In this document: piece after piece, positions 1 through 64,000 of the stretch
How positions within the stretch are numbered: the first letter of the stretch is position 1
Layout of the letters: each line of letters opens with the position of its first letter
The notes under the pieces: generated by a model
The model's database searches: none
Told to the model about the DNA's origin: nothing
Seen by the model: only the letters and a program-made list of their open reading frames with translations
Source: Botryosphaeria dothidea
Taxonomy: Eukaryota; Ascomycota; Dothideomycetes; Botryosphaeriales; Botryosphaeriaceae
Length of the DNA: 64,000 nt
Direction of reading: 5' to 3'
Assembly: GCA_011503125.2 (NCBI GenBank)
Contig: WWBZ02000016.1
Location: forward strand, 558,001-622,000
Program-made: the position numbers and the translations under genes

Positions 1-562
1 GGAATTGGCCTTTAGAGTTTCGACTCATGATCTGTGTGATCCGAAATTTCTTTACTGCAAGAGTTCACTACCGCATACCTTCTCCATGCTGTTAGCTGCC
101 ACGGAAGAGAGGCACGATGCTACTTCAACAAATGACTTACGGTTTCAGCTGTTAGCCCTCAAGCTCTGTTACTCCAGCAATAGCTAATCTAAGGAACTTG
201 CTAAATCGATCCACATGGCGTTTAATTTCTTCACTCACTATCGCAGAGGTATCTGTTTGCTTGCGTTGTACGTCAGAGAGGAAACTTACGTGGTACTAGA
301 GGCAGTCAGATAGAGATACAACAGTAGCTTCAGTGCGGAAAATCTACTCGTGGATATCTTATCATTGTCGTGCAAGGAAATGATTGCTTATGGGCTCATA
401 GTCTCCACCGAGTCCGTTCATCTCCGTTAGAGAAATTTGACCAGAATGTGAATGAGCCTGACAAGCCAAGTCCATTATAACGCATCCTCCAACCCGAACA
501 CAGCCGTCCCGAAACATCGATCCCTCTCGCCAGTACCTTCTCTTAATCTTGCCCAGACCTTC
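1..562. other. left edge, no gene recognised
   Basis: Only short frames without recognisable protein similarity are present. The right end is the 3' flank of the MFS transporter. I see no RNA gene or repeat. Confidence 0.5.
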
Positions 563-2489
563 TCACATATTAAACCTCCACCTCACATCATCATCCCCCT
601 TAACCTGCTCTCCCCCGAGCTCCGCAACCGCGTCCTGCGCATCGGGCCCGTCCATGCCCAGCGGGAACTCGGCCTCGCGCCGCTTGTTCTCGCGGGTCAG
701 CACGAACCACAGCGTGGTGACGACGAGGGCGTTGGCGGCCATGTAGCCGAGGGCGAACGAGTGGCCGAGCACGTAGCGTGGCGACGTGGCCGGGCGGTAC
801 AGCTGCGTGCCCAGCACGGCGCCCAGGTTGCCGACGGAGATCTGCAGCGCGCAGGCGGTCGCGCGCTTGGTCTGCCCGGCCACGTTCATGGCGGGCCAGG
901 CGAGGGCGAGGGCGGTGGCCGGGTAGATGCCGGCGGCGGCGAAGAAGGTTCCTATAACGGGGTCAGTGGGGTTTGAGGGGGAGGGGGAGGGGGAGGGTTT
1001 GTTCTCACCGAGATACGACACGCCCGGCCGGCCGACGGGGTCCTTGTTGCCGAGCAGGATGGCGTAGCCGACGACGGCGGTGATGGCGGCGCCGATGATG
1101 AAGGGCGCGCGGCGGTGCAGCTTCTCCGACACGACGGCCACGACGACGGTCAGGACGGTGGCGAGCGCGTAGGGCGGGACGGACAGCAGCTGCGCGCGCG
1201 CGGCCGTGTAGCCAAGGCTCTTGATGATGGAGGGCAGGAAGAGCGAGAGCGTGTAGAGCGGCAGCGAGAGCGTGTGAAAGGCCAGGCCGTACAGCCAGCA
1301 CTTGGGGTCGCGCAGGCACGACAGCACGCCCGCCCACGAGAAGGACTCGGCGGCGGTGGCGTCCGAGTCGTGCGTCAGCCGCGCTTCGACGTAGGTGCGC
1401 TCCTTGGGCGAGAGGAAGGGCGCGGTCGCGGGGTAGTTGGTGATGAACCAGTAGGCGAAGACGGAGACGACGACGGTGAGGAGGCCTTCGATGATGAAGA
1501 TCCAGCGCCAGCCTTTGAGGCCGCCGACGCCAGACATTTTGCCGATGCCCTGTGGGGTGTAATCTTGTTAACACTGCGCATTATGTGCGGTCTCGGCTGG
1601 TTGCGAGATATCGAGAAGTGGCCAAGGCGGATGGGTGCTCTGGGGAGGAACGGGGAAGGACATACATAAGCCAGAATACCTCCGAAAGCACCAGCCAAAC
1701 TGGCGGCACTAAAGAACAGGGCGACGCGGTACACACGCTCGTGGCGCTTGTACCACATGGAAAGGTAGAAGACGACACCGGGGAAGAGACCACTCTCCGC
1801 GACGCCGAGGAAGAAGCGCACGGCGAAGAAGCCTGAAAGGTTCTGGGTGATGCCCATGAGCGTCGCCACGATTCCCCAGACTAGGGTCAGAGTCGGCAGC
1901 CAGATCTTGGGGGTAGTGCGCTTGAGGATGACGTTGCAGGGAATCTGTTCGTTGTGAGAAGACATTAGTGTTTTGTCCCGCTACAGAGTGGAACGACCGG
2001 GAATGAGAGCGCTGCTCTGAGCGGAGGAGATTGGTGATGGATTAGATGGGGCAACTGACTTCGAACAGGACGTAACCGATGAAGTACAGCGTCAGAGATG
2101 TCAGGTACTGGTTTCCCGCTGTGATTATGCGTCAGTGATCGACCTTCACCACCATGGGGCGAGAACTCATATGACTTACTCATTTTCAAATCATCCGTCA
2201 GACCTTCCAAACGTGCGTTCGCAACTGTCATGTCCGTCAGATCCTGGAAACCCCCCAAACCATGATCACATCATTCTGGCAAGAACGCACCATTGCTCCG
2301 GTCGAGGAAGGACAGCAGATACAGGATAACGAGCCCGGGCAGCAGCTTGATGTCAAGCTTCCTCAGCAGCGCCTTCTCATTGATGCCAGAGGTGTCTAGT
2401 TCGACGTCTGAATCCGACGGTGAAGGAGCAGCGTCATTGTTGAGGTTTTGGTCAACCTTCTTTTCGTTCTCATGCACCGTTTCCGCCAT
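563..2489 (-). CDS. MFS transporter, allantoate permease (Dal5/Tna1-like) family
   Basis: Plasma-membrane major facilitator of the anion:cation symporter group, which in fungi imports allantoate, nicotinate, vitamins or related organic anions; the substrate cannot be told from sequence. The six-exon model (2489-2291, 2224-2180, 2118-2060, 1944-1666, 1549-1009, 951-563) gives 503 aa, usual for the family. The N-terminus is hydrophilic and acidic. Typical family landmarks follow in order: SFLDRSN near the end of TM1, LTDDLKMTGNQY, the GVAESGLFPGVVFYLSMWYKR stretch of TM4-5 (split here as GVAESGLFPG and FYLSMWYKR), and GWRWIFIIEG before the central loop. An alternative in-frame Met lies upstream at 2552; the Met at 2489 was chosen because the residues after it resemble a normal family start. 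The last intron is 57 nt, stop-free and in frame. Family confident, substrate unknown. Confidence 0.88.
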
Positions 2490-3832
2490 TTTGATATTGG
2501 GGAAAACAGGCGTGGTTGTCGCCTTTGTGGAGGTGAAAGATTTCAAGAGCACGAGCGATCAGATAGACACAGAGCCGTCGGTGCGGACGTCGTTGAATTA
2601 AAGTGCTTCTCCGGACCAGCTCGGGAACCTTTTACACCGAGTGTCTGGGGCGTAAGCGAGATAAATTAGAGGATAGAGATATGGGGGAGGAGATGACGAG
2701 AAAACAAGGCGGGATGACAGCAGGCGACAAGCCGGAGGAGACGTATGGAAAGAGGAGGAGACTTCAGTGGACAAGAGAAATGAGTTAACGGTGAGCGATA
2801 ACGTGCGCACGATCCCAAGGGAAAAATGGCTTGCGTTCAAGCCGGGAAATTGTTCAGACGGAGTTAATCATCCACACTCAAAGCCGCGTATGACGACAAG
2901 GAGACGAAGAGGGACGACGACCGCGGAAAAGGTCAAGAACGGAGTGGGTTCGCATAGAGTAAGAGAAAAAGAAAAGCAGAAGTGAAGGCGGACTGACATC
3001 AGAAGCGGGATGAATAGCCTCATCGTGAGTGGAGGGGGGCGCCAGCGGCCAAGCGACTCGGCTGTGGGAGTTTTGTCAGTCTCTGGCAACGCTTGTGGGC
3101 CATTGGGTGCGGGCGCCAGAGTTTGCGGGGATGCTTGAGTGTTGCCGTCGGCGGCTGGGCCATTGGGATGATGTGATTCTGGATCGGCATTGCGAGCGTT
3201 CGGGAGTCTGTCCCGCGTTGCCTGTTTCGGCTTGGCCGCGGACCTTCTCGCCCTTGTTGCGACTACAAATCGCAACTACCGATGGGCGCAACCATGAGGT
3301 TTGCGTGCTTCACGGTGGCCATCGCCCATGACAAGTTGAAACTTCTTTGGACTGGAGGCGAGACACATAAAAATCAAAGCGGTCTGGAACCACCTTCAGA
3401 ACTCAGACGACAAATTTGCGTATAATGAGACCCCTACGCCGGGTTCTTAGCAGTTTTTGCATCACGACCTGAGACGTGTAGGTTGAACTAAGCTCAGGGT
3501 GCATCTCCTCGGACCCTGTTGGCTCTTTCACGCCTTCGATTTCCATTCAACTCACGCGACTGTCTTTTCATATTTCATCGTGACCATCTCTTTCTCCACC
3601 ATAAGACGAAAAATCTATCATCTATGCCTAGGAAAAAACACCCATCGTCTTTATTTCATCCTCCACACCCCGCAGCATGAAATATTGAAAGCGAATCAGA
3701 CAATAAAACAAGCTCCGAAAATCAAAAGACCAAAAAGTGGTGCTGGTATCAATGCATTGCAGAGCGGAAAAAGAAATTCAAATGGTGTATCCTTCATAAT
3801 CTGTACAAGAAACAAACGTCGCAATGACAAGT
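2490..3832. other. intergenic, promoter side of the MFS gene and 3' flank of the BTB gene
   Basis: This stretch lies between the MFS start and the 3' end of the ankyrin/RCC1/BTB gene. Frames of 70-135 codons occur on both strands, but none has a convincing start, domain or splice structure. I see no RNA gene. Confidence 0.5.
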
Positions 3833-6800
3833 TTATGCCTTAGCAGGAGGGGGTATCGGCTGCTGAGCTTGCTGTTTAGGCTGCCGTTGATCGCCCAGGC
3901 CCCGTTTTCCGCCACCTCGCGAACGATGGTAATGTGGTTTGCGGTGATGCGAGGCCGCTGCCTCAACGGGAGTTTGCGTGGTGGATGTCGCATCGCCAGT
4001 TGCGGGAGCAGATTTACCGCTCTTCTCCTTCTTCGGCTTTGGGGGTGGCTTGGGAGTGGTATCCTTCTCCTTCGTGTCGTTCGGCCCAGCAGCAGGCCCA
4101 GAGGCAGAGGGCGTATTAGTCTTCAAAGCACCCTCCGCCCCACCGCCCTTCTTCCCACCGCCGGCACCTCCACGACCACTCCCTCTCTTCCCGCCTCTCC
4201 CACCAGAAGCCTTCCGTCCATCCTCCTTCACGGCCTCACTCGCACCCGCAGCACTCTCTCCCTCGCTCTTGCCCTTCTTCACTCCATTCCCCCCACCGCC
4301 AGCACCGCCCTTCTTCCCCTTCCTCTCCGCCCTCTCCCTGTTCCTCGCCTCCTCCTCCATGACCCTCCTGCTCTCCTTATCCCACCACTCCTGAAACTCC
4401 TGCTCCGCCTGAATCTCCTGCAAGCTGCGCTTCGCGCCGGCCTGGGCGATGCTCTCCTTCTCGGCCTGCTGCATGCTCAGGATGTCTGCCATGCTCAGCC
4501 CGACCGATGCCTCGGCGTGCGGCGTCGACTGGATGTGCCGGATGCTCTGCGGAAGCGCCGGCGTCGACGTCGAATTCATGTCGATGGCGAAGCCCTTGCC
4601 CTCGTGGGCAGGCGCCTTGTTCTTGTTCTTGTCAGTGGCGGGCGTTGTTTGCGGGACTGTAGGAGCGGAAGTGGTGGAGGTAGGGGCATCCGCCTTGGCT
4701 TTGGAAGCTGGACCATTGTTGGCTAGTGTTTGGCGCATAGTGAGGTTGGGACGGGTGGTGGTTGGTGGCGAAGGCGTCGCAGCGGCGGGCGAGGTCGAAT
4801 TGATGACATCCTTGAGCGCGACCTTCGCTGCTGGGGGCTTCATTTGCCATGGTGAAGCTGCTGGTGTGCTAGTCTCTTTGACCACCGGGCTTGTGGCAAC
4901 CTGTGATGCCTGCTGCTGCTGCATCTTCTTTCGCTCCTTCTGCGAGAGTTTGGTAGCAGCGAATGAGGAGCCAGTGCCGCGTTCCTCTTTCTTGGCCTGC
5001 GCCGAGAGAGCAAGAGAGATGTTAGAAGGCTGACCTGACGAGGTTTCCGCCATGATAGCGTTCAAATCCAGCTTGTTCGTTAGCAGAGCCGCAGTGCCCC
5101 ATGGCTTATCTGCAGGGCGCGGGATCGGTGTAGCTCTCGAATCCAAAGAAGGCGTGCCGAAGCCCCTGGGCGTTTGAGAAGAAGGACTTGCGATTGCTGA
5201 ATCGGGAACATCCCGCCCGCCAGTGGTTTTGGGAATTTGCCATGGGCTGGACATCGACTCCGCGTCCAGAGAGATATCCTGAACAGGCCCACCCATGGCT
5301 GACGTTGGAGACTTGATCGAACGTTGAGTATCGAGATCGAGCTCGTTGTCCACGTCCACATCGTCATCCATGTCAAACATCAGGTCGGCCACCGAGCCCT
5401 TGCCTTTGAGAGATGGCGCGAGAGACGGACTTTCCTGTACTGCCTTAACGTCTTTGCCTGAACGTCGACGCGCCTTTTGCTGCATCGGCGAAGACGCGAG
5501 GTCATCGTAGCTGCCAGCCTTGAGGGATGATGAGATTCGAGCAGAACTGTCGGTGTATTTGCTTTTCAGCATAATAGCATCGACCTTGGCTCTCTTCCTA
5601 CGGTCTATCTGCTCCGCGAGCTCGGGGTACTTCTCAAACAGCAGTGCTTCGGCATGACCGCTCTTGGCGATAGGGAGGCAGGCCACTTGGTTTTCGCGCA
5701 CGACTTGGTCGAGTTCGAGAATGAGGTCTTCGTCCAGTTCATCGAGCAATCTGTCATCCAGGATTAGTCACTGCCCTTGAATATTCTAGAGCAAAGGCAC
5801 GGCATACCCATTCTGCAGTACAGACTCTAAGCTCAGGCAAATATACTCGAGTCCAGCATCCTTAAATTCAGTCACGGAGCACGGCGAAACGGCGTTGAGC
5901 AGTTGACAGACGTTTCGAACGTTGACTACGCGCATGTCAGAGCCAGTGGCATACAAGTCGATAACGTTTTACTTACCATATCGCCCAACAACCTGCTGAC
6001 AGACCTGCGACAGCCTATCAAGCATCAACTCGTTCGCCACAGATAGGACATCCATGACATGGTCCAAAAAGTCGTTCAGTGCAAGAAACTCTCCAAGGTT
6101 GTCCGAAACGAAATCATCGAAGATCTCACCACCCGCGTCAGCATACAGATGCCTTAGGACCAGATCGAAGATGTGCCGTTCAATATGCTTCAAGTCGATC
6201 CGAATAGCCTCAGAAGAGTCCTCAGACACCTCGCGGCGGCCAGCAAGCCAGAGACCAGCTGCCCGACCCTTGAACATGCCCTCGAAGAAAGGACACCTCC
6301 GCACCATGAGCGAGCTGTGGACTCTGAGCTCACTATCTGCAAGTTCGATTATAACGTCGCCGTCCTCGAAGAAGGCGGGATCTTTGATGCCAAGCTCCAT
6401 GTCCATGGTGAGACACCTTCTCGGTTTAACCATCTGGCGAACAGCCGGTTCAAGCTGCTTGAGCTCGAGACGTGAAGCCAGCTTCATGAGCTCCGTTCTG
6501 ATCTGGCGGTACCTGAACGCCAGTTTTGGATACTGTCGTGTGTAATGCCAAAAGTCTACGATGTCGTCGGTGTAGGCATACAAGACCAGGTCGAACATGG
6601 TGAGTATATCCACGCCCTGAAGGAGGACCACTACACGGCCGCGATCGTCTCGTTCCAAGGAAAGGGCTTCAGGAACCGAGAAGGAACCTAATTGTCGGAA
6701 CTCCGCGAGGCCTTGCCGGAGGACTTTGCTGCGTGCAGCAATTATCCACTGATGAACTGGTATGCGCACATCTGATACAGTAGATCCGACTACCATATCG

Positions 6801-9109
6801 AACGTTTCGTCCGCGTCGTCAACACCAAAAAGGGCATCTTTGAGATCCTGCTCGAAATCTTGCGACTCAAGTACACGCTTCGTAAGGAGCTGAATCTCCG
6901 AAGCTTGGATTGTATCCTCATCCTCGTCATCTTGCAACGTCCAGTCACTGAATGGCAAGAGCGGGAATACATCATCCCAAAGCACTGGCGGATCCACCTG
7001 AACTTGAGTCTTGGTGACATCGCAGTCCTTGCGCACAGCTGCATACGCACCGAAAGCCGAAGCCCTAACAGCGGTCACGCGGGTCAACCCAGGCACGCGA
7101 AGGAACTTGTAGTCTTTTGGCTTGTAATCCCCGGTACCAGAAGCGGTGGCATCCTTGATCTTAGCTCTTTTGACTCTTCTCCACACAGTTCCAGCTTCTG
7201 TTGTCAAGATGACAGAGCCATCCTGGTCGACATCGACGTCACGAGCAGCCATGTAGCCTTTCTTGAGTGACCAGATCCTGTAAGGCTGAGAAAGAGCACC
7301 GCGAATCTTGCTCGGGTTCGTTGTCGACGCCGTGTTGTCTTGGCCGGACTCAGAGCGCTTGCTCACCGAAACCGTGTAGATCTCTCCGTTAGTCGAAAGA
7401 GCGCAGATGTTGTCTCCACCTGCTGTGATTTTACAAATCCTGTTGGGCGTAGTGTCGTATTTCGTAGTCAAGAAACTCTGCTTCAAGAAGTAATTCGAGA
7501 AGCCATCCAATGGAAAAGAGACTTTAGCATATCCGTAATTCGCAAAAACCCAGACCTCATGGTTCTCAAGAAGACACACTGTAGCCCTTTCGATGGCACC
7601 GACTGATTTGATGGGTGAAGAGAAAAGTGAAGCGGCAACTTTGCGAGGAGTGGTTTGGTATTCCAATGATCTCGCGTCGGAGTCGACGATTCCAAGCTGG
7701 CCTTCATTCTTACCAAAGGTATACAAAGAAGTTGCTGTGTGAACAACCGAGTGGATCCTGGAAGCAGCAACGCCGATGACAATCTCTTTCTTCAGTGGCC
7801 CAAAGATCTGGCGGGGCAGGAGTTGAACGGGGTCCTCGTCCTTGAGCGTCTTTGGCAAGCTGTATCCTAATTGGCCGTAGCCATTGTTACCCCAGGAAAA
7901 TATTTCACCTTCATCTGACAGGGCCAGAGAGTGGCTTTGACCGAGCGCAACGGAGATCACTTTCTTCCTGACCAATGCACCACCTTCTATGCAAACAAAT
8001 TGGAAGCGAGTGCTCTCATCACCAGTACCAAGACGGCCACCCGGTCCATGTCCACACATGTAGAGATTTGACTTGGGATCTGTAGTCAACACGGCGGTAT
8101 GGAGCTTCGACATCTGAACGTCTTGGATGAGAAGCGGAGTACTCCTGATTATGGTCGGAAGATCAGACACAGGCATGCTCTGAATGGACGTCAACTGTGG
8201 CAGGTTGCTGATGGAAGAGTCCATATTCGACCAATCCTGTTGCTTGCGTTCCAAATGCTCACGGTAGAATCTGCGGAGGAGATGGTCCGGCCTGCGTAGA
8301 AGGATACGTTCGGGGAACTGCCGGTCATCCTCGTCACCAAAGCCTAAAGTTACGTTCCTGTTGCTGCCGAACGTGAAGAGCTCGTCGCCATGGATATCCA
8401 TAACCGGCGCGAGCTTGCGGCGTGCAGGCCTATCATCTCCGTCGCCACTATCATCATATGCGAAATCCTCATCATCTTCGCCATTCGCATCGGCGCGAGA
8501 GTCCTCGTCCGGCCGCAGTGTCCGGTCTGCAATGGTTGTTGAGAAGAGATCCAGTGGCCCATTCCCCTCTTTGTCCTTTATCTTGATCAACCCTCCGGCA
8601 TGTTGTACCACTCCGCCTGTGCCATGTCCGAGGGCGTCGAGTACGTCGCGATCGATGATGGAGCGTGCAATGGCAACATTGCCGAAGTAAAAGGCGCGAT
8701 GAAGGGCGGTCCAACCGTTCTCAAAGTCTTGGGCGTACAGGTCCGTCAAGGGGTGCTCGAGGAGCGCGGTCGCAAAGGCGAATGCATTATCAGAAGTCGA
8801 AGACGCCGCATGATGCAGAATCGTCAGACCATTCGCATCCTTGGAGTTGATATCGGCGCGCGTCAGCGCTGTCCCAGACCTCGGGGTGCCACCAAAGTCC
8901 CTGCGCGTCCTTGTCATCAACATCGGGGAAGTACCAAGACTTCCGGGACTCCCTATGAAAGCGCTCGCGCTGCCGAATGCTCCAGGCTGCTGCGCGACGG
9001 TATTGGACCTCGGCGCGGGCGGGCGCACATGGAAGGAGGCGCCTTCCAGCAGGTGCCGAAAAGATTCGACATCATCTTCGAGGTAGTATTTCCAGAGATA
9101 GCCGCTCAT
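3833..9109 (-). CDS. Ankyrin / RCC1 / double BTB protein, IBtk-like (S. pombe Btb3-like)
   Basis: Very large protein (1,722 aa) with the architecture of metazoan inhibitor of Bruton tyrosine kinase: ankyrin repeats near residues 90-165 (NGLTILHHAA, NGWTALHRAF), RCC1 beta-propeller repeats about 230-560 (FTFGSNRNVTLGFGD, FSWGNNGYGQLGY, YTFGKNEGQLG), then two BTB/POZ domains about 770-870 and 930-1045, and a long Lys/Ser/Pro-rich low-complexity tail. Proteins of this type act as substrate adaptors for Cullin-3 ubiquitin ligases; that role is inferred here. Exons are 9109-5977, 5925-5808 and 5750-3833. The small middle exon encodes VNVRNVCQLLN and joins the BTB2 end to LLDELDEDLI, matching the usual BTB-BACK continuation, so the two long frames are one gene. 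The tail from about residue 1,100 looks disordered, contains MADILSMQQAE and ends with basic Gly-rich tracts. Start Met (MSGYLWKYYLEDD) is the first in frame. Confidence 0.9.
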
Positions 9110-10215
9110 GTGCTGAATGGTGGCGAGGGAATCGTTCCCGTAGCTTCGGCAAAATGCACCTCGCTATGACCACGCCGAGTCAAAGCCTGTTTAAAGGTGC
9201 CGGGTGCGAAGCGTAGAGGACGACTCCAGGAAAGGGGGGAACGGTCGCGGGGCGCGAGGTATGGCCCAGCGATGACAGGTGGCGGACGCGGTTGACGGAG
9301 CGCGGGGTAGCGATGCGATAGGCGCGTATCGTAGACGAATGTGCGAGAGCGAGCTGGAGGATGGGGAATCGGCGCGTGGACTGGCGTGCAAATGTCACGA
9401 TTTTTGGGTGAGTGTTGAGGAGTGAGAGTGGTTCGTGGTGGCGGACGGGAGCTTAGCGGCGGCAAGCAGTGTGTGGGCGAGGGGAGGTCGATGACGATGG
9501 AGCTCCGCGGGACTGGCGATTAGGCGAGTCGGTGGGCGTCGGCACTGCACGGGGCGATAAGTAAGAAAGCAATGATTTATCAGGATGATTCACGATGAGA
9601 GATGACTGGTCTTGCGAAAAAGCCGCATGCCGTCTCCTCCCGGGTCATTATCACATCTAAATACATTTCTCAATGACTGGAATGTCAACTGCACCCCACG
9701 TTGCTGCCCACCAATAAACGCCCCGGGCCGATGAGCTTCAAGCACCGTCACACGTGCGAAAACATGTGCTTGTTTCGTGCCCTGGGATTTGGCACCGCGC
9801 CTGCACTTCCCCGGATCACCTCCGCATCTTCACCTCCCTTGTGACCAGCTTCCCAACAATCCTCTTCAACTGCGCATCATCGTAAGATTTGGACCAGTCA
9901 CTAGTCGAATTCACATGAAAACCACCATTGAGAGGTCAAAATAAAGTTCATTAAGGCACACCAGACTAAGGCTAAAGTACAGCCGAACTGATCGTGAAAA
10001 GAGAGTCGTCATGCATCCGCACTGCCTCATGCTAGACCTTCAAAAGACCGGGATATAAGGCTGCCATGATGATTTTGCCAGAAGAGAAGAAAACAGAATA
10101 CGTCCAATCTGCATGATGCATCCAAACACCAGTTCCTGGATATCAAATGCTATGGTGTGTCATCGGTATGCGTAGGTGTTTTTTGACAGTCGTCGGGTCA
10201 ACCTCATTCCCCAAC
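9110..10215. other. intergenic, upstream of the BTB gene
   Basis: About 1.1 kb holding the BTB gene's 5' region and the 3' flank of the Trp-rich wall-protein gene. No supported gene or RNA is visible. Confidence 0.5.
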
Positions 10216-11049
10216 TCACAGCATCAACATCGCAGCAAACATCGCCGCCGCGATGGTGCCGAACGCAACCGTCACCGTGGCACCGGCGCTGTCGGAAGAG
10301 CTCGAGCTGCTGCTGCCGGTCGAGCTCGCGCTGGAACCACTTCCAGAAGCAGCGGAGCCGGACTGGGCCGCAGCGGTAGCCTCAGCGACGCGGACGCCGT
10401 ACGAAGTCGCAATGATGGGGGTGCCGCCGGACGTGGGCGTGCTGGTGTAGGTCGAAGTCGCCGTCGTCGAGGCGGTGCAGCCGCTCCACGTCGTCCAGGG
10501 TGCGCTGGTGCCCCAGGGGCCGTTGGTCCAGCCGGACCACGTGCTGGCCGGGCAGGCAGAGCCTCCCCACCAGCCCGTCCACGGGCCCGTCGTCCACGAG
10601 CCGCTCGACTGCCACGGGCCCCACGGCTTCTCGCCGCCGAAGGGGCCGCCCTTACCGCCCCAGCCTCCGGGGCCATGGCCGTTTCCGCCAGGTCCCCAAG
10701 ATGCGCCGGTGGACCAGGGGCCGCCGGTCGTCCAGGGACCTCCGGAAGTCCAGGTGGACCAGGGCTTAGTTGCGGTGCTCCAGACTGACGGATCCCAATC
10801 GCCGTTGGAGTTGGTGGGCCAGTTGTTGGCGCTGGCCCATGAAGCCCAGCTTGGGTTCGCGCTGGTCCAAGAGGACCAGTCTGCTGAGTTTGCGCTGGTC
10901 CAAGAAGACCAGTCCGATCTTGTCGTCCATTCTGAAGGTGCGCCAGACCATGCGGTCGTACCGGAGCCCCAAGGGCCGCCTGGTTGAGCAGCAGCCGGAG
11001 TGATCAGGCTAGCGACCAAGGCCGCTGCGGTGAAAAGTTGGTTCATCAT
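10216..11049 (-). CDS. tryptophan-rich secreted protein, probable GPI-anchored wall protein
   Basis: Single-exon, 277 aa. A signal peptide covers residues 1-21 (hydrophobic core, AxA|Q cleavage). Residues 22 to about 200 are built from Trp, Ser, Thr, Gly and Pro in loose repeats such as WSSWTSAN, GGPWTTGG and GSWTTGPW; I count about 29 Trp there, an extreme content. Only two Cys are seen. A Ser/Thr/Ala spacer (about 200-250) and a C-terminal hydrophobic segment follow, the usual signature of a GPI signal. The frame is open upstream to 11163, but translation from the double Met at 11049 gives a proper signal peptide. A TATATA element lies about 115 bases upstream. I do not recognise a named family. 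A structural or surface-property role in the cell wall is inference. Confidence 0.75.
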   Translation of the reverse strand: MMNQLFTAAALVASLITPAAAQPGGPWGSGTTAWSGAPSEWTTRSDWSSWTSANSADWSSWTSANPSWASWASANNWPTNSNGDWDPSVWSTATKPWSTWTSGGPWTTGGPWSTGASWGPGGNGHGPGGWGGKGGPFGGEKPWGPWQSSGSWTTGPWTGWWGGSACPASTWSGWTNGPWGTSAPWTTWSGCTASTTATSTYTSTPTSGGTPIIATSYGVRVAEATAAAQSGSAASGSGSSASSTGSSSSSSSDSAGATVTVAFGTIAAAMFAAMLML

Positions 11050-11831
11050 CTCAAGTGTGTTGGTCTGAGGGTTGGAGCGAGGCTTGCGGCGGGAGATAAG
11101 AAATGAAGAAGCTTTGTGGATAAGGTGAAAGGGAATGACACGAGACCTGCAGAAGGCCTGCATATATAGGTAACCTCAAGCCAACATACGCGTCCTTCGA
11201 AGCTAACGTCATGCCTGACTGCATGACCTGGCGAAAGAAGGAGTAAAAATTCCGGAGTCCGGTAGAGACAAGAGGGCTGACGCGTTCCGCCTGTCAGCAT
11301 CAGCCTCGTTGTGAGGCTGGCATAGTCGGACTTACTTGGGATCTTCAGCCTTATGATCTCACTGGATTGGATTTAGGTTGGAAGGGCGAGGTGAGATTTG
11401 CGTCGGGATTGATGAGGGGAGCCGCACCACCAAGGCACCACGCGAGGGGTCGCTGCAACCCGATTGCGGGGATTTAAGCCTAACCTCCTTAGAGTAGCTA
11501 GCTGTTAGCAATCTGCCTCATTGAGATGAATAGCTGTCGTCGCGGCCCGCATATTTGACGCGTAGGCGAAGCGTGTTGTTGCTGACGGGCTGCATTGGTG
11601 GAGGTAACCGAAGCACTCCGAGTGGATCACCTGTCACTTCGGCCGAGCTCAATTGTTTCAAAACTTTGTGATCCCACTTGTCACTAAGCAGATTCTCTAT
11701 GATTTCTCTGTTTGCGGGTATTCTCCAACTGTACATGATCGTACGCTAGATGCTTCAATGATTCATTCGAACGCATTTCTTCCGTCCTCTTGTGCGTTTC
11801 TAAGGCCTTTTTTTCCTGTTGATGCAGACAT
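11050..11831. other. intergenic between ALT gene 3' end and wall-protein promoter
   Basis: Apart from the TATA candidate I see no gene, RNA or repeat here. Short frames on both strands lack family features. Confidence 0.5.
11163..11168 (-). promoter_or_regulatory. candidate TATA box of the Trp-rich wall-protein gene
   Basis: TATATA about 115 nt upstream of the chosen start. Position and sequence suit a core promoter; no functional proof. Confidence 0.35.
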
Positions 11832-13376
11832 TTACTTGAACTCCTCAAGGAACTTGCGGTGGAATTCCACAATACGACCAACCCAGTCAGTGCCGGGTGC
11901 AAGGAATGTGGTACGGAAGTGGTAGGTTCCCTCCTTCTGGCCAAAGCCAGAGCCGGGCACGGTGCAGACACCGGTTGCATCGAGCATGCGCAGCGCGTAG
12001 AACTCATCAGGCTCGCGTCCCTCCTTCTTGGCCTGCTCGATCGCCTTGGGCGGAAGAGTAATCGTAGGAAACAGGTACATTGAACCCTGCATAACAGTCA
12101 GCTTACGCATTGCCGGCGAATTCTGACAAGACTTACCGCAGGAGGCCCGCACTCGACACCTTCCATCTTCTTGAACGCCTCATACAATGCGTTTGCGCGT
12201 TCATGCAAACTCTTCCAAATACTGTCGTACTCTTGCTTGTACAACGGGTAGCTGGGCTCGCCCTCCTTAGGCGGGTTGACCATCATTTCGACGATGCACT
12301 GACCGACAACCGGAGGGCAGAGCTGGATGGAGACGAACTTGTAGATCTCATCCTTGACCTTCGGGTCGATTCCAACCATCTCGTAGTAACCACCACGATG
12401 ACCGCACTCACCGACCATACCCTTGGATACCGAGTTCAAGGATGCAAGTTCCACTTCGTCGAACTTGCCCGGCTGCTCCTTCTGCAGGTCGCGCAAAGCC
12501 TTCTTGAAGGAGATGAACTCGCCAATGAAGACGTTCGTCTGGTAGACCTCGTCGGCCATCACGATCAGCTTCTTCTCGGCCGCAAATTCCAGAATGCTGC
12601 GGATGTCGGCTGCACTCAAGCTAGCACCGGTGGGGTTGCCAGGGTTGATGACGACAATGCACCGAACATCAACACCATCCGCAACAGCCTTCTCATAGCT
12701 AGCCTTGACATCTGCCAGGTTGGTACCCCATGACGAAGCCTCGTCAAGGTAGTAGGGTACGGGGGTGGCGTTCAGGACGGAGAGGGTGGCGGTGTAGAGA
12801 GGGTACTGAGGGATCGGAATGAGGACACCAGTCTTCTCGTTTTCGCAAATGACGTGCAGGAGTGCGTTCACACCAGAGGAAGCACCATTGCTGAGGAAAA
12901 TGTTGGCCGGGTCTGCTGAGTAACCATCGCGTCCTACAAGAATCAGTACAAAACATTCGCCACCGAGACTGACAATACGTACTCTCGATGAATTTGGCGA
13001 CCTCTTCCCTAATACCTGGAGCGCCTTGGCTCTGACTGTATGCGCCTACGCTGCCAACATCCTTAAGCAGCTTCCTCGCCCTGTCGATAACGTCCTGCTT
13101 GTAGCCCAGTCCGTTCTTCAGCACCTCCTCATGCTCCAGCAGCAGAGGGTTCTCTACGATACTGGCGACCTGGCGGAAGAAGGTAATGGGCTTCTGGTCG
13201 AGCTGCTGCGGGTTGCCGATGTTGGCGGAAATGACTGTGTCGAAGGGGAGGTCGCCCTTGTCGCCCTTTGCCAGACGGGCACGATACTCCTCGCTCTTGA
13301 CTGCGAGCTCACCGCGCACGGCGTACTTGGCCGCTTTGACGTGCGGGTTGACGTTGTCAATGGTGAGAGCCTTCAT
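11832..13376 (-). CDS. ALT1: alanine aminotransferase (PLP fold type I)
   Basis: Interconverts alanine + 2-oxoglutarate and pyruvate + glutamate. Three exons (13376-12983, 12933-12137, 12086-11832) give 481 aa, normal for fungal ALT. Landmarks: the N-terminal arm NIGNPQQLDQKPITF, ANIFLSNGASSGV, INPGNPTGA, the PLP-phosphate/aldimine region ADEVYQTNVF, the Schiff-base Lys near residue 302 in NSVSKGMVGECGHRGG, and the C-terminal VPGSGFGQKEGTYHFR with the carboxylate-binding Arg. No strong mitochondrial presequence is present from the Met chosen (MKALTIDNVNPHV), so this model predicts a cytosolic form; an upstream alternative start was not found. All introns have GT-AG ends. Confidence 0.95.
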
Positions 13377-14264
13377 TTTGTGGGTGGAGGAAAAAGTGCG
13401 GAGGGCGGAGGCGGGGAAAAACGGAGGCGAGCGAGGAATAAAAGTGTGCGCGCCGAGTTTGGTGACGGCGGCTGCAGCTATTTGGCGGATTTATTAGCAC
13501 TTGCGCCTCGGAGTTCATCCAACATTGACAAAAAGAGCTCTACGGCTTGGCCCGTGTGGGAGCATGCGGCCGTCATCGGCGCAGGGTTACCGCACAGTGG
13601 GGTACGGAGGGTTGCGGGCGCGTGGGGAGGGTCTTCGTACCGCGAATCGGCGAGCATAGGACCGGCGGGGTGACTGTTGCGCATGACTGGAACCCTCTCA
13701 CCGGGCGCCCGAGAAGTGTCAGACGGCGCGCCGCCATGGCAAGATGTCGCGCTCTTGACGCGGGAGCTGTGTGCTGTCGCTGGGCGGCCTCGTTCCACAG
13801 TGCTACTTGCGACGCGCTGAGTGCTGCGCTGCGATCCTGATGCAATTAGCTGTACCCCAGTGCTCAACGCATGTCGCCTATCTCAGTCGGGTCGCGGGTC
13901 CGAGATTGCCGATCACTTATCGAGCTGCGAGGACGACTCGGCGACGGCGCAGCAGGGACAGTGGGCGCGGGAGGAGCTGCTGGGTGGGCAAAAAGCATGT
14001 GGGTAAACACGGCGACGACGCGGCTTGTTTAAAAACCATGTCCGCGGCACGGAGCCTCCCTCCCGCCGTGGCCGATGCCGCAGCTTAGCTTCATCTTGGG
14101 ATGACTGGTGCAATATTTTGAGACTGTGCGTCGTACGAGATAGCGAATAGCGCGATAAGCATTACTCTATCTTCTGCGGCTGATGCTTCGTGCACTTTCG
14201 AACATATCTTTTTAGCCATTACAAAATTTGCTGCCCGGCCCCAGCACTGGCCGCGCCCAGATGC
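13377..14264. other. intergenic, ALT1 promoter side
   Basis: GC-rich stretch with overlapping shadow frames on both strands but no domain. It contains the ALT1 promoter and the 3' flank of RPN7. I see no RNA gene. Confidence 0.5.
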
Positions 14265-15842
14265 TCAACCCCGTTCGCTGCCCCTAAGCCTGACCGTCTG
14301 TCCATACTTCTGAAGCTTCGTGATCAGCTGGTCGCCCTGCTTGACCACATCATTGTATTGCTTGTTCTTGTCATCCGGCCTGTTCGTCTCAATAATACCC
14401 CGGACGCGGTCCACCGTACAGGGAACCCTGTCTGCCGCAATGAACTTCGAGAGGTCCCTGTGTTGATATGTCAGCAACCCTGTCTCAACAAAATCTTCGG
14501 CCCGGGGTGACTCACTTGTCGAGGAAGTCGACCGAAACGCCGAAGTCGTTCGCCATGCTCTGGAGGCCAACGACTCTGTAGCTCTGCAAGAGCTGCTGGT
14601 AGCCGCGCAGGCGCATCTCGCGGACAAACCAGCCGCGGTGCTCGTAGAGGTAGCGGTCCTTGCTCAGGAACCTCTCCTCCACCGCCGCCAGAGCAAGGAA
14701 GAAATTGCGGTAGTCGCCCCGGTAAAGACTGTTCACGAGGTTCGCCAGCGGACTAAAGTCGATCTGGGCTTCGGATTCCTGAGTCGTCTGGCCCAGAGTC
14801 GTGAGGTTGACCGCGGCGTTTGCGGGAGTGGCTGACGACTTCTGAGCATCGCCCATCTCCTCGTCGCCTGCTGCAGGGCCTGATGAGACAGCGCCAGTCA
14901 GAGCTGACAGCTTTTCCTCTCCATCGCCGAGAATTGCCTTAATCTCTGGCGCATCGACGACCTTGGATTTGAAATCTACGCGCTTCAGGGAAACGGAGCC
15001 AGCGAGGACGGCGTAGATGACGAGGCTCGAATAAGTGCAGAGCTCGTAGCTGGTGAAAGTGGACAGACTGTCAAGCAACAGTGGCGCGGCCTGGTTGTAG
15101 CTGCGGACGGTAAGGTGGTGTAGGCCAGAGTAAGCCTTTAGGCGGTTGCGGCGATCCCAGTCTCCACCGCTCTCCACGAGAGTAGTCGCGCGCTCCACCG
15201 ACTTCTTCACAAGGATCTTGTCGCCAAAGAAGAGACCTATGCGGATGATGGCGAGGACGATGTCTATCTTTGTACCGAGGATGCCCGTGTTCTCGAAGAC
15301 AGATTCATACGCCGCAATTGCCTTGTCCTGATAGCAAACCAATGTTAGCAGCTTTGCCCTTTCATGTGAAGCTCTGAACAGACCTTATCTCCAACGCGTG
15401 TCCAAAACTCTGCCCTCTTGCTTCTTGCCGCTTGGATCTCCGTCTCACCAGCTTTCTCAGTTGCTTCGTCCTCTTCTTTCTGTATTGCATCTAGCTCTTT
15501 CTCATTGTCAGCCTTGAGCTCGTCATAGAGCTTCTCATCCCATGGCAAGGTGACGTTCAAAGCCGGTTGCCTGGTAGGTGCAAGCAGGCTTCCTATGCTG
15601 GAAGATGCTCGCCTCGGGCGGACCGGCTGCTGAGTGGAGCCCTCGCCGGAAGCGTTCAAGATACCCTCAGAAGGATGTGCCAGATGGCGGTAGAGGGGTG
15701 CCATCTTGTGCTCCTTGATAGCATCTTGAAGGATCTTCAGGGAGGATTCCTGAGTGGCCTTGGACGAGTATGGGTTCGTGATGTGGAAGATGTGTTGCGA
15801 CAGCTGGAGGTCGGGATACTTGGCGTACTGCGGGTCTCCCAT
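14265..15842 (-). CDS. RPN7: 26S proteasome lid subunit Rpn7 (PSMD6)
   Basis: Non-ATPase subunit of the 19S regulatory particle lid; a scaffold protein next to the Rpn11 deubiquitinase module. Exons 15842-15384, 15327-14516 and 14457-14265 give 487 aa. The start MGDPQYAKYPDLQLSQ and FHITNP segment are typical. A helical-repeat region follows (AIAAYESVFENTGILGTK, DIVLAIIRIGLFF), then the PCI domain (YRGDYRNFFLALAAVEERFL, MRLRGYQQLLQSYR, SMANDFGVSVDFLDKDLSKFIA). An Ala/Ser-rich insertion (about residues 270-315) is acidic and probably disordered. Intron 1 uses a GTCTGT donor with a GCTAAC branch point; intron 2 is canonical. It is divergent from ABD1, sharing about 390 bp of promoter. Confidence 0.95.
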
Positions 15843-16233
15843 GATGGATGAGAGTCAGAGAAGGGAGACGGAGGGAGAGGAATAGACGCAAGGCGGATTG
15901 CAGATCGATGGCGAGGTGGGTTGGAGGTGACGGAGCTATGGGTTGTGGCGGGCGTGTCGACGGAGCTCGTTCGTTGTAGCTGCACATCGGCGCTTCCTCG
16001 GCGGGTTTGGCGTCACCGGCGTGGAAGGAACAGCTCAAGAGCCGCACGCAGCTTCCTCAACCTACGTTGCCAATTCAAGCTCACACATTGTCCCTTCAGA
16101 ACCCAACCTCGCCGGAACACCACCGGGCTACGATCCAACCCTTGTCTTGCCGGCCTCGTCAGCAGAATCGCAACACTCGCCGCCTAACGACCTGCACAAA
16201 CACCACCGAACCCGAAAGGACCCTCGATTCACC
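15843..16233. promoter_or_regulatory. shared divergent promoter RPN7 / ABD1
   Basis: Only 391 bases separate the two start codons, so both genes must be driven from this stretch. I found no yeast-type proteasome control element (GGTGGCAAA) in either orientation. The ABD1 frame is open leftwards into this region, but its in-frame Met at 16234 has an ACC context. Confidence 0.5.
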
Positions 16234-17855
16234 ATGCCTCAAGAGCGAGGCTTCCCCTCGAGCAGCCAAAAACGCGGCCGCTCCCGCTCGAGGTCGCGAT
16301 CGCCCCCGCGCAAACGACCCGGTGCCACTGCACGCACGAACCGTGACCGAAGACCTCCTCCCGGCCCCGGCAGGTCTCGAAGGGAGGAGAGAGACCCCAG
16401 CCCTCGCCGCTCACCTTCGCGCTCGCCGCCTCGCCAACTGAAACGCCCCGGAGGTGCTGCGCGCATTAGCCAGGCCGAACGAGAGGCTGCCCGCCGCCGC
16501 CAAGAAGAACGTGAAAGGGAGCTCGAAAGAGAAAGACAAGCTGCTGCCGCCGCAAGAGGAGTTGGCGATGTGGTGAAGCAGCACTACAATGCCGTACCAG
16601 AGCGCGGCCGAGAATGGCGCAAGACCGACAGCAAGATCAAGGGACTCCGAAGCTTCAACAACTGGGTCAAATCATGTATCATCCAGAAGTTTTCACCCGG
16701 CGATGAATCAACGGGAGAGTCAAGATACGGCCAGAACATCTTGGTCCTAGACATTGGATGCGGCAAAGGTGGTGATTTGCAAAAGTGGCAGTCAGCGCCT
16801 CGCCGGGTCGACTTGTATGTCGGAGTAGACCCCGCAGACGTCTCGATCGATCAGGCGAGGAGCCGCTACGAACAAATGAAAAGGAAGCCCTACCGTGGCA
16901 GACCGCAGCATATCTTCCACGCCGAGTTTTTTGCCAAAGACGGTTATGGAGAATGGCTTGGTGACATCCCCATCATACGTGATGTGGGTATCGATCCTAG
17001 CGTGGGTCCAGATGGCGGTGGTGCTGGCCGGTTCGGAGGCGGAGGCTTTGATGTGGTCACGATGATGTTCTGCATGCATTATGCTTTCGAGAGCGAGCAC
17101 AAGGCACGCGGAATGCTTCGTAATGTTGCAGGCTCGCTGAAGAAGGGTGGAAGGTTTCTTGGTGTCATTCCCAACTCAGACGTCCTCTCTGCAAAGGTTG
17201 AAGAATTCCACAAGAAGAATGGGAAGGGTCAGACTGCTAACGGTGCCGGCGCTGCTGGCTCGGACTCGCCAGCTTTCGCGAGTGACGATGATTGGGATCC
17301 AGAAAAGCCTTCTGAAGAGCCAAAGGAGGAGGCTCAGCCTGCTGAAAAGGAAGAAGATGGCGAAGTGAAAGACGAGTCGGTCGAGTGGGGCAACAGCATA
17401 TACCGTGTCAAGTTTCCCGGCAAGACTCCTACAGATGGTGTGTTCAGGCCACCGTTTGGTTGGAAATATTTCTACTTCCTCGAGGAGGCAGTAGAATCGG
17501 TACCTGAGTACGTTGTACCGTGGGAAGCTTTCCGAGCGTAAGTCAAACACCTTGAATACTTTGTTGAGCATTCTCTGACGTACAGATTTTAGGCTTGCCG
17601 AGGATTACAACTTGGAATTGCAATATCGCAAACCGTTCAATGAGGTCTGGGACGAGGAGAACGGAGACCCCATCTTAGGTCCACTGAGCGAACGTATGGG
17701 AGTCAGAGGCAGAGACCGCGGCCCGCTGTTGATCAGAGATGAAGAGATGGAAGCAGCAAGTAAGTCACATACATTAGATTCATTCACGATTCTCCCAATA
17801 CTGACTTGCGTCTTCTTTAGGCTTCTATCATGCATTCTGCTTCTACAAGGTTTAG
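16234..17855 (+). CDS. ABD1: mRNA cap guanine-N7 methyltransferase
   Basis: Methylates the guanine cap of nascent mRNA with S-adenosylmethionine in the nucleus. Exons 16234-17537, 17593-17759 and 17821-17855 give 501 aa. The N-terminal 130 residues are Arg/Ser/Pro-rich with RS dipeptides and end in a basic coiled segment (EREAARRRQEERERELE). The catalytic domain starts about residue 130 (VKQHYNAVPERGREWR, a typical cap-MTase entry), followed by SAM motif I VLDIGCGKGGDLQKW (about 171-185), YVGVDPADVSIDQAR, FDVVTMMFCMHYAFES and GGRFLGVIPNSDVL. An acidic loop (about 355-385) precedes VYRVKF-type and PFGWKYFYFLEEAVESVPEY motifs. The last exon is 35 nt and ends GFYHAFCFYKV, the expected conserved C-terminus, which supports the splicing. 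An acidic linker and RS tail are plausible contacts with polymerase II machinery (inference). Confidence 0.95.
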
Positions 17856-18253
17856 AAGTTGTTGCATAACATTTTTTCGACTATTACCATCTCCTTCCAA
17901 CACCGCTCGTGATCAGCGTTGGCCAAATATGCCTCTCAAACTTCAGGCCTCTCATCCACAAGCTGAATGATTGCAAGGAATTGAGAACATCACTTCTTCT
18001 CTCGAAACCCCTTCCTTCAAGGGAACAAGGGACAGACGCTTACGTGCTAAGATATCTTCATATGCTGGAAATTCTTGCTATGGCATTAGAAAAGTCTTTG
18101 GGCGGATCCCGGTACGGATGCATTCATGACTCATAAGGGCAAAGATACTACATGGTTGACTGCATGAAGAATGAATAGCTATAGACCTCACATAATGCCA
18201 CCCAGAAAGTACTGGCATTTCATCACGAGCTTCGTAATCATCCATTAGCGATT
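17856..18253. other. convergent intergenic region
   Basis: The 3' ends of ABD1 and the HhH-GPD gene face each other here. I see nothing else. Confidence 0.5.
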
Positions 18254-19189
18254 TCACCCTTTCAATTCACCGATCCTCTTCTCAAGCCTAACCCTCGTCA
18301 AACCAGAATTCAATTCGGCCATCTTCACCGGCTCCCTCCCAAGCTCCTCGTACAACGCCTCCACATCCTTTCCCAGCCCAATCTGCTCCGCCGTCTCGCG
18401 ACTCCTCCGATCCAAGAACGGCGCCACCCGCGGCCACAATCCCTGCACCGCCGCGATGAAGATATCCGCGCCGACGTCCCCAAACCCCTTGATCACCTTC
18501 AACCGGCCCCGCAACTCCTTCCGCGCCGCTTCCCCACTTGAGTCGCTCGGCAGCAGCGTGCTCGCATCGCCGCCGTACCGCTCGTCCAGCAGCGCCGCCA
18601 GGTCGCCCAGCTCCGTCGCCGTCTTCTCGCGGTAGTGCGTGTATCCACCCTCGGTAAGCGCTTCGGTGCGCTGCTGCCAGGTCGTGGCACGGAGAGTCGG
18701 GAGGTCGTGGTAGCGCTCGCGGATGAGGACGGCGGCGGTGCGGGAGGCGATGTCGTGCGAGATGCGCGTCGACGAGAGGAGCGCGTTGATGATGTGGGCG
18801 AGGACAGTGGTAGGGGTGGGGGAGGTCGGCGAGGAGAGTCCGGCGGCGGCGGAGGCGAGGGGGAGGGGGTGGGCGTAGGTGGAGAGGAGGGCGTGGAGTT
18901 TGGTTGAAGGGGTCTTGCCGTCCTCCTCTGCCGGTTGTTCTTGCTCTTCGTCTAGAGCGGGGGATTTGTGCGGCTGTTGTTGCTGCTCTGCGACCGAGTC
19001 TTTGCGCTTCTTGCCTTGGTTGGCGGTCGGCGTCGGGCCGGAGGAGGCGGGTTCCTTGCGCTTGCGCGAGGTGTTTGCGTTCTTGGCCTTCTGTTGAGCT
19101 GTGGATGCAGCTTTGGTGGACTGCTGCTTGGGGACGTCATTGTTGCTGCCGCCGTCTTCGGTGCGGGCTTTGGAGCGGGTGGTGACCAT
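18254..19189 (-). CDS. HhH-GPD superfamily DNA glycosylase-like protein
   Basis: Intronless, 311 aa (322 aa if the upstream in-frame Met at 19222 is used). The first ~100 residues are basic, low-complexity and nuclear-localisation-like (SRKRKEP, GKKRKDS). The remaining ~200 residues are helical and resemble endonuclease III-type glycosylases: a six-helix barrel start, then a helix-hairpin-helix IKGFGDVGADIF near residues 231-243 and an Asp in PFLDRRS near residue 257 that aligns with the catalytic Asp of the family. The Lys nucleophile of bifunctional enzymes is not evident, and I see no Cys4 iron-sulfur loop. This suggests a monofunctional glycosylase or a non-catalytic DNA-binding relative. 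Substrate unknown. Confidence 0.72.
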   Translation of the reverse strand: MVTTRSKARTEDGGSNNDVPKQQSTKAASTAQQKAKNANTSRKRKEPASSGPTPTANQGKKRKDSVAEQQQQPHKSPALDEEQEQPAEEDGKTPSTKLHALLSTYAHPLPLASAAAGLSSPTSPTPTTVLAHIINALLSSTRISHDIASRTAAVLIRERYHDLPTLRATTWQQRTEALTEGGYTHYREKTATELGDLAALLDERYGGDASTLLPSDSSGEAARKELRGRLKVIKGFGDVGADIFIAAVQGLWPRVAPFLDRRSRETAEQIGLGKDVEALYEELGREPVKMAELNSGLTRVRLEKRIGELKG

Positions 19190-20089
19190 TTTGGATGACT
19201 TTGTGCGGTTCCGATTTGACAATTGGATGGAGATCGGAACACGCGGAATGGTTACTATTGTAAGTTTTGGAGAAAGTATGATTTGAAGTTAGTTGACAAT
19301 GTCTGGAGCTGGCGACCCTCATGTTCGAAGCTGTCTGTTCTATATGGATGCTTAGGTTGGTATGGCGTCATGGCGGGGGACGATCGACGCAAGGGTCCGG
19401 CAAGCTTTCTCAGGGACGGCTGGACTTCATTTCGTTTCGTCTGACCCTGCAAAAGAACACTTGCTGTTCATTTCGGGCGTCTAGTGTGCTTCGACAAGCC
19501 GTTTGTGCTAAGGAGCATGAGCACGCCATCATCCCTGCAATTCAGTCATTGGTTTCAGGCAGTATCACAACCACGCCTCCACGCACAGGTCGACCGCTTT
19601 TGCCTGCCTGCCTGAACACGAAAAGAACGATCGGAGCATACGCCAAAGAGCTTAGTATCACAGTTGAGACAGGAAAGCCACTGACACTCGACATAGAACC
19701 TTTCTTTCATCTCAGACCTCCGAACAAGCAATATTTCACGCGGAGCCAACTCAGTACAAAGGAGGGAAGAAAAAAAAAACAAGGTGAAAATTACAAAAGG
19801 CCATCTGTATTATTGAACAAGTCCCTGCTTTTCCGATCCGAATGACCGTTATTCAAGTCATTTCACCCAAATCTACACTGGCTCGGCTCCGTAAACAACA
19901 GACACGAATAACGCTGCTCAATTAACCCGAGTCCTCTCAACTCCAGGATATGTAGTCACCAGCTCCGGCTGCAAGTCTCATCTAAGGCGACGTGCTCATC
20001 TGCGGGAACGAAGGGCCGGCCGCCCATGAGTTGCGATCCTTGAGGATTCGTTTTCGCACATGGGCTCCACTTCAGGGTCCATTACCTCC
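19190..20089. other. intergenic, no gene recognised
   Basis: Contains the HhH-GPD promoter. A 174-codon plus-strand frame (19321-19845) has no recognisable features and ends in a Lys-rich, A-rich tract; I do not support it as a gene. Confidence 0.45.
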
Positions 20090-20593
20090 TCACCAAAGCT
20101 CTCTTGTGGCGCAAGTTTCAGGAGGATTCCAGCCGTCGTCAGAGTCGGCGGTGCCATTCTCTCCGTTATTCTGCGCAATTTCGGCAGGCGTCGAGCTGTC
20201 ACACCCTACGGCCCCGTCTTGGTTGGTCCGCAAGGCCTTGGAGTACGAAAGACCTGGTTGAATCAGACGGGTTGCTCCATGATCATCGCCTGCGGTCGTT
20301 GCCCTCGCTCGATCTTGATGCGTCGCGGTTTCGCAGGGTTTAGCTTCCAGCTGCGTAGGATGCGAGGCTTTCAGACCAGAACTTTCGTTGAGTGCGGGGA
20401 ATTCTTTCCGACTTTGTAGGTTCGGGGTCTGAGTGTGGGCAGGAGGATTGGCCTGTTGAGAGTCCTGAGAGGTGCGCTCATCAAAGCTGGCGCCAGTTGT
20501 GTGATAGGGCCTACGCCCACCGTATCGACCAGCATTTTCGCCTCCGCTTCTTTCCGGTCCTCGATTGTCGGTTGCCCAGCTGTGATCATCCAT
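20090..20593 (-). CDS. hypothetical protein, low-complexity (uncertain)
   Basis: Frame of 167 codons starting with MDDHSWATDNRGPERSG in a near-perfect ACCATGG context. The product is polar, Gln/Asn/Thr/Ser-rich and probably disordered, with a short hydrophobic motif RKEFPALNESS and a second, SYSKAL. A GTGAGG donor overlaps the stop codon, so a further exon to the left is possible, though I could not find a convincing continuation. No family is recognised. It may be a real small gene or a chance frame. Confidence 0.35.
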   Translation of the reverse strand: MDDHSWATDNRGPERSGGENAGRYGGRRPYHTTGASFDERTSQDSQQANPPAHTQTPNLQSRKEFPALNESSGLKASHPTQLEAKPCETATHQDRARATTAGDDHGATRLIQPGLSYSKALRTNQDGAVGCDSSTPAEIAQNNGENGTADSDDGWNPPETCATRELW

Positions 20594-20924
20594 GGTTCTT
20601 GGCTACGGCACCCTGATGCAGCGTGGGAGAAAACGCTGGGCCGATTCTCAAGAAAACAAATGTGGCTCAGTATGATGATGAGGATAGTCGCAAAGAGATG
20701 TGCTCGGTAAGTGCATGAATGCGTATATGGGTGCGTTACAACGAAGAGTCTCTGTTGGATCTCATCTGTGGTCTAGCAGCGCCCCCAGAAGCACTCAGGA
20801 AAGCGCCTTCCATCCGCACTTCCAATCCCAAATCCGCAAAATCTTCGACAGGAGGTCATCACGCTCGCACCTTCAGTCTCGATATCGCTTGTAAAATGTG
20901 TGACTTGAATGCCTAGACGGACCG
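20594..20924. other. short intergenic stretch
   Basis: Between the uncertain small ORF and the 3' end of the membrane-protein gene. Nothing recognisable. Confidence 0.45.
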
Positions 20925-22196
20925 TCAAGCTTGCAGCGAATAGCCCTTTTCTGAGTCTTTCAGGGCGTTGGCGATCCGCCTTCCCATTTCAACGCCTTCT
21001 TCAATCCAGCTCCAGCATTGTTTGTCCCGCAGCGCGTCATCGTTACAGCTTCCAGTTTCGATGAAATCCAGTAACGCTGTCTCCCATTCTCGTCGGTCCG
21101 GGCCGTCTTCGAATATATGGTTCAGCCATTGCAGCCTTCGGCCCATGGTGTCCGGGTTCAGATACACGAGCGCGCCGAGCATGGCCTTCCTCGAAGAGAA
21201 GGTCGCCTGCACGCGGCGTATGCGGACGTTGCAGGAGTACTTGAGCCAGTTCTTGATGCTGTGCTTCGGCGAGTAGCCGTACTCGCTGGCAAGGGCGCAC
21301 CAGAAGACCCAGAAGGAGACGACCAGAGCATTCCAGTCCTGTTTGGTGCACGCGACAATGGCGAGCACCCATTGCCCGAGCACCATGATCCGCATGATGA
21401 GGCGCACCGGCCGCGAGAGGGCTAGTCCGGCTTCGCGATACAGTGGCCGGCGGAGGAGCGAGCTGAGCGCGCGGTTGCCGCCGTAGAAGCCCCACCAGTC
21501 CGTCGCGTTCAGGCTGTCTGCCACGAGAGTCAGTCGCCGGAATTCCGAAGCCCGGGTGTCGAGAGTCCGCGGTTCGCCGCCGTGGGTGAGAAACGCCACT
21601 ACTCCGCTCAGTGGCATGAGGATCACGTACGCGGCGGCTACGTACAGACCGGCCAGGAAACTGAAGCATAACACCGCAATCCAGAGGAGCCATCCGAAAG
21701 AAGACACGATGCAGTACCGGATGGATTGCTGGCCAAAGAGCGCCTTTCTCACGCGTGAGCCGCTCGAGGTCTGGATGGTAGTTACGTGAAGGAAATCCAG
21801 CCTCTGGATTCTCGCCTCGCCTTGCAACAAGTGACGGCTGCCGTTTCCAATCTTCTGCTCCACGGGGAGGGTTGAGACACAAAGGCGCACCGTCGTTGAG
21901 GCGTTGCTCTGGTAGCAATCTCCGTGCCGGCCGTCGATGCATTGGAGAGGGCTTCCACAGCTGTCCACTTTGTCAAGACAGCAGGCGGTTGTATTGTCCT
22001 TGTTGGAGAGCAGTAGCCGGGCATCCTTGGGTGTGATGGGCCAGTTCCATAGGGGTACCAAACCATTCAGCTCAAAGACGTGGAACTTAAGGGATACATC
22101 AATGAGCTCGATAAACACGGCGAGGGGCAGGATGTGAGCGAGCTGCTGGACCCACTCGGGAAGCTGGGGCAGGGCGAGAAGAGGTGAGGAAGGCAT
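20925..22196 (-). CDS. fungal multi-pass membrane protein, function unknown
   Basis: Single-exon, 423 aa. Hydrophobic segments: about 20-40, 163-182 and 184-203 (two close helices), 266-283 and 289-305, so about five membrane passes. Between the first and second segments lies a loop of about 120 residues with six Cys (72, 73, 80, 86, 94, 106) and Asn-x-Thr/Ser sites (NTT, NAS), as expected for an oxidised, glycosylated luminal or extracellular loop. After the last helix comes a soluble region rich in aromatics and charged residues (SIKNWLKYSCNVRIRR, MGRRLQWLNHIFEDGPDRREWE). I do not recognise a family with known function. The long uninterrupted frame with clear topology argues that it is a real gene. 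Confidence 0.75.
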   Translation of the reverse strand: MPSSPLLALPQLPEWVQQLAHILPLAVFIELIDVSLKFHVFELNGLVPLWNWPITPKDARLLLSNKDNTTACCLDKVDSCGSPLQCIDGRHGDCYQSNASTTVRLCVSTLPVEQKIGNGSRHLLQGEARIQRLDFLHVTTIQTSSGSRVRKALFGQQSIRYCIVSSFGWLLWIAVLCFSFLAGLYVAAAYVILMPLSGVVAFLTHGGEPRTLDTRASEFRRLTLVADSLNATDWWGFYGGNRALSSLLRRPLYREAGLALSRPVRLIMRIMVLGQWVLAIVACTKQDWNALVVSFWVFWCALASEYGYSPKHSIKNWLKYSCNVRIRRVQATFSSRKAMLGALVYLNPDTMGRRLQWLNHIFEDGPDRREWETALLDFIETGSCNDDALRDKQCWSWIEEGVEMGRRIANALKDSEKGYSLQA

Positions 22197-23156
22197 ATTG
22201 TCAGCTCCGGGATGTGAGTTTTGCAGAAGGCATGGGGCGAGGGGGCGAATATTTCGTACTGTGTAGAGACTTTGAGAAAGAGGAGCAATTGTGGTCTCTC
22301 ACCGTCTGTGTCCCCGGTGTACAGCGAAGGCTGCATATGGACCCACCTCAGTGCTGCCGCCTTGCACCTGATTCCCCACTGTCTACCGGCGGGTGCCCTC
22401 TGACGTGTCTTCCAAAACGTCGATCATGGACCCTTCGCTTAGGCAGTTCCGGAGCATTGGGACCCACAAGCTCAGCCGGAGCTCAAACTTCACTTTTGAT
22501 GGTCTAGGAGGGTATCGTGAACATTTTGGAAGGGTGATTGTCTTGGATTACTGGTGCGCATTCACAAAGGGCAATCGATACGGGAATGACCCTGTAGATG
22601 TGTACTCTAGGAACACAATGGCATCTTGAAGCTCTTTCATGGACAGTCTGAAGCACGCGTCAGGACCGGAACATTGAAAAGGGGGATAAACAGGTTTGCT
22701 TATGCTGCCAAGCAAAGTCCCACTAGACAAGCGGAGTCTGTTTGTCCGTCTGCCTTCCAATGGACATCACTCGGGGAGGTTGATCTAAAATTAATCTGCT
22801 CGCAATCGCCGACGACGGTTCCATAAGGATTTGCAGGGATTCCTGTACAGGGGGTCATAGCAACCGGTGGTTAGCGACAATATTCTCTCAGCAATTGTAG
22901 ATTCGTAGGCAATGGAAGCATTCATCCGGACACGGGTGTAATGCAGCTTTGATGACAAAACTATCCGGACAATTATTTCAACTCCCCATAACAACCTGAA
23001 TTAGCTCCTTCGGTAGGAACATCGTGTTCCGCGTTCACCGTCGGCTGCAGTATCCCTCTGGAAGAAAGTGGCGTATGTTCGGAAAGTTCTGAGGATCGCC
23101 GACCTCTTCAAACTCTTCATTCACTTATTAATATAAATGACCCTAGAACCCTGGGC
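22197..23156. other. intergenic, AT-richer, no gene recognised
   Basis: Promoter of the membrane-protein gene followed by sequence that appears richer in A+T than the flanking genes. It leads into the HET-type relic but no HET domain proper can be read in any plus-strand frame. Confidence 0.45.
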
Positions 23157-23456
23157 TTGGCCGTCACGGACAAAGAGGATTGTAATCTTCACTTCGATTT
23201 AGCTATGGTCAAAGCAATGCGTAACTGGTCCAAAAAGCGTCGATTTTTCATAACCAAATCTGGCTACTTTGGACTGGGATCGGCAATTCTCGAGCCTGAA
23301 GACCATGTAGTTGCATCCGCAGCCATAGAAGTGTCGCAGATCCTTCGAAATTACAGGCGGTTCGAAAGGCTTTGTGGGGAATGCTTTTTCTATGGGATCA
23401 TGAAAGGGGAGGCTTTCAACGGGGACGCCGAGCGTACGCCATTTTTCATCCGATGA
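23157..23456 (+). pseudogene. relic of a heterokaryon-incompatibility (HET) protein C-terminus
   Basis: A 99-codon frame without a proper start reads KRRFFITKSGYFGLG, ILEPEDHVV, then LCGECFFYGIMKGEAF, ending shortly after. This order (RRFF-x-T-x-x-GY-x-GLG, then a P-x-D-x-V turn, then GECY-x-HGIMDGEA) is the characteristic C-terminal end of many fungal HET-domain proteins. The stretch between the two motifs, normally a conserved hydrophobic strand pair with PFVLR, is degenerate. The N-terminal HET domain (several hundred residues) is absent upstream. I read it as a truncated, decaying copy. A short functional protein is less likely. Confidence 0.6.
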
Positions 23457-23876
23457 AGATTTCCGCATCAAATCCTTACACGATAAACTTCTTGACTGGG
23501 CTGTCCAGCCAGGCGAGCACAAGCCCGAAAGGAATGCCCGGTGTCAACGGTCATGAAAAGACTGCCAGTCATGGGTAATGGAAAGGGCGGGCTGGAAAAG
23601 AACAGATGAAAATGGAACACGGAGAATTCTTGACCACTTGTAGAGCACTTCTTGGATCACCTTGTTTGATAGATCGATTATCCTCTTTTTTTTTCTTTAG
23701 TAATCCGCTTCCACATCATACCTAGTCAGCATTCAGAAAATCCGGCCTTTGTGCTCCAGGCCAATGCCAGGAAATGAAAGGAAGGGGTTGTAGTTGATGT
23801 ACAGATCGTCGGCACAGCAAAGTAAATTACTAGAAGTATTTGTTTCTAGTTTATTGGTTAATAACCTTCCAAATAC
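23457..23876. other. intergenic, 3' flank of the WW/FF gene
   Basis: About 420 bases with T-runs near 23690. Nothing recognisable beyond the 3' flank. Confidence 0.45.
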
Positions 23877-25638
23877 TTATTCAGTCTTCTCGCCTTCTTT
23901 CTCTGCCATATCGCCTAGTTGCGCCCTCAGCCCATCCTTTCCCACCTTCATCGCCCTATTCAGCTCCTCCTCTTCTTCCCTTAGTCTTCCTTTTCCATAC
24001 GCCAGATCACGTCGCTGCCTTCTCTTCTCTTCCTGCACCCTTCGCTCACGCTCAGCCAAGGCCTTTTCTCTTCTCTCACGGTCTTTCTTCTTCCGCTCTG
24101 CTTCCTCGAGATCCTCAGCAGATTGCTCAGAAGTATCTGGAGCCGGGGGTAGCGTCGAAATAAATGCTTCGACCATCGGATCTCTGACCGAAGGTGCCAG
24201 GGAAATGAAGCGCAGATCTCGCAACAATACGGAAGGAAGGTTGGCCAAGGAGGTGGAGCGGTTGAGCTGCGTGACAGGGATGGATTTGAGGAGGGCGGAT
24301 AGGTCGGATTTGCGGGTGCTATCTGGGAGTTTGAGGCGATTGATATGCTCGCGGTACCATTTTTCCCTATCCTTGTCGAGGAGCTTCGTGTTCTTCATTT
24401 CGGGCTCCTTCTTGTATTTCCGGCGGAACTCAGGCCAGTAGAGTTTTGGTGTTGCGTGCTTTTGCAGGAAAGCGAGATAGGGAATGGAAGGGTCCTCCTT
24501 TGCAGCCTTTTCGCGCTGCTCCTTCAGAGCCTGTGCCTTGTCGCGTGACCATTCTTCCCAAGTTTCCTTACGGGCCTTCATGGTGGTTAGGGCAGTGTAA
24601 CGGTCGTCGTTAAGAATAAGGCCTTCCTCAATGATTTTGTCCCAGGTGGAGAAGGGGTTGCAGTTGTAATCGTCCAGCAATTCCTTGAATAACGCTTTGG
24701 AATCCTCTTCGGTCAACACAAGGCCTTCTGAGCCTTCTGGTAGATCCTCGTCACCGTCGCCATACTCGCCTGGATCAAGACCATAATCCTCACCCATGAC
24801 CTGGAGTTGCCATGCAATATCATCCTCGTCGAACTCGACGGCCTCATCTTCGCCATCCTCTCCTGTCTTCTGCCGCTTTGCAGGACCGTCTTCTTCTCCC
24901 TCTTCATCATCCGTGACCTCGACTTCTTCATACTCCTCACTGTCGTAGTCTCTTCGCACTGGTGCAGGCGTCACCGAGGGCCGCTCCCCACTTCCTTCAC
25001 GACCCTCAGCAGCCGCCAACTCAGCAGCCGCAGCCTGCTCGTCCTCGATATCGCTCGGCTCATCACGTTCTCTCCTTTCCTTCTTTTCGCGCTCGATGCG
25101 GTCGAATTCAATCACGCCTTTCATAACATCTGGCGGAAACTTCCAGAAGCTCTCCTTCGTCTCCGGATTGTGCACGAATCTCCGTCCTAGCTTCGTCTTG
25201 ACAAGGACCCAGGGCGCGCAGTCAGGTACAACATACTTGTGCTTGGGACGGTCCTCGGGATGGCGCCTGCGATCTTGATAACCATGGCCACCACGGAAGT
25301 TGCCTCTTCCGCCATGATGAGGTACGGGAAATTGTTGCTGGTATTGCGGAGGGAAGTCTGCCTGGAACGGGGCGCCAGAGAATGCGTTTGAAGGGTACGC
25401 ATGGTTTACGGGTGGTTGCGGTTGAACGGGTTCGGGGAGAGTTGCGGGGCGCTGGTAGGTAGACCTTTTGGTCTCGGCATGGTAGTAGTAGGTGTGACCT
25501 GCGACGGGTGTTAGCTGGGAAGGATGACCACATGAAGTGCAATTGCGCACCTGAGGGAGCCTTGTGCTCTGTCCAGCCCGGAGGCAGCGGCGGCGGGGCA
25601 GAGGCCGCCGGAGCGGGCTTGTAGGTCGATTTGAGCAT
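23877..25638 (-). CDS. WW/FF-domain protein, TCERG1 / S. pombe Dre4-like RNA-processing factor
   Basis: 569 aa from exons 25638-25551 and 25498-23877, joined by a 52-nt intron inside the first WW domain. WW1: LPPGWTEHKAPSGHTYYYHA (residues about 19-50, with STYQRP). WW2-like: PWVLVKTKLGRRFVHNPETK (about 118-150, with SFWKFPPDVM). An acidic region (about 165-250) follows, then FF domains: ALFKELLDDYNCNPFSTWDK...RYTALTTMKARKETWEEW (about 275-330) and a second, YLAFLQKHATPKLYWPEFRR (about 350-410). The C-terminus is a long Arg/Glu coiled coil. This layout is that of factors bridging RNA polymerase II CTD and the spliceosome (TCERG1/CA150, Prp40 relatives). Only two to three FF copies are visible, fewer than in animals. 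It is divergent from PRE9 (240 bp between starts). Confidence 0.85.
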
Positions 25639-25878
25639 GGCTTGCGGGAGTTGTTGTCGCGGAATGATGGAGGGCGGAAAGTTGGGCGATGATGCTTTCT
25701 GGTCTTGGCGCTCCAGCAGCGGCGGATCTACGCGTCGGAGCTTGCCTGGAGCTCAGCCATCACCACCACCTCCATCAACCAACAACCGCCCACACTCCTG
25801 CCGCACACCCATCCCACCTTGGCCCATCCATTCCGCCTCTGCTGCTTCCCGCCCAAACCCCAATAGCCGCTGCCCACC
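25639..25878. promoter_or_regulatory. shared divergent promoter (WW/FF gene / PRE9)
   Basis: Only 240 bases between start codons. No proteasome control element of the budding-yeast type was found; a C-rich, CACC-containing tract precedes PRE9. Confidence 0.45.
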
Positions 25879-26860
25879 ATGTCGCGGAGATACGATTCAA
25901 GAGTCAGCCGTCCCAAGCTTGCCTCGCTGGCCCGCCCGTAGCTCACTATCTTCAAACAGACGACCATCTTCTCGCCTGAGGGCCGCCTGTACCAGGTCGA
26001 ATATGCCCTTGAAGCCATTTCGCATGCCGGCACAGCTCTCGGTATCCTCGCACAGGACGGTATCGTGTTGGCCGCCGAGCGCAAGGTCACCAGCAAGTTG
26101 CTGGAGCAGGACACCTCCGCCGAGAAGCTGTACATTCTCAATGAGTGCGTTCCACTGTTCCAAGTCCATCACTCCGCCGTCACTAACATCCCGGGTTCTA
26201 GCAACATGATTTGCGCAGTAGCAGGCATGACGGCCGATGCCAACATCCTCATCAACTACGCTCGCCAGGCTGCCCAGCGCTACCTGTTGACCTACAACGA
26301 AGACATCCCGTGCGAGCAGCTGGTGCGCCGGCTATGCGATCTGAAGCAGGGTTACACTCAGCACGGTGGTCTGCGTCCGTTCGGTGTCTCCTTCATCTAC
26401 GCGGGCTACGACCCCCAGCGTCAGTTCCAGCTGTACCAGAGCAACCCATCCGGCAACTACGGCGGCTGGAAGGCCACCAGCGTCGGCGCCAACAACGCCA
26501 GCGCCCAGAGCTTGCTCAAGCAAGATTACAAGGAGGAGTGCGATCTGAAGGAGGCTTGTGGTCTGGCCGTCAAGGTGCTCAGCAAGACCATGGACTCAAC
26601 CAAGCTGAGCAGCGAGAAGAGTGCGTCTCCACATCTCATCCGCCCCCATCCGAAGGTGCATGCCTTTACTAACATCTTCATCAGTCGAGTTCGCCACCGT
26701 CGGCCGCACCAAGTCGGGTAAGATCTACCACCACCTGTGGGCCGCCGACGAGATCGACGCCCTGCTCAAGGAGCATGGCCTGGCCAAGCCCTCGGATTCG
26801 GAGACGACTGAGGAGCGAATGGGTACGGCGGGCTACGCGGAGAATAGGCCGGAGAGCTAG
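25879..26860 (+). CDS. PRE9: 20S proteasome subunit alpha-3 (PSMA4/Pre9)
   Basis: Alpha-ring subunit of the 20S core; alpha-3 contributes to the gate. Four exons (25879-25902, 25960-26144, 26202-26620, 26685-26860) give 267 aa. The first coding exon is only 24 nt (MSRRYDSR) with a GTCAGC donor. Exon 2 opens with [20 protein letters not shown], the alpha signature YSPxGR-x-x-QVEYA. Later come [59 protein letters not shown] and [12 protein letters not shown]. The subtype call rests on the [17 protein letters not shown] start and the [10 protein letters not shown] motif. A short acidic tail ends the protein. Confidence 0.96.
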
Positions 26861-29800
26861 ATGATTGGGTTTCTTGCACGGGCGGGCGCTTAAATCACGG
26901 ATTACGGGAATGTAATATACCTGCCTCTTCATGAGATTCCGATCCATTCACGACAACGACGCCGCGAATAGAGAGGTATAGATGCCTGATATGAATGCGG
27001 GTGATGCTAAAATGAAGACAAAATGATTCAGTGCAACATAAAATACCTGGCTGTCCTTCGCCTAAAACTTGCTCCTCTATTGTATGGACCTTGCCTACAA
27101 ACTCCGACTAACGAGGAAGCCTGGAACTGCCTTGGAATTATCCTCGCGATTCCAGCATTCGAGAGACTCGATCTTTTGATCTTAAGCAATCATTATACAC
27201 ATGCCCCCTCTCCATCACACCACCTTGATAAAAATCACCACGATCTCAAACCGTTGCTTAACACCACCCGCCGATGATGCTGCTGACCACGCCCACTTGG
27301 CGAAATACAGCCAACACTAACGCAGACGAAACCCGCCACGAGTCCGCGTCGAAACTTTGATCCACAGAAAACCTCTCCCCCCCCCCAAGCCTCCAGTTCG
27401 TGAGGCTGGGGTTCTTCACGGTTCAACCCGCCCCGCAAACCAGCCAGCCAAACCAAGGACTTTGTACGGGAGATCCTGACTTGCTACCTTCCCGTCTGCC
27501 AGCCTTGCACGCCGACCCAGTCTGACACGGAGTTGGCTGCGAGCGGCGGGAAAGGGAAGAGCAAGTAGTATGCATATATAATGGCGCAAAGCTCTTTGTT
27601 TGTGGTGATGGTTTGCAGTGGTTGGAGGAGGCTATTGGGGTGGCAGTGATGGGGTGTTTCTATAGGTCGGGTAGAGAGGTGGAGAGAGGTGTCACGGTGA
27701 GTGTTGATGCAGGGTTGGTAGCACGGGATTGATGGATGGGTGCACGAGGTCAAAAGAGCTGTGATTTCATGCACATGGCGTAATCTCTAAAGACATGGAG
27801 AGTCGAACAATTGGCGCACGAGGAAGGTGTATGTTTGCATGATGACGGATTTCTCTAAAGGGGTTATGAGAGAAGCACGAGTATGATACGTTTTCTTTTA
27901 CCGAGCAAGGGATAGAACCTACTTGCGACTAAACCGTTAAATAGTGTGTCAATCCACAGCATTTCTAACGTAGGAGAATCGTGCAGTGACCATCACGAGG
28001 GAATTACAACCCTAAAGACTTCATTTAATCAATGATAAAAAAGAGGTCGACTGTCGGGTCGTCTGCTTGAGCCCTCTGATAAAAAGGTGGAGCTTCACCA
28101 ATATTATCAACCTTGATCACCGACCATCAAACACGCATGCTGCCGACCAGTGTTGAATGAAAATGATGCTCTTACACATTACTCCCGACGTTATCCTCCG
28201 AATAGCGTCTCCAGATGAAAGCAGACCACTCCGCCGAGCTCTCTGCCAGCAGGTACCGTTGATGACAGTCTAAGCCAACTAAGCAGCAGACACAGTGCAT
28301 GATGACGATTTGAGATTCAAGTTTGAACTCAACTCTTCTTCACGCCCCATCACACTCATCCCCGAACCACGACCACGACCAGTGGGGCTGTCGTCTCCAC
28401 TTAATAGACGGAGGAAGTGCAGTAGATCTGCATCCAAGGTAATCATCAACTGTGGATTGGCTCCGTATGGCGGGCAGGTTAGGGAGGAGGGCGCGAGGGA
28501 GCAGAGAAGCAGCAGTGCAAATCGCGGACCGCAAGGCATACTGCGCTGCGGTATGGTATGCTTTGGCTGGGGGAGGTAGAATTGATGGTGGTGAATGGGA
28601 ATCATGTAGAATACGTGGATGGTATGAGTAGAGGCATGGGGCAGATACGCTGTGGGCACGGGTAGGTAGAGTATTGTGAGAACATACACGCGGATGGACT
28701 TTTCGAGAGCGCACGAGTGAGTGCGTAGAAGAAAAATCGAGAGGTCATGCGGCGAAACAGCTGGTTGTCATGGGTCGAAGAGCAGCTATGAGTAGGTTCA
28801 CGCGGACAACCAGTTGTGGTATAGCAGAAGTTCCAGTCATCAGCGGCCTCACTGAAGGCAATTGAATTCCGCTGAACTGTCCCTGCAAGGATTGCGGCTT
28901 TGCTAGGACACCCCCCAGATGCGGGACTTTCCCCGAGACCGGGATCCAAGCTTGTGATGTTGAGCAAGTCGATCACTGCAAGGGGCCCAGAAGATGGTGC
29001 GATAGTGGTAGAATGGCCTGCTGGTAAATGCCAAAAAAAAAAGACTTTGATTGGAGATGAGACTTGCGCAACAAGCCTGCCTATATCACCGTAACCCAGA
29101 GAACGAATTATTAGAACTTCAGTGATTTTGCAGTCTCCCGGGAGATCGTCGTTCTCGAAGTCAATACCCCATAAATATAAGGGAGGGTGCTACAGCCAAA
29201 TCCATAGTCAAGCCATACAGAGTTTAGATTTAAACTACTATGGGAAGCGGAAGCATCCATCCGGATGACTTTGCCATCAGAAATATATTGCATTTGCATC
29301 CAGACAAATGCTTCATCCCCTCATAAGGCAATGCCTGTTGAAGGTCATTGCCACCGTCCATCAACTGCAGCAACCCTCTGCAATTCTCTTCGTCGAGAAC
29401 ACCGAAAGTCCACGTAGATATTAAAAACCCAATGTACGTGAGGCGCACATTAGAAAGGTCAACGCCGCATGCGTGTGTGATTGGCTCTAATGAGGGGCCA
29501 CCCCTACCTTCCATTTATGCTTTCTGCCCCAGTTGCTGGGTCATTTGTGTCCAGAACAGAGCAAGAGATCGGCGGCGCGAACAAAAGTTCCTGCAAACCT
29601 ACACATTGAATGATTGGATAATGAGGAAAAGTGATCCATGATAAATAATCACAATTTCGGTTGTCCAGGCCTTCCGATGTACGATTGGTTCATTCAGTAT
29701 CCCTGCTGAAGGAGCTGCGCAGTGTCAGATGCTCCGTCGAGTCTTGACCGGGTTTGGCGCAAACTCAATGTCAGTGGTATGGATTTATTGCTAATTTTCA

Positions 29801-32800
29801 AAGTGATAAGTTCAATCGCAGGCTCCATGTGGTGCACTGCACTGCCAGTGGATCGACACGGTGGACAGAACTGACAGGAATTCCTGAAAGGATGCAATAT
29901 ACGAGCAAGGAAAGCGACGGACGAGAGAACAAATCACAGAAGCGGAGCGGACGCAGAAAAGCGAGATACTCCGCAGCAAATACAGGATGCGGCGCGAACA
30001 CTAACGTTTGAAGTTGGTTTGCTGAGCAAAGAGCGACGTATGCAGTCAGGACTCTGCAGCTTGCATCCGGGTTCTCCAGACGGGCAGGCAGAGGCAAGCA
30101 TACCCAAGCCGGGGAAGCGCGGGCCCCATCCTTCGGCTGCTGCAGCAAGGCATGTGAGGAAAGTAGTGCTGTGGGTCATGGGGTTCGGTAAACCTGATGC
30201 CTTACTGCCTGGGAGGACGCCCAGTCATCGGTGCAGCAGTAGCAGCTATCAGATAGAGGCCCAACCGAAGAAAAAGCAAAATAGTCGAAACCTCTAGGGG
30301 ACGTCGAAATAAGACATCCAAAGGCCACTTGTGACGAAGCTAGTCGGCTTTAGTGGCTACGAGTTCCCGCAATTCTCGTGCCAACACTGGCTCGCTTGCT
30401 CACGTACCCCCGGCATCCTCAAGCCAACGGTGATCGGCATTCATGCACCGGGAAGGAGAAACCGGCAATCTCCTCCACTAGCAACGTCCCCGGTCGCGTC
30501 CCCTGGCTAGCAGGTAACTTGGATCTCCACAGATGTTAAAGCTTCAAAGGCGAGCTGCTGCACTTAGCCTTATTGGCTGGACTTTTGCACCGAGAAGCTG
30601 AGGGCGGGACATACGCGTGGCCACTCGGGGAGGTTACTGTCGGAAGATGAGGGGCCAGCGCAACACCATGCACGTGGCGAACCCCCTGATCTTCTGCTTG
30701 GTGAGGTCTTAGCCAGGCTGCCATGTGGGTGTCGCATCCGTTAATTGGATCCTGCACATTATTGGGAGGTGACTGCAAGAACATTCGCGGACCAGCACGA
30801 GCTGTGCCTCGTTCCAGAAACATGGCTCCGAGACAGTAGGGTCGCACAGCATACGACGAACGTCTTCGCGCAATCTGTCTTTGTTTAGCCCTTCGTATCA
30901 GCGCAATTGTCCGATGCAAAGCTCAGGGACAGCGATTCATGAAACGAGCCCTTGCTCTTGCAGCATGCAGTTCACGGGCCTGCGTCATTTTGAAATGGAG
31001 ACGTAGTGTTCGAGAAAACGTGCGGTGATCGCCCAGAGGGCGGGCTGCGAAGAGTGTAAATTTGGAAAAGCATGGAGATGTGGAGACATGATGGAGGAGG
31101 CGTGCAGCGTGCACCACGAGGCTTGCAGGGGCTTGGCGCTTTGGGCACGTTGTCCAAATGAACTTTGTCGTACAGTGACCGGTCATTCCGGGTAGCGGGA
31201 AAAGGAGCAATAGACAGCGGGCGCGCTTCATACCAATAGGATTGACAGCAGGCAGCGTTGCGGTGCATTGGGTCCGTGGCGGTGGGGAGCGTTTGCTGGA
31301 ATGGGACGCAGGCTCAGCCGTTAAATGACAAGCGGTTGACACACGCCTATAGAATCGCGGCCCCGGCCATTGATCGTCGGCGGACATAAAAAGGAGCTGG
31401 CAGATATTCCCGAGCACATGCGTGTGAAACGAGTCTTTTCCCGGGCGCGACAGTCAGCTGAGGGCTTCCAGAAAGAAAAAGCAAATGCACGATAGGGAAG
31501 GCTCGCTCGCTAAGGCATGACGAGCAGGACCTGCATTGGCGTCGGCAGCTGGTGGCTCTCATCTCTCGCAGCCAACGGATGAAGGGACTTGGACGACGTA
31601 AGATCGGCCCTACGCGCACTCGTATTGGTGGGCAAATGAAACAAGAGGGCCGGTCAGAGACCTTGTCTCGCGTGACGAGAGCTGAAGGATGGTGAGCAGC
31701 CCACATAAGCGACGCGTGGGAGTGGGCGAAGTGCGCATGATGGGCCTCCTGTTCCCAGGCTCCCGGGCCCAGCACATGGCAGGTTCAGGGCTGACGATCC
31801 AGCAGCTCGTCTAGGGGTTCGGTCGGTGGTGTTGGACCGAAGTTGGGATGACGGCAGACCTTGCTCCACCGCGCCCGGCACAGAGGCACGAGGGGCACGC
31901 AGAGGGCAGCTGGAGGGGTGGAATTCCGCGGCGGGAGGGCCATGGACAGGCGGTGTCCCTGGCGGGGGGCGTCGAGAGCGCGATCGGCTGTGGACTCGGC
32001 GCCACGAGATGAGATGATTTCATTCAGCCCTGCGGCGGGCGGCGGGTGGAGGGTGGGCCAAGGGCCGGGCTGGGGCTTGGCCCATGGCGAGGAGCGAGGC
32101 GGCGGCGGCAGTGTCGAGGCCCTTGGGCGGGAGTTGGGCGAGATGCGGCACAGCTGGTGGGACAGTGCGGCTCCTGCAGGTGGTGGCGTTGGCGGGCTGC
32201 AGCGAGACGGTTTGGGCGAAGCGGATCAGCAGGCGTTGCTTCTGGAAGGGTGGAAGGCGTGGAGATTGGCCCAGCACAGACGAAGGACAGTTCTGACGGT
32301 CGGCTCGGGCGGGAGACGCTGTTTCAGGGCCACACGTGGAGGCGCTCGATGCTGCGGGCTTCCATGGCGACTGGCGGGCGGGCGGGCGGGCGTGTGGGCG
32401 AGTGCCTGCGTGGGCGGCGACGCTGCCTGCTGCGACGCGATCACCACGACCCGAATCTTCATGCGGCGGAGTCTCGCACATATTGCGCACAGCAGATCCG
32501 CGCGCCGCGCGATCGGAGATATACACTCTGGATGAGCGGCGCCGCGGCTTGCGACCATCGCTCGCTGGCGACCTCTGGCCAGAGCTGGGGCCCTAAGCTG
32601 CGAAGCGCACCCCTGCGTCTCCTAACCCTACATAGAGCGCCCTCTCTACAACACTAGGGCCGTCTTTTGGCCATACGCTTTCCGCCCTCCTGCAGGCCAC
32701 CGCGCCCGTTTCACTCTCGCACCCACCGCTCACCCTACAAACGTCGCGCCTCCCGCTCGCAGCCCCGAAGGCATCGCTCGCTCCTCGCTACTCTGCCTCC

Positions 32801-32918
32801 AGAGCCCGCAGCGACGCCTCTCAGCACCACGACTCCTCCATTGCACTCCAGGGGCCGAGCCCCAAGCTGATGCACCCAACACCCCGTTGCGGATGATTCC
32901 TTCGCCAACGCCGTCTCA
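26861..32918. other. 6-kb gene-poor region upstream of the YANK kinase
   Basis: No frame here shows a family feature, and no tRNA, rRNA or snRNA could be recognised. 27,000-30,300 is of ordinary composition with many stops. 31,800-32,650 is strikingly GC-rich, so frames are open on both strands (224 codons on +, 168 on -), but the products are Arg/Gly/Ala low-complexity. A G/C tetranucleotide run (GCGG/GGGC) occurs near 32,380-32,400. The last part must be the kinase promoter and 5' UTR. Confidence 0.5.
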
Positions 32919-34890
32919 ATGGGCAATTCGAGCGGGAAGCCGGTAGTCTTTACCGACGAAGGTGCGTCCACAGCCCTCGACCGACGGCAGGACGGCCTCG
33001 CTGCCCCAGCCTGTGCCTCTGCCCCTCCCACCGCCAGTTCTGCTGACCCCGCCCAGTCAACCTCAACCACTTCCGCCTGCTTCGAGTCGTCGGCAAGGGC
33101 GCCTTCGGCAAGGTCCGCATCGTCGAGCGCAAGGACACCGGTCTGACGTTCGCGTTGAAGTACATCCGCAAAGATGAAGGTCCGCAGCCTCGACCCGCGC
33201 TAGACAACCCCCATGCTGATGCTGTGTAACAGTTGTGCGGTCCGAGAGCGTGCGCAACATCATTCGAGAGCGCCGCATGCTGGAGCACCTCAACCATCCC
33301 TTCCTTTGTAACCTGAGATACAGTTTCCAGGACATTGAGTACCTGTGTGTTCCCCGCCCCGGTGTACTGCCCGCCCCGGCTGACTCCCGTCCCTGCAGCT
33401 ATATCGTAGTAGACCTAATGAATGGCGGCGATCTACGCTTCCACATCTCGCGCAAGACCTTCACCGAGGACGCCGTCCGCTTCTGGATCGCCGAGCTGGG
33501 TTGTGCCCTGCGCTACATCCACAGGCAAGGCGTCGTGCACCGCGATGTCAAGCCCGACAATGTCTTGCTTGATTCGGAGGGACACGTGCATTTGGCCGAC
33601 TTTGTAAGACATTTCCCCGCCGTCGCTGCGTTCCCGGCAACGCTGACCAATTCAGAACGTTGCTTCCGATTTCACTCCCGCGAAACCGTTGACGAGCAAG
33701 TCGGGCACTCTGGCCTATCTAGCCCCCGAAGTCTACGAGGGCAAAGGCTACTCATGCGAAGTTGATTGGTGGTCTTTGGGCGTGCTTTTCTACGAGTGCA
33801 TTTACAACAAGGTACGGCCTCGGTGGCACAGCTGGCGCTAGGCTTGGTTGCTAACAAAGTGCAGCGTCCCTTCGAAGCAAGATCGCACGAAGAGCTCTCC
33901 CAGAAAATCCAGAAGGCCGAAGTCCCGTACCCTGTGACCAGCCCTCCGGTCTCCATGCCCTGTCTGCATGCGATCAGCTCGCTGCTCGAGAAGGACAGGC
34001 GGAAGAGAATTGGCGCCATAAGCTTCGAATCCTTCACCGACAATCCTTTCTTCCGTCCCTTGGAATTCGAAGCTCTGGAGCGTAAAGAGATTGAACCGGT
34101 CTTCATGCCATCGAGCGATAAGACAAATTTCGATGCCACGTATGACCTGGAAGAACTCTTGTTGGAGGAGGCACCGCTTGAGGCACGCGCACGGAGGCAG
34201 AAACCCCGTGAGGCCTTGAAGGAGGACGCTACTGAGCAGGAGATCCGCGCAGAGGAGCTGCACAAGATGATCGAGACTCTGTTCGAGCCCTTCAATTACA
34301 CAACCGTGGCAGCGGAGCGCGCGCCCGTGGTTACCCAGGATGGTGGCACTCCCACTTCGACCGAGACGCCATCTTCGGAGTGGCCACGCCCCAAGTCCTC
34401 GTCCAAAGCCTGCGACGACGGCCATCAATTAGTGCCCACCACAACCAATCCCGGCCATCAGCCCCGGAACATCACCCAGTCGAGATCCACGACTCAGTCG
34501 CCTAACGGCTCGCCTCCAATTCCGACCGCTAACCTTGCACCATCCAGCCACCCTGTCCAGAATCCTGACCAGTTCGACCCGCACGCTGACCCGACGATAC
34601 CTGTTTCTTACAGCAGACCGATCAACCGGCAAAGAGGTAGCACACGCAGCACTAGCATGGGAGGTGGCGTCCAGGTCGTGCTCAACGAAACTGGGAGCTG
34701 GTCGGACATGGCCAACCAGAGCTCGTCTATGGTCACTCCGAAGCCAGACGTGACCGATCCCAACGCGCAGAAGCCGTCTGGTATGCTTGGATTTTTGAGC
34801 CGGAAGAAGGGCAGGGATAGGAGCCCGAAAGCGAAAGAGAGGGGAGTGCTGGGTAAGGAAGGTGCTAGGGTTGTTATCAGCCAGGGTTAG
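32919..34890 (+). CDS. Ser/Thr protein kinase, AGC group, YANK/STK32 family
   Basis: Six exons (32919-32961, 33057-33179, 33233-33344, 33399-33603, 33656-33811, 33865-34890) give 554 aa. Gly2 in MGNSSGKP fits N-myristoylation, as in human STK32. The kinase domain runs from about residue 20 to 290: Gly loop GKGAFGKV, Lys in [28 protein letters not shown], catalytic loop VHRDVKPDN, a DFN in place of DFG (normal for YANK kinases), [20 protein letters not shown] and [10 protein letters not shown]. Immediately after the kinase domain, [20 protein letters not shown] matches the YANK-specific C-lobe extension. The tail (about 350-554) is disordered, Ser/Pro/Thr-rich, and ends in a basic [15 protein letters not shown] stretch. 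Exon 2 ends with a weak GTCCGC donor. Membrane association is inferred; substrates are unknown. Confidence 0.92.
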
Positions 34891-37800
34891 GTCGTCCAGC
34901 GTACGACTGCTCCCTTGATGTGATGATGATACCAGAGGTGGACAGAGATGTGAGCACGAGTTTGGATGTGTCTCCTTTGAATTGATTTTACCTGCAGGGC
35001 GTCCAGGCGCAAAATAATTTTCCGTCAGGGTTTGGTCTGCCACGAGTTTTCTTCTTGTTGAGGTGGGGTTACTCGAACTCAGATTAAGCTGAGGGCTTTC
35101 CCTTTGGTGTTGGTGGTGTTCACGGCTCACTTTCATCTCAGGGGAGGTCCTATTCTTGAACGTTTTGGAGACGCCTCTACTGTTTTCTTAAATAGTCTTT
35201 TTTCTTTCCTCACTTTCGGGTGTCTATACTCATGTTCAACTAAAGAGAAGGGTCCCGGGGATTTTCGCTTTCAGTTCTCCGCTTTGGTTCGGCGTTGTAG
35301 CGGTTCAGCTGTCAAGAGTGGCTTTTAACGCAAGTCAAGGACATATCACCAACGCGCACCTAAGACCCCGTCAATCCAACCACAAGTCCATAGCTTAAAA
35401 CAAAGAGCACGTCAGCAAAAAGCTCACCAATCCATACATAAGATACCAAATTCAATAAATTGAAACGAGCAACACGGACGGCAAGAGGAAAGCCGAGCGA
35501 AAAGCTTCTCGGTTGAAATGTCTGCTTTGGGGTCATGATTGACGGCTTGTCTCTCCCGGCCCTACGTTCCTTCTCGCTTGCCCCAGCCCCGACGAGCTCG
35601 TGTTTCTGCCAATCGACACGGGGACCCGTGTCTCGCTTCACTCTTTTTTTCCCTGCCCGGCACTCCCCCCTCGAATAGAAAATCTCCGCTCCGCTCCGCC
35701 TGTTTTCTTTTCGCCTCTTGCTCGCTCCTTTGCTTTCCCCACGCCAAGCTTTCCGAAACCTGAATCTACATTTCAGCCTTACCTATATCACCCAGCATGT
35801 CCGACGTCTTCTTGGCAACTTTACTCCCTTTCTCTTCGTCTCCTTCTTACTAATTATTGATAAGCACATGTCTATAAAAACGTTTTCACATTCCACATGC
35901 ACTCACTTCCCGCGGCTCGGAGTGGAATTCTCCGGAGAAGGGGCCAAAACAAAAAAAACTTGATCATACACGATATACCAAGGCAGCGGGACGGGAAGGA
36001 TCCGTGAAGGATTTTTTATTTTTCCTTTGCGCTCCCGAGTATTTGCCGGGTGACCTCTTCAGTGAATCCGGTAGGCTGGGCGGAGGGCGTGGGAGGAGAG
36101 GGAGGAGAGAGATGATGGTGGTCCGTGTCTCTTGTCTTTCCCTTTGCTTCTTTTTATTGAACCACACAAGCTTCTTGACGCACGTCGTATTATTGAGACA
36201 TGGGTTGCGGCCCGCACGCACTTCTGCAGGACGGCTGTGGGTACGTGCGGAGTGGTACGTACGTTGTTGCAGGGTCTTGCGGAGGAGAGGTGAGGATGTT
36301 TGATCTTGCTTCTTCCTTTCTACATACATCATGCCATTGAGTTGCCGTACGGGCGTAGGCACGCAATTACGTGCGCAGACAGTGCGAGGCATGAGCAGTG
36401 TGAGACAAGGCCCGACGGCTGGGTGAAGGTCGGCGAAGTTACTTTTCTCCATATTGCTAGTTCGCCGTTGTGCCGATGGGAGGAGCTGTAAGCAAGCCAG
36501 CTATTTCGCCACCGTGGCGGAGCCCGACGAGAAGGACATATCCACCGAAAATATTTTCGTCAGGCTCTCGGCCGGCAGCTTGTTCTAGCTACCGAGCCTT
36601 TCAATTTAGAAACGTATGCGTTTCCCCAACTGGTCTGCAAGTGCAAACAGAACGGCCCGAAAGAACATGCAGACAGAGTACGTACGTCGTTCACGAACGG
36701 ATGCGGAGTGACGCCATGGCACATTTCTTACCCTAACAGGTCCGATGCGGCAACTCCACGCAGTAGCTTAACCGCTGCAGCCTGTACCTCTCCTTCGGCC
36801 GCCTCCGCAAAGGCAAAAAAGGAAGCTAAGGAGAGAGAAAAGAGCAGTCCGGAGGCCGGAGAAGCGGCTAAGGCTGGTCCGCCGGCCTGCCTTCTTTCTT
36901 GCTTGCATCCCTCTGTCTTCCCTAGCGGCAAGCCGGCTCGCTTGTTCGGCTCTGCACATCAGCGCCGCCGTCCAGATCCTGCAGGGCATGCCGACTACCA
37001 TCGAATCATAAATCGTATGAGAAGCTGCTGTAAAACGCCGCGCCGCGCGCAAGGAGGAAATAGCGAGCGCCCATTGAGCGGCGTGGGAGCCGGCCGTGGT
37101 GATGGACATGTCGCCGCCTGTTTGAGGTATGCTTCCCGCCGTCCCCATCATTCCAGGACCTGTCGAGGGAAAAAGCAACGCTGCCTCTGCTCTCAACATT
37201 CGAGCAGGCAACCGCTGAAAAAAAAAGCCGGTGCTTGCGGTCTTCGAGCCGCGGCAAAAGATTAAGGCCTCGACGCCTACCACAGACGCGTCCCAGCAAA
37301 GCCTGCAGTTTGCGGTTTGGGGGCACTACTTCCTTCCGCGCCGGCTCACCTGCCCGCCCACGGTTCGACACGAGAGGCCCTTAATCTTAGAACGGTCGTC
37401 CACCACATCGTCCCATCCCACGCGCTATGGTTTGGGCTTGGCTGGAATGGACGCCATCGTCAACACCACGAGACGAGGCACGCTCATCACAAACAAGCAA
37501 AAAAAAAAAAAAAAGGCACACACTATCGTGAGAAGACCTTGCCAGTCCAGTCACCCCCTGAGTATTAGATAGAAGGGGACACGGAGAGGCGTTCATCAAC
37601 AAGCCACCGACTATGCCTCTCTACATCTAGTGCCGGCAGTGCCGATGATGGCCGCGAAACCATCGCGCTAAAAGAAAGGGTTCCGCTGCCCGACGGACCG
37701 TCAATTTTGTTTTTTTACACGTTCACGGAGGAGGGGCGAAAGCGCGTGTCTTGTCGGACTGATCTTTTACGCTAATAGGGAAATGCGCTGGTGTCGCGGT

Positions 37801-39381
37801 GGTTTGCTGGTGATCTGGCGTCACCTTTTTCTTCTAGTGCGTGACCGGACGGCGAGGGGCTAAAAGATTCTCAAGGGCGGGCTAAGACGGGAAGGAAGGA
37901 CGGACTCGAGGGGCCGCGGCTACGTAAAACGCTCCGTCTCGTTAGAAGGAGACGCGCTTGTGGGAAGTAGCTAGTGGGAAGGAAGGAAGGAAGGAAGCGC
38001 GCGGTCAGGTGTGCAACACGCAGACGAGCGGATTTACAGATTGTCTGCCGGATTTCGCTCTATCTAATACCGCCTTGGCGGAGTCCGTGTGTATTCTTTT
38101 CCTTGGTTCGGTACATGTGAGAGGGAAAACATGCAAGGTAGATTGAGAGTGTGGTCGTGCATTGCGGGTCTGGGCCAGCCTCAGCGGTTCTCGATTGCGG
38201 AAAGTGCATTGAGTGTGGCTTGCCGCCGGCGCGTCCTGTGCCCTCGCAGCTGAGAGGGAAGTGCGTGAAAGAGTGCGAAATAGAGTTCGCAGTATCGCCG
38301 GCGTTCAGACGGTGCAGAAAAAGATGGAGCAAGTGTCTTCTTCTTGTCTGCTCCGTGTAGATTGTGATGGAGGCTGATTGGCTGTGTTCCGGAAGTTTGG
38401 GCAAGAGGGCATGTGCGGCGAAAAGAGACGAGGGACGGGGGGCGGAATCCCGAGGATTTGGTTTGGGAAAGCGAAAGACAGCGATGGGAAGACAGACAGA
38501 CAGGGCAATGCGTTCTCTGCATGGATGGGCTGACGTGGTAGCTTGCCTTGGTACGAAGTACGAGATGCTGAGCAGTAATTAGCGTATGGAGTAGCAACCG
38601 CGCTGGTGGTTGCTGCTGTGGAGAGGCTGAGTTTGCTCACATGCAGACGCACGCTGCATCAACCTCCGAATCCTCCTCTCGATGATTATCATCCGCCAAA
38701 CTCCCACGGCGCCATTCGCCGCCGCGCCAAAGTTTGAAGCCTCAGCCCCTTTCGCCAAAACCCTTTCGCATCATCTGGACTGTTTCCGACTAGGCCTCTC
38801 TACGGCAATTGATGATCCCGTCAGCCCCCTGTGATCGCCCGTCTGCTTGCGTCTTTCGGCTTGCTTGCTTCGTCATTGATCCCCTGCTTTCATGCGCTAC
38901 GGAGCGGTCTCCGCTTCCAATCCCCAAATTTGCGTCTCCCCGTGCCGGGCGGTCCAGATGGAAGTTGCCTTTCGGTCCGGCCGTCACACACCTTGCTCGC
39001 CTTGCAGCCGGTGTCCCGTCTTTGACAGGGCGAGCGAGCGGGGGCCAAGCGCGTCGGCAGACGGCCGACGGCAAGTGATGCACAAGGGGTGGGTGGATGC
39101 TTCCGACCGAAGCGGGCGGCCCTGTTTCCCCCACGCCGTTGGGCTTGCTGCGGCCTGCCGAACCCGTACGGGACAGGCCGCCAGCTGTCAAAGGCAGTCG
39201 ACCGAAGAGGAGACCGGGAACAGATGGCCAAACACGGCGAGCACAGCCGTCGTCCAATCGCAGCATCTCCGATTACAACTCACCATCATAGTCAACCTAA
39301 AGTAGAGCAATGCTGTCAAAAGACCCAAAAGAATAAGACCGCACAACCCAACCCTCTGCCGTGCTCTATGAAAGAAGACAA
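34891..39381. other. 4.5-kb gene-poor region
   Basis: No supported gene. There is an A-run (about 15) near 37,499-37,513, a (GGAA)n microsatellite near 37,978-37,996, and scattered GTACGTAC palindromes (36,240-36,262; 36,675). Frames of up to 185 codons overlap each other on both strands with no domain. It flanks the YANK kinase 3' end and the ATPase 3' end, so both neighbours point into it and no known promoter is needed here. Confidence 0.45.
37978..37996. repeat. short (GGAA)n microsatellite
   Basis: Perfect tandem GGAA units; no coding context. Confidence 0.8.
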
Positions 39382-42300
39382 TCAAGCCTTCTCGCTCATT
39401 CCACTCTTCTCCTCCGTCTGTCCGCCACTCCGTCTAAACTTCGCAAACCGCAGCGAAAATGCAATGAGAACGACCGGCAAGACGCTCACGATCTCGCCCA
39501 GCCCCGCAAACTCGGGCGGGATCCTCAACGCGCCCTTGTCATCCCCAGAGGCCCACTTCCCGTCCGTCTTGACCCACACGAAGGCGCCGGCGGCTAGCAG
39601 TACCGCGAAGAAGTTGTAAATAGCCGCCCATGCGAAGTTGAATTTGACGCGCCTAACCGCTCGGGTCGAGACCTCCATGGCTACCGGCAGCCCGCGCAGG
39701 TCTGGCCGCGCGAGGACGATGTCTGCGGCGCTCTTGGCGATATCGGTGCCACCCGCGATCGAGACGCCAATGTTCGCCTGCGTTAGGGCGACCGCGTCGT
39801 TGGTCCCGTCTCCAAGGAACATGACCACAGCTTCGGGGTGAGCAGATTGCAGCATTGAGACGTAGTCTGCTTTGTCGGCAGGCGAGCAACGAGAGAGCGC
39901 GTGATTGGCGGGGACGTTGAGGACCCGAGCACAGTGTTCGACGCTGCGAGCGTCGTCGCCTGACACGATGGAGATGGCTATGTTACTCGACTGGAGGGTG
40001 GAGACAACGGATGGCGTTTCTGGGCGGAGGACATCGCGTAGGGCGAAGATGGCACAGAGTTCATCATTGATTGTGATGCCAAACAGCGTGTAGTCGAGCG
40101 TGTACTGGTAAATTGGCGAATCTGCAGAAGGGCTTGGGGGAGAGTAGATGCGGCTGGTGAATTTACGGACTTGTGAGGAGGACGTGATGCCTAGCCAGTC
40201 GCAGTTGCCGGCCCTGATGATCAACTCTTCGCTTTCGAGTTTTCCTTCGATGCCACCGCCGACGATCACGGTAATAGTGTCGAAATCGGTGCGGTGACGC
40301 ATTCCCTTTGATTCGATGAAGTCTGCAATTGCTGCTGAGACCGGATGCTTTTGACCGGACACCAAGCCAAGAAGGTGAGGAAGAGTGGAAATGCTGGGTC
40401 TGAGCAAGTAATCTTCAGCAACGACAGACATTTTGCCTTCAGTCAGTGTCCCAGTCTTGTCGAAGACGACATGAGTGACCTTCCTGGTGGTCTCAATAGC
40501 TGACGGGACTCGGAAAATGACACCATGCTTCGCGGCAACTCCGCTAGCAATGATAATGACCATGGGCACCGCAAGTCCAATAGCGCATGGGCAAGAAATG
40601 ATGAGAGTTGCAATAGCATAGCTGATGGCATCCACAATGGCATCGGAATTCTTCTTCTTGTAAACACGAATACCGACGGCCAGCCAGATGATGAAGGTAG
40701 TAAGTGCCAAGGCAAAAATAGTTGGAACAAAGAGGCCAGCAATTTGGTCTGCAAGAGCTTGGACTTTGGGTTTCGTTAGCTCGGCATTTTCAACAAGAGT
40801 GCCGATCTTGCTAATGCTGTTTTCCCAGGCCATGCGGGCAACTGAGACGTCGAGCTGGCCATCTAGGTTCATCGTACCGGCAGTAACCGTGGAATCGATC
40901 CCCTTTGCTACCGGCCTTGATTCCCCTGTCATCATTGACTCGTCCACTTGGGAGCCACCGTAAACAACGACGCCATCAGTTGGTATACGTGTATGCGGAG
41001 GTATGCGGATGATATCGCGACGTTGAAGTAGCCGCACGTCGATCTGTCTGCTCTTAAAGCGATCCTCGGACAGGAGTTGGGCAGTAGGAGCCTGTAAGAT
41101 TCGGATAGACACCGATTCCGTAGCCTTCTGGCGTGCGAGTTCGCCTATGAATCGGCCGAGTCTGATTAGAGTAACCAGCAAGGTACTGGTCTCGAAGAAG
41201 GATCCCTCGGAAAGTGGACTTCCAGTCACGTAGAGCGCAAATGCGATAACAGAGAAGACGTATGCAGTGGTGGTGCTCAGTACGATGAGAAGATCCATGT
41301 CGGCCATCTTGGAATGAAATAGGCTCTTGAATGCTTTAGGATAGAACTCCCAAGCAGACAACTGGACAGCAGTGGCCAGGACAAGGCAAATGGCTTCCTT
41401 GGTAAGCTCGCTGATGGACAATGGCGCCCAAACCAGGACTAGGACTGGGGCGGTGAAGAGGGCTGAGATGAAGAAATACATCTGCTCCCGCTGCAGTTGC
41501 TTTTTCCCAGCAGTCACAGAATCGGGAGGTGGTATTGGTGCCAACTCCGCATTGTCGGGTACCAGAGCCTTCTCCAAGATGTAACGGGGAAATATGACCT
41601 CCGGATAGTACTCAATCCTTACCTTGGTCTTCCCATGTTTATCCAGGTCCGGGAACTGCGTGATGCCTCTCACACCATGTGGAGGGGGGCCTTGAAACAA
41701 TTTGTCTGGGTTTTTGAGGAGAACATCCAGCAACTGCGCCCCTTCTTTGGCCTCTGCAACGTGCTTGAAGCCGAAAGGTGTAGTGCGCCGAAGGTAGTGC
41801 AGTAATTCTTCAAGTGGAATGGCGTTAACATCGACGCAGAACTGAGCTTGGGAAGTGGCCATATCGGTGCGTACATCCTTAATCGAGGGAACCTTCTCCA
41901 GAGCTTTGTGGAGAGATTTCTCGCAGCCGCTGCATGTCATGCCCGAGACGCTGAGCTTGATGTTCTCGTACGCAGGAACGCCTCTCTCGTAGTCAGGGGA
42001 GTCATGCCTCACAAACAGCGCCGTAGGAAGTGATTCTTCCTTTCCGCATGGGCCTGGCTCGCATAGGTGGAGAAGTCCTGATGCTTTTGAGAAGCGATGT
42101 CCGTGTTCATGACTGTGAAGACTGTCGTGGTCGTGATGTCCGTGGCCATGCCTGTGGAAACTGTTGTTGCCATGGTGAGAGCCAATGATGCTTCCGAGCG
42201 TCTTCCTGGTCTTGGCGATGATGGAGTGCTTTGGAAAGCCAGGGTGCATCAAGACGGAGGAGTTGGCGGAGTCCGAGTCCTCGATGGTCCGCTTCTTCAT
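39382..42300 (-). CDS. P1B-type heavy-metal ATPase, copper class (Ccc2/CrpA-like)
   Basis: Single-exon P-type ATPase, 972 aa from the Met at 42300 (ACC context). The frame is open further upstream without an ATG, so a small 5' exon cannot be excluded. N-terminus: His-rich segment about 42-68 (HRHGHGHHDHDS), then one HMA domain with GMTCSGC at about 120-126. Core motifs: TGES in the actuator domain, CPCAIGLAVP (Cu+/Ag+ class) in the membrane, DKTGTLTEG with the phosphorylated Asp, an HP motif (QKHPVSAAI) and GDGTNDAVAL. These define active transport of monovalent copper, to the Golgi or out of the cell. The penultimate helix has N-x6-YN, but the final helix lacks the usual MxxSS copper ligands. 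Which of Ccc2-type, CrpA-type or Pca1-type it is cannot be settled here. Confidence 0.9.
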   Translation of the reverse strand: MKKRTIEDSDSANSSVLMHPGFPKHSIIAKTRKTLGSIIGSHHGNNSFHRHGHGHHDHDSLHSHEHGHRFSKASGLLHLCEPGPCGKEESLPTALFVRHDSPDYERGVPAYENIKLSVSGMTCSGCEKSLHKALEKVPSIKDVRTDMATSQAQFCVDVNAIPLEELLHYLRRTTPFGFKHVAEAKEGAQLLDVLLKNPDKLFQGPPPHGVRGITQFPDLDKHGKTKVRIEYYPEVIFPRYILEKALVPDNAELAPIPPPDSVTAGKKQLQREQMYFFISALFTAPVLVLVWAPLSISELTKEAICLVLATAVQLSAWEFYPKAFKSLFHSKMADMDLLIVLSTTTAYVFSVIAFALYVTGSPLSEGSFFETSTLLVTLIRLGRFIGELARQKATESVSIRILQAPTAQLLSEDRFKSRQIDVRLLQRRDIIRIPPHTRIPTDGVVVYGGSQVDESMMTGESRPVAKGIDSTVTAGTMNLDGQLDVSVARMAWENSISKIGTLVENAELTKPKVQALADQIAGLFVPTIFALALTTFIIWLAVGIRVYKKKNSDAIVDAISYAIATLIISCPCAIGLAVPMVIIIASGVAAKHGVIFRVPSAIETTRKVTHVVFDKTGTLTEGKMSVVAEDYLLRPSISTLPHLLGLVSGQKHPVSAAIADFIESKGMRHRTDFDTITVIVGGGIEGKLESEELIIRAGNCDWLGITSSSQVRKFTSRIYSPPSPSADSPIYQYTLDYTLFGITINDELCAIFALRDVLRPETPSVVSTLQSSNIAISIVSGDDARSVEHCARVLNVPANHALSRCSPADKADYVSMLQSAHPEAVVMFLGDGTNDAVALTQANIGVSIAGGTDIAKSAADIVLARPDLRGLPVAMEVSTRAVRRVKFNFAWAAIYNFFAVLLAAGAFVWVKTDGKWASGDDKGALRIPPEFAGLGEIVSVLPVVLIAFSLRFAKFRRSGGQTEEKSGMSEKA

Positions 42301-43687
42301 GGTGCTTACCCAGGACGGAGTCACTCCGACAGCGTAGTTGGTTCGGGTACGGGCGCTCAAGACCCTGAGAACATCTACAAAAAGGCGAGTCAGTGCTATT
42401 TGTAATCAATATGTGTGGGGAGCTGCTGCACGTACATGGTCTACAAATGCAGAGATGAGGAGACGCTCTGGAGTGTGAGGGAGTGTTCGGAGTGATTCAG
42501 GCAGGATGGGGAGAAGAAGAGGGCGACCGAATCGGAAAGCGTGGACAAGTCAGAGCAGCGGCATATGAATAGCATCCACAGACAAACTGATTGTAGCACA
42601 GGGCCTCGGAATCGGCAACTTGCGGCGGCTGGCAATCCGTTCCTGCCGCACTCGGCAAATTGTCATGCGCGGGGCGACGTGGAAGCTGCCTGACAGCTTG
42701 TGTGCGCGAAGCTTTGGGTGAAGCTCTTACGAACCAGGAAATACGGATCTAAAATAAGGAAAGTTTAAAGTGAAATGCTTGCTGAGGGGCATGAAAAAGG
42801 TTGTTTTCCGGGAGGTCGTTGGCGAAGCCAGCCCGTGCCACCCAAGGCGCAAGCTGAATGTTGTGCGAATGCTCCTACACAATGATTGAATACCCGGCTT
42901 GATCCAGCTTCACCTTGTATGACATTCCAACGTGACAGATTGCAAAGAAATGTCGCGACCCGTAATGCAGGTCGAGTCTCTTGGACACAATAGTCGAACA
43001 AAGGCAAGAATAGTAAGAGTGCATCAGACATCGCGGTATGACTTCAGGACCCCATGAGAAAAGATCTGCATGAGCGCGATCAGGTGCGTGAAAGCGTCAA
43101 ATCTCGTGGCATAGTGAAATAATGCCCAGCCCATCCGGGAGGGTGCTTCAGCGTGACGCGCAGGAAACCGCGAGAGTCATCCATCCAGCGTACCATCTTC
43201 CAGTACTCCCATAGCACCCTGATGGCTCGGATTGCTAGCGCGTGATAGCTGCAGGGTGAATTGGAATTGTCGTGAAGATCGAGGCAAGCCATGGCGTAGG
43301 ATTGGGATGAAGAAGTGAAAGGATGAGGTCCGCAGAGAAGAAAGTGAGGAACGAATCGCCGGGTAGGTTTGACACGGTCAGATGATGGCGCGGAACGCGA
43401 CGACGCCTCCGCCTAACGTCATCACCACCAGCTCCCGTTCCTCCGCTCCACCACCGCCGCTCACTCTCCTGCACGCTCACGCCTAACATCGCATTCCCTT
43501 GCGCTTCTACGGCTATCACTGGAGCTGACACCCGTTGGGCACTTGCGCTACATCACGCGTCAACTCGAATTGCGGGGCCCGCCGCGACCTTTGTTTCGAC
43601 TTCATGAGCCATGTGAACAGCATCCTTTGACCTTTACCCCTCCTACATTTATCACGCCGCGCATTCAGATGATCCCAATCCACAAAA
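42301..43687. promoter_or_regulatory. divergent intergenic region ATPase / RAD4
   Basis: About 1.4 kb between two divergent start codons, carrying both promoters. A possible acceptor site just upstream of the ATPase start (TCTCAG) leaves room for a 5' exon. An ACGCGT hexamer lies at 43555-43560, 128 nt before RAD4. No gene is recognised. Confidence 0.45.
43555..43560. promoter_or_regulatory. MCB-like hexamer upstream of RAD4
   Basis: ACGCGT, the MBF target in yeasts, 128 nt upstream of the start. The hexamer occurs elsewhere in the window too, so this is only suggestive. Confidence 0.2.
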
Positions 43688-46600
43688 ATGGCAAGAGCAA
43701 AGGCACGGGCTGGAAAGACATCCGGCACTCCCAGAGCGCCGCGACGGTCAGCCAGAAACCGGCAACAAGACGATGCGTCAAGCGACCGGGTGCCTGACGT
43801 TTTCCGCGAAATGCTCGCCGAGACAGCCTCTCCCGCTGACGAAGAGCCACCACCTCTGAAGAAGCGCAAGGTCGACGATGTCATTGATCATGCCGTATCG
43901 CAGCCGTCGTCCCGACCAACAGCCGCAACTACAGCAGCGGATCAGGAGGATGATGATGGGCAAGACGACGATGGCCCTAGAGTCCAGACAATCATAGACG
44001 AGTCCGAGACGGATGATAGCGAAATGGACTGGGAAGACGTGGATCTGGAACAGAACCATGTGGACTACCTCCTACAACCGCTCGCAGCGGACCAGGCGGA
44101 AGAGGCTCTTGAGATAGAGATAGGCAAAGATAACACGAAAAACAAGCCGGCAAGAGCCCGTAGAAAAGCGGCGACTGCCGCCGAGAGGGCAGTGAGACTC
44201 CATGTACACAAGATGCATACCTTGTGTCTGCTGTTTAATTCGCACATTCGTAATGCCTGGTGTAACGACAAGCAAGTCCAGGTATGCAATCGCAACGATA
44301 AGCGTGGGCGTGCTGTTCTGACTGCATCTGTAGGCTTCGTTGAAGAGATTCCGAAGCGTGCAAATCAACAACCTTTTCACACCGGATCCCAATAAATCGC
44401 AGTTCCAAGCTGCTAAAGCCTTCTCGGACGGTCTCATGCTTGCGTCAGAGGCGTGGAAAAAATTCAAGATTACATCGTTAGGAATGAGGCGCGCAAGGTG
44501 GGCCCGTGATGTGAGAGAATTGGAAGTCGTATGTTTAGGTCCCAGCATTTGTCCACAGTATTCTGACTGTATCCAGTTCAAAATTCCTGCAGATGCGGAT
44601 CCGGTCATGGAAATATCCGACTTCCGAAAAGCTGCTGTCGCTTTCGAAGGATCAGCGGACACTGGCGCCATGCTGTTTTGTGCATTTCTACGAGCAGCTG
44701 GTATAGAGGCAAGACTGGTCTGCTCGCTGCAACCACTGCCATTTGCCGCTACCGGACTACCAGCCCCAGAGACAATATCCAAGAACGATGACAAGGTGGT
44801 ATACGCACAGAGCAGTGGCGATGACAAAGACACGCCAGCTTCGCAACCTACCCCCCTCAAGAGGATCACAAGAATCGGGCGTCCTGGATTCGCCTCGTCG
44901 TCTGGTCACCACGCAGTGACGCCGTCACCTGTGAAACCAAAAAAGACAATTCCTCATCCCCGATACCCGGTCTACTGGGTCGAGGCTTTCAACGCTCCAC
45001 AACAGAAATGGGTGACGGTGGACCCGATCGCCACCAGAACTATTGGTAAACCGTACCGCCTTGAGCCTCCACTAAGCGACCCGGATGTCTGCATTGCCTA
45101 CGTCGTTACATTTGAAGGCGACGGCGTAGCAAAAGATGTCACTCGCAGGTACACCAAAGCGTACAACGCGAAAACCAGAAAAGCTCGCGTCGAATCGACC
45201 GAAAACGGGGCAAGATGGTGGAGGAAAGCCCTGAAGCTCTTCAGGCGAAGGACAGTTCTGGTAACCAGTCCTCAGAGATGCCAATCCAATCCAGATCCGC
45301 ACTGACACTCTCTCATAGGACAGAGACCAGGTCGAAGATGCCGAGCTCGCCCGCCACGAAGCCCAAGAAGAAATGCCCAAAAACGTCCAAGACTTCAAAG
45401 ACCACCCGTACTACGTCCTTGAGCGACACCTGCGCCACAACGAGGTCATCCACCCGAAACGCGAAATCGGCAAGGTCAACGTCGGCACCGCCGCCAACAC
45501 CAACCTCGAGCCCATCTACCGCCGCCGCGACGTGCACGCGCTCAAGTCCGCCGACAAGTGGTACCGGCTCGGCCGCGAGATCAAGCCCGGCGAGCAGCCC
45601 CTCAAGCACGCCAAACCGCGGCGCGGCCAGCAAAAGCAGTCCTTCGATGAGGAGGAGGGCGAAGAGGACGGCCTCGGAACCGCGCTGTACGCCCCTTTCC
45701 AGACGGAGCTGTACGTCCCGCCCCCGTGCGTCCGCGGCCGCGTACCGCGCAACGCGTTTGGCAACTTGGACGTTCATGTTCCGTCGATGGTGCCGCCGGG
45801 TGGCGTGCACGTTCGCGATAAGCACGCACGCCTCGCTGCACGTCTCCTCGATGTTGACTACGCAGATGCCGTTACGGGCTTCACTTTTCGTGGGAGGCAC
45901 GGCACTGCTGTTGTCGAGGGCGTCGTTGTGGCCGAGGAGAATGGCGATGCCGTAAATGCCGTGCTCGAAGGCTTCCGAGACATCGAGTTGGAAGACGAGC
46001 AGCAGATGAGAAGTAAAGAGGCGCTGCGGATGTGGAAGAAGTTCATGTTGGGGCTACACGTGCTGGAGCGCGTGCAAGAATACGCGACAGCAGACGAGAA
46101 GAAGCAGAAGGAAAAGGAGATAAGGGAGAGGATTGAGGTGGAGGAGAGGGAGCAGGAGGTGGCGGAGCGTGAGGAAGAGATGGCAGGTGGGTTCTTGTTG
46201 GCGGAGAGCGCGGATCAGGCGCCTGCTGAGCCTACAGCGGGAAGAATGGTGGCGGCCGCGGAGCATGATGAGGAGTATTATGACGGCGGTGGAGGATTCT
46301 TGCCTGAGGATGTCGATGAGGGCGTAGATGAAGGGACAAGTGATCTGTTCAAGAGCCGTCTCATGGAGGAGACTCCTCTGAGGCCACGCGTGTCACATCA
46401 GGGGTTTGACGGCGCTGCAGATGAAGATGTGGTGATGGATGGAGGGGGGTTTGTGCCCGAGGAAGAGACTGCTCCAGCTACCGGCCGTTCAGAAGATGGT
46501 GGCGGCTTTCTTCTTGAAGAGGGAGGTGGCTTTGTTCCAGAAGATGGTGGTGGCTTTGTCCCTGAGGAGGGCGGTGGCTTCATCCCCGAAAATGACGGAA

Positions 46601-47034
46601 ACGAAGGCGGTGGTTTCTTGAAAGAGAATAGCCCCCTCCAAACTCTTCATCTTGACTCTGAACATGAACCGGAACCCCCTGCCATTGCTCCCTTAGCAGC
46701 TGAGCCTCAAACCCCAGTGTTGACGCCAGAGGTTACGGAAAAGGACAACACCCCGTTCGAAGAGAAGCGCTCAATCGAGATGCAGGATAGACCATCCGAG
46801 TCAAAAACAACCGACGCATCAGCGCCTCAGCCTCAACAGGACAATGGCGAGCTTCGAACTAATCCTAATGCTGGCGGGGCGCCATCCCAGACGACAGCGC
46901 AACCGCCTTTGGATGGAGCACACGCGAAGGATCGAGGTTCTTCGGATGATGACGTGGACTCGCTACCATCGCATGATCCGGAGGATGAGGATGCGGAGCC
47001 AGAATGGCTTGCGGAGGAAGTTATGAGTGATTGA
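43688..47034 (+). CDS. RAD4: DNA damage recognition protein Rad4 (XPC)
   Basis: Recognises helix-distorting lesions in global-genome nucleotide excision repair, with Rad23. Exons 43688-44281, 44334-44528, 44577-45260 and 45319-47034 give 1,062 aa. Acidic, Lys/Arg-rich N-terminus (about 1-130), then the transglutaminase-like fold: HKMHTLCLLFNSHIRN, then in the C-part DFRKAAVAFEGSADTGAMLFCAFLRAAG, LVCSLQPLPF and YPVYWVEAFN with WVTVDP. BHD1: VTRRYTKAYNAKTRKARVE...PKNVQDFKDHPYYVLERHL. BHD2/BHD3: LYVPPPCVRGRVPRNAFGN and VPPGGVHVRDKHARLAARLLDVDYA. C-terminal to the coiled coil is an acidic tail with repeated GGGF[VLI]PE motifs. The second intron (48 nt) is in frame and stop-free; its removal joins RELEV to FKIPADADP as expected. 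Confidence 0.95.
46282..46629 (+). repeat. GGGF[VLI]xE peptide repeats in the Rad4 tail
   Basis: Seven copies of a GGGF(L/V/I)-x-E unit (GGGFLPE, GGGFVPE, GGGFLLE, GGGFVPE, GGGFVPE, GGGFIPE, GGGFLKE), plus a degenerate one upstream near 46,184 (AGGFLLAE), in an acidic context. Codons vary between copies, so this is a protein-level rather than a recent DNA-level repeat. Confidence 0.85.
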
Positions 47035-48446
47035 GATTTGGTATCGTAAATATTTATATCTCGACAATTGTAAAGAATGCAATCAGACAGCTGTAATTCG
47101 AAAAGTGCTGATTATTACTTTGGCCCCGAATCACTCGACGATTGACGGCCCCCACCCGTGAGATAATCCAGCACTCATTCCCACGTGCATTTGTCCTTCA
47201 TCTTCTGGTGCACTCCATTTCATAATTCCATACCCTTGTGCGTACAATCACATCAATACCAGCCTCGTGAACCTATTTTTCCACTGCGTGCACGCCATTT
47301 CCGACTCGTGCAATTACAATAACAGCTCGCGTGCCTCCCCCTTCCAATACCGTACCAGCCTTTACAACGACGCCTCCTGTTTCCCTCTACACCTCTACCA
47401 TCTATAAGAAGCCCCTCTTCCACAATCCTACAACTCTTCCTCCGCTAACCACATCTGGTTTCCAGAAGGCCCCAATCACAACCACAGCTTTCTCAGAGCC
47501 TGAGAAATATGGTCGGTTTATCAAACCCACTCATCCGCTTAGCAAGGGCTCGGCTAGCAACTGTCCTTGTTTGCGACTCTGTCTGGCTATTGCTCCTCCA
47601 GGGTTGAATGAAAATGATGGCCCTAGTCTCACTTTGTCCGGTCTGCAAAAGACTGTCGAAGCTGAGTCTACTTGGGTTTTGGTTCTCTCCGACTATGGAG
47701 GGAGAAGGAGAAAGAGTGAGCCCGACTGGCTCTCTGGTTGGGGGCTCCTATCTTCTGGTACGCTTTGGGGCGTCTGCGTTCATTCTCCGGGCGTCGTCGT
47801 CTTGACGTCGTCTGCGTTTATGGCAGTCCTTTCGTCAGAGCTCGGTAGTAGCATTATTATCGCGGAATGATGTAGCACGTAATAGCTGCTTGATGATGAA
47901 TCCTGATACGTTTCACTTTACTTTATCTGCTGATAAGGAGAAAGGATAAGAACTCTGTTATTTCATCACTCTCCAGCCTGCCTACTCTTCCGCCCCTGAC
48001 CCATTCCCATTTGTCTGACACATGTCCATGATACCACACCCACCGCACTCCGCTACTCCACAAGCGCCTGTTGCGCCAATACGTGGACAAAATGTATTTC
48101 CACTGACCGACCGAGACCTACAGCAGGCAATTCTTGATTATTGAAGCCAGCTGTCAATCCACTTGGGGAAAAGAACAACTTAAGCGACAAGAGCAGTGCC
48201 GTTCCCTGTTCGAAGCTATCTCCACAGAAGAAAGAAATAAAGACAGAACCCCAACTTGTCGATCCGAACCCCTCCACGCCGATACCCAATTTAACAAATC
48301 AATCTGCACGAAGCAGAGCCAGAGGGATAAGGGAATGAACTGTGATAGATGATGCTCGCTGATGCACGGAGAAGGGACGTCGGTCCGGTACCGAAGGAAA
48401 ACATGGAAGGGAAACTGGTCATGTTGGCGCGTTAAAGGAGGACGTC
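47035..48446. other. convergent intergenic region RAD4 / UBC8
   Basis: Holds two 3' flanks. A 179-codon plus-strand frame (47331-47870) is Thr/Pro/Ser-rich at the start and lacks family features or a splice model; not supported as a gene. Confidence 0.45.
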
Positions 48447-49606
48447 TCAGATTTCTTCCATGTTGCCGGCAGGCTCCTCGTCCTCGCCTGATTCGTAGCT
48501 GCCGACAGAGCTCATCTCGTCTTCCTCATCACTGTCCTCGTCGGCGTCGTCGGCGGCTTCCTTGGAGGCGTACTTGTTCACATATTCTGCGAACAGGCGT
48601 TAAAACCCAGAGTGGTCCCCATAACACATCAGTGCAACCCATGTCGTGATGTACGCACCTCTAACCTTAGCATCGTAGCTCTTGGGCTCGCGCATTAGCA
48701 AAGCAGCCGCCTCGCCGTTCAAGGGATCCGTAGGGTTCGGGTAGCGCAGTAGCTGAGGAAGGAACACTTCGAAAATGTTGATCATATCGTACATGGGTGA
48801 CCAGGTCTGGTTGATGACATCCAAGCAGACGGATCCGGACCTATTTTCCACACTTCTCAGCAAACGAGTCTTTTCGCAGCAACATAGGTTTCCAGAGACT
48901 TAAAGTCTTCTAGAAGTTCTTGGAGGGAATCTTACAACTCATCGATATTAGGGTGGAAAATGCGGTTCACAAAGCCGATGCTGGGACTTTTGTACGGGTA
49001 CTGATCGGGCAGCTCGACGTGGATCTTCCACAGACCGCCGGCGAAGGGAGCTGCAGATTGCGAACAAATAGTTAACAAAGCAAGGCTCACGGGGAATGTT
49101 CACACACAGGTGCGAGATTCTATATAGAAGGTGTGTTTCCGTACTCTCTTCCGGTCCCTTGAACCGCACGTAGAACTCTTGCCTGAACATTCGTCAGTCG
49201 TCTGCGCGCGAGCAGATATGGTGGCTTGTGTGGAGACGGACACTGCGAAATAGTCAGCACACAAACACAGCGAATATCAAGGTACGAGTTTGCTTACTGT
49301 TATCATTGACCAGAGTGACCTCGTAGTCGCTCATCAGCCTGCGCTCCGCGTTAGTACACTCGGCATGCCTCCGTAGTGGCGGGAGTGTGCCCTGAAAGTA
49401 ATTCCACATACATCCTGCCAGCGTGTCAGCAGCAGAAACCTCATACAACGTTACGCCTCTCCAGCTAGTGTCACGTACTTCATGACCTATATTCACGGCG
49501 CGCAAAGTGCTCCGTCAGCCCCTTGTTTCTTATTTCTCCAAGCTCACAGATCCAGTGTTTATGTGTGACCTACATCCGTCTCAATCCTCCGCTTAGGGCT
49601 GCTCAT
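48447..49606 (-). CDS. UBC8: ubiquitin-conjugating enzyme E2, Ubc8/UBE2H type, with micro-exons
   Basis: E2 enzyme; the budding-yeast homologue acts in degradation of fructose-1,6-bisphosphatase with the GID/CTLH ligase. Nine coding exons give 186 aa: 49606-49574, 49486-49479, 49414-49412, 49338-49298, 49242, 49182-49145, 49050-48936, 48840-48659, 48586-48447. [50 protein letters not shown], the HPN motif in FHPNID, catalytic Cys85 in [13 protein letters not shown], and [19 protein letters not shown] are all family features. The tail is acidic ([12 protein letters not shown]...), as in Ubc8. Without the 3-nt and 1-nt exons the protein loses one residue in the DVMK-LMSD helix and shifts frame before QEFYV. 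Every intron has a plausible acceptor and branch point. Confidence 0.93.
49242..49242 (-). other. UBC8: 1-nt micro-exon of UBC8 (single T)
   Basis: Two introns of 55 nt (49297-49243) and 59 nt (49241-49183) can be drawn, each with GT...AG ends and a CTGAC branch point, leaving a single T. Joined, A+T+G gives Met in NDN-M-QEF, the residue found in yeast Ubc8. One uninterrupted intron from 49297 to 49183 would instead shift the frame. Confidence 0.7.
49412..49414 (-). other. UBC8: 3-nt micro-exon of UBC8
   Basis: The trinucleotide GAT lies between GGCAG (with CTGAC branch point upstream) and a GTATGT donor. It completes a Lys codon and supplies ATG-type Met, giving DVMK-M-LMSD, which has the same length as yeast Ubc8 and human UBE2H; omission would delete one residue. 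The following intron (73 nt) has TACTAAC before its CAG. Confidence 0.72.
49479..49486 (-). other. UBC8: 8-nt micro-exon of UBC8
   Basis: Encodes V-M and two bases of a Lys codon. Flanked by an upstream intron of 87 nt (GTAGGT donor) and a downstream intron of 64 nt (GTACGT donor, CTGAC branch point). Needed for the DVMK motif. Confidence 0.8.
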
Positions 49607-50774
49607 GATGGCGGCTGTGGTGGGCTCAGGAGCTCCGGGGTGTGTGAATGATGGCCGTCGATTCGGGGGACAGGCGAGGGGCGCTCGCGGGCGAAGAGTG
49701 AATCGCAGGCGGCCGATACGGTGGCTGAAGCTGAGCGTTACCGGTCCGATGCCGCGACAGTGTTCCGGAAGCGGGTGTGCCTTCTTTGTGGCAACTCAGC
49801 GGATAATTGCGGGCGTCGGGAGCTAAGAGGTGGCCGCTGGTGGGGGAAAGTGCTACACGCAGAGAAGGTTGCGTGAGTTTGTGGCGGTAGAGTGACTGCA
49901 GGTTAGTCAGGCCGTCGGTGAGCAAAGTCGTGGAAAGTTGGTAAGGTGGTTAGGTTAGGCAGAGAGCAGAGGAAGGACGAGGTCGGGGTGAGTCGCCTGC
50001 CAGCGCGCCGTGACCTTCGTCATGATTGGCGCGCGGACGGCAGTCACGCCGCCGGGTCTTGGGCCAAGTCATGAGGTGTGCGAGCCGCGCCATTGGGGTG
50101 GTCCGCCTCACACCCAGCAGCAGCATCGGCGGCAGCAAAAGGCATGACTGTCCATTTAGGTGCAAACAGACAATGCGTCTGTTGTAGGCTCCTTTGACCG
50201 CCCGCATGCCTGTCCATTCAGCCACATTCAAAGTGTTGCACAAGCAGTCAGTCTGCGGCTGACGGTCCCCTCTCGGCCTGACTCGAGCTGTCGTATCGAT
50301 AAGGGAGGGCGTGAGCGAGCACCTCATCGAACGGTGCGGTGCGGCGTAGTTAGGCGGTGGACCAGGACGAGGGGCAACCCTCAAGGTGCATTTTCACTCC
50401 AACATCATCACAAAACAAATGTCATCGCGCCCATGCCACAGCGCTGCCAGCAGCCTCGGCACCATTTTTGCTCACCTCAGCCAGACAAAGACTGGATTCT
50501 CGACTTTGATTGACTGATGAGTCCTTCCTTGCAGCGGTCAGCCCGGCGGCAGTCCCAGCTCAGCTCCGACCGGGCCGAGGGAACTAAAGAAACTCCAACG
50601 TACTCTGGCCTGCGCAGCAGAAAACATCACGAACCATCAGCTAATAAAACCCTGCGCGCGCGGCCCACGATGGCTCTTCCGCTACCATCTCCGCGGCCCG
50701 AATCCATCAAATACACCCACTTTCATCAATCTCCATCATCTCCTCGTTGAGCGCCGTTCTGATTGCATTTCCAA
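49607..50774. promoter_or_regulatory. divergent intergenic region UBC8 / ECM31
   Basis: Carries both promoters; no separate gene is recognised. Confidence 0.45.
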
Positions 50775-51851
50775 ATGTCGCGTGCCGTCGTGAACCACCT
50801 ATTCCCCGCCGCGCGATGCGCCTCTGCGCTGCGGAGGTCGTCGCCGGCTCCGTTCGTACCACTCATGCAGGCGCGCAACAGTTCACACTCGCCCATGGGC
50901 ACGGAATCTGCCGTGCCACGCAAGAAGATCACGCTGAACACTCTTCGAGCGTTGCATCGCAAGAACGAACCTATCAGCATGATCACCGCCCACGATTTCC
51001 CCACCGCCCACGTCGCCGACCATGCCGGTATAGACGTGGTTCTGGTAGGCGACAGCCTCGCAATGGTTGCCATGGGCATGGAAGACACTAGTGAGGTCAC
51101 GCTGGAGGATATGCTGGTGCACTGCCGATCTGTCGCACGAGCTACCAAGTCTGCATTCACTGTACAGCCCTCTTTTGTCATTGATCTTTACGGCGATCGT
51201 GCTAACATTTCCGTTCCCTAGGTTGGTGACTTGCCCATGGGATCGTACGAAATCGCACCCGAACAAGCCCTTGAGACAGCCATCCGCATGGTCAAGGAGG
51301 GCCGCATGCAAGGCATCAAGCTTGAGGGTGGTATTGAAATGGCTCCCACCATCGCAAAGATCACCCGCGCCGGTATTCCCGTCCTCGGCCACATCGGCTT
51401 GACGCCCCAACGCCAGAACGCTCTCGGCGGCTTCCGTGTCCAAGGCAAGTCAACCGCTGGCGCCCTCAAGCTATTGCAGGACGCCCTCGCCGTACAAGAA
51501 GCTGGTGCATTCGGCATGGTTGTGGAAGCCGTACCCGCTGAAATTGCGGCTTTGGTGACGAAGAAGTTGAGCGTCCCAACCATCAGCATCGGTGCCGGTA
51601 ACGGCTGCTCCGGTCAGGTCCTTGTCCAGGTCGACATGTTAGGCAACTTCCCGCCTGGTCGCTTCCTTCCCAAATTCGTCAAGCAATACGGCAATGTGTG
51701 GGCGGAGAGCATGCGCGCCATCACCGAGTACAAGAAGGAAGTCAAATCGCGTGCTTTTCCGGCGCCCGAACACACATATCCCATCTCCAAGGAAGAGCTT
51801 GCTGAGTTTGAAAGGTTGATCGCGGAGAAGCTTGACGTGAATGAGAAATAA
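50775..51851 (+). CDS. ECM31: 3-methyl-2-oxobutanoate hydroxymethyltransferase (ketopantoate hydroxymethyltransferase)
   Basis: First committed step of pantothenate (vitamin B5/CoA) synthesis: transfers a hydroxymethyl group from methylenetetrahydrofolate to 2-oxoisovalerate. Exons 50775-51161 and 51222-51851 give 338 aa. The N-terminus (MSRAVVNHLFPAARCASALRR) is Arg/Ala/Ser-rich with no acids, fitting a mitochondrial presequence. TIM-barrel landmarks: ISMITAHDFPTA and VLVGDSLAMVAMG (metal-binding Asp residues), TLEDMLVHCRSVAR, VGDLPMGSYE immediately after the intron, IKLEGG, VLGHIGLTPQ, FGMVVEAVP (catalytic Glu), ISIGAGNGCSGQVLVQVDMLG. The GTACAG donor and GCTAAC branch point are both normal. 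Complete. Confidence 0.95.
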
Positions 51852-52074
51852 TCGTCAGGGATGATGGGAAGATGGTAGAAATGGGTGGCCATGTGTGCTT
51901 TGTCTGCTGCTGTTTGATATACCCTGTCGCTACCTCTTTGGGAGCGTCGTCGTCTCTTGTACCGCTAGCACCGCATGCGTTCGGCGTTTGATGGATGTCT
52001 ACTATAGTTAGACCTCAATGATTTGAAGTAAGAATCTTAGGCAACTTACCATTCCCGAGCTCCTGAAGTTTGCC

Positions 52075-52731
52075 TCACCCGAAGGCCGGCGTGATCGAAT
52101 ATGCAACCACGAGTTCATCCTTCGTTTTGAAGCACTGAAATCCATCGCATCAGTACCTCGTCCACAAGTCATCGTCGACGAAAGAGTAGCTTACCCGCCA
52201 CAAATTCCCAATCCCCTCATCCAACCCCGGCGCGAACACACTGTTAACATAGCAAAACACGCTCTCGTGATCCTGCAACCGCAACTGCTTCCGCAAGAAC
52301 CGCACCACCGACTCAAACCGCGCCGTCGACGACAGCTTCCTCACGGGCTGCCGCAGCGCCGGCGCCGACCCCACCGCCCGAAAGTGAATCTTGACTAGAA
52401 GAGAAATCAGCCAAAAGAAAGAAAAAGAAGAGAAGAAGAAGAAAAACTCGCCCTTATCAACGCCCACCTCCCCCGCACCCTCCAGCGCGCTCCGCGCGTC
52501 CCGCGGCAGGCTCGTCAGCATCACCGACGCCGCCATCGTCATCGGCAGGTCCGCGGCTTCCTGCTCGCCGCTTGCCGTCGCATCGCCGGGTGTCGACGGC
52601 GAGTCTGCCGCCACAGGCGAGTTGGGGTCGAGCGGTGCTGGCGAGGCGGGGCTGGCGCTGTCGAGCTGCTGCTCAGGGACCGCGGGCCTGTGCGGGAGGT
52701 GGGAGGATGAAGAGGTTGGCGGTGAGGACAT
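52075..52731 (-). CDS. ATG12: ubiquitin-like autophagy protein Atg12
   Basis: Ubiquitin-like modifier that is conjugated to Atg5 through its C-terminal Gly to drive Atg8 lipidation. Exons 52731-52452, 52394-52195 and 52134-52075 give 179 aa. The first ~90 residues are Ser/Pro/Ala-rich and probably disordered. The ubiquitin fold begins with KVKIHFRAVGSAPALRQ, then TARFESVVRFLRKQL, ESVFCYVNSVFAPGLDE, GNLWR, CFKTKDELVVAYS and ends TPAFG with Gly179, all hallmark Atg12 features. The first intron (52451-52395) begins GCGAGT rather than GT; with its TTCTAG acceptor it is a GC-AG intron, and no GT donor restores the frame. Adjacent genes are not autophagy-related. Confidence 0.94.
52395..52451 (-). 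other. ATG12: GC-AG intron in ATG12
   Basis: 57 nt, G|GCGAGT donor, long pyrimidine tract, CTGAT branch-like sequence, CTAG acceptor. Removal joins AAG-G to TC-AAG, giving VDKVKIHF. Confidence 0.8.
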
Positions 52732-53972
52732 GGTTGGTGGCGGTCTGAAGGTCGGTCTCGTTCTTTCTCGAGTCGTGGTGGGGGAGGCACCGTGTAATAT
52801 GCGTTTTTGGGCGTTGGGTCGAGGTGAGCAGAGCTCTTCGCGTCGTTGAAGATCGCAGCGGGGTTCTCGGCCTCAGGCAGAGCAGACGGAGTTTTCTGGA
52901 ACGTCTGGACACCCTGCAATCACACTTGGCAGATCGCCAAATGCACGCGTCTGGCAGGTTGTCTCGGCGATAAAAACCTTGGGTTGACGAGCTGTCGCCG
53001 ATCACCGGGTATCAGGCAGTAGCGTAAAGTAGCACGTCGTTGGCGCGGCCTCACGCGGTCACGTCAAGCTCCGCACACACCCACTCTGCCCGTCCCCGCG
53101 CAACCCCTGCAAACGGAATGCGGACTGCCGCCCGTTCGTCGGCGCGGATCTACCCGATATCAGCCTCTTAGCTAGCTGTAAGGCTGAAATACAGAGGAAT
53201 GCTCGTCTGACCCATACACCGGGACGCTGGCACGTTTTTCTCTCGCGTGTGGAATGCTCTGAAGAACAGCGTTCCCGTAGACGTCATGTTCATCGGACAA
53301 CCAGCTAGCCCAGAGGTTTCATAAAAGCCTGAATCCGTTATGTCCATATACCAAAATTATGTACACGAACTTGATGCGGTTCAGACATTAGCCATTGGTC
53401 GCTTCCTTGACCGCTTTCCCTTCACCGCCAAACAGGAATTGCACCAGACGATCAATATACTCCAGCTTCACCATCCAGTAGCACCAACCAACGCCAGCTA
53501 TCCCGTTCACCCAGAAGAAACCCCTCCCGGAATCCGTGGACGCAAGCGCGATCAACGCGAGCTTTTTTCGCCGCCAGAGCAAGTTACATATACAGTGAAC
53601 ACGAGCGGATGCCTCGTGACTCGTGTCATTCAGAGTTTAGGAAAGGAAAATGTCAATAGGAAAGAAAACACGCCTCATCAATGCAGTAAAAGCAGGCGTG
53701 CTTCGGAGGGGACCAAAGCAGCTGTTGTGGGGTATTCTTGCATAGGTACGCAGAACGCAAGTGGATTTGGAAGAGGTCCAATAGACAATAAGCCGCCAAA
53801 TCACAGGGTGTGAGGACTACTTCGTTACGAAAAAGAAATACCATAGGCAGGACAAAGTTGGATGGCACACAGCCGAGAGCCTAGGTCATGCTAGTCCGAA
53901 GAGTTGGGCACTTGCGATACTGTCTCCTAATAGTCGATAGGACTCTGTACAGGGCATGTCGCAGGTATTCGG
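52732..53972. other. intergenic, ATG12 promoter and DBF4 3' flank
   Basis: A 157-codon plus-strand frame (53340-53813) has no recognisable features. Nothing else supported. Confidence 0.45.
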
Positions 53973-56155
53973 TCATAAGGAAGGTCGCTTCAGTTGGCCG
54001 AGCAGATTATCGAGCTCAGTCCAGTTGTCAGCAGTGGTCGCAAACTTGCGATGCTTGCGGCCGACAACGTGCTGTGCACACAGTTAGCTTAGAAGGTTGT
54101 ATGTCTCAAAGAGTGACTCACAGTATCGAAGTCGTCAAACTTCTCCCGGCAATTCTCACAGTAGCCGGGCTTGAGCTCCTTCTCAATCGACTTCTTCCCA
54201 GTGGAAACGATCACTCTACGGCCATTCTGTTTCTCGGGCTCCTCTGTACCATCTCGGGCTCCTGTGATGGATTCCTGGGCCTTCTGCTTAGCAGCCCTGG
54301 TAGGAGGAGCACGATCACCATTGATTGCGGCCCTGATATCTGTCATGTACGAAGAGGTTGTGCTGTTGGGTGCACTATTCTTCTCGAGCACTTTGCGGCT
54401 CAACTGGTGAAGTTCTTTGCTAGTACCAGCACGGGCACCGGGTGCGGCAGCTGTGGAAGAAATCATCTGAGACTTGATGGCGGATGTGATGTTAGATGGC
54501 TGAACACCGGAAGCAATTGGTTCACCGCCTGCATAGCGAGGCATGGCACGCAGGCTGGCTTGAGCACTGCCAAACAAGGGAGGCATGCCATCAGGCTCCC
54601 TACGCTTAGCAGGGATGAGCTTCGGTGGCTCTAAAGGCTTGGCCAGAACTGTGTCAGTGGACTGCTCCGTCGTGCTACCACGCCTAGCCACGTTGTTGTT
54701 TTCAGTCAGAGCACGCCTCGCCTCGGTTTTGGGGACATTCTGTTTGGCCGCCTCCAAAGCAGCGGAAGCAGAACGAGTCCGGGGTGCAGCAGACGCTGCC
54801 CGTTCTGCCCGCTGCTGTGTCGTCTTCTGCTGGTCCTGCATCTGTAACTTCCTCAGATGTGCCGGATCTTCCACGAAAGGGCACCTTCCCGGAGCAGTGA
54901 GGCGGAACTGTGGCCACTTTCCATCTTCCTTTGCGGAAACCCTAGGATAGTCCCTCATGATCACGGGCCGGTACTTCTCGTTCATGCAATGGACGTAGAC
55001 ATAATAACCACGGAAATGAGCCATATCCTTGGTGGAAACAGCGAGATCACGGTCGGCGGGTCCATTGACCTTCTCGTTCTTCAGCAGTTGGGAGAGGTCA
55101 GCACCACGAGTCTTCGAAGCATGCACCGCCGTGCTTCCCCGGGTGTTGTACGCGGGAGGCTGCTCTCCAGTGTCCGTGTTGAACATGGTGTTCAGGATCC
55201 GCTCCAGCTTCTCTAAAGCCCAGATCTTCATTCCCATCTCTCTCGCTTTGATGAGTATATCTCCATTGTGGCTGCTGCGTGTACGCGTCTCGCCATCCTG
55301 AAAGATACTACAGTCCAATTAGTAACTAAGAGGTAAGCATTGATGATGGAACACATGCTTTTGTGTGGAGATGCCAGGTTTCCTGGCAGCAGCAAGCTCG
55401 AGAGCGAGCCTCGTGCGTGTACCTTGCGATTCGGTAGAGCGATCAAGGAGCGAAGGATTGATTGTACGAAGCTGTCCGTTTTCATCCTGTGTGGCAACGG
55501 CGTTGGAGGAAGTAGTCCGGCTGTCAACCGAGCTTGACGAAGGCTGCTCCGGGGGGATCTGACGCGTCGTGACTACATGGGTAACTGACTTGGAGAAGAA
55601 CTTCTCCTCGCGCTGGAAGGCACAGTGTATCAGTACATCTGAAGCAAATCATTACGAAGGTGGGGGACGAACAGCTGCCAAAGCCAGTATTTGTTTTGTT
55701 GCTCGGGTCCGTGCATCGGCGGGTATATTCTCGAAGTAGAAGACATATTGTGGAAAGACCTTGCGGTAGTGCTTCTGCCATTGGCGAATGGTGTCGTAGT
55801 TGTCCTGAGCGACCTTCAGTGGCCTATCGACAGGCTTCTGGCCGGATTTGGCGTCGCGAGCAGCCTCCAGCTTCTTCTGGACCGCAGAAGTCTGCGTCTG
55901 ACCGGCCTTCTTCAGCAGGGCCTGGCGACGGGCTTCGGTGTCATTTTCCTCAAAGAACTGCTTCTTCGCAGGTGGCTGACCAGCGTAGGTGGAATCTCTC
56001 TGTTCGCTCGCGTGGGAACGCGATCGCTTGGTCGCGGTTGCCGTGTTCGGCCGGTAGGGCGAGTTGGTGGCATTGGGGACGTTGGCGAGCGGGACGCGAC
56101 GCGACGTCATGGTGGATAGAGCCTGCGGCGAAGGAGGGACAGAGACTGCTGCCAT
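53973..56155 (-). CDS. DBF4: Dbf4/Dfp1, regulatory subunit of the Cdc7 replication kinase
   Basis: Activates and targets Cdc7 to phosphorylate Mcm2-7 at origins. Exons 56155-55673, 55612-55355, 55297-54122 and 54071-53973 give 671 aa (656 aa from the second Met at 56110). Motif N, a BRCT-like fold: FPQYVFYFENIPADAR, KSVTHVVTTR, AREMGMKIWALEKLERIL. Motif M near 357: RPVIMRDYPRV...DGKWPQFRLTAPGRCPF. Motif C zinc finger near the end: C627, C630, H640, H646 (C-x2-C-x9-H-x5-H), with the last intron splitting Cys from His halves; GRKHRKFA follows. The middle (about 400-610) is Ser/Ala/Pro-rich and disordered. Intron 1 uses GTTCGT, intron 2 GTGTTC. An ACGCGT lies 72 nt upstream. Confidence 0.93.
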
Positions 56156-57140
56156 GCGTAAGGATGGCTCGGGCAGACGAGCTGGCGGACGGCGGGTGCG
56201 GGAGGGGCAGGCAGAGCGTGCAGCTCACGCGTGTGGTGCTGCGACACGTCGGGGCGTCTTAGCAGAGGGCGATGGACATGGCGTCAGGCGGCGAGCGGGG
56301 CGGTAGGGGTAGGAATCACGACAAGACAAGCGGCCAAAGAGCGTCGGGGATTGGCCTGGCCTGGCGTGGGGAGGGTGGTGTTTGAGTGATTGTTGTGGCT
56401 GCGTTGGATGGTCTCGAGCATGCAGTCGCGCTAGTGCTGCTAGGCCCACGAACGCCTTGGAACGGCCCCCAAGCGAAGCTCCCCAGCAACCCGAGCACAC
56501 CCCCAGACGTCAATCAGTCTTCACAACACATTCTGGCATTTGGCATCTTTGTTCCGCATGCACACCAGTCTCGAGCAGCATTTCCTCATATTCGCACCGG
56601 CATGTTGCCGGCTAGTTTATTTTCGACTGCGCAGGCCGCGTGTAAACCACAGGCCAGCAGCCGGCCCCGCGGCCGAATGGCGGTCGATCTCGCCTGCGTC
56701 CAAACAAGAGCATAAACAAATACCGAATGCGGCGTAACCGACAAAGTTCAGTCGTCACGCGAGCACAGAAGATTTGAAAATGCGCGCCATTATTATTCAG
56801 AATATCACTCTCGCAGTTGGCCAAGACATTTTGTTGGTGTAATTTCCGCGCTTGCATTGGCAGGCACGATGTCTTTGGATCAAGCTCCTTCACGCTCTTG
56901 TCAACAAAGAACTAAGCTTTATCCGTGCAAGATTACTCTTGGAAGAATGTCCCTAAACATATGAGCATACTTTTTCCTTCTTCACTTCTAACTTCTGAAA
57001 GCGAGGTCGGGCTGAACATTTTTATCATAGCAGTCATCTCCCATCGGTATACGGATTCGAAGCACACGTCAGGAAACCCGCGCCTGAACAATACCCGAAA
57101 TTTTGTCGTTGAAGTGCTTCTCACACTGACATAGAACTGT
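56156..57140. other. intergenic, DBF4 promoter and SDR 3' flank
   Basis: Besides the ACGCGT hexamer near DBF4, nothing is recognised. Frames on both strands lack family features. Confidence 0.45.
56227..56232. promoter_or_regulatory. MCB-like hexamer upstream of DBF4
   Basis: ACGCGT about 72 nt upstream of the start codon; MBF-driven G1/S expression of DBF4 would fit, but the hexamer is not rare in this window. Confidence 0.3.
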
Positions 57141-58261
57141 CTAGAAAACCATGGCGCCGCCTTTACAAAATCAGCTTCGTCCACTCATCGAATGGTTGTT
57201 CGCTCACAAAGACTCACCGTCTACGATCAGATCCGCTCCATTGATGTAGGTCCCCGCGTTCGAGGTAAGCAGGATGACGGGCCCGGTGAGCTCCTCTGGA
57301 ACACCCATCCGACCCATAGGGTTGCGAGCAGCCCACGCATTGCGTGCCTTCTCAATGCCCGGCCCTTCGTTGAGAATCGTGTCCATGTAGCCGGGGCTGA
57401 TGGTATTCACACGGATGCCATACCGAGCCCATTCCGCCGCAAGGCAATCTTTGAGGTGGATTACGGAAGCCTTTGAGACATTGTACGCGACTTGGGGTTG
57501 GGGGTAGTTGACGTGGTGGGCGGAAATTGCTTTCGAGATAGTTAGCAATCAAAAAAGGGCGCCGCACACGGGGACTCTACACGCTATCAAGACAATCGAG
57601 CCTTTTGTCTTCTGCTTCACCATTTGCCTGCCATCCTGTCAATAAACCAACGTGTGCATGCTGTGTCGGATGACATACTTTGCAGCGGCTTGCGCGCACA
57701 CGAATGCTCCTGTAGAGTTGATGTCCATCACCCGACGCCACTCTTGCAGGGACATGTCTAACGCATGGGTGCAGCCAACAACACCGGCGAAGCACGCCAG
57801 AATGTCAACACTCCCCAACTCTTCAGCGGTCTCTCCCACCGCAGCATTGACATTCTCAGGGCTCGTTACATCGACCTTCTTGGTAACGATCTTCTGGTCT
57901 GGAAAGTCGTTACGTAGATTTTGGATCTGCTCGTCGGCATGAGCCGGGTTGATGTCGAACAGGGCCAAGCCAGCGGCACCGTGCTCGAGCAAAGCGCGAG
58001 CGCATTCTAGCGCCAGAGTCCCAGCACCGCCAGTTACTGCGGAGGTGAGCCTTCTGACTCGGTTTGCGCAAGGACGTAACGCTACTCACAGATTGCGTTC
58101 CCCTCGACTGCAAAACGGTACCGAGCACGTCCCTCGGCATTCAGATAGTGAGGAGCCGGTGGGGGCGGGCCGGTCATTGAGGCGGCCGAACCGTCCGAGA
58201 GCTGCATTTCTGGCAGCTGACGGTTGACCAGAGCAGCGCGGTCGTCGGCATTGTCAGGCAT
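57141..58261 (-). CDS. short-chain dehydrogenase/reductase (sorbose/arabinitol reductase-like)
   Basis: NAD(P)-dependent classical SDR, 302 aa from five exons (58261-58090, 58036-57679, 57627-57581, 57529-57218, 57160-57141). The N-terminus (about 55 residues) is a polar lead-in. The cofactor motif TGGAGTLALE follows directly, then LFDIN (acidic Asp at the strand-2 end, pointing to NAD rather than NADP), VDVTSPE, NSTGAFVCAQAA, SIVLIAS with the catalytic Ser region, and YNVSKA (Tyr-x3-Lys). Near the end come IRVNTISPGYMDT and the usual GADLIVDGG. The closest types are polyol/ketose dehydrogenases (Sou1, arabinitol dehydrogenases); the substrate cannot be assigned. The 20-nt last exon is inferred to restore VDGGAMVF; reading through the intron would end in VDGESL. 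Confidence 0.85.
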
Positions 58262-59465
58262 GTTGGAGTTGTTGACGGGTGTTCACTGGACGGGGAGGCA
58301 GAACTCAATTGAAGGTTGAGCAGGTGAGATGACGTAAATGTTGGATTGGTACGGAGATTCCAACAGAGAAGCGGCGGTTACTTGAGGGCGCGGAGCCTCA
58401 ACTTCTTCTATAGCGTCATGTAAACAACTGGCAACCCCGCGATGGGTGACAAACAACGACAAACAACGGGCTGGGTGACCCTCTCCGCTGTGCCCCGCAT
58501 CGTGATGGGCAGTGTTTGGAAGGTTGGGCGAAGGGCAGGTTAAGCGAAGGCTGAAAAAGACAAGCTGAGCGGCAGCCAGCTCTGCAGAAGTGCCGCCGTC
58601 GCACAGGAGCTCAACCTGTGCCTCTTCACTCTCGCATCTCTGGACAAGGTGTCAGACGCGTCCGAGTGACTTTAATTATGGCAGCGGCACGGGTGCGGGC
58701 CCGCACGTGCGAGGAACGCCCATCGGCAGCGCCAGCCCATCGCGCCAGGCGGCAGACGCGGAGCGGCGTTCGAGCCCACAGCCGCCAGACCTGACAAGTA
58801 CAGTCCGCGCAGCCCGAAAAAGGATCACGCGGTCGGCCATCGTTGATTATCACCAGCCATACTTCGAAGGCAGCGCAACGGTCCGATTCCACGGATCCCT
58901 TTTCCTACCTAGCGCCTGCTGCGGCACGGCGTGCGTGCGTGCTTTTCGCTCCCGCTCGGTCGTCTCGCACGTACACGGGTACAAGCCAGCCCAGGACTAC
59001 GCCCCCAAGCCGCAGCCTGGTGCTGGGGGTTGGGAATCATGGCGTCGCCAGCTGCCTCCGTGACGAAGCCGCGGTCGAAGGGAACCAGGCGGTGAGGGCT
59101 TTAATTGGCCACATGGGAAGGCTCTCAGCGTTTTCTTTTTTGATGACTGATTTCCTCTCTCATTTACTGTTCCTGTGCTTACGCATGACTGCTCCATTCC
59201 TTTATGGTCATGGCCTCTTTATAAGCGGGCGCTTTGTCCCACCTGTGTGAAAGAGCGCAACGTTCGGCGACTGTGCTGCGCGGAACCACTTCTTTTCTTT
59301 CCATTTCTTCGAGAAGCCTTCCCTTTCTCGCCTGCTGGAACCACCTTTCCCCTTTCCTCAGCTCCGCTCTCCGCCAGTCCGACCGCTACCCCCGGAACAG
59401 TTGTCGTCAGCTATACCCTTATCCACACAAATCGCTGCTGCGAGCATTCCTCTTCGGAACAAACT
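58262..59465. other. divergent intergenic region
   Basis: Promoters of the SDR gene and of the small unknown gene at 59466. GC-rich middle part, T/C-rich just before 59466. No further gene. Confidence 0.45.
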
Positions 59466-59942
59466 ATGTCGGTCGATGACGTTCTCGCCCTGCCTCCCAA
59501 GGTGCCGGAAGTGGGACACTGGCGTGAAGAACCTTCGCCCCTGCTTCCGGCCGCCCTTTATAGCCTTGCCGACTTTTCGGAAGCCGATCTCGTCCAGCTT
59601 CAAGACGTGTGCGAGTCCAAATGCGACACCCACCGCCGGGGCGAATGCGTCAAACCGCCGGAGCGCTGGCAGTTTGCGGGACAGAAGCTGGACGCGATAG
59701 TCGAGCACCACATTGAATTGGCAAAGGGCCGCCAGTTCGATCCTCTGCACTTTGTTGTTGCCCCATCCACCACCTGGGTCACCGATGGAGTGCTGTTTGT
59801 CACTCTCGACTCGGATGAGGAAGAGTGTGTGCCGGATTTGTTTTGGGTTAAGGCAGACGAGGCAGGTTTATGCTTCATAAACATTCTGATCGGAAATTCA
59901 GACTGGCATGGAGAGAAGGACAACCACGCACTGAAGAAGTAG
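59466..59942 (+). CDS. small protein of unknown function
   Basis: Intronless, 158 aa from the Met at 59466 (MSVDDVLALPPKVPEVGHW); the frame is open upstream but loses protein-like composition there. It is acidic, with a likely alpha/beta pattern: a central KLDAIVEHHIELAKGRQ helix, then FDPLHFVVAPSTTWVTDGVLFVTLD and a C-terminal FWVKADEAGLCFINILIGNSDWHGEKD. Clustered Cys/His (CESKCDTHRRGEC, about 48-60) might bind metal. The strand-rich C-terminal half vaguely resembles DUF6924-like proteins, but I cannot assign it. Confidence 0.6.
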   Translation: MSVDDVLALPPKVPEVGHWREEPSPLLPAALYSLADFSEADLVQLQDVCESKCDTHRRGECVKPPERWQFAGQKLDAIVEHHIELAKGRQFDPLHFVVAPSTTWVTDGVLFVTLDSDEEECVPDLFWVKADEAGLCFINILIGNSDWHGEKDNHALKK

Positions 59943-61920
59943 ACGCATGTTGGAGATCGCAGGTAAGGATTCGTAACTAGCGCATCCGTTCTGCTGGATA
60001 CTGACGGCGATCAAGATGGACCTGCAGGGAGCCCTTGTAGGATCGCTGGAGAGTGGGGGACATTTTTGCTCTGTGGTGGAGGTCACCACAAAGCGGTATT
60101 TTTCACATAGAGGATGGAACAGCCTGTAGGCCACGTCGACTCCTGACCTGACAGGCTCGAACGACAATGGACGGGATCACCGAGATCGGCCCACGACACG
60201 TTCATTATCCTTAGCGAAGCCGAATGACAACCCCATACGACAACCACTGAAAACGCGGCTCAATGGGATCAGAAGACAAATAGTAACAACTCAATTGCCT
60301 ACGCCGATGCCTGGTCCGGACTCTATCACAGGCTAGAGGACACACGAAAACCTGCGGGGCCATTTGGAGCTTAATTGGAGCAATGGTTGGTTTAAAGAGG
60401 CCATTGCGAGGCGGCAATGAGACGGAAATAATACCCTGCATGGCTAGGCGTCCATTCTTTGGATATTCACATTCGTGGTGGCGGGACTCGCGGTATACCA
60501 ACATTTCCGATGATAGGAACTTGTAGAATTATTTCCGCAAGGATCAGTTCTTCGCAGACAACACTCTGCAGCACCAGTAGGTCAAATTTTCTGGCCAGTA
60601 TCAGCTCCTCCTTTGTGAGCAATGTTGCGAAATATTTAATCAAGCGTCATTGACATTTCTTCAAGCCCTGCACTGTCCTAGTGTCCAGACCGGCCTATTC
60701 ATTAAGCATAACTTCGGGGAACGCTCGGCTGATCCGCAGATTGACACGCATCTCCCGAGCATTCCAGACTGCAAAAGTCGGGGATGCAAGGAATGCACTT
60801 GAGTCAGCCGGCGACAACCTCTCTTCCATTTCTCTGCCGCTCCTGCGTTGCGTGTTTTACAGCTCTCCCTCAGCTCACTCCACACGACGTCGACCCCATC
60901 TCCGATTTCCGGGTAACGATTGAAAACGGCCCGGCCGCCCTCCCGCCGGAGGAATCCTTCGGGCTCTTCCATGTGTCAGAAAATTTCCACCAACCTCTCA
61001 GTGCTCACGTATTTTGGTCGTTGGCGCCGCCCTCGGGCAAAAGGCGAAAATTCGCGCAGCTAGCGCAACGCCCTTGAGGCGTAGGGCTGGCCGAGAAGGT
61101 CAGCCCTGTCTCATCACCAGAACGCGAAGAAAAAAAAAAGCCACACCGGCGAAAAAAAAACATCTCCGCCGGACGACAATGCCGTTGGGAGCTGCCGTTG
61201 GTGGAATCTCCGCGGACTTCGAGACTTGGAGACGGCGTTCGCCTATTTTTTACTGTCATGCATATGCATGAGGTGGTGATGCATGATCGAGCCCTTCTCG
61301 CTCTCTCTCTCCCACATGCTCTTTTGAGAAATAGGCGCATGCAAATGCTGTAACAAGAGTAGGAAGCCGGACTTGCGGCGGTATTCTAGATTAGGGTCTA
61401 ACCATTTTGCGCCTTTTTTCGATTGGCTACCAGCTCAGGATGCCCTAAATGCAAACCCCTCATCCTTCGACTATTGGGGAGGGCGAAAGAGTGGTACCGA
61501 GGCCTGAAGTGCGTCATGCAGTAAGTCTCGGGCCGGATAGCGGGATGTTCCTTTCAGCATCCTTGCATGCGTCCAGGATTCCGGGCTCCCCCTCACATGG
61601 TTGGACTCATTCTTCGAAGGTCCATGAGGTGGATTTAACAAGATTCTCGGCAGTGCTTGCTGACCATTAAATCCTTCGGCTCATGACCAGAGAGCTGTTC
61701 GGCGGTCACGTACATCTTACTATGGCTCACGTATCCTCTGAGCAACCGCAGGAATATTCCTTAATGCCACCACCGTTCTCTTTGCAGCATTAGGAATGCA
61801 AATTTTCAAGAAGACTTGCCCCATTGATTAATTTTATTGAAGTAAAAAGGGCGAAGTGTACTTCACCGCGAAGCAAACAGAAGAGTCCCGCATCCAGAAC
61901 TTTTTTTTCTCCTCTTCCAT
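59943..61920. other. intergenic, no gene recognised
   Basis: About 2 kb. Contains short poly-A runs near 61,130-61,160 and CT-rich repeats near 61,290-61,310. The right end is the 3' flank of the But2 gene. Confidence 0.45.
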
Positions 61921-62573
61921 CTACGAAATCTCGACGAAGAATCCCAGTGGGCAACCTGGTCCAGTGCTTTGAGTGAACTCGAGCAAGGTATCGGCACTGC
62001 ACAGGCTGCCGCTGACAGTGGTCGTAGTGGAAGGATCCGGAATGCCGCAAGGACCGGAGAAGATGGTATAGGCGTTACCGGGGAGGATCTCAGGAGGACT
62101 GGGAGGGCCTTCGGAAGACGGTCAGTCTCTCAAGGTGGAAAGAGCAAAACGGAACACTTACTGGGACCAGGCGCAGGCTGGTTGTTGTACGTCGTCGTGT
62201 CATCGGCTCCCACACCGGTAGCGTAACCGGTGAAGGTGAAGTGGCCGGGGCCGCTGAACTTGTACCACTGCTTGGCCTGCTCCTTCGTCGGGAAAAGGAA
62301 CTTGAGCGTGCAGGTCTTGCCAACGGCGGTAGTGGGCAGCTCGAGGTTGGTGATGAAGCAGAGGTCACCGGGGGTGACCTTGGCGGTCAGAGAGGGAGGG
62401 TAGTGCTTGTTGGGCTTCTTGGCGCTGATCTCGTAGAAGGCGGAAGTCGAGACGTAGGAGCCTTCCTCCGGCAGAGTGCCATTGACCGGGCAGTCACAAT
62501 CCTCGTTGGAAGTGGTGGGGATGGCAGATGCCATAGTGAGACCGAGGAGGGCAAGGAGGGGAAGGAACTTCAT
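61921..62573 (-). CDS. secreted protein with But2 C-terminal-like domain
   Basis: 199 aa from exons 62573-62162 and 62108-61921. Signal peptide 1-17 (MKFLPLLALLGLTMASA), then a Cys pair (DCDCPVNG) and a beta-rich domain: SAFYEISAKKPNK, GDLCFITNLELP, TCTLKFLFPT, GHFTFTGYATGVGADDTTTYNNQPAPGP, and after the intron YTIFSGPCGIPD, GSLCSADTLLEF and GCPLGFFVEIS. This order (FTFTGY, then a YTYNNQP linker, then CP-x-GFFV end) is that of the ubiquitin-3-binding protein But2 C-terminal domain family of secreted or wall-associated fungal proteins. The role is unknown; a surface or effector-like function is only inference. A TATATA lies 53 nt upstream. Confidence 0.85.
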
Positions 62574-64000
62574 GATGGGCGTAAGAGGTTTAGAATAGTC
62601 GAGTGGTAGAGGTACGGAAGGTGGGTATATACATCTGCCTCGAGATTCAAGGGTTGATGAAGCTTTGGCTCAAAGAGATGTGTCTTGGGGAGTAAGTGGA
62701 CGTTCTCACTTGCTATTTAAATATTCTATCTCACTGTGACAAATTTAGAGAACCGGATCCCGGCAAGACCAAGATCCAAGCCAGACATTACCCTAACGTA
62801 CCATCAGCAACGGACGGCAAGGAGTTGCCGCGATCGCGGTCATACTTCAGCTACTGCAAGCAAGCATAAGCGCGGCAGCGTGGTCAGCACAAAAGAGATG
62901 AGGCACAGCAGGCAGAATTTCCACTTTGGGGCAAAAGCAATAGAGACGGCTCGGCGTCATCAGTGAGCGTTACTTGTTTGAGAGTTCCCCAGTCGGCTGG
63001 CTGACGCGAGATGCAGGAACGTTGTTTCTTGGTGCTCATGGATGTTTTTTCCCATTAGCTGGGGGCTCAAACTAGTCTGTAAAACCCATCGGGTCCCCGC
63101 CGCCATTCCCGTGAGCTAAACGAGGCGGATTCAAGCCTTCTAAACCACCGCCCAACTATCGCCCCAGAAGCCCGTATATGAAATTCAAGGATGGCGCGGA
63201 TGCGTGCAAGCTTTGACTTTACCCCGCAATCCCTTCAGCCGCAAGGCTACGTCTGATGTGATCTGCACTTTGCACCAACAGGACACACCGACTCTCGTGG
63301 ACAAAGTTTTGCATCAGCTTACTGTGCATTAGAGCGCTTACTTCTCCCAAAGTGACATCACATATACTCTATCGAAACCTTCATTTCTTTTTGACCTGAA
63401 ATAAGCTCTAGAGATGAATGTGCCTTTCATAACTAAATGCAAGGGCAGCCCCAGCGTGAAACCTCGATCGCTCTCGCCGGAAACTTGTGCAAGATGACTG
63501 CATTCCTGTAAAGCCACCACAGCTTCAGCTGATGCGGTATTATGCGTAGTCATCTGAGACGCATGCTATCTCTCTCAGCCTCCTTGTTTGGAAAAGCTGT
63601 AATCCCATCCAACTTATTTCGAGAATATTTGTGTAGAGATCTAGGGGTACGTGTATGCTGTACAAAGAACGATGCCTTCGATTGCCAAAAGGAGAACAAT
63701 GTGGAGAGAGGTTTAAATGTGGATTAAAGACTAATGATAGATTCTGTGCAGCCCACGGCCTATTTGATTAGCAAAGAGGTTTGAATTGCCGAGAAAATAA
63801 TGTTCTACATATGCCGAGTACTCCAACTAAGCTCTGCCACGTTTTGAGTCCTTTTTTTCTCTTTTTTTTTTGCAAGCCATGGCTACCACCACTCTGACCC
63901 TTGTTGATGGACAGGGCAGAGCGGTCACACAGAAAAAAGGGTTGACGCAACAAGGGGAAACCCCATCCTGCATGAACCTTTCAAACCCCCTCTTAAAGGC
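62574..64000. other. right edge, no gene recognised
   Basis: The But2-gene promoter followed by sequence with many stops. Small frames (63338-63553 minus, 63542-63727 plus) show no family features. Confidence 0.45.
62626..62631 (-). promoter_or_regulatory. candidate TATA box of the But2-type gene
   Basis: TATATA 53 nt upstream of the start codon; spacing and sequence suit a core promoter. Confidence 0.4.

What the first reader, a model, noticed from the sequence alone, without database searches (positions are those of the whole stretch)
49183..49297. Single-nucleotide micro-exon in the UBC8 homologue
Between two unambiguous coding segments (ending NDN-A and starting G-CAA-GAG) lie 115 nt. 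As one intron the frame breaks. Read as two introns of 55 and 59 nt around a lone T (position 49242), both have GT-AG ends and a CTGAC branch point at a normal distance from the AG, the frame is restored, and the created codon is Met, which I recall at this position of yeast Ubc8. No other GT within the segment leaves an exon of length 1 mod 3. One-nucleotide exons are extremely rare in any genome.
Basis: partly seen in the sequence, partly recalled or inferred. Interest (0 to 1): 0.88.

Follow-up and report, generated by a model that had tools for sequence, protein, structure and literature searches.

The report
A one-letter exon in fungal UBC8
A ubiquitin enzyme gene of a fungus appears to have an exon just one letter long, between two ordinary short introns; related fungi of three classes seem to share it, and most of the gene models looked at get it wrong.

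Summary
On the minus strand, 49606..48447, lies an intact nine-exon gene for a 186-residue UBC8/UBE2H-type ubiquitin-conjugating enzyme. Its fifth exon is the single T at 49242, between GT-AG introns of 55 and 59 nt, each with CTGAC ten bases before its end. Without the T the frame shifts and stops after 68 residues; with it the codon is Met, as in yeast Ubc8.

Contig length, and a public protein reproduced letter for letter, place the window in a Botryosphaeria dothidea assembly; that public model keeps the T but reads through intron 5.

The T exon looks old. All 53 transcript-like homologs listed have Met here; of 176 Pezizomycotina genome models, 18 have the plain NDN-M-QEF type junction. 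Of eight models that read straight through the site, seven decode to exactly one arrangement, GT..AG|T|GT..AG with a possible branch motif in both introns (Parastagonospora, Fusarium, Aspergillus niger).

One-nucleotide exons are known in plants and in Fusarium CYP621A, so this is a new member of a known kind; I found no report of one in UBC8. No RNA of this species was read.

The parts
48447..49606 (-). UBC8/UBE2H-type ubiquitin-conjugating enzyme gene, nine coding exons (33, 8, 3, 41, 1, 38, 115, 182, 140 nt), 561 nt with stop, 186 aa
   Evidence: spliced translation; Pfam PF00179 E=1.1e-39; best PDB match E2-24 kDa 8pmq_E E=1.7e-70; one match in a DNA search of the genome
49574..49606 (-). 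exon 1
49479..49486 (-). exon 2, 8-nt micro-exon GTCATGAA
   Evidence: used in the public model P0034
49412..49414 (-). exon 3, 3-nt micro-exon GAT (with its neighbours gives Met15)
   Evidence: used in the public model P0034; of 185 genome models 52 read as if without it and 11 read on into the intron
49298..49338 (-). exon 4, ends NDN-A
49243..49297 (-). intron 4, 55 nt, GTAAGC..CAG
49253..49257 (-). branch-point motif CTGAC of intron 4, 10 nt before the intron end
49242..49242 (-). exon 5: a single T (A on the + strand), middle base of Met29
   Evidence: comparative evidence
49183..49241 (-). intron 5, 59 nt, GTCCGT..CAG
   Evidence: translated in full in the public protein P0034
49193..49197 (-). 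branch-point motif CTGAC of intron 5, 10 nt before the intron end
49145..49182 (-). exon 6, starts G-CAA-GAG
48936..49050 (-). exon 7
48659..48840 (-). exon 8, with the SGSVCLDV stretch around the active-site Cys (that this is the active site is recalled)
48447..48586 (-). exon 9, acidic tail and stop

Best explanation
T49242 is a constitutive one-nucleotide exon of the UBC8 gene. The pre-mRNA loses intron 4 (55 nt) and intron 5 (59 nt) by two separate ordinary splicing reactions in which each short intron is recognised across itself (intron definition). The lone T is joined between A and G to make the ATG codon of Met29. Because the 3' splice site of intron 4 and the 5' splice site of intron 5 share the same few bases (CAG|T|GTCCGT), the two spliceosomes probably cannot sit there together, so removal must be stepwise, perhaps intron 4 first. 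The arrangement was probably inherited from at least the common ancestor of Dothideomycetes, Eurotiomycetes and Sordariomycetes; gene finders rarely write an exon this small and have patched the frame in other ways. Shown: sequence, frame, splice-site quality, homolog pattern. Inferred: the splicing in this species, its order, constitutive use, and common descent rather than repeated gain.
For: Intact 186-aa protein only with the T; skipping it stops after 68 aa, keeping intron 4 gives a stop at codon 43, keeping intron 5 at codon 89. Both introns fit the genome's introns in length, donor, acceptor and branch motif; 0 of 20,000 shuffles match with T. Public B. dothidea protein P0034 is reproduced letter for letter by a model whose exon begins at T49242 and runs through intron 5, so another annotation put the first acceptor at the same place. 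Homologs: 53 of 53 transcript-like proteins have Met here, against 18 of 176 Pezizomycotina genome models with the plain junction. Of 20 genome models that keep Met and then read something other than QEF, 19 continue with a residue of a TNN codon and one whose codon begins with G, as A-T-GTNNG requires. Of eight models that read through the whole stretch, seven decode to exactly one split A|GTNNG..YAG|T|GTNNG..YAG|G with introns of 47-67 nt and a possible CTNAC in both: Parastagonospora nodorum, Fusarium flagelliforme (two), F. coffeatum, F. pseudograminearum (two), A. niger; residue-shuffled controls for these seven gave this in 0.3 to 4.4%. These are Dothideomycetes, Sordariomycetes and Eurotiomycetes. 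Ascomycete splicing by intron definition: PMC6616335 (passages).
Against: No RNA of this species was read. One of eight read-through models (P0182, Claviceps africana) does not fit, nor does one of eight Met..Arg models (P0056); in another (P0216) no CTNAC is possible in the right place. Six genome models read NDN-R-QEF/SEF, which would suit a single in-frame intron in those species, and N. tetraspora reads NDN-KAM-QEF. Calling the 53 short-contig proteins transcripts is an inference from uninterrupted frames on short contigs, sorted by hand. The donor of intron 5 is only average (25th percentile).
Confidence: 0.94

Rival explanations
1. A single 84-nt intron is removed with the donor GTTTGT lying inside the proposed intron 4, and 31 nt of that intron are coding, giving [17 protein letters not shown] in frame.
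For: It is in frame, has GT-AG ends, CTGAC near its end and the best score of the 9 single-intron readings (11.2).
Against: It puts 11 foreign residues in place of a conserved Met; 53 of 53 transcript-like homologs have Met alone; the public model of this genome does not use it. The two-intron reading scores 24.4, but summed over four sites instead of two, so the scores are not directly comparable.
Confidence: 0.02
2. A single 120-nt intron uses the next acceptor, GGCAAG, five bases into exon 6, giving NDN-K-FYVRF in frame.
For: In frame (score 6.5); 21 genome models of relatives are written this way.
Against: It skips a CAG with a well-placed branch motif for an AAG and drops M-Q-E; none of 53 transcript-like homologs shows it. 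It looks like a gene-finder's repair of the frame.
Confidence: 0.01
3. The assembly has a one-base error and the real gene has one in-frame intron.
For: The public protein P0034 comes from a contig of the same length, so it is no independent reading of the DNA.
Against: Relatives show the same one-base shortfall: the Lasiodiplodia theobromae model P0075 reads SKSSMC, close to SKSSTC, the frame that arises if the fused 115-nt stretch is cut out; seven read-through models of three classes fit A|GT at one end and AG|G at the other, which leaves the codon one base short. The error would have to lie beside a fitting AG-T-GT as well.
Confidence: 0.01
4. The 115 nt are a spliceosomal twin intron (stwintron) whose parts are removed one after the other with nothing left between.
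For: Stwintrons occur in filamentous ascomycetes and also need stepwise splicing (PMC6616335, passages).
Against: Neither intron interrupts a splice element of the other; both have complete donor, branch motif and acceptor. Removing all 115 nt breaks the frame.
Confidence: 0.01

Closest known systems
CYP621A one-nucleotide exon of Fusarium (PMC12940212, parts 1 and 2 of 3 read)
   Same: Filamentous ascomycete nuclear gene; a single base between two short introns restores frame and a conserved motif; reported for 20 Fusarium orthologs, missed by the gene models there; RNA reads in two species.
   Different: That base is G, the middle of a Gly codon in a P450 reported from Fusarium; here it is T of a Met codon in a ubiquitin enzyme, and the pattern seems to span at least three classes. 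[quoted passage not shown]
APC11 one-nucleotide exon of Arabidopsis and land plants (PMC4674806, part 1 of 3 read; PMC8831610, passages)
   Same: One-nucleotide exon needed for frame, conserved over a large clade, absent from reference annotations.
   Different: Plant; shown by cDNA and reporter constructs; lies in a 422-nt stretch formerly called one intron.
VPS55 one-nucleotide micro-exon of land plants (PMC8831610, passages)
   Same: One-nucleotide exon conserved across many lineages and missing from reference annotations.
   Different: In some plants alternatively spliced; confirmed by RNA-seq and RT-PCR; unrelated gene.
Single-nucleotide exons of mitochondrial genes: placozoan cox1 (PMC5436844, abstract) and fungal rnl (PMC12308204, passages)
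   Same: One exon base between two introns.
   Different: Group I or group II introns in organelles, not spliceosomal introns.
Stwintrons of Pezizomycotina (PMC6616335, passages)
   Same: Two short U2 introns at one place, removed stepwise under intron definition.
   Different: There one intron interrupts a splice element of the other and nothing is kept between them.

Membership tests
One-nucleotide (single-nucleotide) exon, spliceosomal | single base flanked by AG and GT, with complete introns on both sides | tested here: met
One-nucleotide (single-nucleotide) exon, spliceosomal | base required for the reading frame and a conserved residue | tested here: met
   skipping it stops after 68 aa; Met in 53 of 53 transcript-like homologs
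One-nucleotide (single-nucleotide) exon, spliceosomal | base present in the spliced RNA of the species | not testable with these tools
   no RNA reads of this species are held here
One-nucleotide (single-nucleotide) exon, spliceosomal | conserved in related species (supporting, not defining) | tested here: inconclusive
   indirect support only, by decoding protein models: 7 of 8 read-through models and 19 of 20 models reading Met and then on; the DNA itself was not seen
UBC8 / UBE2H class E2 enzyme | UQ_con (UBC) domain | tested here: met
   PF00179 E=1.1e-39
UBC8 / UBE2H class E2 enzyme | closest solved relatives are Ubc8 and UBE2H over nearly the full length | tested here: met
   8pmq_E 1.7e-70, 8pjn_2 1.8e-66, 2z5d_A 6.1e-66; two chains with unspecific names follow (2onu_A, 1yf9_A), then E2s of other names from 2.4e-27; that 8pmq_E is Ubc8 is recalled
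Stwintron | an internal intron interrupts donor, branch or acceptor of an external intron | tested here: not met
   both introns have intact elements
Stwintron | nothing of the stretch stays in the mRNA | tested here: inconclusive
   removing all 115 nt breaks the frame, but no RNA was read

The most novel reading that the evidence does not exclude
The one-nucleotide exon of UBC8 has been kept since the early Pezizomycotina because it works as a splicing checkpoint: any slip of the two overlapping splice sites gives a frameshift and an early stop, so the amount of this E2 follows the fidelity or speed of the spliceosome under different conditions. It would be a very old spliceosomal one-nucleotide exon in fungi and a standing natural test of how two spliceosomes share one exon base.
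Probability: 0.12. Interest if true: 0.8.

Novelty: new member of a known kind. Interest (0 to 1): 0.64.

Why it matters
One-nucleotide exons set the lower limit of what a spliceosome can handle, and only a few turned up in my searches. One that seems shared across classes of filamentous fungi, in a conserved ubiquitin enzyme, can be tested in laboratory species with RNA data, suggests that such exons can last very long, and would explain why 158 of the 176 Pezizomycotina genome models examined lack the plain junction. The nearby 3-nt exon is also often lost. Gene models of many fungi would need correction, and the gene is a ready system for asking in what order two overlapping splice sites are used.

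Tried and rejected
A second copy in the genome: none found by DNA search. Single-intron and other two-intron readings were listed and rejected. Stwintron rejected. The genomic control (4 spans) was dropped as too small. The six NDN-R-QEF/SEF models and N. tetraspora NDN-KAM-QEF were looked at and left unexplained. Literature: ten searches showed no report of a one-nucleotide exon in UBC8; four of them named the enzyme or gene and returned no paper at all, two listings were cut (20 of 735, 12 of 14), and the library holds open-licence papers only, so this is no proof of absence.

Full report
What is there. Spliced, it is 561 nt with its stop and encodes 186 residues without interruption. Pfam gives one domain, UQ_con. 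The closest solved proteins are an E2-24 kDa chain (8pmq_E, yeast Ubc8 by recall) and UBE2H; E2s of other names start at 2.4e-27, with two chains of unspecific name in between. That yeast Ubc8 is the E2 of the GID ligase is recalled, not from a call. A DNA search of the 51.7-Mb genome finds the gene once.

Which organism. The contig is 5,551,323 bases long, the same as the contig of P0034, a Botryosphaeria dothidea protein, and P0034 is reproduced letter for letter from the window. The public model uses the 8-nt and 3-nt exons, begins its next exon exactly at T49242, then runs on through intron 5 into exon 6 out of frame until a donor at 49164 repairs the frame.

Is it more than chance. In 264 kb of the same contig a simple coding-frame search gave 124 candidate introns, of which 69 were 45-80 nt; the main peak was about 50-65 nt. 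One of the 69 lies in this gene and was left out of training, leaving 68. The search asked for a donor-like start, a YAG end and a branch motif, so the set is not free of those assumptions. Introns 4 and 5 have typical lengths, CTGAC with 10 nt to the end, donors at the 66th and 25th percentile and acceptors at the 53rd and 78th. In 20,000 shuffles of the interior, 773 had AG-T-GT with halves of at least 45 nt; none had it with equal or better site scores and branch motifs, and one had this with another base. Letting the ends move by up to 15 nt and allowing GC donors gives 9 single-intron and 15 two-intron in-frame readings; only the T reading gives NDN-M-QEF. Dropping the T stops the protein after 68 residues; keeping intron 4, or both introns, gives a stop at codon 43; keeping intron 5 gives one at codon 89.

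What homologs say. Three searches listed 238 different proteins (only the best 120 of 5,725, 6,043 and 5,600 are shown). By hand I called 53 of them transcript-like: entries without an organism name from jgi, lgn, ena or merc, with contigs of at most 7.3 kb (one without contig data), most of 0.9 to 2 kb, carrying the frame uninterrupted, some of them partial at the start. All 53 have Met at the site. The other 185 carry organism names and I take them as genome models. Leaving out 6 Lipomyces, 1 Saitoella and 2 plant proteins (sorted by name, class recalled), 176 remain, and 18 of these have Met directly between the NDN-like and QEF-like pieces with nothing added (one of the 18, P0160, was missed by the pattern and picked up). 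The 6 Lipomyces and 1 Saitoella models all have Met.

The rest differ in telling ways. The classes over all 185 are: plain Met 24; 23 with S and one residue before QEF, as when the donor is moved four bases to the second GT of GTNNGT; 21 with K and then FY or FF, as when the acceptor is moved five bases to GCAAG; 42 others beginning with S, as from reading into the first intron (P0075 among them is instead the frame left by cutting out the whole stretch); 15 with Met, a residue of a TNN codon and Val; 6 with R; 31 other; 23 without an anchor. The first two kinds of error are the cheapest ways to repair a one-base shortfall. Twenty models in all keep Met and then read on; 19 of them fit A-T-GTNNG and P0056 does not.

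Decoding read-through models. Eight models read S..R over at least 30 residues between NDN and QEF, that is, straight through the stretch. Treating residues as degenerate codons, I asked whether A|GTNNG..YAG|T|GTNNG..YAG|G with introns of at least 42 nt is possible. Seven of eight allow exactly one split, and in all seven CTNAC is possible near the end of both introns: P. nodorum 47/55 nt, F. flagelliforme 47/52 (two models), F. coffeatum 47/52, F. pseudograminearum 49/56 (two models with the same insert), A. niger 56/67. Residue-shuffled controls gave such a split with both branch motifs in 0.3 to 4.4% for these seven. The eighth, P0182 of Claviceps africana, does not fit. The Fusarium entries are not independent, so I count about four separate cases. 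The pattern was set after I had seen some of these proteins. Of eight models that keep Met and end in R before QEF, seven fit T|GTNNG..YAG|G, and six of them also allow CTNAC; P0056 does not fit and P0216 has no possible CTNAC. In the Macrophomina model P0111 the first intron is read through to ..LLTISQ and the next residue is S, which fits a T followed at once by a donor; this is my reading of the sequence printed.

How it most likely works. Ascomycete introns of this size are recognised across the intron (PMC6616335, passages), so an exon need not be recognised at all and one base is enough. The 3' site of intron 4 and the 5' site of intron 5 overlap in CAG|T|GTCCGT, which should force stepwise removal. 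The donor score of intron 5 rises from 5.21 to 6.12 once intron 4 is gone, a weak hint that intron 4 goes first. The order is inferred.

What is known already. One-nucleotide exons are on record in plant APC11 (PMC4674806, part 1 of 3 read), plant VPS55 (PMC8831610, passages), Fusarium CYP621A (PMC12940212, parts 1 and 2 of 3 read), and in mitochondria between group I or II introns (PMC5436844, abstract; PMC12308204, passages). The two passages seen of a plant micro-exon database paper (PMC12409088) name only APC11 as a 1-nt case. A 2024 paper says functional micro-exons had not been described in filamentous fungi before (PMC11121469, start of abstract in the listing). Ten searches showed nothing on such an exon in UBC8. 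So the kind is known; what appears new is the gene and the depth, from Dothideomycetes to Eurotiomycetes and Sordariomycetes. Models from Tuber and Drepanopeziza (class names recalled: Pezizomycetes and Leotiomycetes) show the four-base repair too, which hints at a wider spread but shows only the shortfall, not the T.

Limits. No RNA of this species and no DNA of the relatives could be read here. The six NDN-R models and N. tetraspora NDN-KAM-QEF may mark real losses or further artefacts. The 18 genome models with Met may be correctly spliced or may have lost the introns. Repeated independent gain of the T exon is not excluded, only less likely than common descent.

Noticed in passing
window 49412-49414 (-) and 49479-49486 (-): The same gene has a 3-nt exon (GAT) and an 8-nt exon. 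Of 185 genome models of homologs, 56 are intact around the 3-nt exon, 52 read as if it were skipped, 11 read from it into the next intron and 66 are other.
   Followed up: partly
public protein P0034 (GTA08_BOTSDO01946), window 49242-49165 (-): After Met29 the public B. dothidea protein has 26 residues from translated intron 5 and out-of-frame exon 6 in place of [13 protein letters not shown].
   Followed up: yes
window 48841-48935 (-): Intron 7 (95 nt) has no recognisable CTNAC-type branch motif in the usual place and a TAG acceptor at the 9th percentile.
   Followed up: no
window 23880-25550 (-): An open frame with WW and FF domains, TCERG1-like by a weak match; such proteins link transcription and splicing (recalled).
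   Followed up: no
window 45373-47031 (+), 39385-42357 (-), 5972-9109 (-): Frames with Rad4 beta-hairpin domains 1-3, a heavy-metal P-type ATPase with a PCA1-type domain, and an RCC1-ankyrin-BTB protein.
   Followed up: no
protein P0001: A protein named Quercus suber E2 has 302 residues with much of its UBC domain repeated in tandem.
   Followed up: no
G000:C36:2476333 and G000:C78:1590658: Two UQ_con matches with identical scores and frame lengths (796 aa) on different contigs, a possible duplicated stretch in the assembly.
   Followed up: no
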